Assembly (NCBI GenBank): GCA_963920705.1
Contig: OY987239.1
Coordinates: 8,062,504-8,126,503, forward strand
Length of the DNA: 64,000 nt
Reading direction: 5' to 3'
Source of the DNA: Odiellus spinosus
Lineage: Eukaryota; Arthropoda; Arachnida; Opiliones; Phalangiidae
The translations under genes and the position numbers were made by a program. Position 1 is the first letter of the stretch. Each line of letters opens with the position of its first letter. Of the stretch, positions 1 through 64,000 are shown piece by piece. The notes below the pieces were generated by a model that was not told the DNA's origin, ran no database searches, and saw only the letters and a program-made list of their open reading frames with translations.

Positions 1-116
1 CGTTACTTCTAATGCCCGTTACTACCAATACTCATTTGTTCCAACGCTCGTTTCCTCCAAAATATAGTAGGAAAAATGGTTTTAATAGTAAGATTCTGGT
101 ATGATTAGCTTAGAAA

Positions 117-458
117 ATGGTGTCATAGCCTGGAAATGGTGTCATAGCCTGGAAATGGTGTCATAGCCTGGAAATGGTGTCATAGCCTGGAAATGGTGTC
201 ATAGCCTGGAAATGGTGTCATAGCCTGGAAATGGTGTCATAGCCTGGAAATGGTGTCATAGCCTGGAAATGGTGTCATAGCCTGGAAATGGTGTCATAGC
301 CTGGAAATGGTGTCATAGCCTGGAAATGGTGTCATAGCCTGGAAATGGTGTCATAGCCTGGAAATGGTGTCATAGCCTGGAAATGGTGTCATAGCCTGGA
401 AATGGTGTCATAGCCTGGAAATGGTGTCATAGCCTGGAAATGGTGTCATAGCCTGGAA
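117..458. repeat. 19-bp minisatellite, 18 copies
   Basis: Eighteen head-to-tail copies of ATGGTGTCATAGCCTGGAA. No variant copy was seen, which implies recent expansion or homogenisation. It is flanked by unique AT-rich DNA and no gene reads through it. It is not a CRISPR array because there are no spacers. Confidence 0.97.
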
Positions 459-1068
459 ATGATTATCCTATCTTAATCCGATGATAGCGTTATTCCTATG
501 GTCATTTATCACGGGTAATGCCAATGAGACATTTAAAACCACGCGCCCTTACACTCATATTTTCTCTAAATATATCTTCAAAAAATTTCTGAAGCATATT
601 TGATCAAATTTGTACCTTAAAATATTGTAGATTGCAGCATGTCATTAGTTGTTTTTATTTTGACAAAGGAGGGTATTTTTAGTTTTTATAAACTTTAAAT
701 GGGCACGTGAATAACAAAAAAATAACTATTAATGGTTTAAGATATATACACAAATTACATGAATTGAAACGTTAATAGATTAATAAAGTTTTTTTTAATT
801 AGTACTAAATAGATTGTAATAATTAATTTAACAGAAGCTATTGGTTTTTTCGGTTTCACCCTGTATATTTATGGGTCATTCCACGTGAACTCACCCATGC
901 ATGTCACCCGGAGTCAACTGATTTTTATACACACACTTTCGTCTATGTTTGAAACTAATATTTGTAATTTTGAGCTTAAAACAAACTTTTTGAAGTACAT
1001 CGGTTTTACTACTAGGTACCCCTCTTTTTTGGCCTACGATTTTACCGAATTTGTCTCCCTTAGCATTT
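459..1068. other. AT-rich intergenic DNA, no gene seen
   Basis: No coding signal or recognised element. Near 858-872 there is the phrase CACCCTGTATATTTATGG, a string often seen at the edge of insect repeats, just before the degenerate duplication that follows. Confidence 0.5.
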
Positions 1069-1735
1069 TGAATAACTTTCAATCTAATCATTGTAGCGTT
1101 ATGAAAATTTGGTTTCTTACATAGAATAATGCGCAGCACCCAGTGGTATGGCCCAAATTATTCTCAAAATTCCGGTTTCTATTTAACCAAATTATTCTTA
1201 ACGCGTAAAGTGAAAAATATATATTTGGGTGGGGGGGTTACATTCAGAGCCCTGGAAAGTGATGTACTCACTTATCTAATCGATATTAATATCATTACGA
1301 AGCGAAGAAACAGCGCATTCTATTGATCCACAAGTAATTTGGGGTAAGGTGCGGTTATATGATGGACCAAACAATGAGTCATTGAATTTTGCAAAATTTT
1401 CACTTTCAAGGAAAAACAACACTTTTATTAATTTGAATAACTTTCAATCTAATCATTATAGCTATATGAAATTTTTGTTTCTTATGTAAATGAATATGGA
1501 GAATCGAGTGGTAATGCCCAAATTGTCTCAAAATTTGAATTTCCACTTTAATGTATATGGTGGACCAAATACTAATTTATTGAATTTAGCCTTTCCACTT
1601 TAATAACGCGTAAAGCTAAATCATATGTTTTTGGTGTGTTATATTCGCAACCCTGCAAAGTGATGTAGATAAGGTCATATGCAACTATATTAATATCATT
1701 ACGAAGCCCAGAAACGGGGCATTCTATTATTTTGG
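1069..1735. repeat. Degenerate ~365-bp tandem duplication
   Basis: Two diverged direct copies, about 1069-1330 and 1434-1735. Both begin with GAATAACTTTCAATCTAATC and both contain an ACGCGTAAAG block, then an 'AAAGTGATGTA' block, then 'ATTAATATCATTACGAAG'. Short ORFs on both strands here are broken between the copies and look like chance. The source element was not identified. Confidence 0.65.
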
Positions 1736-2097
1736 GGTAAGTTGGTGTTCTACATTTGCTAGACCAAATACTGATTTATCTAATTTTACGAAATTTCTAC
1801 ATTTAGGAGCAGAAAAGAATTTATAAAATTTTTATAAGAGAATATCTTACAACAATATATATTTTTGTCCTTTATTCATTTTTCTACATTAATGAATGAA
1901 TAATTTCAAAATCTGTTTCTTTCCCCTAGAACCATGGCAGTGAATGTGGGATCTGAAACTATGCATAAAATAGAGTTAAGAGGCACATGACATATGTCAT
2001 CAACGAGAGGCCACGACAGAATATTAAGCCTGTCTTTTTTCATAAAATTCATCAAAAAGTCATTTTCTTTTTTAAATGTTTCCAGTATTAATGCGAT

Positions 2098-2391
2098 TTA
2101 CCAAATTTTATCGTACATTGCAGCAACATACTTTCCAATCGAGACGTCATGAAACGAAATCAACTTTTCACTCACAGACTCTTTCGGCGCAACTTTAACT
2201 CTTGATCCAAATTGGTCTTCAGATATCCGGTACATCATTAACTCGGGCATTGATATTGGCACAATGTCATAAGGTAGTTTGAAACTTCTTTTCCAGGACA
2301 TTTGTCGCACCCGTGTAGCATGCATTGTCTTTTGTGCGTAGAGCATACATGTTTTGACAAAAGAACTTTGCCCATTATCGATACTAATTTA
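2098..2391 (-). pseudogene. Short coding remnant, possibly from a transposon
   Basis: An open frame on the - strand (82 residues from its first Met, extendable a little upstream as an open frame) ends in a stretch reading SIGKYVAAMYDKIW. This resembles the 'function-block' phrase (G-x-Y-V-A-x-x-Y-D-x-x-W) seen in repeated hypothetical proteins of arthropod genomes. No start context, splice partner or second domain was found. I do not recognise a family with confidence; it may be a transposon fragment or chance. Confidence 0.25.
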
Positions 2392-2399
2392 AACGAATA

Positions 2400-2999
2400 T
2401 TACTTTATAATATCGTTTTAACCTCAGAATTGATCTTAACTTCCCATAAGATAGGAGGTTTTAATATGTCAATTTTCATTTCTTCTAAGGTTGATACTTC
2501 TCTGTAATAGGAATAGCGTCAAGGGCGAGTCTCACTCATAAACGTTTAGAATTTTAATAAGTTTTTGCATTTATTTTCCGAAACAGCGTCCCCCCAAATT
2601 ACGAAGTTTTTTGGATTCATCCGGTTGATTGGTAGACGCATTTCAAATAATATTTCGACAAATTTGTCCCAAAAGAATATGGGAGAATTATCTAGGTTTT
2701 TTCCGCGAGGTGGCGTAGGGCTTCGAATTTCTATCTCTCTCTCCTGTATAGTGCTGAATACGAAGAGCTCTATCGGGAACTCAAACTTACGGATGAAGAA
2801 TTAATGCTACCATATAAAAAGTAGTTGACCCATGTATATTGACCTCCAATTTCCTGTTTTATTATATATTTGAGAACGCTGTTTATGTAGACCTTCCACA
2901 TTCAAATACTTTCCTTTAACACGTTCATTTTTAAGATATTCTGCAAAGCTTGCCATAATTCTTGACTAAACTAAGTTAAATTAACACGAGCTATATATA
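2400..2999. other. Intergenic DNA, nothing recognised
   Basis: Only short ORFs lacking any motif. A block near 2695-2715 (AGGTTTTTTCCGCGAGGTGG) recurs with small changes near 60792-60810, so part of this may be dispersed repeat. Confidence 0.4.
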
Positions 3000-3006
3000 A
3001 TTCTAC

Positions 3007-3321
3007 CAAGAATCCATTCAGGTTCCATAAGAATATGGGAGCATAGCTTTAGCCTCTGGTACCATCCTCCCAAACTTTGTAACAAAAGTTCGTCCGCAAT
3101 TTTCGCCACATTTGTACGCTTAGATCTTTTTTCGGTCGACTCCATTTTTATTACCAAAATATTATGTCAAGGTCGTTAGTGGTGCGGGTTAATAATATAT
3201 GTTAGGAGCGATTTACTTGAAAAATCGATTCGAAGCGGACGATCTTTTGCTACAAAGTTTGGGAAGATGGTTATTGAATCGCGGCCCTCCCATATTCTTA
3301 TGGAACCTGAATGGATTCATG
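3007..3321. mobile_element. MITE family B, copy 1
   Basis: Palindromic non-autonomous element beginning CAAGAATCCATTCAGG and ending with its reverse complement. The long terminal inverted repeats (TIRs) carry the 'TCCATAAGAATATGGGAG' block. Flanks are ATTCTAC and GTTCCAC, a 7-bp target duplication degraded at two transition positions. The other copies lie at 29969-30285 and 54880-55196. Confidence 0.85.
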
Positions 3322-3814
3322 GTTCCACCATAAGTGCCAATTTCTACCCTTGCATGACGCCACAAATGGTAATTCTTTGTTGTCTCTCGTTCGTCTTATA
3401 GCCGCTAAAATTACGAAAAATAAATTAACCTGAAGTTTTTCCTTTAAAATATTTTGTCACGAACGAGAACAACTCTAATGGTCTTCAAAATTAGTCATTT
3501 CCCAGATCATATCCGTGATAATCAAAAATTCTAATTTTGTCAAAGTTCTGACTATTATTCTAGGTAATAAAGTAATCTCGCAATAATGACTTCGAGAAAA
3601 CGAACAGCCTTTTTAAAACTTAATCAACGTATAAATATATAGAGATCCGATTTGCATTCGTTCGAGAAGCTTCTACGGCGCTCTGCACATCTTATTAGGT
3701 TCGTTAAAGTTAGCTCCGTTTTGTATTGTAATGTATAAAAATACTTCGGTACCGTCTCGATAACTCGTAAGTGTAATAGTGTCGCCCTGTAAAGGGAAGA
3801 TTGTGGCTTCATTA
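3322..3814. other. Intergenic DNA, nothing recognised
   Basis: No supportable gene or repeat, apart from the approach to the 17-bp array. Short ORFs are unsupported. Confidence 0.4.
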
Positions 3815-4790
3815 GAGCGCTTTGCCAAAAAGAGGGCAGCGCTGTTTTTCAATACGAGCGCTTTGCCAAAACATCGCTTTTCCTAAAAGAGCGCTTTCCC
3901 TGAAAGAGCGCGAGCGCTTTCTCTAAAAAAGCGTGAGCGCTTTCTCTAAAAGAGCGCGAGCGCTTTCTCTAAAAGTGCACGAGCGCTTTCTCTAAAAACG
4001 TTTTCCCTAAAAAAGTTTTCCCTAAAAGAGCATTTTCCCTAAAAGAGCATTTTCCCTAAAAAATATTTTCACAAAAGAGCGCTTTCTCTAAAAGAGCGCT
4101 TTCCCTAAAAGAGCGCTTTCTTTAAACGAGCGCTTTCTCTAAAAGAACGCTTTCTCTGAAAGAGCGCTTTACCTAAAAAGAGCTCTTTCCCTAAAAGTGC
4201 GCTTTCTCTAAGAGCGCTTTTCCTAAAAGAGCGCTTTCCCCAAAAAAGCGTGAGCGCTTTCTCTAAAAGAGCGCGAGCGCTTTCTCTGAAAGAGAGCGAG
4301 TGCTTTCTCTAAAAACGTTTTCCCTAAAAAGGTTTTCCCTAAAAGAGCATTTTCCCAAAAAAATATTTTCACAAAAGAGCGCTTTCTCTAGAAGAGCGCT
4401 TTCCCTAAAAGAGCGCTTTCCCTAAAAGAGCGCTTTCTCTAAAAGAGCGCTTTCTTTAAACGAGCGCTTTCCCTAAAAGAGCGCTTTCCCTAAAAGAGCG
4501 CTCTCTCTAAAAGAGCGCTTTCTTTAAACGAGCGCTTTCTCTAAAAGAACGCTTTCTCTGAAAGAGCGCTTTACCTAAAAGAGCTCTTTCCCTAAAAGTG
4601 CGCTTTCTCTAAGAGCGCTTTTTCTAAAAGAGCGCTTTCTCTAAATGAGCCATTTCCCTAAAAGAGCGCTTTCTCTAAAAGAGCGCTTTCCCTAAAAGAG
4701 CGCTTTCTCTAAAAGAGCAATTTCCCTAATAGAGCGTTTGCCCTAAAAGAGCGCTTTGCCGGAAAAAGCGCTTTCCCAAAAACGCTTAAT
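3815..4790. repeat. 17-bp AGCGCT-rich array
   Basis: Irregular array with the theme TAAAAGAGCGCTTTCYC, period about 17 bp, with variants that lose or gain a few bases. A longer internal block (the region with 'GCGAGCGC', 'AAAACGTTTTCCC' and 'AGCATTTTCCC') appears near 3900-4080 and again near 4250-4380, giving a higher-order period of roughly 330 bp. Most units contain the palindrome AGCGCT. Confidence 0.9.
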
Positions 4791-6537
4791 CAAATCGCCA
4801 CTTCATAAAAAATGAATTCAGTATACACGTAAGGGAGGGTGAAGAAGAAAATCAAGTGATGTTTTGCGTATTAAAACATTTAGGTAATATCTTTGAAAAT
4901 CAAAATAGGTGCCGGTTTTAAACTCAAATTCAAATATTCGAAACCGCTCCCTCCGACCAATCACGGCAGAGGCCCATTCAGAAAACTTAAAATTTGTATA
5001 AGAAATTTTGATTAGAAATAAACATTCAAAGAGCATAACTACTTCAAACAGATTATACGATAATATAATTAAATACTTCCGAACTGTTTCAGGAATCAGG
5101 AATACCCTATATTAAACTACTACACTCAATTGTACACTCAACCCATTGAAAGAGAGCTAATTTAAGGTGAAGCATTAGGGTTGAACCGAAAAGTAGGGTC
5201 TGTTCAATCCACCATATATTGACCTCTGGACTAGTTATCGTATTGAGAGTTTTTGCATTACATAGCTCCATCCTTTATTAGTCTATTTGCGAGGTTTCAG
5301 ATTAATAGGCTCAATTCTTAATTTTTAAAATTAAAATGTAATTAGGGACGATTTGGTGTTTTTCCCTAATACATGGTTCACCAAAAACAACGGTTGATAG
5401 GAAAGGCCGATTCGATTGGGACGAAGAATATCTTTGAATGAGCATGAACGTATTTGCTATTTTTCTGATTCGATAGATAAAAAATTACGTCGTTAAGTAG
5501 TGTTTCGAGTTCAATCGCCCATTGACACCGAGAGCAAGAGCGTTATCGATTCTTCAACAACTATAAGAGTATCTTCACTAGCATCAGTCGTGCTCGTTGG
5601 AAATGGACAATCGGGTCAATGTAACCATAATGTTTGCATATGTAGGCACCTACATTTTTCTTTCTCGATCATATCTAATTATCGATATATCGATCTTGGC
5701 TATTACTTAAAGTAAGGTTATCACGGATTTTTCACGATAATCCCCTCTTCCCAATAATACGTCATTACCATTGTTTCGTGGCTATTGTAGAGCCTATATT
5801 TGATTCTCGCGGGTTCTGGCACGTGATAAGGTCGCTTTCAACACGGTCTTTTTGGTAAAAGTTCTTACTCCAGATCAAGTCAAGAACCATTTGTATATGG
5901 CTTTTTAATAGTATGATAAATCGTTTTACAACGATCTTAGTACTCAAATTTTCATTTAAAATCCTTGAATTTAATTTATTTATTGATACAGCGGCCGAAG
6001 TTACAACTACGGCCGTGAAAACAAGTCACTTCGCGTAACTACCGTGATCATCTTGTTATAACCTAGGAGGATATAAGGGTGAAGGAAAGCTGGACTGATT
6101 GTTTTCCCATTGAAACGCGCTTACCGCTTTCTGGCCACTAGCTACTAGCTTTCCCCTCGTTCTGGTGGTACATTCACGCGCAAATACTTTGGCGCCGGTC
6201 GTCAACTCGTCGTCTATTGGTAAGAGTTGAGAATTCATAATCACGTGATGCGCGTAGCCAAGGCAACTAGATAGGCGTCCCAAACTTCTAACAGGCAGTC
6301 CAACTCTCCTTCACCCCTATATCCGCCTAATTATAACTCTACTCGTATCCAATATAGGATAACGGGGACAGAAAAGCGGCTGCGTTATACGAAAAGATTG
6401 TCGAACGTTTTAGGTTCGTTATAAAATATCTTAAAAATATGATTAACACTCAGTTTATGACATTTATAATGGTTATCCGATTCAAACAAACTTGATTAAA
6501 GTATTTAAATTCAAAACAGCCGCCATTTTTGTAGTTC
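4791..6537. other. 1.7 kb of intergenic DNA, no gene seen
   Basis: ORFs of 60-75 codons occur on both strands (for example 5500-5715 and 6056-6283), but none has a domain, splice partner or composition that supports it. An undetected upstream exon of receptor gene IR1 could lie here; I could not identify one. Confidence 0.4.
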
Positions 6538-6544
6538 ATTGAGC

Positions 6545-6836
6545 CAAGAAGGATCAGAAAAGGAGAGGAAAAGTGGGGCTGCGTTGATTTAGAGAGAGAA
6601 GTGCCAACCTCCCACTCGGGTGGAAAGGGGGGATAGGAAATTCTCGAGGTAAACTGTTGTCACGTGGTCACTAGCGTCGTCGACAGCTACGAAGCTGATA
6701 AAGGATCCGTTTTACCCACGTGACAAAAATTTACCACGAAACGTCTCTACCCCCGTTCTCCCAGAGTGGGAGTCTAGGCCGACGCAGTAGGAACCACGCC
6801 GTCCCCACTTTTCCTCTCCTTGTCTGATCCTTCTTG
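6545..6836. mobile_element. MITE family E, complete copy (E1)
   Basis: TIRs begin CAAGAAGGATCAGA and continue through AAGGAGAGGAAAAGTGGGG. The 7-bp target duplication ATTGAGC is perfect at 6538-6544 and 6837-6843. It is 292 bp, has no coding capacity and contains several CACGTG motifs. A truncated copy in reverse orientation lies at 14831-15054. Confidence 0.9.
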
Positions 6837-6860
6837 ATTGAGCACGCCACTTTGGGCATC

Positions 6861-6862
<2 letters not shown>

Positions 6863-6896
<34 letters not shown>
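6863..6896. repeat. Poly-T tract, 34 bp
   Basis: Uninterrupted T34 shortly downstream of MITE E1. Length is likely unstable or miscalled in assembly. Confidence 0.95.
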
Positions 6897-6897
<1 letters not shown>

Positions 6898-7081
6898 TGG
6901 TATCATTTTTCGACCGAAAATGGCGACAGCAATTAAAAGTCTCATACTTATTTATTTTACTAACGCTAATGCAAATATTTTTCTTTTAAATCAGGGTCAA
7001 GACAGTGGCTAAAATACAATATATGGAGGTAAATTCCCTAACAAGTTTATTATACAAGGACTTGTATCATCACGGAGTAAG

Positions 7082-8546
7082 ATTACATCAAAAATGTCTT
7101 TGCGAACAAAGACCCAGAAGGACATGTTATGGCCTTGAATGTCTGAAGTGACAGATATTTAATTTTCTTTTAAAACATTAAATTTAAATACAATAAAATT
7201 TTCTTTTAAAACATGAAATTTAAATATAATTAGATTTTCTTTTAAAACGAAATTTAAATATAATCACAATCTGGCACGATTTAGAGTTTCAAATTTCAAA
7301 ACAACTGATTTTATTCACTCGGAAATATTTAAGAAAAAACATAACAGACGATTTTCTCCCATTGACGCTTAACATTAAATTTGGCTTAATTATTTTTCAG
7401 GGAAAACGTGTATTGAACTGTTATTTTTCAGTATAACGCGAGTCCACTTTTTGTTTTCTTAATTTAACCCGAATTTCCACGACTCGCAATTGAACGGATC
7501 GTTAAAAATACTCGCCGGTTTATTGGAATGGGTATATGATAAAGGGAAATGTGTTTTTTAAAGCCCGTTTAAAGTCACCTTCTTTTCTAACTTAGCAGAC
7601 GACGCAAACCATAACAATTTGTACTTTCAAAGCTATATTGCGCGCGCGAGGGAAGAGAACTTCAAAGCGACGAATTTTAGAGCGGATAAGGTTTTTAAAT
7701 AAATTGTAATACCTTCATTTTTCTTTTCATTAAAACCGTACAATTAAAATGATGATTTCCATAAGGGACCACTAATTAGTTATTAGGAGTTATAATAAAA
7801 CATTATCCATGGATTAGGTTTGTTCGTTTGCAACCTAAATTAAAATATGGGGAATTTTTATTCCCTTTAAATTCCTTGTATAAGCATTCATAAGCTAACA
7901 TGAACGTATTGCCTCGACTAAAGTCGAGGAGTTATAACAAAACATTATCCATGGATTAGGTTTGTTCGTTTGCAACCTAAATTAAAAATTAAAATATGGG
8001 GAATTTTTATCCCCTTTAAATTCCTTGTATAAGCATTCATAAGCTAACATGAACGAATTGCCTCGACTAAAGTCGAGGAGTTATAATAAAACATTATCCA
8101 TAGAAAACATTATCCAATTAAGGTATGAGATCAGATCATAAAACTTTGATTCTACGCCTAAAGCCAAAGCTAAATTAAGTAAATTTTTCTATCGAACGAA
8201 AAGTTTCGTTTTGTTTGACACGTAATCCCTGAAAAATAATTAAGCGAAATTTAATGTTAAGCGTCAATGGGAGAAAATCGTCTGTTATGTTTTTTCTTAA
8301 ATATTTCCGAGTGAATAAAATCAGTTGTTTTGAAATTTGAAACTCTAAATCGTGCCAGATTGTGATTATATTTAAATTTCGTTTTAAAAGAAAATCTAAT
8401 TATATTTAAATTTCATGTTTTAAAAGAAAATTTAATTGTATTTAAATTTAATGTTTTAAAAGAAAATTAAATATCTGTCACTTCAGACATTCAAGGCCAT
8501 AACATGTCCTTCTGGGTCTTTGTTCGCAAAGACATTTTTGATGTAA
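7082..8546. mobile_element. 1.46-kb fold-back element
   Basis: Two nearly identical inverted arms of about 320 bp (7082-7403 and 8222-8546) enclose an ~820-bp centre. The outer arm contains GACCCAGAAGGACATG and its complement. The centre contains a direct duplication of ~150 bp (about 7785-7925 and 7926-8095, each starting GAGTTATAA). There is no ORF, so it is non-autonomous. Target duplications were not identified with confidence. Confidence 0.8.
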
Positions 8547-8599
8547 TATCTGTCACTTCAGTCTAGCACGAAAGTGTTAACTTCTATATTAAAAGACTA

Positions 8600-11590
8600 G
8601 CCCTTTAAAAAGTGATTCAGTCAAATCTCTACATTTTTAACATTGCATTTTAAACCCAATTAAAATAAAAATTTTCATTATTTTTGATGTTAATAGCTGG
8701 GGCAGCCGAACTTGATTCAGTCGGATCTCTACATTTTTACCATTGTTCTTTAAAACCAATTAAAATTAATTTTTTCATAATTTTTGATGTTAATAGCTGC
8801 GGCAGCTGCACTTGATTTAGTCAAATTTCTTCATTTTTATCATTGCCCTTTAAACCGAATTAAAATTAATTTTTTCACAATTTTTGATGTTAATAGCTGC
8901 GACAGCCGCACTTGATTCAGTCGGATCTCTACATTTTTACCATTGCCCTTTAAACCCAATTAAAATAAAAAATTTTCATAATTTTTGATGTTAATAGCTG
9001 GGGCAGCCGCACTTGATTCCAGTCAAATTTCTACATTTTTACCAGTGCCCTTTATTGCCAATTAAAATAAATTTTTTCATAATTTTTGATGTTAATACCT
9101 CCGGCAGCCGCACTTGATTCCAGTCAAATCTCTACATTTTTACCAGTGCCCTTTAATCCCAATTAAAATTAATTTTTTCATAATTTTTGATGTTAATAGC
9201 TGCGGCAGCCACACTTGATTCAGTCAAATCTCTACATTTTTACCAGTGCCCTTTAATCCCAATTAAAATTAATTTTTTCATAATTTTTTATGTTAATACC
9301 TCCGACAGCCGCACTTGATTCCAGTCAAATCTCTACATTTTTACCAGTGCCCTTTAATCCCAATTAAAATTAATTTTTTTTCATAATTTTTGATGTTAAT
9401 AGCTGGGGCAGCCGCACTTGATTCCAGTCAAATTTCTACATTTTTACCAGTGCCCTTTAATCCCAATTAAAATTAATTTTTTCATAATTTTTGATGTTAA
9501 TGCCTCTGGCAGCCGCACTTGATTCCAGTCAAATCTCTACATTTTTACCAGTGCCCTTTAATCCCAATTAAAATTTATTTTTTCATAATTTTTGATGTTA
9601 ATAGCTGCGGCAGCCACACTTGATTCAGTCAAATCTCTACATTTTTACCATTGCCCTTTAATCCCAATTAAAATTTATTTTTTCATAATTTTTGATGTTA
9701 ATACCTCCGGCAGCCGCACTTGATTCAGTCAAATCTCTACATTTTTACCATTGCCCTTTAATCCCAATTAAAATTTATTTTTTCATAATTTTTGATGTTA
9801 ATACCTCCGGCAGCCGCACTTGATTCCAGTCAAATCTCTACATTTTTACCAGTGCCCTTTAATCCCAATTAAAATTAATTTTTTCATAATTTTTGATGTT
9901 AATAGCTGCGGCAGCCACATTTGATTCAGTCAAATCTCTACATTTTTACCAGTGCCCTTTAATCCCAATTAAAATTAATTTTTTCATAATTTTTTATGTT
10001 AATACCTCCGGCAGCCACACTTGATTCCAGTCAAATCTCTACATTTTTACCAGTGCCCTTTAATCCCAATTAAAATTTATTTTTTCATAATTTTTGATGT
10101 TAATAGCTGCGGCAGCCACACTTGATTCAGTCAAATCTCTACATTTTTACCATTGCCCTTTAATCCCAATTAAAATTTATTTTTTCATAATTTTTGATGT
10201 CAATACCTCCGGCAGCCGCACTTGATTCCAGTCAAATCTCTACATTTTTACCAGTGCCCTTTAATCCCAATTAAAATTAATTTTTTCATAATTTTTGATG
10301 TTAATAGCTGCGGCAGCCACATTTGATTCAGTCAAATCTCTACATTTTTACCAGTGCCCTTTAATCCCAATTAAAATTAATTTTTTCATAATTTTTTATG
10401 TTAATACCTCCGGCAGCCGCACTTGATTCCAGTCAAATCTCTACATTTTTACCAGTGCCCTTTAATCCCAATTAAAATTAATTTTTTCATAATTTTTGAT
10501 GTTAATAGCTGCGGCAGCCACACTTGATTCAGTCAAATCTCTACATTTTTACCAGTGCCCTTTAATCCCAATTAAAATTAATTTTTTCATAATTTTTTAT
10601 GTTAATACCTCCGACAGCCGCACTTGATTCCAGTCAAATCTCTACATTTTTACCAGTGCCCTTTAATCCCAATTAAAATTAATTTTTTTCATAATTTTTG
10701 ATGTTAATAGCTGGGGCAGCCGCACTTGATTCCAGTCAAATTTCTACATTTTTACCAGTGCCCTTTAATCCCAATTAAAATTAATTTTTTCATAATTTTT
10801 GATGTTAATGCCTCTGGCAGCCGCACTTGATTCCAGTCAAATCTCTACATTTTTACCAGTGCCCTTTATTCCCAATTAAAATTTATTTTTTCATAATTTT
10901 TGATGTTAATAGCTGCGGCAGCCACACTTGATTCAGTCAAATCTCTACATTTTTACCATTGCCCTTTAATCCCAATTAAAATTTATTTTTTCATAATTTT
11001 TGATGTTAATACCTCCGGCAGCCGCACTTGATTCCAGTCAAATCTCTACATTTTTACCAGTGCCCTTTAATCCCAATTAAAATTAATTTTTTCATAATTT
11101 TTGATGTTAATAGCTGCGGCAGCCACATTTGATTCAGTCAAATCTCTACATTTTTACCAGTGCCCTTTAATCCCAATTAAAATTAATTTTTTCATAATTT
11201 TTTATGTTAATACCTCCGGCAGCCGCACTTGATTCCAGTCAAATCTCTACATTTTTACCAGTGCCCTTTAATCCCAATTAAAATTAATTTTTTCATAATT
11301 TTTGATGTTAATAGCTGCGGCAGCTGCACTTGATTCAGTCAAATCTCTACATTTTTACCAGTGCCCTTTAATCCCAATTAAAATTTATTTTTTCATCATT
11401 TTTTGATGTTAATACCTCCGTCAACCGCAGCGAAATCTTTATATTTTCCCCATTACCCTTAAACCAGATTTAAAATAATTTTTTCATCATTTTTTATGTT
11501 AATACCTCCGACAGCCGCAGCGAAATCTTCATATTTTTCCCATTACCCTTTAAACTAAATTTAAATTATTTTTTTCATTATTTTGGATGT
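8600..11590. repeat. Satellite array, ~100-bp monomer
   Basis: About 29-30 tandem copies of a ~100-bp AT-rich monomer with the theme CTCTACATTTTTACCAGTGC followed by CAATTAAAATTAATTTTTTC and GATGTTAATAGCTGCGGCAG. Monomers tend to alternate between an 'AGCTGCGGCAGCC' and an 'ACCTCCGGCAGCC' version. Rare variants recur about 1,309 bp apart, so ~13 monomers form a higher-order repeat. The edges (8600-8900 and 11400-11590) are more diverged. Confidence 0.95.
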
Positions 11591-11689
11591 TAATACCTTC
11601 CTTATTGCCGTTCGAAATGCCAAGTCGTTCGGACTTTCACATTTTTAAAAAGGAGAGTACTTTTAAGTTTTAAGGCGGAGAAATTGAAA

Positions 11690-12325
11690 CTTAATGTTAT
11701 TCTATGTGATTTAGATTTTTTGTACGAGACTTACCTTTCAGATTTATTTTCTAATGATTCCAGATATTTTTCGGGCTTTATTTTAAGACTAATTTCATAA
11801 TTTTACACCGATTAGTTTGGCCACAGTCTATTTATAAAAACGGCAAAAAAAAAAAAAGGCGGAAAAATTGAAAATTAATGTAATTCTATGGGATTTAGAT
11901 TTTTTGCAAGAGACTTACCTTTCAGATTTAGACTAATTTCATAAACGGCAAAAATATGAAGAAGGAGAAATTAAATCAGAGTTCAATACCCATAGCCTCC
12001 AAATCAAGCGCGCTCCTCCACGAGTCCTCCTGCACGTGATTTTAAAAAGCCATATAAAACCTAAGCCTAATTTGTCAAATTAGGCTTAGGTTTTTGGCGA
12101 ATCTATTTCTCCGCCTTACTTTTTCGTCCGTTTCATAAATAGATTGTGGGCCAACTAATCGGTGTAAAATTATGAAATTAGTCTTAAAATAAAGCTTGAA
12201 ACTTAATTCATACCACACGGAAAATAAAAGTCTGAAAAATATCCGGAAGTATTAGAAAATAAATCTGAAAGGTAAGCCACTTTCAAAAAACCAAATCCCA
12301 TAGAATAACATTACGAATTTGGCCA
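11690..12325. repeat. Inverted repeat (fold-back) beside the satellite
   Basis: Left arm about 11692-11850 and right arm about 12117-12322 are imperfect reverse complements sharing 'ACTTACCTTTCAGATTTATT', 'AATTTCATAATTTTACACCG' and 'GGCGGAGAAA'. A shortened direct copy of the left arm lies at 11856-11960. No ORF. Perhaps an old non-autonomous transposon. Confidence 0.7.
12056..12094. other. Perfect 19-bp stem hairpin with 1-nt centre
   Basis: Two 19-nt arms (12056-12074 and 12076-12094; left arm starts AAAACCTAAGCC) are exact reverse complements around a single T. It lies at the centre of the surrounding fold-back. Confidence 0.85.
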
Positions 12326-12762
12326 TGCGCGAAACCAGCTAAGTACGAAAAAAATGGTCAACTTCAGAATTAATTTTAAAATACTTAGACTTAATATTTT
12401 TAAATGAAACTTGAAAAGTTCAACATTCGAACCTTGCTCTACCATTTAAAAGTGATTATAACTGTAACAAATAATTCCTCTTTTAGTTCTGTCAATCACT
12501 GGACTTGTCCTCGAAAGAGTCGATTTTAATGTTATTCTATGGGAGAATGGAGCGTTTTGATTGGCTAGAGACTGAATTTTTTAGGAAATCAAAATAGCAT
12601 TACAGATGATGATGGGCCCATAACATAGAACCCTACCGGGTTCTAAGAATAAAAATGGTTTATTTAAAACTTAAAAGCCGTGGTCCTTTTGTACGCGGTT
12701 TATTTATTCCCGTCTCAGAGATGGCGGTTTCACTACTCGCCAGAGTTGCGTATATCTATAGC

Positions 12763-13099
12763 CAGAAGCCGATGAAACCCTCCTTTGAAGTCTATTACTC
12801 CCGGGTCTTGTCTACCCCTCTCTGTATGGGTTAGTTTCAAAAAGCGCGATTCGTACGCCTCCTAACGGTAGATATTTTCGGAGTGGGAGTTCGTCGAGCG
12901 AATATCTCAATCAGCCTTGGAGTTCGTCCAAAAAACGTCGTCGTTTGTGGAGAGAGAGAATTTCCAATTTTCCGTAGACAGGGGGTATGAAGTAGGACCC
13001 CTCCGATCTCGTAAAATTGTGAATTTTACCCATACAGAGAAGAGCGCTATATATAACATTATAGTAGTAGACTTCAAAGGAGGGTTTCATCGGCTTCTG
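12763..13099. mobile_element. MITE family A, copy 1
   Basis: Complete 337-bp copy. Both ends carry the TIR CAGAAGCCGATGAAACCC, and the perfect 7-bp duplication CTATAGC lies at 12756-12762 and 13100-13106. Family A is the most abundant mobile family here. The 62-codon ORF inside it is a by-product of the repeat. Confidence 0.93.
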
Positions 13100-13221
13100 C
13101 TATAGCGCAGCTGTAAGATTTCTGCAATAGGGCCTTTATCTCCTCGCTTGATATTAAGGCTTTCAGATTTTCAATAACTAAACAATTGGGCCAAATAATG
13201 ATTGCGAATTTTCATTTGCAG

Positions 13222-14831
13222 AAAGAGGGGGGCTTTGTTTTATATCCTTTTCCCTCGAAAATAAACAAGTTCTTCAACTGTAGCTATTTGGCACCGATAA
13301 ACGAGTGGCGCCCGTGGTATTATTTTACGAAGGATCCCCCGCTGGTGTGGAAACATGCCGGTTCGGTTATTGAAATTGACCTTCAGGTAAGATCAATTTG
13401 CGCTTGGGAACCGTTTAAGTTTATGAATAATTTTTTTTGAAAAGAAGTTCGTAAAATCCATTGCTGAGTTTCACAATGTAATTTGAAGGCTACTATTGGG
13501 GGTGGGGGCAAAATTCATAGTAACTCAAAGAACAAGCACCTGAACGTTTTACAGACTTTACGACATGACCCTGTACAGGAAAAAATCACTAGTCAAACCA
13601 TGGATTAATTAAAAATCTAAAAATATAAAATATTTGTTCGAACTGCACCCTCGCGGCCGAAATTTTTACGCGGTCAATAGCCACAGTTTAATAGCCACAT
13701 GGTCATTGCATTATCATAACTTCGCGAGGTACGGGGCATGGCGAAAATTGTAAGCCTAGGCTTAAGAATTTTCGTCAGTTTAGTATAAATAAACAATTTT
13801 TGAATACGTTGCTCGTTCTGAAATTCGAATATCAATTAAGGAATTTCATATAAATTTTCTTAAAAACAACTTAAGCATTAACAAATATTCAACGCGTCCA
13901 TAGTATTAGCCGATATTTTTTTAATTAAACTTTATGAAGTCGCCGCAAGATGGCGAAATTTCTATAAATATATTTCCGGATTTGAATCGGTAAATTCAAA
14001 ATCGCCATCAAATCCGGCAGCCCTGTTACTAACAAACGTATAACCCTCTTCCTAATGTAAAGCCTACGAGTATGATTTATCCCTGCAAGTTTATTTAATC
14101 CATGGTCAAACTGACCAGAGAGTAGTAATCCACCTGTTTCGATTATCTTAAGAAGACTGGTCAATTAAGGTATAATAACCCTGTCATTGGCTTTGTTCGA
14201 GGCGATATTACAATCCAAATTGAAACGCCGTTTTTCTCTTCCCAGTCCGTGTTCTGTATCTTACTGCTGGTGTTTCTGAACGCCGCCACAGTTTACTTGT
14301 CGATGAGATGTCTCCGCCGACAGTACCCGAGTACCAATGGGTTTTGGGCAATTCTCGGGGATTTCGTCGCATCTTTCTTTTTTGAGCGTAAGACAATAAC
14401 GCTCTCTCCAATACACATTTTAAAGGCCCTATCTGCTCTGAAATTTGCCCCTTTAAATTGATCCTCCCTTATATGCACAGCCTAACTTTGAATGTACAAT
14501 TTTTTATGGTCAACGTCGTATACTAAGCAGCTAGTAAAGAAGGCGACTTTAAAGGGGATTTAAAAATTGCAGATAGTCCATTTAACACTTGGAGCCCGAG
14601 ATTTGTCAGGTCAGCGCTTCGATTGATGCTGATATTTCATTTACTTTCAGCCTTCCCCTCATATTCCAGAATTTGGTCGGTTCGGGTGGTACTTTCTTTC
14701 TGGTTATTGGGCATAACAATCTTCTGTATCGAGATTAACGGTGTCTTCAAGGGGAAACTATCCGTCAAAGAATACGTCGGAGTCGAAACGAGAGAAGACT
14801 TGGACAGACTCAGCTTCAAAATGGAAAACTC
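13222..14831 (+). CDS. Ionotropic-receptor-like gene IR1, exons encoding ligand-binding lobe through TM2 (partial)
   Basis: Three exons share phase: 13222-13386 (acceptor TTTCATTTGCAG, donor GTAAGA), 14246-14387 (acceptor CTCTTCCCAG, donor GTAAGA) and 14651 to about 14831 (acceptor TTTACTTTCAG). The second exon encodes a hydrophobic helix (FCILLLVFLNAATVYLSMRC) followed by a pore-like GFWAILGD stretch. The third encodes a second helix and the post-TM2 segment ending REDLDRLSFKME. This order (lobe, TM1, pore, TM2, lobe) matches arthropod IRs, which are membrane chemoreceptor channels. Upstream exons and the start codon were not found. The third exon has no convincing donor: it runs into the truncated MITE E2 and meets a stop, so this allele may be damaged. 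IR2 at 48.5-53.4 kb has the same organisation. Confidence 0.6.
13387..14245. other. IR1 intron
   Basis: No element recognised. The 79-codon antisense ORF at 13925-14164 is unsupported. Confidence 0.5.
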
Positions 14832-15054
14832 GGTCTAAACTCCCACTCTGGGAGAACGTGGGTAGAGATGTTTCGTGGTTAATTGTTGTCACGTGGGTAA
14901 AGCGGATCCTTTGTGAGACGTGTAGTAGCCGACGACGCTAGTGACCACGTGACATCCGTTAACCTCGAGAATTTCCTATCCCCCTTTCCACCCGAGTGGG
15001 AGGTAGGAATTTCTCTCTCTAACTCAACGCAGCCCCACTTTTCCTCTCCTTGTC
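14831..15054. mobile_element. MITE family E, truncated copy (E2)
   Basis: Reverse orientation relative to E1. It shares ACTCCCACTCTGGGAGAACG, the CACGTG blocks and CCCCACTTTTCCTCTCCTTG with E1 but lacks about 60 bp at its left end and about 12 bp at its right end. It abuts the coding part of IR1 exon 3. Confidence 0.85.
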
Positions 15055-16035
15055 CTGGAGATCACGTGGGTGATGCTTGCGTATTTAGTTTCTAAAATGT
15101 ATCCAAATTGATCAAATATGTTTAGCCCATATTTGAAAAAGCTGCAAATTTGAAATCTCTTAAGCCTTGTGGCCGATTACCCATTTTGGTAGATAGCGCC
15201 AGCTTTGCGAATAATTTAAGTCAGATTGATAGAGCCTTTATATGAAATTCTGGGTTTTTCAAGTTCACCGATTATCCCGAAGGGTCAGACACTCTTGAAT
15301 TTGCTGAACACCTGAGTTCACAAAGTTCAGCTTTGACAGTGCATTGAGTTCGAACTCTTATGAACTCCGAGTTCAGCTTTGATAGTCCAAAGAGTTCAAA
15401 AATTTTGTACACCTGAGTTCGCGAGTGTCAGCCCCTTTGGATTATCCACAATTCTAGAGTCGCTTTTCCCCAGAGAGACACATATAGTGCGTTGTCAACT
15501 CGTTTAACCATGTCCGTTGGATTATGCGGGAGCCAGCTAGTTTAATAGTTCTTCACATTTTTCAGAGCGCACTGAGTAATTGGTATACGAGTCATAGTAA
15601 GAGAAATGGGAGGATTATTTGGCGATTTTATTGAGCGATTAGAAGACGAACTTTCCCAGCAATACTACGTTATCACTATAGTCGCTTTTGCGCGGCTTTT
15701 TACGTAAAACTATTTAATAAAGTATAATAAAACCAAAAGTACATTCCATAGACATTGTCTCACTTTAAACAATAATTCGTAAATTTCCCAAACGAGTTTA
15801 GCTGTGGATTTTAACATTTGAAATCCTTAAAATTATACTTTATGGAATTGCTCGATTTGTGTGAATTACCCGTGGTGTCGAATCTATAGTTTCTCCATTT
15901 TAGCTCCTGACAATCGGAAATTTCGCTCGAGTTAATGATATTGGACGCTAATCCCGTTGTAGAATCGCTGAACTTCCAAATGTTCGATATTTACACATGA
16001 CTCTGATTTATTACGAGTCTATCTACTTGTTCTAG
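15055..16035. other. IR1 intron
   Basis: Contains short imperfect repeats of GAGTTC/GTTCAGCTTTGA between about 15290 and 15430. No gene or mobile element recognised. Confidence 0.45.
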
Positions 16036-16210
16036 AATACGGAAAAGAAATTAAGATGCTCTTGACGAGCTGGTCCAATTTTAATGCAAGACACAGAGAA
16101 GAAAATTTCTACATCTCGAAGGAGCTGGCTTTTGCGGAATTACAAACACTGATGGAACTGATGGGAACTAATAAGTACGATCTCAGAGTACGAGAAACCA
16201 TCAAGAACTG
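16036..16210 (+). CDS. IR1 penultimate exon (second ligand-binding lobe)
   Basis: Acceptor CTTGTTCTAG and donor GTAATA bound a 175-bp exon rich in charged helices (SKELAFAELQTLMELM). It starts with two nucleotides of a split codon and ends with two (TG). The missing third base is supplied exactly by the G that opens the exon at 30802, giving Trp. The phase agreement across 14.6 kb supports one gene. It is positionally equivalent to the IR2 exon at 50723-50997. The intron that follows holds P1 and its nested Gypsy element. Confidence 0.6.
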
Positions 16211-16284
16211 GTAATAATAAAAAAAAATAAAAAAACAGTTTGGCTGCTCAACTAGAAGGGAAGGTTATTTGTAAGAGATTAAAC

Positions 16285-16315
16285 CGGTGCCTCCGAGATC
16301 CTTCTAGGCCAGTGC
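16285..16315 (+). repeat. P1 left terminal inverted repeat
   Basis: 31 bp, identical to the reverse complement of 29247-29277. Flanked outside by target duplication ATTAAAC. Confidence 0.93.
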
Positions 16316-16578
16316 CTGAACGCCCGCGAGATTTTTTTTTGGACCTCTTTAATTCGCCATTTTTTCCCGGTAGAGAGAGCTTTTACTACCGTAGTAAAAT
16401 CATATATGAGGTCTATGACTAAAATCGATCAATAAAAATTCCGTCTGCTTAGAGCCTCAGCTCTTTCACTTACGAAAGTGGTTGGCTTTAGGCCTATAGC
16501 CGAGAAAGGTAAGAAATCGTTATTTATAGTTATTTATATAAAATAATTAATAAATAAGCAATTTATTTTTTTAGAGCC

Positions 16579-17583
16579 ATGGTTTTTTGCGTGATTCCGA
16601 ACTGCGGAGCATACAGTAAAAGGGCTAAAGAAATACATAAGCATGCAAACCAAGGCTTAAGTAATGGCGAGAATTTCGACTGTGATATTTTAAGCTTCTT
16701 TACTATACCAAAGAAAGAAGATTTGAGAAAGAAATGGCTCGAAGCTGTATTTTCCGAGAAAGCAGAAAACCAGGAATGTTAAGTATTTGAAAAGAAAGGA
16801 GCTTGTGTCTGTTCAAAACATTTTGATTCTTCAGACTTTAGTATATCATCCACAAAAAGGCAACGTCTTCTTCCCTATGCCATCCCGCATGTAAATTTGT
16901 TACTTTCACCTTTGAAAAAAAGGGTTAAATCTTATGGGTGTGAAAATTACGGTACAAGTACACCAAACAATGATGCCAATTATCAAGCCATGACACTACC
17001 ACTTTCTCCAATTCAAAATGTTCAAATAAGGAAGAGGCTGTTTGAACGCTCGAATCAGACTAATGAATGTCATATTAATTTAAACCAAAATGATTACACT
17101 GAAGAATTAGTAACAAAATCTGCAACGTCAACACAATCCCCAAATGAAGTCAAAGTTTTGTTTGAAAATGTTTCACCTGAACTGTCTTTAAAAGAATCGT
17201 CTACTCAAACATTAAGCGAGACCGTTTCTACGGATGTATTTGTTGTTACAAAGGAAGCATCTACCCAAGCCTCACCAATTATCAGAAAGAGAAATATTAA
17301 TTACAAAGTTAAAAATTTGAAGCGCACCCAAGGTAAATTAATTTGCCGCCTAAGAAAGAAGGTAGTAAACCTAGAATCTAAGGTTTCTAAAATGTCCGAT
17401 AATTTAATTGAATTCCGTAAGATTAAAAATGAGCAATTAAATAAACAGCTTGCCTTAATTAAAGAAGGAAGTCAGTCAAATGACTTGGCTGCTTTATTTC
17501 TCATTGAGCAAATCCTTAGTTTCAAGAAAAAAACTAAAATGTATTCTGACTATACGTTAAGAGTGTCCTCTCTACTCTTCAAG
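16579..17583 (+). pseudogene. P1 transposase, 5' part (THAP domain)
   Basis: The N-terminus has a C2CH THAP zinc-binding domain: Cys pair in FCVIPNCG, a conserved Trp in KKWLEAVF, then the Cys-x2-His of VCSKHF and a PYAIP box. P-type transposases use this domain to bind element DNA. A TAA at 16780-16782 interrupts the domain in the same frame that continues on both sides, so this is a nonsense change and not a frameshift. Downstream is a coiled-coil-like basic stretch (INYKVKNLKRTQGKLICRLR). The frame is then cut at 17583 by the Gypsy element and resumes at 27581. Confidence 0.85.
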
Positions 17584-18151
17584 TGTAACCGCTCCTTTTG
17601 TTAGGACCTTAATTGTAAGGAATTAAGAGAGGTTACAGCGATCAACCCAGTTAAAACATTGTTCGACCCCTTTCCGATTAATTTTTTCTTTTTTATTTTG
17701 GTAATTTCTTAAGAAATTGTCTCGTTTATTTAAAGACTTACCGGTTCTCGATCATCTGAGGATGAATCTTCCGATGAGGTTAAATCCTCGGCCCATCTGT
17801 TATCGCGAGACATAGTACACTCGTATATTCAAAATGAATGCTTTAATTCTTTGTTCAAAAACTACAATTAATCCCGACTCTCCTATAACGTAAGAATAAC
17901 TAGGCTTAAGCTTTCTTTTCTGACAGGAACAAATCGTTAACCCTTCTTGGGAGAGGTCGAAAAACCAACTGTCCTTTTTCTTATCACAGATCTCATTCGA
18001 AACTTTCGAGGGTTAAAAAAATAGGGGGGAAGGGGGAGAGTGACGGCCAATCTTCGAGGGATTTTTGCTTTTTTCGTTTTCAGGGTACTAATATTGGGGT
18101 AGTTAGAGATTTTTAAGGGGGCTAGACATAACTAAATTTTCGACCGTCGCA
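17584..18151 (-). repeat. Gypsy 3' LTR (element orientation)
   Basis: 568 bp, TGTAACC...GTCGCA on the + strand (TG...CA ends in either orientation). Near-identical to 27009-27576; the one difference seen is TTCTTTTCTG here against TTCTTTCCTG there. Confidence 0.97.
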
Positions 18152-18169
18152 ATCTCCCCCCCAAAAAAA
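18152..18169 (-). promoter_or_regulatory. Polypurine tract of the Gypsy element
   Basis: On the - strand a G8 run followed by AGAT lies directly against the 3' LTR, the expected place for the plus-strand primer. It is preceded by a T run. Confidence 0.7.
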
Positions 18170-18263
18170 AATATATTAGATCCATGTGAACAGTTAACAA
18201 AAACAATATTATAAGGCGTTATTAGATATATTGCATGAAAGATGTGACCGTTTCCGATGATGT

Positions 18264-19427
18264 TTATGGACAGATAGAGGGAGATCCTCCGGATGGTGGA
18301 TCTTGTGGTCCCTTCGGCTGATGTTTCGAAGGATCTATAGATTTTTCCTTTCGCTGTTTGCTTCTCAACTCGCCGATTCTCTGTCGGATCTGGTATCGAA
18401 CAGGACACCACTTTGCATAATGTTGGCCAAAGACCCCACAAGCCACGCAGGGTTCATCCTTTCGAGGGGTTTTCACTATTGGCCATCCCTTGCTATCGAT
18501 TGGGTACCAACTAACTTCTTCTCTTCGAGTCATTCCGGGCCATGCGACGGGAAAAAATTGCCTTCCAATTGGAGCCGAATACTGTAAGGGAGGAGGATGG
18601 TTCTTCGCTTCTTGAGATAGGCTTAGGAATCGGTAGGATGGCACTGGAAGAGAACCATACGCATTCTGCATTGAACTGACTGGTCTTGGCCTTGAACTAT
18701 GTTCCATTTGGGCTGGGGATACATTTTCGTCTCCTCGTGGAGTGAGGGGCATTGATGGTGTGAGTTTAGAGCTTTGACTAGGAACCATTTCGATAGGATT
18801 GTTTGGGTGTCCTCCTGAAGCATTGGTATCTTCTCTTCTAAAGTTCATGTCTAAGACGTTTGTCGGACCTGAGGGCCCGATTATAATACGTCTTGTTTCT
18901 TCTCGACCGGTAATTTTGTCGTCTCCTGGGAAAATCGAGTAAGTCATCTCGAGTGTCTGCGTCCTGAGACGGACATCGCTAGAAACCGGAAGTTGACGTA
19001 AGGTCTCCGTCATACGTGGGTCTAAATGAAAGGGTGTCTTAATACTCCTTGTTTTCGGTCGGGTAGAGGGTTCCTCAAGTGTCTTAGGTTGGGTGTCTTC
19101 TTCATGGAGAGAAGATTCGGTCGTTTCTTGTTGAGTCGATGACGTGGAAGACATAGGAGTTTCGATCGCATGGGCGCCTTCGAGGTTGAAATCATCTTCA
19201 TATTGATACATGGTCGGAATAGTGGGTTCTGTTTTTTTATTCTCGTTCTCGCAGTATCCTTGGAACCATTCCATAAGGACGCCCCTGCTTCTACTGTATT
19301 GAGCTGGTAAAACTGCGTTTGAGATAATGTCTCCACGTCCGACTCCAGTGGATATTCCTTGAGTACGCTGATCATAGTGTCCTATCACACCTTGAGTCAT
19401 CTGAAAAAGGGATTTAGTTAAGATCAT
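18264..19427 (-). CDS. Gypsy third ORF, 387 aa, zinc-knuckle protein of unknown function
   Basis: Starts 52 nt after the pol stop, in the position where errantiviruses carry env. There is no signal peptide, membrane segment or furin-like site, so an envelope is unlikely. The C-terminal part has a knuckle-like motif CVACGVFGQHYAKWC (Cys-x2-Cys-x5-His-x4-Cys, one residue longer than the retroviral Cys-x4-His spacing), followed by a basic tail (RQRIGELRSKQRKEKS). The rest is Ser/Thr/Pro-rich and probably disordered. It could be a nucleic-acid-binding accessory protein expressed by splicing or re-initiation. I do not recognise a family. Confidence 0.8.
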   Translation of the reverse strand: MILTKSLFQMTQGVIGHYDQRTQGISTGVGRGDIISNAVLPAQYSRSRGVLMEWFQGYCENENKKTEPTIPTMYQYEDDFNLEGAHAIETPMSSTSSTQQETTESSLHEEDTQPKTLEEPSTRPKTRSIKTPFHLDPRMTETLRQLPVSSDVRLRTQTLEMTYSIFPGDDKITGREETRRIIIGPSGPTNVLDMNFRREDTNASGGHPNNPIEMVPSQSSKLTPSMPLTPRGDENVSPAQMEHSSRPRPVSSMQNAYGSLPVPSYRFLSLSQEAKNHPPPLQYSAPIGRQFFPVAWPGMTRREEVSWYPIDSKGWPIVKTPRKDEPCVACGVFGQHYAKWCPVRYQIRQRIGELRSKQRKEKSIDPSKHQPKGPQDPPSGGSPSICP

Positions 19428-19479
19428 GTACTCCTTGATAGGATGGAGATTTGATTAAAAATTTAACAATAAGTTCTCC

Positions 19480-22400
19480 TTAACAGGCCGTAGGAGCTTG
19501 GGATCTGGGTTTTGCTGTAGTTATTCTCTCCCAGGGGGCACAGGCTATATGTTTTCGTCTAAATTCAAAGTTTTCTACTTTTACGTTTTCTATCTTATGT
19601 TTTTCTAGATAAGCTGTAACTTCATTGGGTGACCTTAATCGTTTTCTTTTTCCTGAAGGGGGATAATAGTAAATGTCTAGAATTGGCTTTCCAGGGTGTG
19701 TAGTGTGTCTATAACAAACTTCCCTGCACCATCCTAATCTAAATGGTAGTTCTAGATTTTTGTCTTCATCCGGTAATAATTGCGGATTTTCTCCTTCTAT
19801 GAGTTCATCGTCACTTGACTCTTGAACCATCATGCTAGAGGTATCTTCGATGATCTCTTCTACGGGACTAGGATCTTTTCGATGTCTCTTTGTAAGAATT
19901 TTTCTACCCCTTCTAATTGCAGCTTCCAATTCCGTTAGAGATGACGAGATTTCTCTTTCACGTTTTTTCGTTTTTATTCTCGTGTCACCTTCTCTTGGTT
20001 TTTCTTTTTCAGGATCTCGAATCGATTCCTGTAAAGGTATTCTGCTTCGAGATTGTTTCTGTTGCATTCGAAGGTCTTCCTGTCGTAGGTCTTCACTAGT
20101 TGAGGAACCTGTATATAGGATAGGATACTCTTCATCCCATTTTCGTCCTGAGGAAATCGAACTAGGGCTAAGATCATGGGTTTTTCGTAATGGATCCTTG
20201 ACTTCCTTAGTTGGTGACGTCGTTGGTTTATCTGTGCCATTTAGAGGTAAAGATATTTCCTTTGCTAAAGCTATTCCGATTGGAGGAATGTCTTCAATTT
20301 GTTGCGGTCTAGTTTCCTCTCGTTTTTTCAATCTTTCAGTTCGCTTGTCTCCTGTTTCATCATCACTACCAGTGGCTGAGTCCGAACTCTCTTGACGTCG
20401 TCTATGGAGTATGTGTGGGCTCTGTTCCTGAGTATTAATTGGAGGAGTCTTCTCTTCTTTCCTAATTATAGGAGATGGTATTTCATCTTCCGATGATGAA
20501 GAAGATATATATCGACGTGGTCTCTTCTTTCGTAAATGCCGACGAATACGTTCGCTTGACTCGGTGGTAGGAGCTTTTCTCCTCTCTTGAGGTGCTGTTC
20601 TTTCCAATCGTAGTGCTTGAGGCAGTGATCCAGAGGATCTTTTTTCTTCGTCTCTATCAGATATTCGAGGAGATTCTACTTCATTCTCCCTTTGTTCGGG
20701 TTCTTCAATAGGAAGAATTTCCGGTTCCGGAACAGCAGGTAAGGGCTGTTCCATTTCTTCGATTTGAATATCCTTTGCATGATATAGTTTTAATTGGGCT
20801 ATATTTATTGGTCCAATATTTCTTCCAGATATAACATCTTCCAAAACATATACTAGAGGATTTCGTTTTTCGATTATCCTATAAGGACCTGACCATTTCG
20901 GACATAATTTTGCCATTCTTCCTATATTTGCTCTTGATAATGGATGAGTCATTTTCCAGACCAGCATTCCTGGTTCAAATTCAAGATCCGCTCTTCTTCG
21001 GTCATAATACTTCTTTTGTTTAGCTTGGGCTAGTCTTGAAAATTCTTTAGTTAATTCCCATTGTTCTTGAAGATTTCTCAGAGTTTCTGATCGATCTTCG
21101 AACTCCTCTACAGGCATTCCGATGTCTAAATCCCATGGAAGCCTGGGTTCTCTTCCCATATTCAAGTAAAATGGAGAACGTCTTGTTGTATCGTGAGGAG
21201 TGGAGTTTATAGCGAAAGCTAGCGAGTTCAATGTTTCGTCCCAAGTTCGATGGTTATTTCCAACATAAATAGAGATCGTTTCTCCTAGAACTCGATTTAC
21301 TCGTTCTGTCAGATTCGATTGTGGATGATACGGTGTAGTATATATAGGTGTTATCCGGAATAACTTGCAAGTATCCTTCCATAGAGTAGAGACGAATTGA
21401 GTTCCACGATCGCTTAGTATTTGCTTGGGAGCGCCCCATCGACAGATGACCTCCTTCAGAGCTCTTGCGCATGCGTCAGCAGTCATAGCGACTAGAGGAA
21501 CCAGTTCGACGAATTTGGTCATATAATCAACGAATACTATCAAATATCGATATCCCTTTCGACTGGTCGGGAATGGACCCATTATGTCTACACCAATTTT
21601 TTCCCATGGAGCTGTTGGTTCAGTCGATTTCATTAGTCCTGGAGTACGAGTGTTTCGGATCTTATACTGCTGACACAATAGACATTCTTTGACATATTTC
21701 GTGACGTCAGCTCGTAAGGTGGGCCACCAAAATCTGGCTTCTATTTTTGCTATCGTTTTGTCTCTGCCGCGGTGACCAGCAAGGGGATGATCATGAAGCA
21801 AACGTAGAGTCTCAGGTCGGAGTCTTGTCGGAAGATATATTCGTTCAGGATGTCTGCCAGTTTCTTTTCTGTATATGAGATTATTTCGTCGTATGTACAT
21901 TCTATCTTCGGGAGCATTTTCTCTTGACAACCGTTCGATAATTTCTTCCATGGTTGGATCTTCTCGTTGTGCAGTAATGATTTCATTTCTATTGAAGATA
22001 TGGAAATTCGCATGTGGAAATGGTGGTAAAACATTCTCCCTTGGATTTTCTCTATTTTGTTCGTTGTCGGAGATTCGCAGCGATTCTTCAGAAGTTGATA
22101 ATCGGTGAAGTGGCATTACTAGTAATCCCAAAGGGGCTCTAGACAAGGCGTCTGCTACGACATTTTCTACTCCTTTCTTATGTAGGATTTTAAAATCGAA
22201 TGTCTGTAGGTACATAGCCCATTTCACCAATCTTGCCTGTGGTTCTTTAAGGGTGAATAGCCACTGTAAAGCCTTGTGGTCCGTAATTACGGTAAACGGA
22301 AGCGTTTCCAAATATGGTCTAAAATATCCAACAGCCCAATAGATCGCTAGACATTCTCGTTCGGTGTTACTGTAGTTGGATTCAGCTTTGGATAATCTTC

Positions 22401-24201
22401 GACTAGCGTATGCTATTGGCACTTCAACACTATCTTGTACTTGAGACAGCATAGCTCCTAATCCTGTACCAGAAGCGTCGGTTGTTAGGATACAAGGTAT
22501 ATCCGCTTTATACGGAGCTAAGGCAGATGCTGAAGCAATAGCATCTTTTATTTGTTGAAAAGCTTCTTCTTGATCTTCTCCCCAATGAAATGGTACATTT
22601 TTCTTCTTTAGATGGTTGATTGGAGCTACTATCTCTGAAAATTTTGGAATAAAGCGGTGATGCCAACCGGCCATGCCTAAGAATCTTTGTACTTGTTTTA
22701 GAGTTTTCGGCCGTGGAAATTCTTGAATGGCTTTTATCTTCGACGGGTCGATGAATATCCCATTTTCATTGATGATATGTCCTAGGACAATGGCCTCGGG
22801 TTTGGCAAAACGACATTTCTTTAGTTGGAGAGTTAATCCGGCATTCTTTAGGCGATTCATTACGTATTCCAGAGCGTTTAGATGCTCTTCCCATGTTTCG
22901 GACGCGATTAGGATATCATCAAGATAAACGACGATGGAAAATGGCTCGCTATCTCTGAAGATTTCATCCATTAGTCGTTGGAACGTACTCGGAGCGTTAC
23001 AAAGACCAAAGGCTAATACGTTGAATTCGTATTTACCAGCGTGGGTAATGAAGGCAGTCTTTGGTTTTGCTTCGGGAGCCAATTCGACTTGCCAATATCC
23101 GCTTTTAAGATCCAGAGCTGTAACATATTTTGGTTTTCCCATTTTGTTTAGGGTTTCTTCTATACGAGGAATCGGGTAAGGATCTTTCATTGTTACAGAG
23201 TTTACTTCTCGGAGGTCAACGCAGAACCTTGTCTTGGTTTTTCCGGTTCCGGATCCATCATCCTGTTCAATGATGACTATAGGAGAAGCCCATGGAGAGG
23301 TAGATGGTTTTATGATGCCGTCCTTTAACATTTCAGAGATATGTTCTTCGATAAGCCGTTTCTTGGCATCGCTGACTCTATAAGCTCTCTTATTTATCGG
23401 TTTCGCATCTCCTGTGTGGATTTCGTGTACAACGAGGCTTGTATGTCCTAATTTATCGCTGAAGAGATCCGGAAAGTTTAGCAGGAGATCCTTTAGTTCC
23501 TTCTTCTTCTGTTCGGGTAGCTCTGTCGCGTCGACAGCTTCAGTTACATTCTTTACCATGATTGGGGAAGGGGGTCCTTTATCTTTAGACCATCCGATGA
23601 ACTTTAAAGTTTCTCCTTGAATCGAGCAGGTTAAATTTTTGAAATCAATTTTCATTCCCCAATCTTCTAAGAAATCTTGACCAAGAATGGCATCGCATAA
23701 AAGAGATGGTACGATATGGAATTCATGGGTGAACGTCCGGTTCTTTTGATTTTCGAAAACAATTTCAAAATCCAAAAGAATGGATCCTTTAGTGAAGGTA
23801 TATCTTCCATCGCCCATGACTATGCATTCGGATATCTTCTCATAAGGGATATATGACTCGCCTCTATGTTGTCTTATTTTCATCCATTGGTCAGCACTAA
23901 TCATGGAGACTTCTGCTCCATTGTCTATCCGGGTATTTAGTCTTCCATGTTCGAAGATTGTTGTAATAATATGAGGTTTTCTTCTTTGCAAGCCCCGTCT
24001 TCGTCGTATTGCTGATAATTGATAGGTTTGGGGTCTTGAAACAGTACGACGGACTTTTGGTCGGGCTATTGATTTGGCGCGGGAGGACGGTGGCCCTGTT
24101 GTTGACCTCCCGCTCCGATGTTTTCCGGACGAGTCGTTCTTGGTATACGGACCGATGGACAGTCTCTTGAGAGATGACCTCTTCCGTTGCAGGTGAAACA
24201 A
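19480..24201 (-). CDS. Gypsy Pol (protease, RT, RNase H, integrase, MBD-like C-terminus)
   Basis: 1,573-codon frame in the -1 frame relative to gag with a 136-nt overlap, so expression is probably by ribosomal frameshift; the first codon of the frame is TTG and no independent start is needed. Approximate residues: aspartic protease with DNGA at 93-96; reverse transcriptase 290-470 with VVYLDDIL near 425; RNase H 565-690 (TTDASG, TERE, TDHK, ADAL); integrase HHCC zinc finger 800-850; DDE core with Asp near 873 (GVDIMGPF), Asp near 928 (LSDRGTQF) and Glu near 965 (TERVNRV); GPY module near 1103 (WSGPYRII). A linker of about 380 residues rich in Ser, Arg and Glu follows. Residues 1489-1549 read as a methyl-CpG-binding domain. 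The frame is intact. Confidence 0.95.
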   Translation of the reverse strand: MFHLQRKRSSLKRLSIGPYTKNDSSGKHRSGRSTTGPPSSRAKSIARPKVRRTVSRPQTYQLSAIRRRRGLQRRKPHIITTIFEHGRLNTRIDNGAEVSMISADQWMKIRQHRGESYIPYEKISECIVMGDGRYTFTKGSILLDFEIVFENQKNRTFTHEFHIVPSLLCDAILGQDFLEDWGMKIDFKNLTCSIQGETLKFIGWSKDKGPPSPIMVKNVTEAVDATELPEQKKKELKDLLLNFPDLFSDKLGHTSLVVHEIHTGDAKPINKRAYRVSDAKKRLIEEHISEMLKDGIIKPSTSPWASPIVIIEQDDGSGTGKTKTRFCVDLREVNSVTMKDPYPIPRIEETLNKMGKPKYVTALDLKSGYWQVELAPEAKPKTAFITHAGKYEFNVLAFGLCNAPSTFQRLMDEIFRDSEPFSIVVYLDDILIASETWEEHLNALEYVMNRLKNAGLTLQLKKCRFAKPEAIVLGHIINENGIFIDPSKIKAIQEFPRPKTLKQVQRFLGMAGWHHRFIPKFSEIVAPINHLKKKNVPFHWGEDQEEAFQQIKDAIASASALAPYKADIPCILTTDASGTGLGAMLSQVQDSVEVPIAYASRRLSKAESNYSNTERECLAIYWAVGYFRPYLETLPFTVITDHKALQWLFTLKEPQARLVKWAMYLQTFDFKILHKKGVENVVADALSRAPLGLLVMPLHRLSTSEESLRISDNEQNRENPRENVLPPFPHANFHIFNRNEIITAQREDPTMEEIIERLSRENAPEDRMYIRRNNLIYRKETGRHPERIYLPTRLRPETLRLLHDHPLAGHRGRDKTIAKIEARFWWPTLRADVTKYVKECLLCQQYKIRNTRTPGLMKSTEPTAPWEKIGVDIMGPFPTSRKGYRYLIVFVDYMTKFVELVPLVAMTADACARALKEVICRWGAPKQILSDRGTQFVSTLWKDTCKLFRITPIYTTPYHPQSNLTERVNRVLGETISIYVGNNHRTWDETLNSLAFAINSTPHDTTRRSPFYLNMGREPRLPWDLDIGMPVEEFEDRSETLRNLQEQWELTKEFSRLAQAKQKKYYDRRRADLEFEPGMLVWKMTHPLSRANIGRMAKLCPKWSGPYRIIEKRNPLVYVLEDVISGRNIGPINIAQLKLYHAKDIQIEEMEQPLPAVPEPEILPIEEPEQRENEVESPRISDRDEEKRSSGSLPQALRLERTAPQERRKAPTTESSERIRRHLRKKRPRRYISSSSSEDEIPSPIIRKEEKTPPINTQEQSPHILHRRRQESSDSATGSDDETGDKRTERLKKREETRPQQIEDIPPIGIALAKEISLPLNGTDKPTTSPTKEVKDPLRKTHDLSPSSISSGRKWDEEYPILYTGSSTSEDLRQEDLRMQQKQSRSRIPLQESIRDPEKEKPREGDTRIKTKKREREISSSLTELEAAIRRGRKILTKRHRKDPSPVEEIIEDTSSMMVQESSDDELIEGENPQLLPDEDKNLELPFRLGWCREVCYRHTTHPGKPILDIYYYPPSGKRKRLRSPNEVTAYLEKHKIENVKVENFEFRRKHIACAPWERITTAKPRSQAPTAC
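19553..19737 (-). other. MBD-like domain at the Pol C-terminus
   Basis: About 61 residues starting LGWCREVCYR, then LDIYYYPPSGKRKRLRS, then an NEVTAYLEKH helix and VENFEF. The GW-x-REV start, the D-x-YY-x-P-x-G turn, the R-S after the hairpin, the helix with YL and the final F-x-F follow the MBD/TAM fold in order. The Arg, Asp, Tyr and Arg-Ser positions that contact methylated CpG in MBD1/MeCP2 appear present. Function in the element is inferred. Confidence 0.85.
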
Positions 24202-26510
24202 GTAAGATTTTGTTGTAGGACTGTGGGTCTCGTCGGATATGATTGTCCTTGTGGTCGAGTAGATGAAGGAGTAATTATTCTTGGTGACCTTGATGGAACT
24301 CTTCGAGCTCCTTGAAGATTTGATTGTCCGATTCTTCTTCCAGCGGTGTTCGACTGAGTTTGTCTTGTCCTTTGTTCTACTACTGGATATGTTTGAGGAA
24401 CTTGTTGTGGTTGAATCATATATCCTGTTTGATATGGAGGTACTTGTTCAAAGGGACCAGGAGTGGTGGGTCGAACTTGTTGAAATGTATTCGATAATAC
24501 AGCCGTAGGTTGCTGATGTTGATAGTTTAACCATGATGCTCCAGGTGTTGGTAGTTGGGGATTTCCAGTAGGAGTGTATATCTGTGCTGGCAATCCTGCA
24601 TGAGGTGAACTTGATTGAGGGATTCCTGTGACAGGATATTGAATTTGAGGTGTTCCTTTGGGTAGATATATAGCTGTCGTCGAGCTTGGTATAGTTGGAG
24701 TAATTATATTCGGTATCGCTGGAGTAGGTTGAATCGTCGCCGTTGAATATTGAAGAGTCGTTGGATATTGTTGATATGGAAACTGTTGAACTGATGGTTG
24801 AGTGACATGAGTAATCATTTGACCTTGAGATGTCCACTGAGCTGGATATGTTCCGTGTTGAGGTATCGTTGTTCCATAACTAAGAGTTCTCGTTAATCCA
24901 AGACTTTCTTCTAGCTTGAGACAATGATCATGGAGATCTCCGACGGTAGCGGCACTCATGAAAGTTAGAAAGCCTCTAAATTCGGGACGAATGTTTCTCC
25001 TTATCATGTCTTGCAATTCTTTATCCGAAATTGGCGGTGTCAAACTTTGATTAATTCTCGCATAGTGGCTAAAAAATTCTTCTATAGTTTCGTTTGGACC
25101 TTGATATCTAAGGTTTAGTTCGGCTTTAGCCAAGGCTTCTTTTTGTTCCGCTCGGTAGTGTCGTTTTATTCTCCCTTCAAATTCACTCCATCCCATTGGT
25201 TGTGGTAATCCTCTGTACCATGTTTGAGCTTGAGCCTTTAATACCATAGGCAGGAGTCCCATCTTTTGATTTTCTGTTAGTTCGTTGAACTTTGCGAATT
25301 CATCTAGATCTCGTAGGAATTCTGAAACCTTTTCTTGATGTGTTCCATAGAAAACTAGTCGGGCAGGTGGTTCCTTTAAGCTTCGGCCTTTATTCTCCTT
25401 CATGACTTTGGTCATGGTTCTCAGCATCGATGTTGATCGAGGAGATAAAGGTGGAGATAATTGTCCTTGACCTTGACCTTGTCCTGGTGTTCCTTGTATA
25501 GGAGATATTCCTGGTATTCCTGTTGGTTTTGGAGCTGAAGGAAATTGTGAAGGAGGACCCTGTGGATAATGAGCTTGAGATGGGAATAATCCTGGTTGGG
25601 ATTGAGCTGAGTATACTTGTTGTTGAGGGAATGGCACTTGCGGTGGATACCATCCTTGATAGGCTTGTGCAGGAGTCGATGTAGGTGGTCCTTGGTAGAA
25701 AGTACTCGATGCTTGAGGATTAAATCCAAGAGGATATGTAAATTGCGTTGTTATTGGTTGATATTGAGGTTGTATTAAGCTCGGAGTTTGGTATTGAGCT
25801 TGAGGTGGAAGTTGACCTTGAGGTTGTCTAAGTGTTGTACTTATGGGAGGAATTTGTCCGTATCTTGCAGCGGGATTAATAGTTTGTGTAATTGATGGTG
25901 GTTGGAGTACTTGTGGACCCGAAATTCCAGAAGCGCCTTGAGTCATCGTAGGACAAAGTGATATACCGGATGGATGAATTGAAGGCGTGGTCACAATTCC
26001 AGTTGCCATAGTAGTTGTAGTGGTTGTTGTTAATATTGTTTGTAGTGAGCCAATAGGGTTGGCATGCCTAGAGGCATTAGGTATAGACATACCTAAACCC
26101 AATTGGATGTTCCCTACTGTACTACCAGACGGTAATCCCATCATGGGAGTTGGTAAAATTGGAGAACCTATACTCCCTGTAGGGCTTTTCAAACTTGGAA
26201 GTGATTTAACCCGTATTAAACGTCTATGAATCCTTGGTGGGGAACTTAAAGCCGATATATTTGCTACTGAACTTTGAGGACTTGTTATCCCCACTCCAAT
26301 TAATGGTGGACTTACTACCGGTGCATGTGGGGATAGTGGAGGACTTATTACAGGTGTATGAGGGGATATAGGTGTAGGTGTAGTTGGTACAATTGTAGTA
26401 GGTGGAGAAGACGTCGCCATAATAGAATTTCCCTTATTTAATTGTAACCTTGATGGGCGTATAATATTTTGTATATTGTAAGTAGTTACAAGGGGAGATA
26501 TCTCTATCAA
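24066..26510 (-). CDS. Gypsy Gag, 814 aa
   Basis: The N-terminal ~370 residues are a low-complexity Pro/Thr/Gln/Ser-rich region (PQAQYQTPSLIQPQYQP). The retrotransposon capsid domain is about residues 380-510 (LVFYGTHQEKVSEFLRDLDE, QTWYRGLP, FFSHYARINQ). A nucleocapsid CCHC knuckle, CFTCNGRGHLSRDC, sits at 771-784 and is followed by the pol overlap. The long disordered N-terminus is unusual for Gypsy Gag. It packages the element RNA into cytoplasmic particles. Confidence 0.93.
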   Translation of the reverse strand: MIEISPLVTTYNIQNIIRPSRLQLNKGNSIMATSSPPTTIVPTTPTPISPHTPVISPPLSPHAPVVSPPLIGVGITSPQSSVANISALSSPPRIHRRLIRVKSLPSLKSPTGSIGSPILPTPMMGLPSGSTVGNIQLGLGMSIPNASRHANPIGSLQTILTTTTTTTMATGIVTTPSIHPSGISLCPTMTQGASGISGPQVLQPPSITQTINPAARYGQIPPISTTLRQPQGQLPPQAQYQTPSLIQPQYQPITTQFTYPLGFNPQASSTFYQGPPTSTPAQAYQGWYPPQVPFPQQQVYSAQSQPGLFPSQAHYPQGPPSQFPSAPKPTGIPGISPIQGTPGQGQGQGQLSPPLSPRSTSMLRTMTKVMKENKGRSLKEPPARLVFYGTHQEKVSEFLRDLDEFAKFNELTENQKMGLLPMVLKAQAQTWYRGLPQPMGWSEFEGRIKRHYRAEQKEALAKAELNLRYQGPNETIEEFFSHYARINQSLTPPISDKELQDMIRRNIRPEFRGFLTFMSAATVGDLHDHCLKLEESLGLTRTLSYGTTIPQHGTYPAQWTSQGQMITHVTQPSVQQFPYQQYPTTLQYSTATIQPTPAIPNIITPTIPSSTTAIYLPKGTPQIQYPVTGIPQSSSPHAGLPAQIYTPTGNPQLPTPGASWLNYQHQQPTAVLSNTFQQVRPTTPGPFEQVPPYQTGYMIQPQQVPQTYPVVEQRTRQTQSNTAGRRIGQSNLQGARRVPSRSPRIITPSSTRPQGQSYPTRPTVLQQNLTCFTCNGRGHLSRDCPSVRIPRTTRPENIGAGGQQQGHRPPAPNQ

Positions 26511-27008
26511 TTGTTCTCCAGAATTGTTTGGTTGTAGTCTATCCCAATTAATACTAGTCTCAGACCCAGATGTGAAAGAAGGAATTCTATCCTGTGGGGT
26601 GGTAAAAGCTAAATTCCTATTTGGTGACGTCAGTGTTAGGCCAAAATAATATTTTCGTTTATTAAAAAGTGTTTGAATAACCTGCTATTAATAGGAAAAT
26701 ATTTCTCAAAATTGAGTGTTTAATTCATCTAATTAAGTATTGTTAAAAAGGTTTTATAATTATTAATATCAAAATCAAAAGTAATAGATCAAAAAGATAA
26801 ATTCGTGGAAATAAGGAATTCCTCAAAAGAATAGGCGAGATAACGCCTATCACCACCCCCACCAAAAAAGACGGGCTAAAAGGGGCGAACGCCGAAAAAA
26901 AAAACGAAGCCGAGGTCGGGGAGGCCAAGATGGCGGACGGGGTAGGCAAAGACAAGAAAAAGGCGAAAAAATGGCGAAGGGAAAGGGGGACTGTCACGGC
27001 ACCAATTC
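26511..27008 (-). promoter_or_regulatory. Gypsy leader and primer-binding site
   Basis: Untranslated leader between the 5' LTR and gag. Four nucleotides inside the LTR, on the - strand, is TGGTGCCGTGACAGTCCC (26987-27004), which has the TGG start of a tRNA-primed site. I could not assign the tRNA. The 84-codon ORF at 26743-26997 on the same strand lies in the leader and is unsupported. Confidence 0.75.
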
Positions 27009-27576
27009 TGTAACCGCTCCTTTTGTTAGGACCTTAATTGTAAGGAATTAAGAGAGGTTACAGCGATCAACCCAGTTAAAACATTGTTCGACCCCTTTCC
27101 GATTAATTTTTTCTTTTTTATTTTGGTAATTTCTTAAGAAATTGTCTCGTTTATTTAAAGACTTACCGGTTCTCGATCATCTGAGGATGAATCTTCCGAT
27201 GAGGTTAAATCCTCGGCCCATCTGTTATCGCGAGACATAGTACACTCGTATATTCAAAATGAATGCTTTAATTCTTTGTTCAAAAACTACAATTAATCCC
27301 GACTCTCCTATAACGTAAGAATAACTAGGCTTAAGCTTTCTTTCCTGACAGGAACAAATCGTTAACCCTTCTTGGGAGAGGTCGAAAAACCAACTGTCCT
27401 TTTTCTTATCACAGATCTCATTCGAAACTTTCGAGGGTTAAAAAAATAGGGGGGAAGGGGGAGAGTGACGGCCAATCTTCGAGGGATTTTTGCTTTTTTC
27501 GTTTTCAGGGTACTAATATTGGGGTAGTTAGAGATTTTTAAGGGGGCTAGACATAACTAAATTTTCGACCGTCGCA
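27009..27576 (-). repeat. Gypsy 5' LTR (element orientation)
   Basis: 568-bp partner of 17584-18151. It should hold the element promoter. Followed on the + strand by target duplication CAAG and then the continuing P1 transposase sequence. Confidence 0.97.
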
Positions 27577-27580
27577 CAAG

Positions 27581-28898
27581 AAAAGCCCTTGCGCTTATAA
27601 TTTTTTAAGGGATATGAAAATTTTACATCTACCTCATAGAATCACTCTAAGGAGATACATTGGGCACGCTTCTGGAGAACATGGAGTTACCAGCTTGGTA
27701 AAAGAAAGGCTGAAAGTAGAGTACGAGAAACTTACTGATGACCGCGAAAGGTATGGATCCTTGGTTTTTGATGAAATGGCAATACGATCAAAACTACTTT
27801 ATGATCGCAACATGGACACTTTCTTCGGGGAAACCACTCTCTCAGCAGCCAATGGAGTAGGTGACACCCTAGCATCGCATTTATTATGCTTTATCTTTCA
27901 CGGCCTAAGTACAAGTATCCGTATCCCCGTTGCATATTTTTTCACAGCCAACCTTACTTCAGATCAACTTTACTCCATAATTCTACAAGTGATAGTAACA
28001 CGAGACGATCAGGGGGTTACAATGATCTAGGAGATGTAAGATCGTGTATACTATCTCTTGAACACACACTAAAAATCGGAATCATTAAGGCATCTTCAAA
28101 TTCAAATGTCAGCGTTGGCAAGAAGTCTGACTGCGAAGGCCTACAAATTGTAACTTCAGGTATTTTATTTTTTGTTTAAAACTTTTAAACTGTGACTCAT
28201 ATGTAATGTTTTTGTACTTTGACAGCTGGAAGTGATAAACGAGTACTCAGAAGTGAAGTGGATCCGAAAAAAAAAATACGAACACAAAATGTTGTTGATC
28301 TACCAGGATATTTGAAAAGAATTCTTAACCGCATGGAATGCTTGACCGGAAAAGGTATTTTAAATTAAAAATTGTATTGACTTAAAGTGCAGATAATAAC
28401 TACAAGCGTGTGTAAAAATTTCATACAGAAACATCGCAAATATCTATTCGAAGTTGCACACTTGCTCACGTTGGCGGATATCTAGTCAAAATTGCTGAAG
28501 AAAATTCAACTTGCGAGGACTACTTGGGAAAGTTAGTTTTGTCAGAACACGAGATGAAATTAAAGATTCACACCCTAATAGAAGCGCAAGATCGAGGGGG
28601 TTTAAAATATCCTAGTGATTTTTTTGTTTGTTTAATTGGACTTGTGTTAGACTTTGTACAAATGTCCCTTAACTTAGTTCCCCGCCAACAAACCCTAACA
28701 ACATACATGGGAATTATTTTACCTTATTTTTCAAAGCCATTAAAATGTAAATGTGATAACCCAAAACTACCCAAAGTCATTTTAGAGAAGTTCCTAAGAC
28801 CTCTTTTGCACAATCATGCCAAAGAAGTGACAGATCAAAAACAAAAGATTAAAAAGACGAAAGGAAAACCATTATCCCGAAAGGTTTTGAGGGTATAA
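27581..28898 (+). pseudogene. P1 transposase, 3' part, internally deleted
   Basis: Resumes the frame broken at 17583. It shows the LHLPHRITLRRYI and VFDEMAIRSKLLYD blocks (first catalytic Asp region) and PVAYFFTANL. Near 28000 the frame shifts and the sequence jumps to RRSGGYNDLGD, a block that normally follows the last catalytic acid. The middle of the DDE domain is therefore missing, roughly 250 residues by comparison with P2. Two introns appear to follow (acceptors near 28226 and 28430), then the C-terminal region containing HVGGYLVKIA and DRGGLKYPSDFF, ending at 28898. Deleted P copies of this type are normally mobilised only in trans. Confidence 0.8.
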
Positions 28899-29246
28899 TT
28901 AAACTTGTGATATTTATACTAAAAATAAAGTTGTTTTTGTTATATCTTGCTTGAATGGCTCATTTATACTACTCTAATTATTAAAAATAAATAAACTTCC
29001 ATTATTGAATGGTAGCTAGAACAAGTAATCAAACCAAAAAATCATCTCTAAAACACTTAAAAACACAAATTTTTATTATTCTGAAATAATAATTTTATAA
29101 CTGGCCCCCAAATTATTAAATACTAACATTTATGGAAGACCCCCATCTCTACGGTAGTAAAAGCGCCATCTAGCGGAATTCCTTGAAAGTTTAACAGAAT
29201 TTTTATCTTAAGAAAACACGAAATGTCTCCCATAAAAATCCCAGAT

Positions 29247-29277
29247 GCACTGGCCTAGAAGGATCTCGGAGGCACCG
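29247..29277 (-). repeat. P1 right terminal inverted repeat
   Basis: Perfect 31-bp complement of the left end, followed by ATTAAAC at 29278-29284. Confidence 0.93.
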
Positions 29278-29288
29278 ATTAAACTCAA

Positions 29289-29775
29289 GGAGAGTACCAG
29301 AGGTGTTTATCGCCGATTTTGTCCAAAGTCTGCTTTAATGTCCCCAAAAGGAGACGACGCACTACCCAGTTGTTGGCCATGGCAGCCGAAAACGTTTTTG
29401 GCCATTAAGCACATTCGTCGAAAAAACGAAATTTCTTTTCAATATTTTTCCCAAAAATGATACGAATTTTACCCCAATAAAGTCCCAATTTACGCAAAAT
29501 TGATGAATTTTACCTAGATACGAACCATATTACCCATTAGACAATTTCGAAACAATTTGAAAATATTTCACAGGTAGCCCCCTGTGAAACTGAGAAAATC
29601 CCACGCTTTTTCAATTGAGATTTTTTCGATTGAAATGGCCAAAAACGTTTTCGGTTGCCATGGCCAAACAAATGGGTAGTGCGTCCTCTCCTTTTGGGGA
29701 TTTTCATGTCTTATATAGATCTACATTATAGCAGACTTTGGACAAAATCGGCGATAAACACCTCGGGTAGTCTCC
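29289..29775. mobile_element. Palindromic element next to P1
   Basis: Inverted arms of about 45 bp begin GGAGAGTACC and contain GAGGTGTTTATCGCCGATTT. Further inside, AAAACGTTTTYGGYTGCCAT blocks face each other. It lies a few bases outside the P1 target duplication. No clear target duplication and no ORF. Confidence 0.75.
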
Positions 29776-29961
29776 ATGTCAGAATGGGGAGATGTTAAAT
29801 TTCATCTTGGTATGAGGAGATATAATTTTAACAAGCGGCTAGTTTTCCCGACCATTACAAAGAGACGCTATCCCCGGCCCCCAGCCTGTTAACTTTTTCT
29901 CTGGAGGTATGGTTGATTCCACCTAGAAATGACAGCCCATTCGAACTAAGATTTTGATCAT
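29776..29961. other. Short intronic spacer
   Basis: Nothing recognised between the palindromic element and MITE B2. Confidence 0.4.
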
Positions 29962-29968
29962 CTAGTAC

Positions 29969-30285
29969 CAAGAATCCATTCAGGTTCCATAAGAAAATGG
30001 GAGGGCCGCGATTCAATAACCATCCTCCCAAACTTTGTAGCAAAAGTTCGTCCGCTTCGAATCGATTTTTCAAGTAAATCGCTCCTGACATTATATTATT
30101 AACCCGCGCCACTAACGACCTTGACATAATATTTTGGGTAATAAAAATGGAGCCGACCGAAAAAAGATCTAAGCGTACAAATGTTGCGAAAATTGCGGAC
30201 GAACTTTTGTTACAAAGTTTGGGAGGATGGTACCAGAGGCTAAAGCTATGCTCCCATATTCTTATGGAACCTGAATGGATTCTTG
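29969..30285. mobile_element. MITE family B, copy 2
   Basis: 317 bp, reverse orientation to copy 1, with full-length perfect ends (CAAGAATCCATTCAGG). Perfect 7-bp duplication CTAGTAC at 29962-29968 and 30286-30292. Confidence 0.93.
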
Positions 30286-30768
30286 CTAGTACTGAACGTT
30301 AAATCGATGTAATAGCGTCTAGCGTAAGTTTAGGTTTGCTGCCGTTATAAGATGAAATCAATAATCCCGACTTTACAGTTTTTCCTGGTCATTCTAACGT
30401 TTCAGTTAATCCAAATAATTTATTTTAATTCGTTTAATAATTCTATTTTTAATAATTCTATTTTTAATAATTCTTATTTTTCGTCTTTGAAACGTAGCAC
30501 GAATGTTATTTTGAGGCATATACTCTTTGCACAATATATAAACTAAAAATATGATATTTGAAAATATTTTTTGTGTCAGAAGTTTACCCCAAATATTTAT
30601 AGACTTTTGCCGCGCTTTATGAAGGAGGCTACCATTTAGTTTCGCCCCCCAATCCGCCACTTTGGTCACCAAGAAACGAGGTGATAGTTTTTTAGTAGAC
30701 AGTCCATCCTACTGCCACAAACACAATACCCAATAAATGCGAAACCAAACTGGGTTTTTAATTAATCT

Positions 30769-30801
<33 letters not shown>

Positions 30802-31090
30802 GGTTCTACGATTTTACGAAGGATCCACTGGATATAACAGTACCACAGAATTTAGGCATCGATTGAGATATCAAAAATATATAATAAAAAATATTCAAGT
30901 GTTGACGGTCTACGAGGTAGCCGACCTCGCTGTTCCATTTAAATTGTACGGCTACGGTTTGGCCTTGGCCATCGCCATCAAATGCGTCGAAACAGCCTTA
31001 GCAATTTACAACAAGCGCAAACCGAAAGAAGCACACACGTTTCGTGTCAGACGTGTGAAATGTGAAAATATTTTTCTGGAATCGATTTGA
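30802..31090 (+). CDS. IR1 terminal exon (TM3 and C-terminus)
   Basis: The acceptor is an AG directly after an uninterrupted run of 30 T (30770-30799). The exon supplies the third base of the codon split at 16210, then reads VLRFYEGSTG, a hydrophobic helix (FKLYGYGLALAIAIKCVET) and a basic tail ending at a TGA. The helix after a soluble lobe is the last transmembrane segment of IRs and aligns with FRLWIIGLSLATVTFFYEYF of IR2. With 13222-14831 and 16036-16210 it completes an IR-like gene. Confidence 0.6.
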
Positions 31091-31640
31091 ATCGATTTCT
31101 AGTGCCTGCTTTGAGAACCAGTTTCAAACCCCATTCGGATTCAAAAACCTACAGATGAAACTACAATAAATCGGTTCATAAAGATGGTGTGTGAATAGAT
31201 GGCGCTTAAAATACCGGTTTGATGTAAATTGATTGCGATTCGCTAGTGTGAACACGACCTCTCTTTGAATAATATTTTCATAAATTTCAAAATAAAATCT
31301 TCAAAATATTGAAAATTCAATCTTGGCCAAGTTGGTTATATTTATTACACGCATTAAGTGTTTCCTTTGTGGCATGTGGTTGCTTCCATCAAACGCACGA
31401 CCCTCTCGTGTGGTACCAGACACTGTTGGGTGGTTAAGGGGAGTAAACCTGGGGCTAATAAGGGAATTAATGTTTTACTTCACGTGAAAGGTCACGTGAT
31501 ATCCGGTCATTTCGGAAAGAACCACACACACAGACAGACACACCCAGTGTAAAATCTCCCCCTGAACATAAGTTCAGTCGGGGAGTAATAAGCCAATTTG
31601 TAAAAAACTCACCTAAAGTTAATAACGCGAAACACGTAAA
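31091..31640. other. Intergenic region between IR1 and the Thr/Pro-rich gene
   Basis: The block at about 31530-31590 (CCCAGTGTAAAATCTCCCCC, then GTCGGGGAG) recurs as the reverse complement at about 45155-45225, so it is a dispersed repeat. A CA/GA-rich stretch is at 31520-31545. Confidence 0.5.
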
Positions 31641-31656
31641 AAACATTTTGGACGAA

Positions 31657-31664
31657 TATAAAAG
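31657..31664 (+). promoter_or_regulatory. TATA box of the Thr/Pro-rich gene
   Basis: TATAAAAG lies 73 bp upstream of the ATG at 31737, suitably placed for a transcription start near 31690 and a 5' UTR of about 45 nt. Confidence 0.65.
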
Positions 31665-31736
31665 CTTCTCGCTGTCACGTCAACCATATCAATCTTTCAT
31701 CGCCGTGTAGAACTGTTTAGTTAGGAAAGTTTAACT

Positions 31737-32834
31737 ATGAAATTCGTCAGTTTTTTAACAGTTATCGCCATAGTGGAAGTAGTGAGGTGCGTCTCTGAGC
31801 AATTAGATTCCAGTTCATCGCGTTTGGACCCTCTATGGACTGACGTACAACTGACGGGGAAGCATGTCCGTATCGCCAAGAAACCTCTTCAAGTCGTAGT
31901 TAAGCCTTGTACCTCGGGATGTGACTGTCCAGCCAAGCCGTGTCTGCCTAGTTGTTGCTGCGAGGATTGCGTCACTCAGATCCCGATTCATAAGAAAATT
32001 ACAACGACGAAGATGCCCATTCCAGTTACACACAAACCTTGTCACAAAGGTTGTAATTGCGATGTAGATTGTACTTGTCACCATCGTACTAAACCTTGCC
32101 ATTCGAGCTGTTGTTGTGATGAATGTACACCTGTGACCACAACGACTCCCAAGCCAACCACGACGACGTTGAAGCCGACGACAACAACGACTCCCAAGCC
32201 AACCACGACGACGTTAAAGCCGACGACAACAACGACTCCCAAGCCAACCACGACGACGTTGAAGCCGACGACAACGACTCCCAAGCCAACCACGACGACG
32301 TTGAAGCCGACGACAACGACTCCCATGCCAACCACGACGACGTTGAAGCCGACGACAACGACTCCCATGCCAACCACGACGACGTTGAAGCCGACGACAA
32401 CGACTCCCAAGCCAACCACGACGACGTTGAAGCCGACGACAACGACTCCCAAGCCAACCACGACGACGTTGAAGCCGACGACAACGACTCCCAAGCCAAC
32501 CACGACGACGTTGAAGCCGACGACAACGACTCCCAAGCCAACCACGACGACGTTGAAGCCAGTTACAACAACGACTCCAAAGCCGATCACCTGGAAACCA
32601 ACTCATAAACCGCATCTCACGACAACCGAAGAGCCTCACACTCCTGTCAAATGCGTTGGTCTTAAAAAAGAGGTCTGTTGTCCGGCTGAGAATGGTCTGA
32701 TGCCAGTTTACATCGCGCATCACAAGTTCCCTTCACTGTTCTTTAAGTGTTCTTGGGGTTTGGCACACTTAATGAAGTGTCCCGCGAAGACCGTCTTCGA
32801 CTCTAATTTAAACGTTTGCGTCACGAAGATTTAA
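31737..32834 (+). CDS. Secreted Thr/Pro-rich protein with cysteine clusters and a C-terminal chitin-binding-like module
   Basis: Single-exon gene, 365 aa. Residues 1-20 are a signal peptide (MKFVSFLTVIAIVEVVRC...). Two cysteine-dense segments follow (CTSGCDCPAKPCLPSCCCEDC-type and a second ending HSSCCCDEC), then about ten copies of a 14-residue PKPTTTTLKPTTTT unit likely to be heavily O-glycosylated. The C-terminus (CVGLKKEVCCP... FFKCSWGLAHLMKCP... FDSNLNVC) has the spacing and aromatic residues of a peritrophin-type (CBM14) domain, though shortened. It is probably extracellular, in cuticle, peritrophic matrix or mucus. A TATA box precedes it. The Cys clusters are unusual for peritrophins. 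Confidence 0.85.
   Translation: MKFVSFLTVIAIVEVVRCVSEQLDSSSSRLDPLWTDVQLTGKHVRIAKKPLQVVVKPCTSGCDCPAKPCLPSCCCEDCVTQIPIHKKITTTKMPIPVTHKPCHKGCNCDVDCTCHHRTKPCHSSCCCDECTPVTTTTPKPTTTTLKPTTTTTPKPTTTTLKPTTTTTPKPTTTTLKPTTTTPKPTTTTLKPTTTTPMPTTTTLKPTTTTPMPTTTTLKPTTTTPKPTTTTLKPTTTTPKPTTTTLKPTTTTPKPTTTTLKPTTTTPKPTTTTLKPVTTTTPKPITWKPTHKPHLTTTEEPHTPVKCVGLKKEVCCPAENGLMPVYIAHHKFPSLFFKCSWGLAHLMKCPAKTVFDSNLNVCVTKI
32143..32575 (+). repeat. 42-45-bp coding minisatellite
   Basis: Encodes the PKPTTTTLKPTTTT repeats. The regular ACG/AAG/CCN codon pattern keeps four other frames open for 150-170 codons; these are shadows. Confidence 0.9.
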
Positions 32835-33495
32835 ACTTAAGAAATTTAACGTTATATTTTGTAAATTTGTAAACCTTTTGTAAATATTTGTGTAATACGT
32901 AGTTGTTGGTAGTAAACGAAAACTATTTGTTTTTATCTTGCCTCGCTTTCATTAAAATATTTTTTTCTCTGAAATCAAGCTTCGGTGGTCACATAATTTG
33001 AGTACTTCAAGGTAAAGGACTGCTAGGGGTGTTTTTCCACTAGCAACGGAGCGTAAGAGGGGAAACGAAGAACTGACTAGTACCGGTGGGTGGGACGGGA
33101 CAATAGCCACCCTACTTCCAAATTACAGAGGAGTACTACCATTCCCATTAAAAACCGACTTTTTCCCTGATCTTTGGACCAATTTCTGAATTCTCTGACT
33201 TTACCACGTCGTGTACGAACTCTGAGAATATGCAAGATATTTTTCCAAACGTTGGATGGATACTAATTGTTTGAGGTGATCGATGCAAAAATATCATTTG
33301 CCTCAATGACGTTTGGGTGATTAAAAACACTGATAATCCAAATTCATCGCTTTAGGAGGCAGTACTAAAAGGTTACGCGGCCGAAATTAAGTTACACATT
33401 TTTATATTTCTGTACGTTTACGGCTTTGGTCGATCATCGTTGGGTAAAAATGCACTTTTTAAGAAGTGCGAAGCAAAGCTACATTTTTGTATAAT
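32835..33495. other. 3' flank of the Thr/Pro-rich gene, nothing else recognised
   Basis: No exact AATAAA follows the stop. No other gene or element identified. Confidence 0.4.
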
Positions 33496-33755
33496 CAGAA
33501 GCCGATGAAACCCTCCTTTGCAGTCTACTACTCTAATGTTCCATATAGCGCTCCTCTTTGTATATGTAAAATTCCCAATTTTACGAGATCGGAGGGGTCC
33601 TACTTCATTCCCCCCTGTCCACGGAAAATTGGAAATTCTCTCTCTCCACAAACGACGACGTTTTTTTGACGAACTCCCGCTACGAAAATATCTACCGCTA
33701 GAAGGCGTACGAATCGCGCTTTTTGAAACTAACCCATACAGAGAGGGGTTGACAA
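33496..33755. mobile_element. MITE family A, copy 2, truncated
   Basis: Left TIR CAGAAGCCGATGAAACCC is present. The copy stops at GGGGTTGACAA and lacks the right TIR; dispersed repeat N follows directly. Confidence 0.85.
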
Positions 33756-34060
33756 TCGGCGGATTTTGTATTAAACTCGATCTATAGCTCCCACTTAGGG
33801 ATATGTTACGCCTAATCAGGACTAAGCCTTAGTAAGTAATATTACAAAGCACCATTCGCACTAAAGACTGAAGTTGTTATCTCAGATTGTAAAATGTTGG
33901 CGTCAGCTGTAAAGATATTTTATCATAAAATATAATTGGTGGTTTTTTGTGATTTTTGTAAAATATTTAATCATAATAAAATTAATGAAAATATAATCTA
34001 AAACTTTAACTATTGCGTTTAAAAATATTTAAGTGCAAGTTCTCTTAACAATTAGTTTGT
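33756..34060. repeat. Dispersed repeat N, copy 1
   Basis: Diverged match to 57790-58090: shares TTTTGTATTAAAC, ACGCCTAATCA, GTTATCTCAGATTGTAAA and ATTTTATCATAAAATATAAT. No ORF. Confidence 0.7.
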
Positions 34061-34098
34061 GTCCATTTAGGGGTTTGACTCGAATCAAATAATTATTT

Positions 34099-34215
34099 TT
34101 AAAGGGAGAATGCAACCTAAAAACAAGTGATTTTTTTTTATCGATTTCCTATCGTTTAAATAGGCCTAATCCACCGATAAAAAGTTTACAAAACAAATAT
34201 TAAACTAGAAATACA
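34099..34215. mobile_element. MITE family C, partial copy 1
   Basis: Starts TTAAAGGGAGAATGCAACC and is lost after about 115 bp where family M sequence begins. The TTAA start suggests a piggyBac-type target site. Confidence 0.65.
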
Positions 34216-34400
34216 TATCGCCCTTTACATCTTCTAATTTAATCGTATTTAAACGCGCGATATTAAGCAACGCGTTTTCTATAATGACCAAAAGCAATCG
34301 CTCTAAAAGGACGTTTTAATATTAGTCATTTTCATTATTTTAAAACATTTTCTTCGCTTATGAAACCGGCACGCGAAAATAAACTTAAACTTATGACAGA
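34216..34400 (-). repeat. Dispersed repeat M, inverted copy
   Basis: Reverse complement of the block at 43996-44160 (GGTTTC...GAGCG, AAAACGCGTTGCTTAA, AGCGATTGCTTTTGGTC). Confidence 0.65.
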
Positions 34401-34443
34401 TATAAAATTCATATTTTCGGCTTCGAGTGTCGTACAATTTGGA

Positions 34444-34783
34444 TTAAAGGGAGACTGCAACCTAATAAAAAGGGATTTTTATCGTTCAAATAGGCCTAAT
34501 CTGCCAATAAATAAAAAGTTAACAAAACAAATATTAAACTAGAAATAAATTTAAAACATCTTCGGAAAATAGGCTTAGCGGGATTCGTGGAGATCCTGAA
34601 TTGCCTCCGTATAAGGTCTAGCGACCAATGAGCAAAGGCCCGTCGTTCCCGCGAGATATCCACGAGACTTACAATCGCGTTCTATTGGTCGGTGGACCTT
34701 ATGAGCGAGGCAAATTTTTCACTAGTGGATTAGGCCTATTTAAACAAAAATGAATCCATAAAAAGGATGCATTCTCCCTTTAG
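34444..34783. mobile_element. MITE family C, copy 2
   Basis: Ends TTAAAGGGAGACTGCAACC and GGATGCATTCTCCCTTT are inverted. Inside are mirrored segments with GGCTTAGCGGGATTC and ACCTTAT/ATAAGGT. Non-coding. Confidence 0.75.
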
Positions 34784-34822
34784 ACCCCTTTTTAAAGTCA
34801 GCCGTTAGGGATTAGTCGATAT

Positions 34823-35161
34823 CAGAAGCCGATGAAACCCTCCTTTGAAGTCTATTACTCCCGGGTCTTGTCTACCCATCTCTGTATGGGTTAGTTTCAA
34901 AAAGCGCGATTCGTACGCCTCCTAACGGTAGATATTTTCGAAGCGGGAGTTCGTCGAGCGAATATCTCTAGCAGCCTTGGAGTTCGTCAAAAAAAATGTC
35001 GTCGTATGTGGAGAGAGAGAATTTCCAATTTTCCGTAGACAGGGGGGTATGAAGTAGGACCCCTCCGATCTCCTAAAATTGTAAATTTTACCCATACAGA
35101 GAGGAGCGCTATATGGAACATTAGAGTAGTAGACTTCAAAGGAGGGTTTCATCGGCTTCTG
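34823..35161. mobile_element. MITE family A, copy 3
   Basis: 339 bp, orientation opposite to copies 5-8, perfect 7-bp duplication TCGATAT at 34816-34822 and 35162-35168. Confidence 0.93.
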
Positions 35162-35204
35162 TCGATATGGAAAATAAGAATATTATATCTCTCGTAAGTT
35201 TGGA

Positions 35205-35460
35205 TTAAGTTTATTTTTGCGTGCCGGTTTCATGAGCGCTGAGGAAATGTATTAGAAAATGAACTACTTAAATTAAAACACGTCCTTTTACAGCGATTGC
35301 TTTTCGACATAGGACAAGCGGGAAGTTTAAATACGCTGAAGTTAGAAAGAATAAAGGTGGAAATGAGTGTACTCAAACAAATGGACGCTGGACGTTTTAA
35401 ATAAATCGAAATAAATTGGCCAGTTGGGCTACGAGACAGGGCGTCTTTTAAACCATCCAA
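35205..35460 (+). repeat. Dispersed repeat M
   Basis: Contains GCGTGCCGGTTTCATGAGCG and the following AT-rich block. Related copies at 41960, 43036, 43996, 55475 and 56575. Confidence 0.6.
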
Positions 35461-35689
35461 CTTCAAGATGTAAATCGGAATTGTTAATTTCACAAATCTT
35501 TATAATTTCACAGCGACGGTTTCCTATTGAAATACCGCTAATCATTAAAATTAGTCGATTTTCTGGTTTTGAAACTGTTCCTGGGAGTTTCGCTACGCAA
35601 GTTGCACGTGCCTTCCCATCACTGGATAGTGGCAAATTTCTAATCGCTCTTTTGATGGTACACGTGTACAGAAATACGAGACATATACT

Positions 35690-35882
35690 TATGTCAATCC
35701 ACTTACGAGCAAATATTAAACTAAAAATAAATTTTAAACTTACCCGGAAAATAGGCTTAGCGGGATTCATGGAGATCCTGATTTCCTCGCGTAAAAATCG
35801 AACGCGATTGCAAGTTTCGTGGAGATCTCGCGTGAACGACGGGCCTTCGCTCATTGGTTGCTAGACCTTACACGTAGGCAAT
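35690..35882. mobile_element. MITE family C fragment
   Basis: Matches the interior of copies 2 and 4 (ATAGGCTTAGCGGGATTC, ACGACGGGCC, GGTTGCTAGACCTTAC) but has neither TTAA end; MITE A copy 4 begins at its right edge. Confidence 0.65.
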
Positions 35883-36205
35883 TCAGAAGCCGATGAAACC
35901 CTCCTTTGAAGTCTACTACACCATGGACTCTAAATCTATAAGGACCAGAAAGCGCCCGCCTTCCAGCGTACAAATATTTTTTCCCGCGCCTCGAGCCGAC
36001 TCTAGCGGGCTAGAGGCGCATTTTAGGAGTAGTTGAAGGCCATTAGACCACGTGACTTGGAAAATTCTAAAATGGCGACTGACTGAGGGACTGAGATTAG
36101 TCAATGTCGGTTTTCGCTAATCATTAATTTTTATCTTAGCCTTGGTGTTAAAATTGGTCTTCATTTGGTGTATAATTATTGGTTTATACAGCGTAGTTTT
36201 TTAAA

Positions 36206-39129
36206 ATGCCGAAAACTAAACAGTGTATGTATTCTTTGTGCCAAAATAATACATATTCTAATAAGCCTCGGACTGTGTACTCTGAGTCTAAGTTAATACC
36301 TTTCCCACGTCCTCGAAGAGAGCCCCAAAAGTGTCATCAATGGATTTCGGCTTGCGGGAGGTATGACAATCATTTAAACATCGAAAAACTTGCCAAAAAG
36401 TCTTTCTACATATGTGAAGAACATTTTATGGGAGGTAAAGGACCAACTCCTGAAAATCCAAACCCAATACCGTTTGAAGAAACCCCAGAAACCTTGAATC
36501 TTATGGTAAGAGTATGCTTAAATTTTAATTGTAATGTAATGTAATGTGTGTGACATAAATTTAATTTCTGGGATACTTCCACTTTTATAAAAGAACCAGT
36601 CAGGGTCTTTGTCGCAATCATTTGTTGTCGAGAATATTGAATCGGAGCCAATTCTACACAATTTCTCAGATGCTTCGATAGTGGTAGATGATGAGGAATC
36701 GCATCAAGTGGTTAGCGTATCTGAAGGGCCTGGCCTATCTGAAGTTGAAATACTCCCCAATGTGAGTTCTGCAATCTCTAAAGCCTACAATTTCGTACAA
36801 TGAATTAATTCAACATTTTATTTTTAGACTGGCTTTAGTAAACAAGTGAACTTTCAGACACTGGCCGGAAAACCTATTCCGAATAATTGGACTCTTATTG
36901 TTATGGAAGAAGGGATAGTGCTAACAAAATTAAATATCGAGAAAGGGTTGATAACCAATTCCTTCTATTTAAAAGATCACGAGTTGAGAGGTGTATTAAA
37001 GATTAATGGAAAATTAATTAATCCAGAGCACCCTTTAGTTAAGTTGCTCCCTGATGTCATAAACGAAGATGTACTTTTTGAATTTCTGGATGCTGTCGAC
37101 CAATTTCCCCTGTGCACTGGAATTTACCGAGCCGAACTATTAAATCATTTTCAAACTAAGGAAAAAAGTGAAGGGTATATAAATTTATGCGATGATGCGC
37201 TTCATTCTTCAGCCTGTGAAATAATTCAAAGCCGCCTGAAAAACCAAAAAAGTAATTTAGAAACTAAAGACTTATGTGATTTTTGTACAAAGTATCGAAA
37301 AGTTCTAATGAATAGCCTTATGCGCCAAAAAAAAAACGTTCCTTCAAGACGCGGGGAAAAAAGGCTAATGTATTTACAACGGGAAGAGCTGGTAAAGAAA
37401 ATTAAAATTCAAACTCAAAGTGCGATAGATCTTCGAAAAAAAGTGAAACACGTCAAGAGTAAGATTAAGAAGGACTTTAAGGAATCTGGCCAGTATTTTT
37501 GCGACAAAGATAGTCTATTTATATGCGAACAGCTAGAAAAGCAAAAGAAAATTTTGCCTAAAAATTCATTTAAGAGGCTTTTTGTGGAACAACAGTTATC
37601 TATCCTAAAAACCAAGAGCAAAACCCAACGACGGTGGCATCCAAAAATTATTAAGTGGGCATTACATATGTACAAAAAATCATCGTCGACCTATAATGCT
37701 ATGGTTTCCAGTGGAATGTTTGAGCTTCCTTCAAAGAGAACTTTATACAACCATAGCTCTCATGTTGGTCTTAAAGCAGGATTCTCGAAAGATAGTTTCA
37801 TTCAAGCTACCGAAATGCTCAACTCCAGTTGTTCCGAAGAACATCAGAGGTATGTGTCGGTGATCTTAGATGAAATGAAGATTAAGGAGGACATCATTTA
37901 CCGAGCGAACACGGGGGAATTGGTGGGCTTCAGTAATTTGGACAAAACTGGAAATGAAATATTAAAATTAAGAAACGAGACAACAGAACTACCAGAAGTA
38001 GCAACCCACATTCTTCAAATAATGATTAGGAGTATCACAGGAAATTTCAAGTTTCCTCTTGCTTATTTTCCGTGCAAGGATCTGAACTCTGACGGTCTAC
38101 ATAGGATTGTTTCAGAAGCAATATCAAAGTTAGAATTTCACGGAATTAAAGTACTTAGTATTATAGCCGACGGAGCTAGCACGAACAGAAAGATGTATCG
38201 CAATTTTGTTTCAAATGGTTATTGCTGGAAAAATATATACGCTTGTGATGAAGAAAGGTACATTTTTTTCATATGTGATCCTCCACATGCATTGAAAACA
38301 GCAAGAAATTGTCATAGTAACAGCAACTTTCATAGTAAAACCAAAAACCTCATTAAAAATGGTCAACCAATTCTTTGGACTCACATAGTAAATTTATACG
38401 ATTTAGACTTTACCCGAACAGTTAAACTGGTTCCGAAACTCACCAGGGATCATGTCTTTTTGGATTCTCACTCACGAATGAGAGTTAGGCTTGCGGCCCA
38501 AGTTTTTAGCGATACAGTTGCTAACGCTCTTGAATTAGAGTTTGGTGAACAATGCCGAGAAACGATAAAATTCATTCGCATAATGAATAAATTTTTTGAT
38601 TGTATGAATGTTAGAAATTTTAAAGAGGGGCTTTTCCAGCGAAACTCAAATCTGGTCCCATATAAGAGTGAAGATGATGAAAGGTTAAAGGTAAATAAGA
38701 TTTGTTAGTTTTGGTTAATATTGTGTGTATAGTTTAAGTATTTATTTTGTTTTTCAGTGGCTCGAAGGACCGTTTATTCAATATTTTCTGGATTGGCAAA
38801 AAGAAGTAGACAGTTTACCAAAATCTGTAACCACAGCTGAAAGGATTAAAATGACTTTAAGTAGAGAGACAATTGAGGGCTTATTGATGACGGCAAAGTC
38901 GGTTCCAGCAATTATAAAATTTCTAATTAAAAAAAAAGCCAAATTTGTTTTAACTAGTCACTTAAATCAAGATTGTCTAGAACAAGAATTCGGCAAGCAG
39001 CGGGGTTCTTGCGGAGGGAATACTAATCCTGATGTATTGCATTTTGCGCAAAATGTTGACCGGTTTAAAGACTTAGCCGATGTTATAAAACCTCCCAAAG
39101 AAGGAAATACGGAAGTTGAAAATGCGTAA
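36206..39129 (+). CDS. P2 transposase (THAP/DDE), four exons
   Basis: Exons 36206-36505, 36600-36761, 36828-38690 and 38758-39129 join in phase (donors GTAAGA, GTGAGT, GTAAAT; acceptors ...CCAG, TTTTTAG, TTTTTCAG) to give 898 aa. Residues 1-100 are a THAP domain: CMYSLC, HQWISACG, FYICEEHF and PNPIP. A basic coiled-coil-like region follows, then an RNase H-like catalytic core: VILDEMKIKED, SIIADGASTN, FFICDPPHALK and finally LEQEFGKQRGSCGG. These match the acidic-residue blocks of P-element/THAP9 transposases, which cut and rejoin the element ends in the nucleus. Four exons also matches the Drosophila P gene. The product ends about 40 residues after the last acidic block, without the hydrophobic C-terminal region seen in P1. 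Confidence 0.9.
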
Positions 39130-39415
39130 CATTTATATTTTAAATTCATTTACGAAGTTAACTATGGAAGTTTGAAGCCATTTATTTAACTTGGCAAACT
39201 ATCCCCGTTGGTAAAATGTTGGATTATTAAACAATTTAAATGTTGCAGAAAAATTAGTGTTTCTTATTTTTGTTTATTGGAAAATTATCACAATTTTAGG
39301 TTGAAATTTAAACATAAAAATAAAATACAACCTTATCACAATTATAAGATGCCAATAAAATTGAAACCATATCACAATTTTGCCAAGGAATCATTTTTGA
39401 GAAACATTTGTCGTG

Positions 39416-39734
39416 TAAAGGGAGACAACAGCCGAAACCAATTGATTCCTATGTTCGAATATATCTTATCCGCTGAAAAAATAATTTTAAAATATTAAAC
39501 TAGGAATAAATTTAAAACTTACACTGAAAGTATGTTTAACTAGCATCCCTGAAAAGTTAACTAAGAGATATCAAACTCTCTGTAGATGATTGTTAATCAA
39601 ATATTCAGTGAAAATTAAAAAGTTATTCCTAGCTTAATATTGGTTTGTTAATTTTTTTATTAGTGGATTACGTATATTTAAACAATAAGGAATCCATAAA
39701 AAATCTCGTGTTTCAGGTTGCATTCTTCCTTTAA
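39416..39734. mobile_element. MITE family C, copy 3, between the P2 genes
   Basis: Inverted ends TAAAGGGAGACAACAGCC and GGTTGCATTCTTCCTTTAA. It lies in the 630-bp gap between the convergent P2 stop codons and does not interrupt either gene. Confidence 0.7.
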
Positions 39735-39759
39735 ACCAAAACTATAATTTTTGAGGAAC

Positions 39760-41543
39760 TTAAACCAAAAATATATCACCACTGCTATCGTGCATTATAC
39801 CTTTTACTTTAAGAGGTAATGAAAAATCTTTGACTAGTGTGTTTTCATTAGAAGTAGATTTTTTATCAGAGAGTTTCCTTCCCTTGATTTCTTTTAAACC
39901 TTTACGTAGGCTTGTCTGGGCTTTCTCATTTGCCTTCTTTTTTCCAAAATACTTGGCGCGCAAAAAGAGCTGCAAACCCTTTCCCCTTAGCCTTAAATAA
40001 ATTTCGATTAATGTTTTTAAAATTGACCCTATCTTGTCATTTGGCACTTGAGAGTGTTCGAACAGAGAATTCCACTGGTAAATTATCTTCTGATTTTTCA
40101 TAACTTCATCCCTAGCATTACTCATTCTATTTAAATTTTCTTTAAGTAGGGCTGTACCATTGTAAAAAACATCTACAATTTGGTCCACCATTTGGAAAAA
40201 AATAAAAGTTTCCTTTCGTACGTAGAGTAGGCCACCCCTGTTGTTAGCCGTTACCCAATTTACAATATTCAGGTCTGGCAGTTCTTGGTTCAAATACTTT
40301 TTAATGTCTTCCTCAGAGCCTTTGATTGCAAGAATATTAAGGATATCATATTTTTTGGAGAGGCTTCTGGACGTTGAATACACAGTGTATCCAGACACGT
40401 AATAAAGAATCTGAATCTGACGAACTGTTGGCTTTAGGGTATCAGTATTAGAGCATGGTACACCAATATTTTTACTTGACTTCGCCCCAATTTCCACTGC
40501 ATTTTTCTCAACATATAATTCTAATTCATTAAGAATATGACGAAGAAGTTCTGCCGCGCAATATTTTTTTTCATATTGACTAATGGTGAGGAATATCTGA
40601 AATTGAGAGAATATATTAATTTAGGGTTTAGAAGAAACAAAAATTGAATTTAAAAATAATTACAGGAGGAGCGAATGAAGATAAATAAATGACTGTTTCT
40701 TCTATTATATCCTCGTTAGATTGAAGCAATTGGGCCTCCTTCCAGAAACCTTTACTTGGTTTTAGAGTTACGCAACTCAGAGCTTCGTAACCGTTTCTCC
40801 AGGGTTGAATATTGTTGTTTGGCAATTCTTGTAATAAGACATTTAATTCCGAATATTTTGAGCTGTCCCCTAAATTTGACAACTCTTTAACACTTTTAAT
40901 AAGAATATCAGAAAACTCTAGTTCAGTAATTTCTGTAAAAGAGAAACAAACAGATTCAATTATTTAATAATTTTAATTGACACTTACGACCTGTTAATAT
41001 AATTCATACTTGATTGAGGTGCTTCGTTTTTCTTTGGTTTCTTTTTTAATGGTAATTTTGTTTCTATTGTGGATTTACTTACAAGTAAATAGGGCTGACT
41101 AATTGACAATTTTGTTGGTTCAATTTCTTCTATTAAAGATTGATTAACGACCACATGTAAATCCACATACGGCTCTAGTATTAAAACTTCTTCCGCTTCT
41201 TTGAATATCTCGCTGCAATAAATATGATACAATATTAAAGATATGCACGATATTTAACCATTTGATTAAGCACAGCCACAGATTGTGGCATCATGCATAG
41301 TCTTGCCATAAAACTCTGATAAAACTAATCATTAACCAGGCCAAGGCTTAATTTGTTATCATCATTTTATCAATCAAGACTGCGTTATTCATTAAAAAAA
41401 CGATCTTCAAATATTTCTTATAAAATTTTAAAACGATAAAAGTGTAAAACTAACCTTTTAGCGTACAAATGTTCATGGTGAGAGTCTTTTTTCTTTCTTC
41501 GGACGTTATCGTCCACCCTAAGCGATCCAAAGACGCGCGCCAT
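39760..41543 (-). CDS. P2 second gene, 465 aa, similar to the C-terminal region of P-type transposases
   Basis: Four exons on the - strand join in phase: 41543-41455, 41212-41010, 40932-40664 and 40596-39760 (donors GTTAGT, GTATGA, GTAATT; acceptors TTTATTGCAG, CTCTTTTACAG, CTCAATTTCAG). The start is the ATG in a basic N-terminus (MARVFGSLRVDDNVRRKKKD). The last exon has ILYYVSGYTVYSTSRSLSKK and ANNRGGLLYV followed by a hydrophobic-aromatic helix, matching in order the GYLVKIA and DRGGLKYPS blocks at the end of the P1 transposase. The first two exons have no recognised domain. It may be the missing C-terminal part of the P2 transposase supplied in trans, or a regulator. The reading is mine; no name is assigned. 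Confidence 0.75.
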
Positions 41544-41959
41544 TTTACTTTTCTCGAAATGACCTTCGAATACTCCCACAACCGTATCGGTATTCGGGGG
41601 CTAAAAACGGGGCCGCTTTCTGGTCCTTATAGATTTAGAGTCCATGACTACACTAATGTTCCATATAGAGCGCCTCTCTTTTTGGGTAAAATTCCCAATT
41701 TTAAGAGATCGGAGGGGTCCTACTTCATGCCCCCCTGTCTACGGAATATTGGAAATTCTCTCTCTCCACAAACGACGACGTTTTTTTTTGACGAACTCCA
41801 AGGCTGCTAGAGATATTCGCTGGACGAACTCCCGCTCCGAAAAATCTACCGTTAGGAGGCGTACGAATCGCGCTTTTTGAAACTAACCCATACAGAGAGG
41901 GGTTGACAAGACCCGGGAGTAACAGACTTCAAAGGAAGGTTTCATTGGCTTCTGGTTAC

Positions 41960-42237
41960 ATCGATATTTCACGCGCGAGTTTTGTTAGCGCCTAGAATGT
42001 TTCAAAATAATGAAACTGGGTTCATTTAATATTAAAATGTTGTTGCCGCGCGTACCTGACCTTTTCTACCGGTAGCTTTTCAACGTTAGAACAAACGCGA
42101 AATTGATTGGTTAACTTCGTCGTGACGAAACGCCAAGATGAAAGTAGCCAATCAAATCGCCACTGGACCTTTTGGCCAGTCAGCCCAAAACTACTCTACC
42201 ATAAAAACGATAAAAAGGACTGTTTCATCGGCTTCTG
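41960..42237 (+). repeat. Dispersed repeat M with a MITE A end fragment
   Basis: Shares CGCGCGTACCTGACCTTTTC, GACGAAACGCC and AGATGAAAGT with 43036-43265. It ends at an isolated family A terminus, TTTCATCGGCTTCTG (42223-42237). Confidence 0.65.
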
Positions 42238-42449
42238 ACGCGACTAATAATCACTTTAAAAATAATGGGAATTTCGCAGTAGGAATGAACGCGTAACGAT
42301 GGGTTTTTCAAGACGAAATTTTGACTTCGGAAAAAACCCAATAATTTTACGTTCAGCTATCCAGAGATAAGAAATCATTTTCCCATCTTCTTAATCGACA
42401 ATCTTTATCGAGATTGAAATGCCGCTAATCATTAAAAACTTCGTTAAAG

Positions 42450-42867
42450 CAGAGGTATATAATAACCCCCTTCGGGGGGAAGTATGAAAGGTAGGCAAAA
42501 TCGACGAACAACAAGTGCCCGGCGTAAATCGCGGCGGATCGACACACCGCTTTACTCCCAAAAAATAGTTACACCATTTTGAACCTCACTAAATTTTCCC
42601 TACGCACACTTCCGGAACTGGCGAGCTGAAGTCAACCTTCGACTCCATTTTAACAGACAGCCTGACTCCTGAGACAGGAAGTTCTAAACACAAATCGAGC
42701 CGTCTTGTTTATACAAAGACCATTTACTAGAGTAGCGACATTGAGACGTCCAGCGCGAGCTAGTGGCCTAGATAGTCAGCAGCGGGCTCTTGTTGTTCGT
42801 GATTTTTAGCATTGGTAGTATAGGGGCTTTCATACTTCCCCCCGAAGGGGGTTATTATATACCTCTG
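42450..42867. mobile_element. MITE family D, copy 1
   Basis: 418 bp. TIRs of about 40 bp start CAGAGGTATATAATAACC and contain CCCCTTCGGGGGGAAG, itself a near hairpin. Flanks are GTTAAAG and GTTAAAT (6 of 7). Nearly identical to 57296-57713. Confidence 0.92.
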
Positions 42868-43035
42868 GTTAAATTCAAAGATGTCTAAGTTGCAGTAAAG
42901 TAACCGTATCTAACTTTATCTAATATAATCTCTCGCGTTAACGCTGTTTTATAAATCGATTCCTTCTTGCAGAACTCACTTTGAAAGACAGATTGTAGGG
43001 CAAACATGAATATTACATTGGTTTGTTTTCGTATT

Positions 43036-43265
43036 TTAGCGCGCCGGTTTCGTGAGCGCTGAAAATGTTTTAAAATAATGAAATTTGCTTCGTTTAATAT
43101 AAAAATGGCGTCATCGCGCGTACCTGACCTTTTCTAACGATTGCTTTTCATCGTGAGATAAAAGGCGTTTAAATAAACGGTCGATTTCGTTCTGACGAAA
43201 CGCCTAGATGAAAGTTCGGAGCCAACCGTATCGTCGCTGGACCTTTTTCACTAATTTCGTCAAAA
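43036..43265 (+). repeat. Dispersed repeat M
   Basis: Starts GCGCGCCGGTTTCGTGAGCG; about 230 bp aligned with 41960-42215. No ORF. Confidence 0.65.
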
Positions 43266-43518
43266 CTACGCTACTAATTATACATTTTCAATAAAAAATC
43301 AACAATAATATCGACATATCCAATTACGAGATATATCAAAAACCAATTTATATTATCTATTTGCGCCTGTGTTAAGGTGTCTTAGCTTTCGCGCCATTCT
43401 AGCATGAAAGGCATCCTCCCTTAAAAATTACCGAATTAAAATGTTTGAACCCCCTAAAATTATATTATCATCATAGGGCCCAAATATATATATATATCAA
43501 CATTAGCCCCTCCCATCC

Positions 43519-43918
43519 TTAAAGGGAGAATGCCACTTAACAACAAGCGATTTTTTGTTTAAATAGACCTAATCCACTAGTGAAACAAATTTATACCTTA
43601 CCCGGAAAATAGGCTTAGCGGGATTCATGGCGATCCTGATTTCCTCGCTTATAAAGGTCTAGCGACCAATCGAACGCGATTGTAAGTCTCGTGGTGATCT
43701 CGCGTGAACGACGGGCCGTTGCTGATTGGTCGCTAGACCTTACACGGAGGCAATTCAGGATCTCCACGAATTCCGCTAAGCCTATTTTCCGGGAAAGTTT
43801 TAAATTTATTTCTAGTTTAATATTTGATTTGTAAACTTTTTATCGGTGGATTAGGCCGATTTAAACGATAAGGAATCGACAAAAAATCACTTGTTATTAG
43901 ATTGCATTCTTCCTTTAA
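43519..43918. mobile_element. MITE family C, copy 4 (complete)
   Basis: Flanked by TTAA at 43519-43522 and 43915-43918 with inverted ends AGGGAGAATGC / GCATTCTTCCT. TTAA duplication is the piggyBac signature, so family C probably differs in machinery from the 7-bp families. Interior holds mirrored GGCTTAGCGG and CCGCTAAGCC blocks. Confidence 0.78.
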
Positions 43919-43995
43919 GGCAAATAGAACGACACTCGAAGGCGAAAATACGAATATTATATCTATGCCTATCATTAGTTTGGTTTAAGTTTATT

Positions 43996-44290
43996 TTCGC
44001 GTGCCGGTTTCGCGAGCGAGGAAATTTTATAAAAATAATGAAAATGAACTACTAATATTAAAACGTCCTCTTAGAGCGATTGCTTTTGGTCTTTATAGAA
44101 AACGCGTTGCTTAACTTCGCGCGTTTAAATACGATTAAGTTAGAAGCCGTAAAGGCTGATATGAGAGGAGGCAACAAAATCCACGCTGGTCGTTTTAAAT
44201 AAATCGAAATATTGCGAATTGGCCAGTTGGGCTACGAGGCAGGGCGTCTTTGAAATCATCTAATTTCAAGATGGAAAACGGAAATATTAC
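43996..44290 (+). repeat. Dispersed repeat M
   Basis: Starts TTTTCGCGTGCCGGTTTCGC; includes AGAGCGATTGCTTTTGGTC and AAAACGCGTTGCTTAAC. The inverted copy is at 34216-34400. Confidence 0.65.
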
Positions 44291-44720
44291 TTCGACAAAT
44301 CCTTATAATTTCACTTTCGGCTTTCAAGAGGTAAGAATACCATATAAGCGCGAGTTTTAAGAAAACATTCAGAAAGTAATTCGCTAAATAAAGGGAGATT
44401 TAACCCATTTCTAAATAGAAGGTTCTCGGAGGGGGTAGTTAGGCAAGGTGACGACTTCTTATGGCGGTTGAAATATTTGTTTCGCGGCGAATTAAATGGT
44501 TATTAAGTTTTTCGAGTCAAGAAGTTTTCGAGTAGGCGTGCTCATTTAAAACCTTTGCCGATTAGAATCAAAAAATTTATTTATCGAGCGAGGCTCGGTA
44601 AATAATCTAGTAGGGATGGACATAACCTAGTTACTTCTAGATAAGTCAACATAGTCAGAGGGATTAGTCCGATATGGAAAAGCCAAATTCAACAATACTT
44701 TTATGGCCAAGCTATGCAAT

Positions 44721-45059
44721 CAGAAGCCGATGAAACCCTCCTTTGAAGTCTACTACTGTAATGTTCCATATAGCGCTCCTCTCTGTATGGGTAAAATTCC
44801 CAATTTTAGGAGATCGGAGGGGTCCTACTTCATACCCCCTGTCTACGGAAAATTGGAAATTCTCCCTCTCCACATACGACGACATTTTTTTTTGACGAAC
44901 TCCAAGGCTGCTAGAGATATTCGCTCGACGAATTCCCGCTCCGAAAATATCTACCGTTAGGAGGCGTACGAATCGAGCTTTTTGAAACTAACCCATACAG
45001 AGAAGGGTAGACAAGACCAGGGAGTAATAGACTTCAAAGGAGGGTTTCATCGGCTTCTG
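44721..45059. mobile_element. MITE family A, copy 5
   Basis: 339 bp with both TIRs. Target duplication ATGCAAT / ATGCTAT (one mismatch) at 44714-44720 and 45060-45066. Confidence 0.92.
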
Positions 45060-45066
45060 ATGCTAT

Positions 45067-45640
45067 GGATAGTGGGAGACTTGTAATCGCCATGTTATGA
45101 TGGGACACGTGTACAGATGCTACATGTTCTTCCAATATGACGAAGTAACTTTTTAATTCCCCGACTGAAATTTAGTTCAGGGGGAGGTTTTACGCTGGTC
45201 GTGTCTGTCCGTGTAAGCGGATATCCTGTGTAGGGGTCACGTGACCTAGCTAGTGGTGCAAAAAGTCTAGAGCCGTAATCATACCATCTTATCGTTCAAT
45301 TCCGTTTAACGGGAATTACCTCCTTTAAGAGTAGTTGCCACACAGGATGTTTCTCATTGGATATTGTCGCCTTCCACCATCCACTTCACGGTCAATCCTC
45401 GATGCTTTACAGTTCAAGGCGATTATACCCAATGGGACGTCTCCCACTGTTATAATCACCTCCGACCATCCCCACACTACGGTCCAACCTCCAGTTTCCG
45501 ATATCAGCGGGCCATACTAGCGAGGCGTCCCTCACTAATATGGTCCGCATCAATCTTCCACTCTCCAAACATCGCCCCACCAATGGGTAAATTAGCGTTG
45601 CCTACCAAGTGCCTAGGGTTAAGACAAACGTCTAGACTTT
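45067..45640. repeat. Intergenic DNA with dispersed repeat segments
   Basis: About 45155-45225 (CCCCGACTGAA...GTGTCTGTCCGTGT) is the reverse complement of 31530-31590. The rest (two overlapping ORFs at 45335-45642) shows no coding signature. Confidence 0.5.
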
Positions 45641-47440
45641 GAAGGGAGGGAGTGTTCCACCCAACTTCATGGCCACTTTACTCGATTAATGTAGCCCTTC
45701 GTACGGTTTATATACTACCTTTTTGGAATGAATGCAAATGAGCCTTATGGTGCTATATCGTTAGGGAAATGATACGCAATATTAATTTATATAATAATTA
45801 AAAATATCAAAATGGTTAAATTTAATCTAATTAATAATATAGCAGAAAAACCAATTTAAAATTTGAGATAGTTTAGAAGATATTTAAGAAATTGTCCAAA
45901 AATTTAAAGATATGTGACCGTTTAATACCAACTTCAGTTGGCAGCACGCGCTAAGCTGTTTTCCATACATCATTTAGTCAAAAAAGCAAAGGTATAACGG
46001 GGAGTATAGGCTTAGTCTCGCTGCAAACTTGGGGTGGATTGAAGAATCTAAATAAAGGTGCGTTTACACGGGTATCCAAGATAGAAACGATATAATTTAG
46101 ATAAGAGATAAAGGCGCGTTCACAGGGATATCGAGATGATGTTTTTTTTTTTTCTTTGCTACTTTATGTACTGGGATGAACTGTTACCTTCTAGTGAAGA
46201 TGGAAACAGTGTATTGGGACTTGGTTATAAAAACAAGTTTCTGGCAAGCGCTTTCAATTTCTCGCGCGTTTGCGATACTGCCTATGCACTAAAACTTCGC
46301 AAATGTGTTTCGCGCGAAAATGTCGCGTGTACGCAAGGGTATTATTCACGAGAAACGCTGGGTTAGCAGTAAATTCTTCATTAGTGTTTGCAATTTCTCG
46401 CGCAAAACGCCAATAAATGTCTAAACGACTTCCTTGCCTCGATCTATTGACTATTTGCGTATACTTAAAATCGAGGTAAATGTAGAGGTTGGGTTAAAAT
46501 TCTAATTAATCAATTGGAACTTAATAATACCTTCGATTATACTCGCTGCAACTTTAACCAGTTCAAGGGGAATTGGTGTGTAAGATTTCAAGCTGAGGCG
46601 GATTGATACAAAATGTTAAACCTCTTAAGAAAAATAATAGTCTAGTGTTCAAGAAACGTCTAGACATTGGTGTGGGGTTTTCCCCCATCTTCATGGCCAC
46701 ATCGCTCGATTAAGAAAGCCCTTCGAAGGGTTTATATACTACCTTTTTGGAATAGATGCAAATGATCCAAATGGAAATGAAACGCAATATTAATATATAC
46801 AGAAGCCGATGAAAGCCTTCTTTGAAGTCTACTACTCCAATGTTCCATATAGCGCTCCTCTCTGTATGGGTAAAATTCCCAATTTTACGAGATCGGAGGG
46901 GTCCTACTTCATACCCCCCTGTCAAAATTGGAAATTCTCACTCTCCACATACGACAACATTTTTTTTGACGAACTCCAAGGCTGCTAGAGATATTCGCTC
47001 GACGAACTCCCGCTCCGAAAACATCTACCGTTAGGAGGCGTACGAATCGCGCCTTTTGAGAATAACCCATACAGAGAGGGTTAGACAAGACCCGGGAGTA
47101 ATAGACTTCAAAGGAGGGTTTCATCCGCTTCTGATATATATTATAATTAAAAATATCAAAATCTTAATCTAATTAATAAAATAACTGAAATTTTAAATCA
47201 ATATAAAACATAATTTTCAAGATATTTAAGAAATTGTCAAAGAATTTAGAGTGTTTATACCAGCTTGAGTTTTCATCACGGGCCTAAGTTCAAGCGAAAG
47301 TAGTGTAAGCTTAGGCTTGCTGCAAACTCAATGTGGTTTAATAGATCGATTATACTCGGAGTAAATATAACCAGTTCAAGCGGAATTGGTGTATAAAATT
47401 TAAAGCTGAGGCGGATTGATATCATAAGAAAAATTATAGT
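45640..47440. repeat. Diverged local duplication
   Basis: 45658-45910 matches 46676-46799 plus 47134-47240 (CTTCATGGCCAC, GGTTTATATACTACCTTTTT, ACGCAATATTAAT, ATATTTAAGAAATTGTC). 46543-46640 matches 47356-47440 (CCAGTTCAAG, GAATTGGTGT, GCTGAGGCGGATTGATA). Only the second copy contains MITE A6, so the first is an unoccupied paralogous site. Confidence 0.75.
46800..47133. mobile_element. MITE family A, copy 6
   Basis: 334 bp, ends CAGAAGCCGATG and CCGCTTCTG, perfect 7-bp duplication ATATATA at 46793-46799 and 47134-47140. An empty paralogous site near 45785 confirms its borders. Confidence 0.93.
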
Positions 47441-47960
47441 AGTGAAAACTCTCCTTGAAGTATACTAGGATTCTTGTGTTTAAAAAATAATCGTCTATAT
47501 TTGAATAAAAAAATTGTGTATGTTCCTATCGTTTAGCTAAATTATAGTTAAATAAAAGTCGGAGGTGTAGGTGTAGTGAAGAGCAGTTAAGATACGTGAA
47601 GACCTTGTCAATATAGATCAACCAGCTCAGAATATCATCACCATTTGAAGTCAACAGAACAACTTCACGGCTGCCATTTCCATTTAACAGCAGGAAGAGA
47701 CGGCCAGGCCACCAAGAATTGGGACATAAAGCAGCGAGTATTTTCAGACTCGACTTGTTAGATGCCTACAGTCACATATACAAAGAGCTATTCAAATGTA
47801 AACACTAACGGTATGGAATTTAGTCTGAGACCAATGACTGAGATCACACGTATGATGAAAGCATCAGCAATGGTCCTCTATTAGAACGTCAGAACAAGAA
47901 ATTCAGACGAAAACACTACCGGAAGTATTGCCAATCATCTACCGTGGAAGAGTTAATGGA
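47441..47960. other. Upstream flank of IR2, no gene recognised
   Basis: Unremarkable composition, purine-rich from about 47560. No ORF over 60 codons and no recognised element; it may hold IR2 5' sequence. Confidence 0.35.
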
Positions 47961-48006
47961 GCATGGATTAATTATACGTGCCTAGGCACGTATAATTAAT
48001 CCATGC
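47961..48006. other. Perfect 46-bp palindrome without spacer
   Basis: Every base pairs with its mirror position around centre CCTAGG; it starts GCATGGATTAATTATACGTG. It is not a known element end and no sequence outside it is mirrored. Confidence 0.95.
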
Positions 48007-48013
48007 AGTCTAG

Positions 48014-48206
48014 AATATTTTGGGTTTGTCCAAGAGTAACTTGATGGAGAATCTCCGTTATATTTTCTCTTCCGTGCCACCCCAGTCTGACTCATTCGTT
48101 TTTATCAAATCAGTGGATTTACAAAAGATAATTGCGCAGCAGTACAGCCTAAGGATACCGATGTATTTATTTATATTGCTAGAAATTGAATTCCACTTAT
48201 GTACTT
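48014..48206 (+). CDS. Possible N-terminal exon of IR2
   Basis: Open frame starting at an AG acceptor-like site (CAGTCTAG) and reading NLMENLRYIFSSVPPQSD, then FVFIKSVDLQKIIAQQY. Its pattern resembles the amino-terminal domain of IRs, but both exon ends are uncertain and no donor in phase with 48483 was identified. Confidence 0.3.
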
Positions 48207-48482
48207 TTAAAATAAGCATTGCATTGCGTTGTGTGTGTCTCTACTCATCCTACGCCTTGACATAAAATAAGGACATGGGAATTTTGGATACTCTGAGTAT
48301 AATGAGTTTTTATACACTGTAACATATACGTGAAATACAAAAGGGGGAATTAAAAGTACCATGGTCCATCTACTCATCCTAATTCTCTACATACTTCCAT
48401 TTTTTTTATTCATCTTTTATTTGAAATAGGGTTAGGTTATAATATGGAGGTAATATTTTGGTTTCCCAACTTATATTTTCAG

Positions 48483-51400
48483 GAATTCGAGGCTATAATT
48501 GGACCAAAGTATACAACTGGACCTTACAGGATTTATTTTTTTAAACAGTTTTTGCTCTGTTGGCTCATTTTACGTTCTTTAAATAATGTCAATCTCGTTT
48601 TAATGAACGCGAAAGATTTGCATAAACGCGTCCTGAATATGAACGTCACCAGCTGGAAGACTGAACACGAAAAAAATGCCTACGGTGTTCTAAATGGGGT
48701 AAGTAAACGATACTGATCTTCACGAAACGTCCGTACTGAATGGGGTACTATAACTTCATGGCGTAACGCGTGACCTTTGACTAATTAAGGGTGCATGTTT
48801 TATAACAAAACGCCGACAAATCTTCTCAATCCAGTTTTAAACGAACGTTGCTTGTTAAAATCCTACTCACTGTCCAAGAATTGTGATCACGGGAGACTCC
48901 ATTTTTAGCTACACCTAGCCAATAGAGTGGCGTATGATAAAAAACCTTTGGCTTTGTGTGTTTCGGTCAAATACCTTAAATTAACTGGAGGGATTATATC
49001 TGGGGGGGGGGGGGGGATTATTTACCTTGTTCTAAATTGGGCAATCGTCCCGGGGGATTATGGCTTACAGGGGATATTGTTCTTATACCTTTTTGAGGCT
49101 ATAAAGTAACTTCCAACTTCTGACCATTCTCTCCGATGAGATGGATATAATTATATTTTTAAAGTCGCTGAATCTCTCCAACCTCTAGGTCTCATTCTAA
49201 TCGATTTCACACGTAACTATCCTTTTGTCGCTTCCAGATAATTGATACAACGGTACATTTCTATAATTTGGGCGAAAGGTCGCCGAGTAATTATCACATA
49301 TCTCCGTATTTGCAATATGATTCCTACGCGATATATTCGTCTGTAAAATTGGAAAAGGATGAAAAGATGGTGCTATCGATCCAGGGACTCGGAGACCTGG
49401 TTTGGGTTCTGGTGGCTCTGTCGCTGCTCGTGGTGTCCGCCGTCTCTTTTTACATCGGCAATAAAAAGAAAATGCGCCGTGAAAGTCGTTTCACTTCGTT
49501 CGCCGAGTCACTTTGGATCCACGCGGCTGATATTGTAAACAACTGTAAGTATCCGATTCGAAAGCCAATAATTATGTCGAGTTAAACGTCCCAGTCGAAA
49601 AAGAGTCCCAGCTCACCCCCGCCTGGTCATAAGCAGGAATGGGATAGTGTTGGCAGCTTTATCGTGGTGATGAACCCGAGATGAGACTCTTGCACTGTGT
49701 TTCCGCTTCGTTCGGCTCCCCTAGGTGCAGGCGCGTGCGTCTCTAGGTCTTCCAGGGGTCTCTTGCGCGCGCGTTCTTGAGCTCTGCGTTCCCCAAACGC
49801 TTGGGGCTGTATAGTACTGCTGTACGGGTTTTGGTCTGCAAGCCAGCTCTCCGCCTTCAGCTGCCTAGGTCCCACTGCACGTGTGTGGGAGCGTTGGCTC
49901 TCCTATCGCCTCGTTTACCTTTCGGGGCGTGATTGGCGAGGGCGGTATGTGCCGAGATCACGGTACCCCCGCCCCAAACAAGTTACTGAAGTCCAAACAG
50001 AGTGGAAGTACGTAAAGGTCTGATTAAAGATTGAGAAATTCAAAAAAAAAAAAAAAAAAAGGTTACGGCAAAGATACGCGTAGAAATTGTCAAAAAGATA
50101 TGTCATTAGTGTTAGATGGGTTTCGTAAGGAGTTATGGTTAGGTGAATCGTATGTTTAATGTAGATAATTGAGTAGTTGGATCCCGTGGCCAAGTAATTT
50201 TTTTTTTTTTTTTTTTGGCAGCCGTGGCGTGTGCAAAGAAAGTAGCAGTACCATTGAGATATACGCGAGCCTGGTGGCTCTTGGGAGTAACATTCATAAT
50301 TCAATTTTGGTGCGCTGGTTTGAAGAGCGATCTTCTCGCTGATGACAATTTACTCATCGATTCTTTGGAGGATTTGACTTCCAATCCAGAGATTATTTGC
50401 TATTTTACGCCTTATCCACTGTTTCTTAAATGGTTCGAGGTAACGTCTTGCTCGGTATCCATTCTCCATTTAACCAGAGTGAGGTATAGACAGAGTCACG
50501 ATAGATAATAGTTTCCATGGAATTACTACGGAAGGTCTTAAATTAACGCTGGTTCTAAACGCGCGGCTAAACCTGATTTAAGGATTCAATCCATTTGGTA
50601 AAAATTGTAGTACTAGAACAGGTAGGGATCTTTTAATCCACTCGGTCTATCCTCATTCGGACTTTAGCCACGTGTAAATCAAGTCTAGTGACTATTCTCC
50701 AGCTTGATCATTTATATTGCAGGACGAAGACTCAAAATTCAGCAATTTGAGGCAGCAGCTTCGAAGTAAGGAAAATGTTTTTTGGGACTTGGAGTCTAAA
50801 GCGAATGAAAAATTTACTAGAGGGGAAGCTGTAGTACTAAACCGTCGTGCCGTGTTTATGAAACCTGCCCTATTCAAGAAGCTCAAGCGATACAAGAGGA
50901 AACTGTACGTGGGAAAGACCAACTACGCACAGCTCTACAGCCACATGTTTTTCAACAAACGATTGCCTCCTGCTATCAAGGAGAGAATCGACTATGTGTA
51001 AGAAACCTTAAATAAGAATTACGCCTTAAACTTTAAAATCGTCTCTTAAAGGAAGACGATTACGTCTTTTCAAAGGTTTCAACTTTAATTATGCAATACA
51101 ATATTAAAAAAGCAATAAAAATTTAAAATTAATTTTTATGGCTAAAACGAACCTATTCGCAAAAAGCGTGTCTCGCGATGGGTAGTCCCCTATCCCCTCT
51201 TTTATGCTATATCTATATTAATAAATTGGAAAAAAATAGTTTTATTAAATTATTCTTTTAAAATAAATTTTTGGAAGAGATATGTTGATGATGTCCTAGC
51301 ATTATGGCGACATTAAACGACGGATCTCACAAATTTTTTGAACAATCTTAATAATTTAGATCAGAAGCCGATGAAACCCTCCTTTGAAGTCTACTACTCC

Positions 51401-53375
51401 AATGTTCCATATAGCGCTCCTCTCTGTATGGGTAAAATTCCCAATTTTACGAGTTAGAAGAGGTCCTACTTCATCCCCCCTGTCTACGGAAAATTGGAAA
51501 TTCTCTCTCTCCACAAACGACGACGTTTTTGGACGAACAAAGCTGCTAGAGATATTCGCTCGACGAACTCCCCCTCCGAAAACATCTACCGTTAGGAGGC
51601 GAACGAATCGCGCTTTTTGAGAATAACCCATACAGAGAGGGGTAGACAAGACCCGGGAGTAATAGACTTCAAAGGAGGGTTTCATCGGCTTCTGACGCTA
51701 CTAATCATCCAGCCTATGTAATTCACTTCACAAACGTTAAGATTATCGCGATGATAGACAATTATATTAAACTCAATGTACGCGAATCACTGGAAATTCC
51801 AAAAAATCGGTTATCGCTTAATCGGGACGACGGCCCGGGGAGCTTCATTGCTGGTATGTGGTATAAAAAACTGTTCGAACGCCCTCCTGAATCACGTGAC
51901 GGAGTTATTTTGGAAATATCAGACCTGATGATGCGCCTGTAAGGCGCGAAACTAGTCGTTATTTAACGCTAATGTATTATTTTTAAATATTTTGTTGCAT
52001 AATTAAAGTTGAATCCTTTGAAAAGACGTAATATTTATACGCAAGTAGTCACTGCTAATTTTTGAAGAAGGAAGACGATTAACTTTTTTACTAGCGTTTA
52101 TTTTTAAAGCTAAAGTTTGCCGGCAAATTTTAGCTTTAAAAATAAACCGTGTGAATTGTATCTCAGGTGTTTTATTTTCAATCTTCGCCACCATGGTCAT
52201 AAAAATCAACCTTAAACGGTACTGTCCCCGGTACCAGCCTCGGCGACATCCTACGCTAGTGAGTCGGTCCATGGGGCCACGGATAGACTGAGAGGGCAGT
52301 GTGTTAGTGTTGTGTGGGTTGGGGTTGCCCACATGCTTCCCGTCTTCCGCTACCTTAGTCCTCACACACGAGTGCGCTCGCACTTGGTTCTACATAACCT
52401 TGTAGCCCGTTCCGGGCACTGCCTTCTCTAATACTAGGCCACGAAATGCCAACTACAACCTTTTTTTTTCTTGACATTTTTAATTTGCAATTTGTCCGAG
52501 ATAGATGTCACTTTCCTGATGTATGAATAGCCAATCGCGAGTCTCGCGTCGCCAAGAGCCAATTAGATAATTCTCTATCGAAGTAAGATCGTAGAACTCC
52601 TAGCGACATCTAGGTGATAACGTAGAGATCTTGATTTAAATTTACGATTTGATTTAGAACTTGCTTTTAATGTAAATATTTAAAAATCACTGTTTAATTA
52701 TTTAAATTAAATCCTAATTAATTTATTCTCCATTATTAACCTAAAATTCGTATCTTTTTTAATTTTCGGCCTACATTTGAATTTCCAGCTTTTTTTTTTA
52801 CCTGAAGAAAGCGACGTCTAACGATATTTTTGAAATCGGTAACGGCACCCCCTTGCTTTTCCTACGGATAGGCCTAGTATTAAAGAAGGCAGTGTTCCGG
52901 GCGTGGTTTCGCGTGCGGCACTCTAGTGGACAACTGATGATGTAGCGATATTAAAACTAACGATTAAGATATAAAACTTTAAAAAATATTTTCTGATAGA
53001 ATAGCTATCACCAAAATTATGAAAAAATTCAGTGGCTCATATTTTAAAGGGATTTGAAAACAAACTTCATTTCAGCTGAAAGTATTCCTTTAACAGAAAA
53101 TGAGAAATAAGTTTTTTATTAGCGCAACGAGAATAATTGAAACGAGACAGTTGGAGCCACATTTTCGAAGTGTAAAATTCAATAAACGAGGAAACGAATT
53201 CGAATCGGATAATTCGAAATATTTCACGCCAATGAACATCGTGCATCTGACCATCGTTTTTCGTCTTTGGATTATCGGCCTATCATTAGCAACGGTAACC
53301 TTCTTCTACGAATATTTCGGCAGTGAACGTGGGCGAAAAAGGTCGGTATTGATATCAACTACTTATCACCATTAA
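48483..53375 (+). CDS. Ionotropic-receptor-like gene IR2, exons from ligand-binding lobe to C-terminus
   Basis: Exons 48483-48698 (acceptor TATATTTTCAG, donor GTAAGT), 49238-49544 (GCTTCCAG, GTAAGT), 50222-50439 (T-run then GGCAG, GTAACG), 50723-50997 (TATATTGCAG, GTAAGA) and about 53105-53375 all join in phase. They encode a lobe; TM1 (LVWVLVALSLLVVSAVSFYI); a pore-like FAESLWIHA; TM2 (WWLLGVTFIIQFWCAG) with the post-TM2 SLEDL motif; a second lobe; and a last helix (FRLWIIGLSLATVTFFYEYF) before a basic tail and stop. This is the IR/iGluR-like order, so the product is a probable membrane chemoreceptor channel. No stop interrupts the exons. The start and the last acceptor are uncertain. The final intron holds several mobile elements. 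Confidence 0.68.
48699..49237. other. IR2 intron
   Basis: Contains a G-run at 49002-49016. No gene or element recognised. Confidence 0.5.
49545..50221. other. IR2 intron with a GC-rich patch
   Basis: 49,620-49,980 is clearly GC-richer than its surroundings (GCGCGCGCGTTC, GCTGCCTAGG), with an A-run at 50042-50060 and a T22 run before the acceptor. It may be an unidentified retroposon; I recognise no family. Confidence 0.45.
51172..51325 (+). pseudogene. Reverse transcriptase remnant, Penelope-like
   Basis: Reads MGSPLSPLLCYIYINKLE, then after a frameshift FWKRYVDDVLALWRH. These are RT motifs 4 and 5 in the form typical of Penelope-like elements (GSPLSP and RYVDD). Only ~50 codons survive, with a stop and a frame change between the motifs. 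Confidence 0.7.
51362..51694. mobile_element. MITE family A, copy 7
   Basis: 333 bp with both TIRs. No target duplication visible. The 109-codon - strand ORF inside it is a repeat by-product. Confidence 0.9.
52096..52147. other. 52-bp near-perfect palindrome
   Basis: Arms from GTTTATTTTTAAAGCTAAA mirror each other around GCCGGC with one mismatched pair. No spacer. In the last IR2 intron. Confidence 0.85.
52148..52409. other. GC-rich patch in the last IR2 intron
   Basis: Higher GC than its surroundings with GTTGGGGTTGCCCAC and CACACACGAGTGCGCTCG. No ORF motif. Possibly an unidentified inserted sequence. Confidence 0.35.
52417..52894. mobile_element. MITE family R, single copy
   Basis: 478 bp. 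Inverted ends CACTGCCTTCTCTAATACTA (left) and its complement with one change (right). Perfect 7-bp duplication TTCCGGG at 52410-52416 and 52895-52901. AT-rich, non-coding interior. Confidence 0.87.
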
Positions 53376-53571
53376 ATTTTTTTATTAATAATGAAAGACT
53401 GCTACTTCATGGATATTTAAAAACGTTAGTTTTATTTTAAATTAAAAATCTCATTTAGGGAGCTTTCGAGTCGTGACTCTTCTTCAGCCCTGGTTTTCTA
53501 ATACTAATTCACCAATAACCGTTGGACATCATCACTTTTTTTAAGAAACAATCATTACCCCTTAGTTTTTT

Positions 53572-53900
53572 CAGAAGCCGATGAAACCCTCCTTTGAAGT
53601 CTACTACTCTAATGTTCCATATAGCGCCCCTCTCTGTATGGGTAAAATTCCCAATTTTTCGAGATCCTACTTCATACCCCCCTGTCTACGGAAAATTGGA
53701 AATTCTCTCTCTCCACAAACGACGACGTTTTTTTGACGAACTCCAAGGCTGCTAGAGATATTCGCTCGACGAACTCCCGCTCCGAAAATATCTACCGTTA
53801 GGAGGCGTACGAATCGCGCTTTTTGAAACTAACCCATACAGAGAGGGGTAGACAAGACCAGGGAGTAATAGACTTCAAAGGAGGGTTTCATTGGCTTCTG
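53572..53900. mobile_element. MITE family A, copy 8
   Basis: 329 bp with both TIRs (right end TTGGCTTCTG). Flanks do not match, so the duplication has decayed or rearranged. Confidence 0.9.
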
Positions 53901-54872
53901 CTCGGACTAATTACCCTAGCTGCAAAAATGACAAATATTTTCAAAATGCGCGTTGTGAACCCCGAAAAAGAGGAAGTAGCATTTTCCCCTTTGAACGAAA
54001 AATGCAAAAAGACAACTAAACACAGAGAGGAATGCGAATGTTGGGAATGGGCTGGGCGACAATTCGCAGTATCCCTGGATTAAATCGTTCAAGATGTTCA
54101 TGACGCGGTATTTTTTCTAATGAAATATTTATTGTTTTATCGATTCAACGATAGATTCTATTGGCCCATCTACAAGATTTCTAGAAAGATAAGAGCCAGC
54201 TTGGAACCGCATTTAATGTAAGATCATGTCCGAATGCTCATAGTTACGCTGACGTATTTCCCCCGGATGTCTTTCTTCAAACGCCGAGTACACGCTGCTG
54301 AACACTTCGTATCAATCAGAGGCTCAGATTCCTCACAACATTTTATTCATTTCTATGCTTTCCGCCGACGCTTCAAGCATACTCGAGTTAATAAATTTCA
54401 AAATATCGTCACGCGACTATTCCGGCGACGAACCGACGACGGATAGCGCGATTACCGATGATCGAATCGGAAAATCAAAAATAACACAGATCGAGGGGTT
54501 CACTACTCCACGAAATCGGCTTACAGGTCTATAGTTTATTTGACCGCACTAAAGTGACGCGTAATTGGGTTCGTATTTAGCGTTACCAAAGGAGGCAGTC
54601 AGTAACGGTTTCGTTAAACCCCTCACCATCGATTTGCAAAATAAAATCAAGATAATAAAAATCAAAGGATCAAATTCAATTATCAGTGTTTTGAATCGCA
54701 CGAACGTCATTAATCACCTGAAAATTTAAAATTAAATCTAATATCCATTATAAATGTTAAAAAATTTAACGATAAAGTTAAATGTTATTAATTAATCTAT
54801 TGTTTAAGTATCCAAAATTCGTCATTTTTAAATAACATTATTAATGATTGTTTGTCGATGAAATTGTAATCA
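53901..54872. other. Intergenic DNA 3' of IR2, nothing recognised
   Basis: Short ORFs (54234-54446) lack any motif. AT-rich from 54640. Confidence 0.4.
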
Positions 54873-54879
54873 ATCTAAC

Positions 54880-55196
54880 CAAGAATCCATTCAGGTTCCA
54901 TAAGAATATGGGAGCATAGCTTTAGCCTCTGGTACCATCCTCCCAAACTTTGTAACAAAAGTTCGTCCGCAATTTTCGCAACATTTTGTACGCTTAGATA
55001 TTTTTTCAGTCGGCTCCATTTTTATTACCCAAAATATTATGTCAAGGTCGTTAATGGCGCGGGTTAATAATAGATTTCAGTAGCAATTTACTTGAAAAAT
55101 CGATTCGAAGCGGACGAACTTTTGCTACAAAGTTTTGGAGGATAGTGTTTGAATCGCGGCCCTCCCATATTCTTATGGAACCTGAATGAATTCTTG
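54880..55196. mobile_element. MITE family B, copy 3
   Basis: 317 bp, same orientation as copy 1, perfect 7-bp duplication ATCTAAC at 54873-54879 and 55197-55203. Confidence 0.93.
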
Positions 55197-55474
55197 ATCT
55201 AACGGCATTGATTTATTAATTACTTGTAATCTTAAATGTTGATTGTTACATATTAGATATTAAGTGTTAAATGTTAAAATTGTTGTTAATTAAAGTATTG
55301 TAAGCAACCTTGTAACTTTTAATTACCATTAAAAACTAAATGTTTGACGTTAGAATGTGTGTTTGATAAAATATTATTCGATCCAACTTAGCTTAGAGTT
55401 AAATTCAACAAAGAATAAACGTGTAGCGTTGGAAATATTTAAGCCTGCAAGGGGAGGATATTTTATACCCATAT

Positions 55475-56700
55475 CTCTTTTCATATTCTCGGAATGTTTC
55501 AAAATAATGACACCCTTTTCTACCGATCGCTTTTCATCATTAAAAGTAACGCGTTTAAATAAACAACAGCGATTGGTTGACTCCGTTGTGACGAAACGCG
55601 TAGATGAAAGGAGCCAACCAATCGGTGCTGGGCATTCTGCGGGGCCGGAAATCAAACCCCTTTTAATCGAACGAATACGATTTAACGCGAGTCTCTTTTC
55701 TTGAACCCATTTTTGAAAGTCAGTCGCTAGGGAAAATAAGAATATCATAGAAAGTAAAAAGGGCGCCTCTCCCTAAACTACAAGCCTTTACCTGCAGAGT
55801 TCCTGAAATATGGAGAACAAAATACTTACCCCCATTCCCCCTTATATTTTGGCCAATCACGATGACTCTAACCTCACAGGTCCTCACTACAATATCGATT
55901 TTTTTTTCCTCTCCCGTAAGTAGTTCTCCGATTGTAGCGAACCTATCGGCCGGAAAGGTTAATATCGTCTGCTAGTTTACAGAGAAGCATTTTGCATAGG
56001 CGGTTAAACATGGAAGTCCCGACCTCGCGGATGTGATTAGGAATTGTGTTAATTGTGTGATTGATCAATCTGGTCTAAGGAAAAATATATTAAATTTGAT
56101 GGAGGCTAAAGTTACTTTGAAAAACTTAATTATTAATACGAATGGCCAGTTTAATATACTTTAGAAAACATGAAGATGACGCGCCTGGTGGCTATTCTAG
56201 CTTTTTCCATTCGTGGCCCAAGTGGATTTACCATAAGGATATTTATTTTTGGGACAAAAATATTAAAATTATAGTTTATGTTATTAAGTTTTTTATATTT
56301 ATTTCTTTAAAACTGTAGATTATTAAAATATATTCACTAGAGAAACTACTTCTTGACGCTGTACTTCTTGGGTGGCGTTAGAACTATTTTTCGGCCTCTT
56401 CGCTCATATTTTAGTGCTACGGCACAAAAAGATTTTACGCCAATAAGGGGGGCTGGGAATTCAGAGGGGAGATCAGTAGTTCTCCATATTACAGGTTCTA
56501 GACTTAAAGTCCAGTAGCGCCCTTTTTACTTTCTATCCCCTTTTGATATCATGTATCTCTCACTGGTTTGTTTTTGCTTATTTTTCCGTGCCGGTTTCAC
56601 AATGTACATACGCTCCTTTATAAAAGGATTGCTTTTGGTCATTAAAGAAAACGCGATGCTCTACATACTCGGGAGGTTTAAATATGATCACTCATTATCC
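55475..56700 (+). repeat. Dispersed repeat M, interrupted by element S
   Basis: 55475-55741 carries the GACGAAACGCGTAGATGAAAG block and 56553-56700 carries CGTGCCGGTTTCAC and GGATTGCTTTTGGTC. Element S lies between them. Confidence 0.6.
55749..56545. mobile_element. Element S, asymmetric ends
   Basis: Left end AGAAAGTAAAAAGGGCGC is inverted at the right (GCGCCCTTTTTACTTTCT), but the right end continues ATCCCCTTTTG. A 7-bp repeat ATATCAT flanks it (55742-55748 and 56546-56552). The left TIR seems to lack its first ~9 bases. No ORF. Confidence 0.6.
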
Positions 56701-57288
56701 AATCAAAACGCTCCATTTTCCGATAGAAATAACATTAAAATCGACATGTCCAGTGTGCGGCAAAATTAAAAGAAGGAATTATTGGTTGTAGTCGAAACTA
56801 ATTTTAAATGGTAGACGAAGGTTCGAATGTTCAACTTCTCAAGTTTCATTAAAAAATATTAAGTCTATTTAGAAGTTGACCCATAGTTTGGTTCTTAGCT
56901 AATTTTGGTCATGCCCAATTCGTGATTTGGTTTTTTGAAAAACCATATAGGGAAAATAATGTTAATTTTCTTATGAAATCGTGACTGGGTATAAATGAAC
57001 AACGCCTAACGGCGTTGTTTTAAAAGTGGGGTTACAGACTTAGCTGCGCTTTAGAATTATCAACGTTTTATTACAATTGTTCAACCTTCTTTTGCAGCAC
57101 GTACGAAGCCACAAACCGATCTATCTCTTATCATTGGCTTTCTTCTTACATATTATCATAAGTGGATTATCATAAGTGGAGAAAATAACCCGCCTATGTA
57201 GGTAATTATAGGTATTATAGGTGGTCTGGGAGCCCTGCTTTTGGAAATATGTTATGTTTGTTCTGGCGTTGTAACCTGCGTGGGGATG
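56701..57288. other. Intergenic DNA, nothing recognised
   Basis: 56820-56960 resembles the 12300-12440 region in reverse complement (GGTCATGCCC/GGCCATGCGC, TTCAAGTTTCATTT blocks), suggesting a shared old repeat. Confidence 0.4.
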
Positions 57289-57295
57289 ATATAAT

Positions 57296-57713
57296 CAGAG
57301 GTATATAATAACCCCCTTCGGGGGGAAGTATGAAAGGTAGGCAAAATCGACGAACAACGAGTGCCCGGCGTAAATCGCGGCGGATCGACACACCGCTTTA
57401 CTCCCAAAAAATAGTTACACCATTTTGAACCTCACTAAATTTTCCCTACGCACACTTCCGGAACTCGCGAGCTGAAGTCAACCTTCGACTCCATTTTAAC
57501 AGACAGCCTGACTCCTGAGACAGGAAGTTCTAAACACAAATCGAGCCGTCTTGTTTATACAAAGACCATTTACTAGAGTAGCGACATTGAGAAGTCCAGC
57601 GCGAGCTAGTGGCCTAGATAGTCAGCAGCGGGCTCTTGTTGTTCGTGATTTTTAGCATTGGCAGTATAGGGGCTTTCATACTTCCCCCCGAAGGGGGTTA
57701 TTATATACCTCTG
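57296..57713. mobile_element. MITE family D, copy 2
   Basis: 418 bp, about four differences from copy 1. Perfect 7-bp duplication ATATAAT at 57289-57295 and 57714-57720. Confidence 0.94.
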
Positions 57714-57789
57714 ATATAATCTATCTATTTCTCTTTCCAGATATTCGGCCTTTTATTTTTCATATAAACTTGGTAATTTTTATCCTTTT

Positions 57790-58090
57790 TCGGCGACTTT
57801 TGTATTAAACCTGGTCTTTAGTTCTCGATTAGACATAATTTACGCCTAATCATGATTAAGCCTTAAGTAAAAGTACTAAGCAGTATTCCCACTAGATACT
57901 TTGAAATCGTTATCTCAGATTGTAAATTTTGGTGTACTTCAGCTGCAAATATATTTTATCATAAAATATAATTGGTGGTATTTTATTCTTTTTTGGAAAA
58001 TATTTAATCATAATAGAATCTTTGAAGAAGTAATCTAAAACATTAAATATTTGTGTTAAAAATATTTAAATGTAGGCTCTCTTAACTACC
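57790..58090. repeat. Dispersed repeat N, copy 2
   Basis: Diverged direct match to 33756-34060, same orientation. No coding capacity. Confidence 0.7.
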
Positions 58091-58280
58091 AAAGAGAAAA
58101 AAAAAATAAATAAAATAAAAAATCTGCACTCTTAAAAATACGTTTTTCTTTCCAGGAACAAGACCATCGGGTCTTTAAAGAAACTGAAAATCACAAAAAT
58201 AGCAACGCGAAGGGTTCTTTCCCTGACCTTTTCCATCGATTTTCCCTGAACGTTTTAGCTAATACTACCCAATTTGCAAA

Positions 58281-58770
58281 TGTCGAATCCTTACAATTAG
58301 TTTATCAAATGTCGAATCCTGACAATTACTTCATCAAATGTCGAATCCTTACAATTAGTTTATCAAATGTCGAATCCTGACAATTAGTTTATCAAATGTC
58401 GAATCCTGACAATTAGTTCATCAAATGTCGAATCCTTACAATTAGTTTATCAAATGTCGAATCCTTACAATTAGTTTATCAAATGTCGAATCCTTACAAT
58501 TAGTTTATCAAATGTCGAATCCTTACAATTAGTTTATCAAATGTCGAATCCTTACAATTAGTTTATCAAATGTCGAATCCTTACAATTAGTTTATCAAAT
58601 GTCGAATCCTTACAATTAGTTTATCAAATGTCGAATCCTTACAATTAGTTTATCAAATGTCGAATCCTTACAATTAGTTTATCAAATGTCGAATCCTTAC
58701 AATTAGTTTATCAAATGTCGAATCCTTACAATTAGTTTATCAAATGTCGAATCCTTACAATTAGTTTATC
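58281..58770. repeat. 29-bp minisatellite, ~17 copies
   Basis: Unit TGTCGAATCCTTACAATTAG plus TTTATCAAA. The first five units carry single-base variants (CCTGAC, TTCATC) and the rest are identical. Related ~85-bp sequences flank the array on both sides (58141-58220 and 58885-58970). Confidence 0.96.
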
Positions 58771-58970
58771 ATCCCACTCCCGAATGCTTATCATACAATA
58801 ATTTCAATCGCGTTCAACCATCAATTACTTTATGATCAAAGTTAGACACGAAGTATCGAGACTATAAAGTCAAAGGAAAAAAAGCATGTTATTCTTTCCA
58901 GGAATGAACAAGACCTTCTGGTCATCCAAGTAGCTGAAAATTACAAAAATCGCAACGCGAAGTAGGGTTC

Positions 58971-59540
58971 TTAACCTAAATCCCAAATCCCACGGGTCCT
59001 AACAGTCCCTAAGTGACTCTTCGCGAGCTCCAACCCAGAAAAGGACGCGCCAGCGCATCGTGAAACTTACGGGGTCCTTGAGGACCCGGCAGAGTTAATG
59101 GCCACATTTCTCTAAGGGTCAAAGGTCCTGCGACCGGGAGAGATACGCTCGAGTCGGTCACAAGTGCCTAACTTTCCGAATGACCTACGTTCTCTCCCAA
59201 ACCTGACTAATAACTCCGCGCTCGTAATGTAGGAGCGCGTTAATTAGATTAAAATTAATTAATACCACTGAAAACACTGAAGGGTTGTAGGCAACGTAAA
59301 GTAATCAGGGTCAAAATAGCGAAAATGCGTGAAAATGTCACGACTTTTAACCCCGTATCGATTCGTAGCGCTCGTTTGACCCCGATATTAAAGTTGGGTT
59401 TGGTAATTAACAGAGTGTTGGCATAAGGCCATTAACTACGTGCAAAGTATGAGTAGGAAAGTATAGTCTATGATTAGGTTAGTATAAGTTGACCGAATCG
59501 CGATTGTAGATCTTGTACGCCTTTCCGATTGAATTTTCGT
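58971..59540. other. Intergenic DNA, nothing recognised
   Basis: Mixed composition with a GC-richer stretch at 59020-59180. No ORF or repeat identified. Confidence 0.4.
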
Positions 59541-59544
59541 AGGA

Positions 59545-60045
59545 ATGGTTAAGAGGTTCGTTCGAGGTCGCGCTTGTGACAGAATGGTTATGAAACGTTC
59601 TTTCGAGGCTAAGCGTTCGACGGAATTGTCATGAAAAGTTCTTTCGAGGCTACGCGCGCGACGGAATGGTTATAAAAATTTCTTTCGAGGTTACGCGCTC
59701 GATGGAATGGTTCTTTCGAGATTACGCGATCGACAGAATGGTTTAGAAACTTCTTTCGCAATTACGCGTTCAACGGAATGATTATGAAAATTTCTTTCGA
59801 GGGAACGCGCTGAACGGAATGCTTAGGAAACATTCTTTCGAGGCTACGCGCTTGACGTAATGGTTAAGAATAGTTCTTTCGAGTTTACGCGCTCGACGGA
59901 ATGGTTATGAAACGTTCTTTCGCGGTTACGCGCTCGACGGGATGGTTATGAACCGTTCTTTCGAGGTTATGGGTTCGACGGAATAGTTATGAATAGTTCT
60001 TTCGAGATTACGCGTTCGACGGAATGGTTACGAAAAGTTATAGCC
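59545..60045. repeat. ~41-bp degenerate minisatellite, ~12 copies
   Basis: Theme GACGGAATGGTTATGAAA, then TTCTTTCGAGGTTACGCGCTC. Units vary by substitutions and small indels, indicating an older array than the 19-bp and 29-bp ones. Confidence 0.9.
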
Positions 60046-60563
60046 AGGTTGCACGTGCCGCCACGTTCAATCTCTCAATTAAAATTAATTTTATTGTTCG
60101 TATTAATCTTCGAAGATTAATTCTAAGTTATTTTTACGCGACGCGAACGCGTAAAAACAATAATGATACACCAAACACAAAAGTAGATAAGAAAATAGCC
60201 ATGCTACAATGGCAAGAAAATTGTGGTGGTACATACACGTTTGTTACGAAGAATATAATCCGAAATATCCGATTTTGAGAAGATGAGATGAAATTAAATC
60301 CAATATCCTGTTAAATAAATAAAACAACATTAAGATTAGTCTATTTTATGGATAAATACTATTCCATCTTCACTTTAAAAATAAGGATTTTACTTAAAGG
60401 GAGAATGAAGTAATTTATTGCTTTCTGATTTTCTTTAAAATCTTAATCTCTTGTTTTTGACTCGATGAAGGCATCGAGTCAAAAACATAAAGGTGGTGAA
60501 AATTTTGTTATTTTTCAGAAATTTTAAATTATACTTTTATTTGAAATGAATAACCTGATAATC

Positions 60564-60602
<39 letters not shown>

Positions 60603-61489
60603 GGAAAATATAGGAGAAAACCTTCAATTATAGGAATTTATAGGAAGGCATTGAAAATATAGGAAGTCTGGTCACCCTTCGAGTTAAATCCATCTAGTGG
60701 TGGTAGCTTGAAACTCTCCCAATACGTGCTAGAACATCATGTTTCCTGTCAAGAGGAATGAGATGGGGATAGGGGTAGGAAGAATTAACTAGGTTTTCCC
60801 GCGAGGTGGCTTACAATTATAGGCTTATGATGAACCTTAATATCAACACCTACATCATAGAACAATTCTAGTAAGTTGGCAGAGGGTCTGCTTAACCCGT
60901 CTCATTTCTAACCATGTTTTTAGCCTAAGATTATTCTAATCTCGAGTAATATTAATAAAAAATCATTTTTTTATGACGAAGGGGAAATACGTTTTCATAT
61001 GGAGAAAAAATCCTTTGAATGGTGCCATCTGATTGGTGTGACCACTCAATAGTTTGAATACCGCCGATATTGGTCTATACTTCACTCTCGGTTAGACCAC
61101 GCGGTATTTAAGAGATAATACTTGGTTTTGTCAAATTATTAATCGAATCCCTCCCCCCTGCCGGCAACTATGATTTATGTTGAAAAATATTTTGGCCCCT
61201 TATTATTTTTTGTTGTAAAATTCATCGAACTATATCTCCTGTGTTTTTTAGACTGACTAAGACCTTCCTTTACTAAAATTATGAAGATAAAAAACTGTTT
61301 AACCTATTGATCCAGTGTCAAGGTTTTTGTTGTTCATCATTCTTCATCATTCGCGATGAATTAGCAGTTTTCAACGGCAATCATGATGAAACGAAATTTT
61401 CTCGATCTTCGTGTATCCCTCTCAGGTTTTTATGATATAATTAGCATAATATAATATATTATAAAACTAAATTCTTGTCATTTTGAAAG
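60046..61489. other. Upstream flank of the Cdc20-like gene
   Basis: Contains a perfect 15-bp stem, 4-nt loop hairpin at 60453-60486 (GTTTTTGACTCGATG arm), an A36 run at 60565-60600 followed by ATAGGA repeats, and the start of a possible family C terminus at 60395. Upstream exons of the gene may lie here but were not found. Confidence 0.45.
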
Positions 61490-64000
61490 CTGGAACTTTT
61501 GGTGGCAGTGTGCCGAATATATTGACACAGTGCCCGACTCCAACTTTCACCCCAGATAGCGACTTGTTCAGTAACCAAATGAAAGTCCGGATTCTCCAGC
61601 GTCCAAGAAGCGCGAGTTGCTTGGCCAATTACTCGGTATCACAAAGTCCTTCGACCAAATCAGCTAGCTATTCGTCATTGTCACCTTCAAAGGGCTTAGA
61701 CAGGTACGTTTAACATGGTTTGTTTCAAGTATATATAGACAGAGTTAGGAATTGCCTTCTCCTTTGTGAGGAGTAAGTGTAGAAGAAAATGTCTAATAGT
61801 AAATAATTAAGCTTAAATATATTCATTCAACGTATTTTTAAAGATTGTAAGTTAATGTTTGTCACACAAATAAGTTTTAAACGTCTCTGGCGAGAAAAAC
61901 AGCACAAGGCTTAAGGCTTTTAAAAATCGTCATAAATCCTAAATTTTGCTTTTCTTAATTAAATTACGAGTATTAGAAAGTTACCAAGAAATGGCTTCTT
62001 TAAAACTTAAAGCCACACGTTTTTAAACAACACTTTGCAATTCTATTTCTACCCATAAATGGTGGCACAAATTCTGACGACCTTTAGCTGACCTTCATAT
62101 CTTAGCCAAGGCCAATTCTAGTTATAGAGATTATCATAATGAAGTACAGCCTTATAGATAGTAGAAATTAACGTGACAAATAAAACGACCGCTTTAGTTA
62201 ACGGTCCAGGGCTTCCAGTCCAAAGTTCACAAAAAACAAAACGTTTTTCGGAATTAAATTGGCTATCCTGAAGCAAAACTTTATTGGAACTTTTTAGAAG
62301 TTAGATTATTCTTTTAAATGTACGTATCCACCGACGCTTGAGTTTCGATCTTATTGGCTGGCAAAAATTTCAAGACCCGTACGAACTAATTTAAAATGTT
62401 TTATCTCCACCCAGATTTATCCCTAGTCGCTCATCAAACAACTTTGACATTAGTGGCTACAATCTCTCAGGCGAATCGAGCGCTTCGAAAAATGCGAAAA
62501 AAGCTTCGGAAATGCGCCAAAAATCGCCCATGACCGAAGACGTCATGAAGTTCAAAAAAGTTCTGCATTTTTCCTCACCCAAGAAAGGTACCAAAGTCAA
62601 ATAAAGCGTACTATTTAGTGTCTCGAACGTTAAAATACATATATAGGCGTATCTAACCATCTATACCTTTTACTTTGAAATTTAGAATCGGCTCGTGTAT
62701 CCCCGAGTAAAAAATCTACCAAACTAAGACGCTTGCCAACATCTGCTGAAAATATTCTCGACGCTCCGGGAATAATCAATAATTTTTGTAAGAATAGCCG
62801 TAATGTCAATACAAAGCGGGTTACATCGAATGGGTTAAACAACCACTTAATAGGGTCACGGCAAGGTTAGTAAAGAGACAGGTTAGGCAGATTCTGACGT
62901 CAGCCGGAAGTTACCTAGCGCGCAGCCATCTTCCAAATTCCTTTGACAATTGCTAGATGGCGGTTTATATTGTAATTACGGCGGGAATTTCAAACTAATA
63001 TCCAATATGTTGTTTCCAATGAACGTTGCCAGGTGGCATTAAGGTCAAGCCGACTCAAGCGACTGAGTGGAATACGAACTGAACTGAACTGAACGACCGG
63101 TGTCTGCTTAATAATTATAGTGAAATTTATGCTTGATTATAGTGAAACGTATGTTAAAGCGTTACCTACGCTATATGACAATCGACTTACTAAGTGCCAC
63201 CTGGCAACGTTCATTGGAAACAACATATTGGATATTAGTTTGAAATTCCCGCCGTAATTACAATATAAACCGCCATCTAGCAATTGTCAAAGGAATTTGG
63301 AAGATGGCTGCGCGCTAGGTAACTTCCGGCTGACGTCAGCATCTGCCTAACCTGTCTCTTTACTAACCTTGGGTCACGGTATACCACGGCCTGTTTTATA
63401 CTCTCGTCATTTCGTCACTCTGTTGTAAGCAGCTTGCAAGTGCTGTCAAAAACTTCCCATCGCTACAACGTGGGGCAGCGGTGGCGCTAACGATATTTGC
63501 GCAATGTAGCTAGGGATTTAGTTTTACAGCGTGTATCCTCTTGCTAATCCCTTTAAATAAACCCATTTAAAATGAGCGAATGAGATTATTCCAGTTGATT
63601 TCTTGTCTGATTAAATTATATCGAATTGCGCAACTTTTCCAAATTATTTGTTAATTAATTAAAATTTTGGTTTTCAGTTTCAAACGCAATTGACTGGAAT
63701 AAAGGCAAACTTTTGGCGGCCGCTCTGGACAATAGATTATTTCTATGGAAGAGCTCAACTAGCGAGACCAACGAGTTGTTCGAATGCAAGGTGCCGTCGA
63801 ACGAAGTTAGTGGCGTCAAATGGAATCAAGACGGTACCCGATTAGTAGCTGGAATGCGAAATGGAGATCTTCACGTTAGTCCGTCAGTCTTCTTCAATAA
63901 GTATCGCCATGTCTACAATTTTGATTTTTGCCTAGTTATGGGATAGTGATTTCAAGTACCAAGGAGTTATAGGGAAGCACGGAGAATACGTCACCGCATT
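61490..64000 (+). CDS. Cdc20/Fizzy-family APC/C activator, 5' part, runs off the window
   Basis: Exons about 61490-61703, 62415-62587, 62686-62787, 63678-63874 and 63936 to the end join in phase. The exon 1/2 junction creates DRFIPSR, the C-box (D-R-[FY]-I-P-x-R) with which Cdc20/Cdh1 proteins bind the anaphase-promoting complex. LRRLPTSAENILDAPG follows, then the first WD40 blades (IDWNKGKLLAAALDNRLFLW; SGVKWNQDGTRLVAGMRNGD; LHLWDSDF). The role is presumably substrate recruitment for ubiquitination in the cell cycle. The WD repeats are diverged from conserved Fzy and Fzr, which makes a Cortex-like germline member possible; I cannot decide. The 5' boundary of the first exon is weak. A fold-back element lies in the third intron. 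Confidence 0.8.
62862..63372. mobile_element. Fold-back element F in the Cdc20-like gene
   Basis: 511 bp. Almost identical inverted arms of ~175 bp (start CAAGGTTAGTAAAGAGACAG, include CTGACGTCAG and GCCATCT) surround a ~150-bp centre. Perfect 8-bp duplication GGTCACGG at 62854-62861 and 63373-63380, unlike the 7-bp duplications elsewhere. Confidence 0.92.

Follow-up and report, generated by a model that had tools for sequence, protein, structure and literature searches.

A methyl-CpG-binding-type domain at the C-terminus of Pol in a group of Gypsy retrotransposons of the harvestman Odiellus spinosus

Here, I show that a Gypsy LTR retrotransposon of the harvestman Odiellus spinosus encodes a Pol protein ending in a domain of the methyl-CpG-binding (MBD) family, that the fusion is spread through the genome, that the residues known to contact methylated CpG are conserved in it, that it evolves under purifying selection, and that the host genome contains DNMT1 exons. 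The element lies in a stretch of 64,000 nucleotides (the window). As judged from sequence, an MBD fused to Gypsy Pol and common to a whole group of elements is supported. The explanation that I regard as probable, albeit with considerable reservation, is that a Gypsy lineage took a host-type MBD onto the Pol C-terminus, behind integrase, and kept it through a long diversification; carried on a long charged linker, the domain would bind methylated CpG, and after reverse transcription the MBD-bearing integrase would hold the integration complex on methylated chromatin, thereby biasing the landing of new copies towards methylated DNA.

The element, the features of its target and their coordinates in the window are as follows.

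16783..17583, plus strand: target, left part of a THAP / P-element-like transposase frame (THAP 21.9 bits, under the cut-off of 23.9)
17580..17583, no strand: target-site duplication, left copy, CAAG (4 bp)
17584-27576, minus strand: full Gypsy LTR retrotransposon, 9993 bp, with LTRs, target duplication, Gag and Pol frames
17584..18151, minus strand: 3' LTR, 568 bp, TG...CA on the plus strand, 567/568 identical to the other LTR
18152..18165, minus strand: likely polypurine tract, a G-run on the minus strand adjoining the 3' LTR (function predicted from sequence)
18264..19454, minus strand: ORF3, downstream of Pol, 396 aa between stops (zf-CCHC_6 near its end, E=0.21, under cut-off)
19480..24447, minus strand: Pol, an open frame of 1655 aa between stops, or of 1573 aa when counted from the first TTG (24201)
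19552..19767, minus strand: methyl-CpG-binding domain (PF01429) at the Pol C-terminus, Pol residues 1479-1550 of 1573
19768..20763, minus strand: charged linker, GPY module to MBD
21322..21615, minus strand: integrase core (rve, Pfam)
21658..21831, minus strand: integrase zinc-binding domain (Integrase_H2C2, Pfam)
22198..22584, minus strand: RNase H (Pfam)
22771..23241, minus strand: reverse transcriptase (RVT_1, Pfam)
24066..26684, minus strand: Gag, an open frame of 872 aa that includes a CCHC knuckle and a region resembling Retrotrans_gag
26989..27004, minus strand: possible primer-binding site (TGGTGCC..., from sequence), adjoining the 5' LTR
27009..27576, minus strand: 5' LTR, 568 bp (from LTR pair comparison)
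27577..27580, no strand: target-site duplication, right copy, CAAG
27581..28030, plus strand: target, right part of the THAP / P-element-like transposase frame (TNP-like_RNaseH_N 73.1 bits, over cut-off; Tnp_P_element 14.8, under)

The element has the Ty3/Gypsy characters, namely the RT-RNaseH-integrase order, LTRs, a short target duplication and a CCHC Gag. In Pol, the Pfam order is RVT_1, RNase H, Integrase_H2C2, rve and then the MBD, in a single open frame; it is not that of Copia, for RVT_1 precedes rve and RVT_2 gave no match. Pfam likewise finds no chromodomain (PF00385) in this Pol at E<=0.001. The GPY module was seen by eye, the Pfam model SH3_Tf2-1 scoring there 19.7 bits, under its cut-off of 30. 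In Gag, zf-CCHC exceeds its cut-off (26.2 bits) and Retrotrans_gag remains under it (21.3 against 24.1 bits). The first 180 residues of ORF3 match at 98-99% in the sibling copies L033 and L034, and weakly (23-34%) in L035, L038, L039, L040 and L045.

The terminal domain matches PF01429 with 44.6 bits, about twice the cut-off of 21 (E=1.1e-11), and with 50 bits (E=8.1e-11) in the search of the whole genome. A first-pass annotation of the window, made from the sequence alone, had read a Gypsy Pol ending in an MBD in one open frame, and had placed the domain at 19553-19737; both readings hold, the position agreeing with the Pfam span on the minus strand, and the lack of an HMM match, which would have spoken against them, did not occur. 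The near-identical LTR pair that it described is also there, with 568 bp each, a single mismatch, TG...CA ends and the CAAG duplication. Its linker of about 380 residues was an overestimate, the distance between GPY module and MBD being 337 residues in the near-identical copy L033. An AlphaFold2 model of the window MBD, built on a two-row alignment with P0122 (see below) as the only second row, reached a pLDDT of 47, too poor for fold comparison.

The element landed inside another transposon, a THAP/P-element-like transposase frame: once it is removed in silico, the rebuilt empty site carries an unbroken frame of 416 codons across the insertion point, with the TNP-like RNaseH match. Elsewhere in the window (31725-32834, plus strand), an ORF of 369 aa is in places rich in cysteine and has a long tandem region of threonine and proline, and by eye it is perhaps a secreted or cuticle protein.

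The genome searched for relatives comprises 443 Mb in 286 contigs, and the COX1 on its contig C286 shares 98-99% identity with COX1 of phalangiid harvestmen, including Oligolophus. With PF01429, the best 150 of 415 candidates were scored and 150/150 were over the cut-off; 57 of them were read by eye, yielding 31 Copia-like, 24 Gypsy-like and 2 host matches (which I take, by eye, to be BAZ2 and SETDB1), where labels were assigned from the MBD and its adjoining sequence. The notion that the high-scoring matches are all siblings of the window element is ruled out by the 31 Copia among the 57 read. Of the 24 Gypsy copies, 12 have integrase end and MBD in one open frame; the remaining 12 have a broken frame or were covered over too short a stretch, and their label derives from MBD and tail. 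Queried with the window's own MBD (best 150 of 328 candidates scored), the genome gave host BAZ2 as the last match.

How the MBD is distributed over the Gypsy relatives was read from the reverse transcriptase, for which a 180-residue piece was used as query and the best 150 of 1143 candidates were scored. An MBD match on the same strand, 1.5-4.5 kb downstream, follows 70 of these 150 RT relatives. By RT identity, the proportion is 18/22 at 94-100%, 4/7 at 86-93%, 13/22 at 78-85%, 14/26 at 66-77%, 4/4 at 60-65%, 15/43 at 51-59% and 2/26 at 45-50%. The other 80 scored RT matches have no MBD match within the best 150 of 328 MBD candidates, and they may be broken copies or carry MBDs beyond the best 150 scored; since only the best 150 candidates of each list were scored, absence in this pairing is weak evidence. 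A narrower MBD list, paired at 1-7.5 kb, gave 41/150 and missed divergent MBDs. Thirteen open frames of 1564-1706 aa include the MBD match without a stop, among them L036 (C183:659212), which has lost the tail behind the MBD, and PF01429 is also over cut-off in two further Gypsy lineages (L035 and L052). MBD-Gypsy elements are, then, a large and diverse group in the harvestman genome. A related Gypsy family without the domain exists alongside: its 17 near-identical RT matches are 50% identical to the window RT and are followed by an MBD match in 0/17, their open frame being 1202 aa in 16 and 856 aa in one; in one copy read to the stop (L071, L072), Pol ends about 80 residues past the GPY module with no MBD. 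Two peculiar arrangements were noted among the copies. At C9:891980-894733, a Pol relative sits within an open frame of 3823 aa, perhaps with Gag, Pol and more in one frame, and at C2:28883375-28917296 Gypsy-MBD copies seemingly form a mirror-image (inverted) duplication, as judged from match coordinates.

Outside this genome, Pol residues 780-1573 retrieved 117 listed proteins (7985 candidates scored). The best, P0122, comes from another sample; it has 1228 aa, is 40% identical and again carries the MBD behind integrase (PF01429 27.1 bits, E=3.1e-6). It is the only one among the 117 listed matches with a precomputed MBD. Other Pol relatives on the list bear what are presumably chromodomains, going by precomputed Pfam accessions, and on the same basis Gypsy Pols of other samples presumably carry PWWP (P0145), PHD (P0189, P0229) or SET (P0197) domains. 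The shorter query of Pol residues 1455-1573 gave 33 candidates, none of them a homologue at E<=1e-3. With many genomic copies and P0122 at hand, the fusion is shared by a whole group, and the confinement to a single copy that had been named as grounds for rejecting it does not apply.

Whether the domain reads methylation is best approached through its contact residues. PMC8811898 reports R111, D121, Y123 and R133 of MeCP2 as essential for mCpG recognition. Among 28 distinct Gypsy MBDs (30 rows, L063 and L065-L070 having been added for this count only), 25 keep all five contacts considered here (these four and S134, MeCP2 numbering): R111, D121 and S134 in 28/28, Y123 in 27/28 (one F), and R133 in 26/28 (one H, one L). 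The set of five is likewise complete in the window family (row L033, with an MBD identical to that of the window), P0122, MBD4, MeCP2 and MBD2, and in the Copia-MBD elements of the same genome the mCpG contacts are kept in most rows. Host BAZ2, by contrast, has E, C and N at D121, Y123 and S134, and host SETDB1 has Q, F and N.

By sequence profile, the Gypsy MBD belongs to the same family as the BAZ2A/BAZ2B TAM domains and the MBDs of MBD4 and MBD2. At E<=0.01, a profile of 16 Gypsy MBDs matched 33 solved sequences, every one named as an MBD or TAM domain protein, in the order BAZ2B (3.2e-11), BAZ2A, MBD4 (5.6e-9), MBD2 (9.1e-8), MeCP2 and MBD1. The precedence of BAZ2B over MBD4 and MBD2, repeated with the window MBD alone (BAZ2B first, 5.9e-6; MBD2 0.016), speaks for a general DNA (or RNA) binder of the TAM type, as in BAZ2A/B, that would aid integration or packaging without reading methylation. 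The BAZ2 TAM domain is not known to be methyl-specific. The tree described below also counts towards this alternative and against tethering, for a split with support 98/94 places the Gypsy MBDs with the domains of BAZ2 and SETDB1, which are without the mCpG contacts. On the other side, the very contacts absent from BAZ2 and SETDB1 are kept in nearly all Gypsy MBDs, and the divergent P0122 matches MBD4 best (6.9e-6; BAZ2B 0.052), such that I consider a methylation-blind binder unlikely. The Gypsy domain looks BAZ2-like in its frame and methyl-reader-like at its DNA surface, the latter because it keeps contact residues that BAZ2 and SETDB1 replace. Binding of methyl-CpG is nonetheless supported only indirectly, by the kept contacts, by purifying selection and by the host DNMT1.

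As to the origin of the domain, the MBD tree (49 rows, 81 columns) is weakly resolved; near-copies and broken copies were left out of it, among them L002-L008, L015, L016, L021, L024, L027, L056 and L063. Its 98/94 split sets Copia, MBD2, MBD4 and MeCP2 against Gypsy, BAZ2 and SETDB1, and on the best tree the Gypsy rows require two changes rather than one. AU tests rejected neither a single Gypsy clade (p=0.337), nor Gypsy with Copia (p=0.141), nor Gypsy with MBD2/MBD4/MeCP2 (p=0.148). Host MBD2/3 was not found among the matches read, in which host sampling is thin.

A further possibility is that Gypsy received its MBD from a Copia-MBD element and not from a host gene, with tethering as in the favoured explanation. 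Potential donors abound, since Copia-MBD elements (L009-L028) are abundant and diverse in the same genome, some pairs being 99% identical; the clade of Gypsy with Copia stands unrejected, and an alignment of the two MBD profiles has a probability of 99% and an identity of 35%. Yet the best tree parts the two sets of MBDs, the Copia profile lies nearest to MBD2 (3.2e-19; BAZ2B 2e-8) and the Gypsy profile nearest to BAZ2B, and the domain is placed differently in Pol. Moreover, a tail motif P-[WFY]-E follows most Gypsy MBDs read (it is missing in L036 and L070) and occurs in none of the aligned Copia MBD rows; BAZ2 carries a faintly similar stretch at that position. A handover from Copia appears improbable, about as much so as the TAM-type binder. 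Separate capture by Gypsy and Copia is favoured, though not proven, on the basis of the tree, the place in Pol and the tail motif. That two unrelated LTR superfamilies each took an MBD from a different host source, both reading methylation for insertion and the Gypsy domain sitting where chromoviruses have their chromodomain, would be a case of convergence, plausible if a little short of likely.

The host appears equipped for DNA methylation: C16 carries, at a distance of 10 kb, a DNMT1-RFD exon and a DNA-methylase exon, the latter presumably of DNMT1, and a second methylase exon is presumably of DNMT2 (by eye, from motifs). CpG observed/expected is 1.11 in the window, 0.91 in the element, and 1.03 and 0.86 in its 2-kb flanks; the sole insertion site read, in a P-like transposon, is accordingly not clearly of the methylated type, a finding against tethering. 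When copies are compared, CpG transitions show no overall excess, the ratio being 0.97 over 15 pairs (8 Gypsy, 7 Copia) and 0.90 in the Gypsy pairs, and it reaches 1.87 in the 7 youngest pairs of both kinds (>=98.8% identity; 38/2128 vs 70/7342 sites). Given no overall excess, germ-line methylation of the element copies would be weak at most. Methylation of these elements, if present, being sparse, a tether would guide insertion to methylated DNA elsewhere; the landing sites in this host would probably be gene bodies or a few methylated loci, for the copies show little CpG decay.

The same figures bear on another alternative, in which the MBD affects expression and not targeting: on methylated copies or host repressor sites it would shield the element or compete with host MBD proteins, thus easing silencing. 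DNMT1 exons in the host and the existence of recent insertions are consistent with this, but the scarcity of signs of methylation on the copies tells against it, and the place behind integrase, like that of chromodomains, favours a role in integration. I regard an effect on expression as quite unlikely.

Selection along Pol was compared within four lineages, A (the window family, L033, L034), B (L035, L037-L040, L045), C (L036, L041, L042, L046, L047) and D (L043, L044). The dN/dS of MBD and tail is 0.03-0.33 in 15 of 18 Gypsy copy pairs with finite dS, and in 14 pairs within A-D the linker shows 0.22-0.57 as against 0.03-0.33 for the MBD (13 finite), values to be read as rough, for several dS exceed 1 (saturated) and pairs are not independent. 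A few pairs barely differ between the two regions, as L036/L041 (MBD 0.33, linker 0.36). Pooled crudely over five pairs, without correction, the ratio is lowest in the MBD (0.33), followed by the integrase end (0.42) and the linker (0.50). The MBD is under purifying selection. A functionless passenger, kept by chance in recently copied elements, could account for the replacement of the second Arg finger by H or L in two of the 28 distinct Gypsy MBDs, but it is scarcely credible given the many lineages carrying the MBD, a dN/dS mostly below that of the adjoining linker, and the invariant contact residues.

Divergence climbs along Pol. Between L033 and L037, dS goes from 0.30 at the integrase end through 0.84 in the linker up to 1.85 in the MBD. 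Copies whose RTs are 95-99% identical have MBDs that share only 72-78% identity with that of the window. Such a pattern would be explained by template switching between lineages, i.e. recombination exchanging the 3' part of Pol.

Chromoviruses are Gypsy elements with a chromodomain after integrase, acting in target choice. The window element is akin to them in bearing a domain of the chromatin-reader type at the Pol C-terminus, behind integrase, but chromoviruses carry a reader of histone methylation, and the window Pol a domain of the DNA-methylation type. De Mendoza, Pflueger and Lister published in 2019 (Genome Res 29:1277) an arthropod retrotransposon family that captured a functional MBD; a role in target choice is reported for it, and the family is reportedly of the Copia kind, which fits the Copia-MBD elements seen in the harvestman genome. 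Both that family and the window element are LTR retrotransposons of arthropods that carry an MBD and for which a role in target choice is proposed. In this genome, however, the Copia-MBD elements encode Gag and Pol in a single frame and have the MBD after integrase and before RT (Pfam, 3/3 scanned), whereas the window element has the RT-RH-IN order and a C-terminal MBD past a long linker, set apart in the best tree; being Gypsy by domain order, it is not a member of the Copia-MBD family. The principle of MBD capture is hence already published for another arthropod retrotransposon family, which the window element resembles. The first-pass annotation knew of no such targeting described for Gypsy elements, and this stands, no Gypsy-MBD fusion having been found in the open-access literature searched (which misses most subscription journals). 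What is new, as far as searched, is an MBD fusion in Gypsy, at the Pol C-terminus after integrase, grouping apart from the Copia MBDs.

To sum up, these observations suggest that MBD capture by LTR retrotransposons is not limited to one family and has also occurred in Gypsy, at the chromodomain position. If the tethering explanation is true, the MBD would do for these Gypsy elements what chromodomains do for chromoviruses and the MBD for the other arthropod family. Since MBD-Copia, MBD-Gypsy and MBD-less Gypsy elements coexist in one genome with DNMT1 exons, their insertion sites can be directly compared, three ways, against one methylome.
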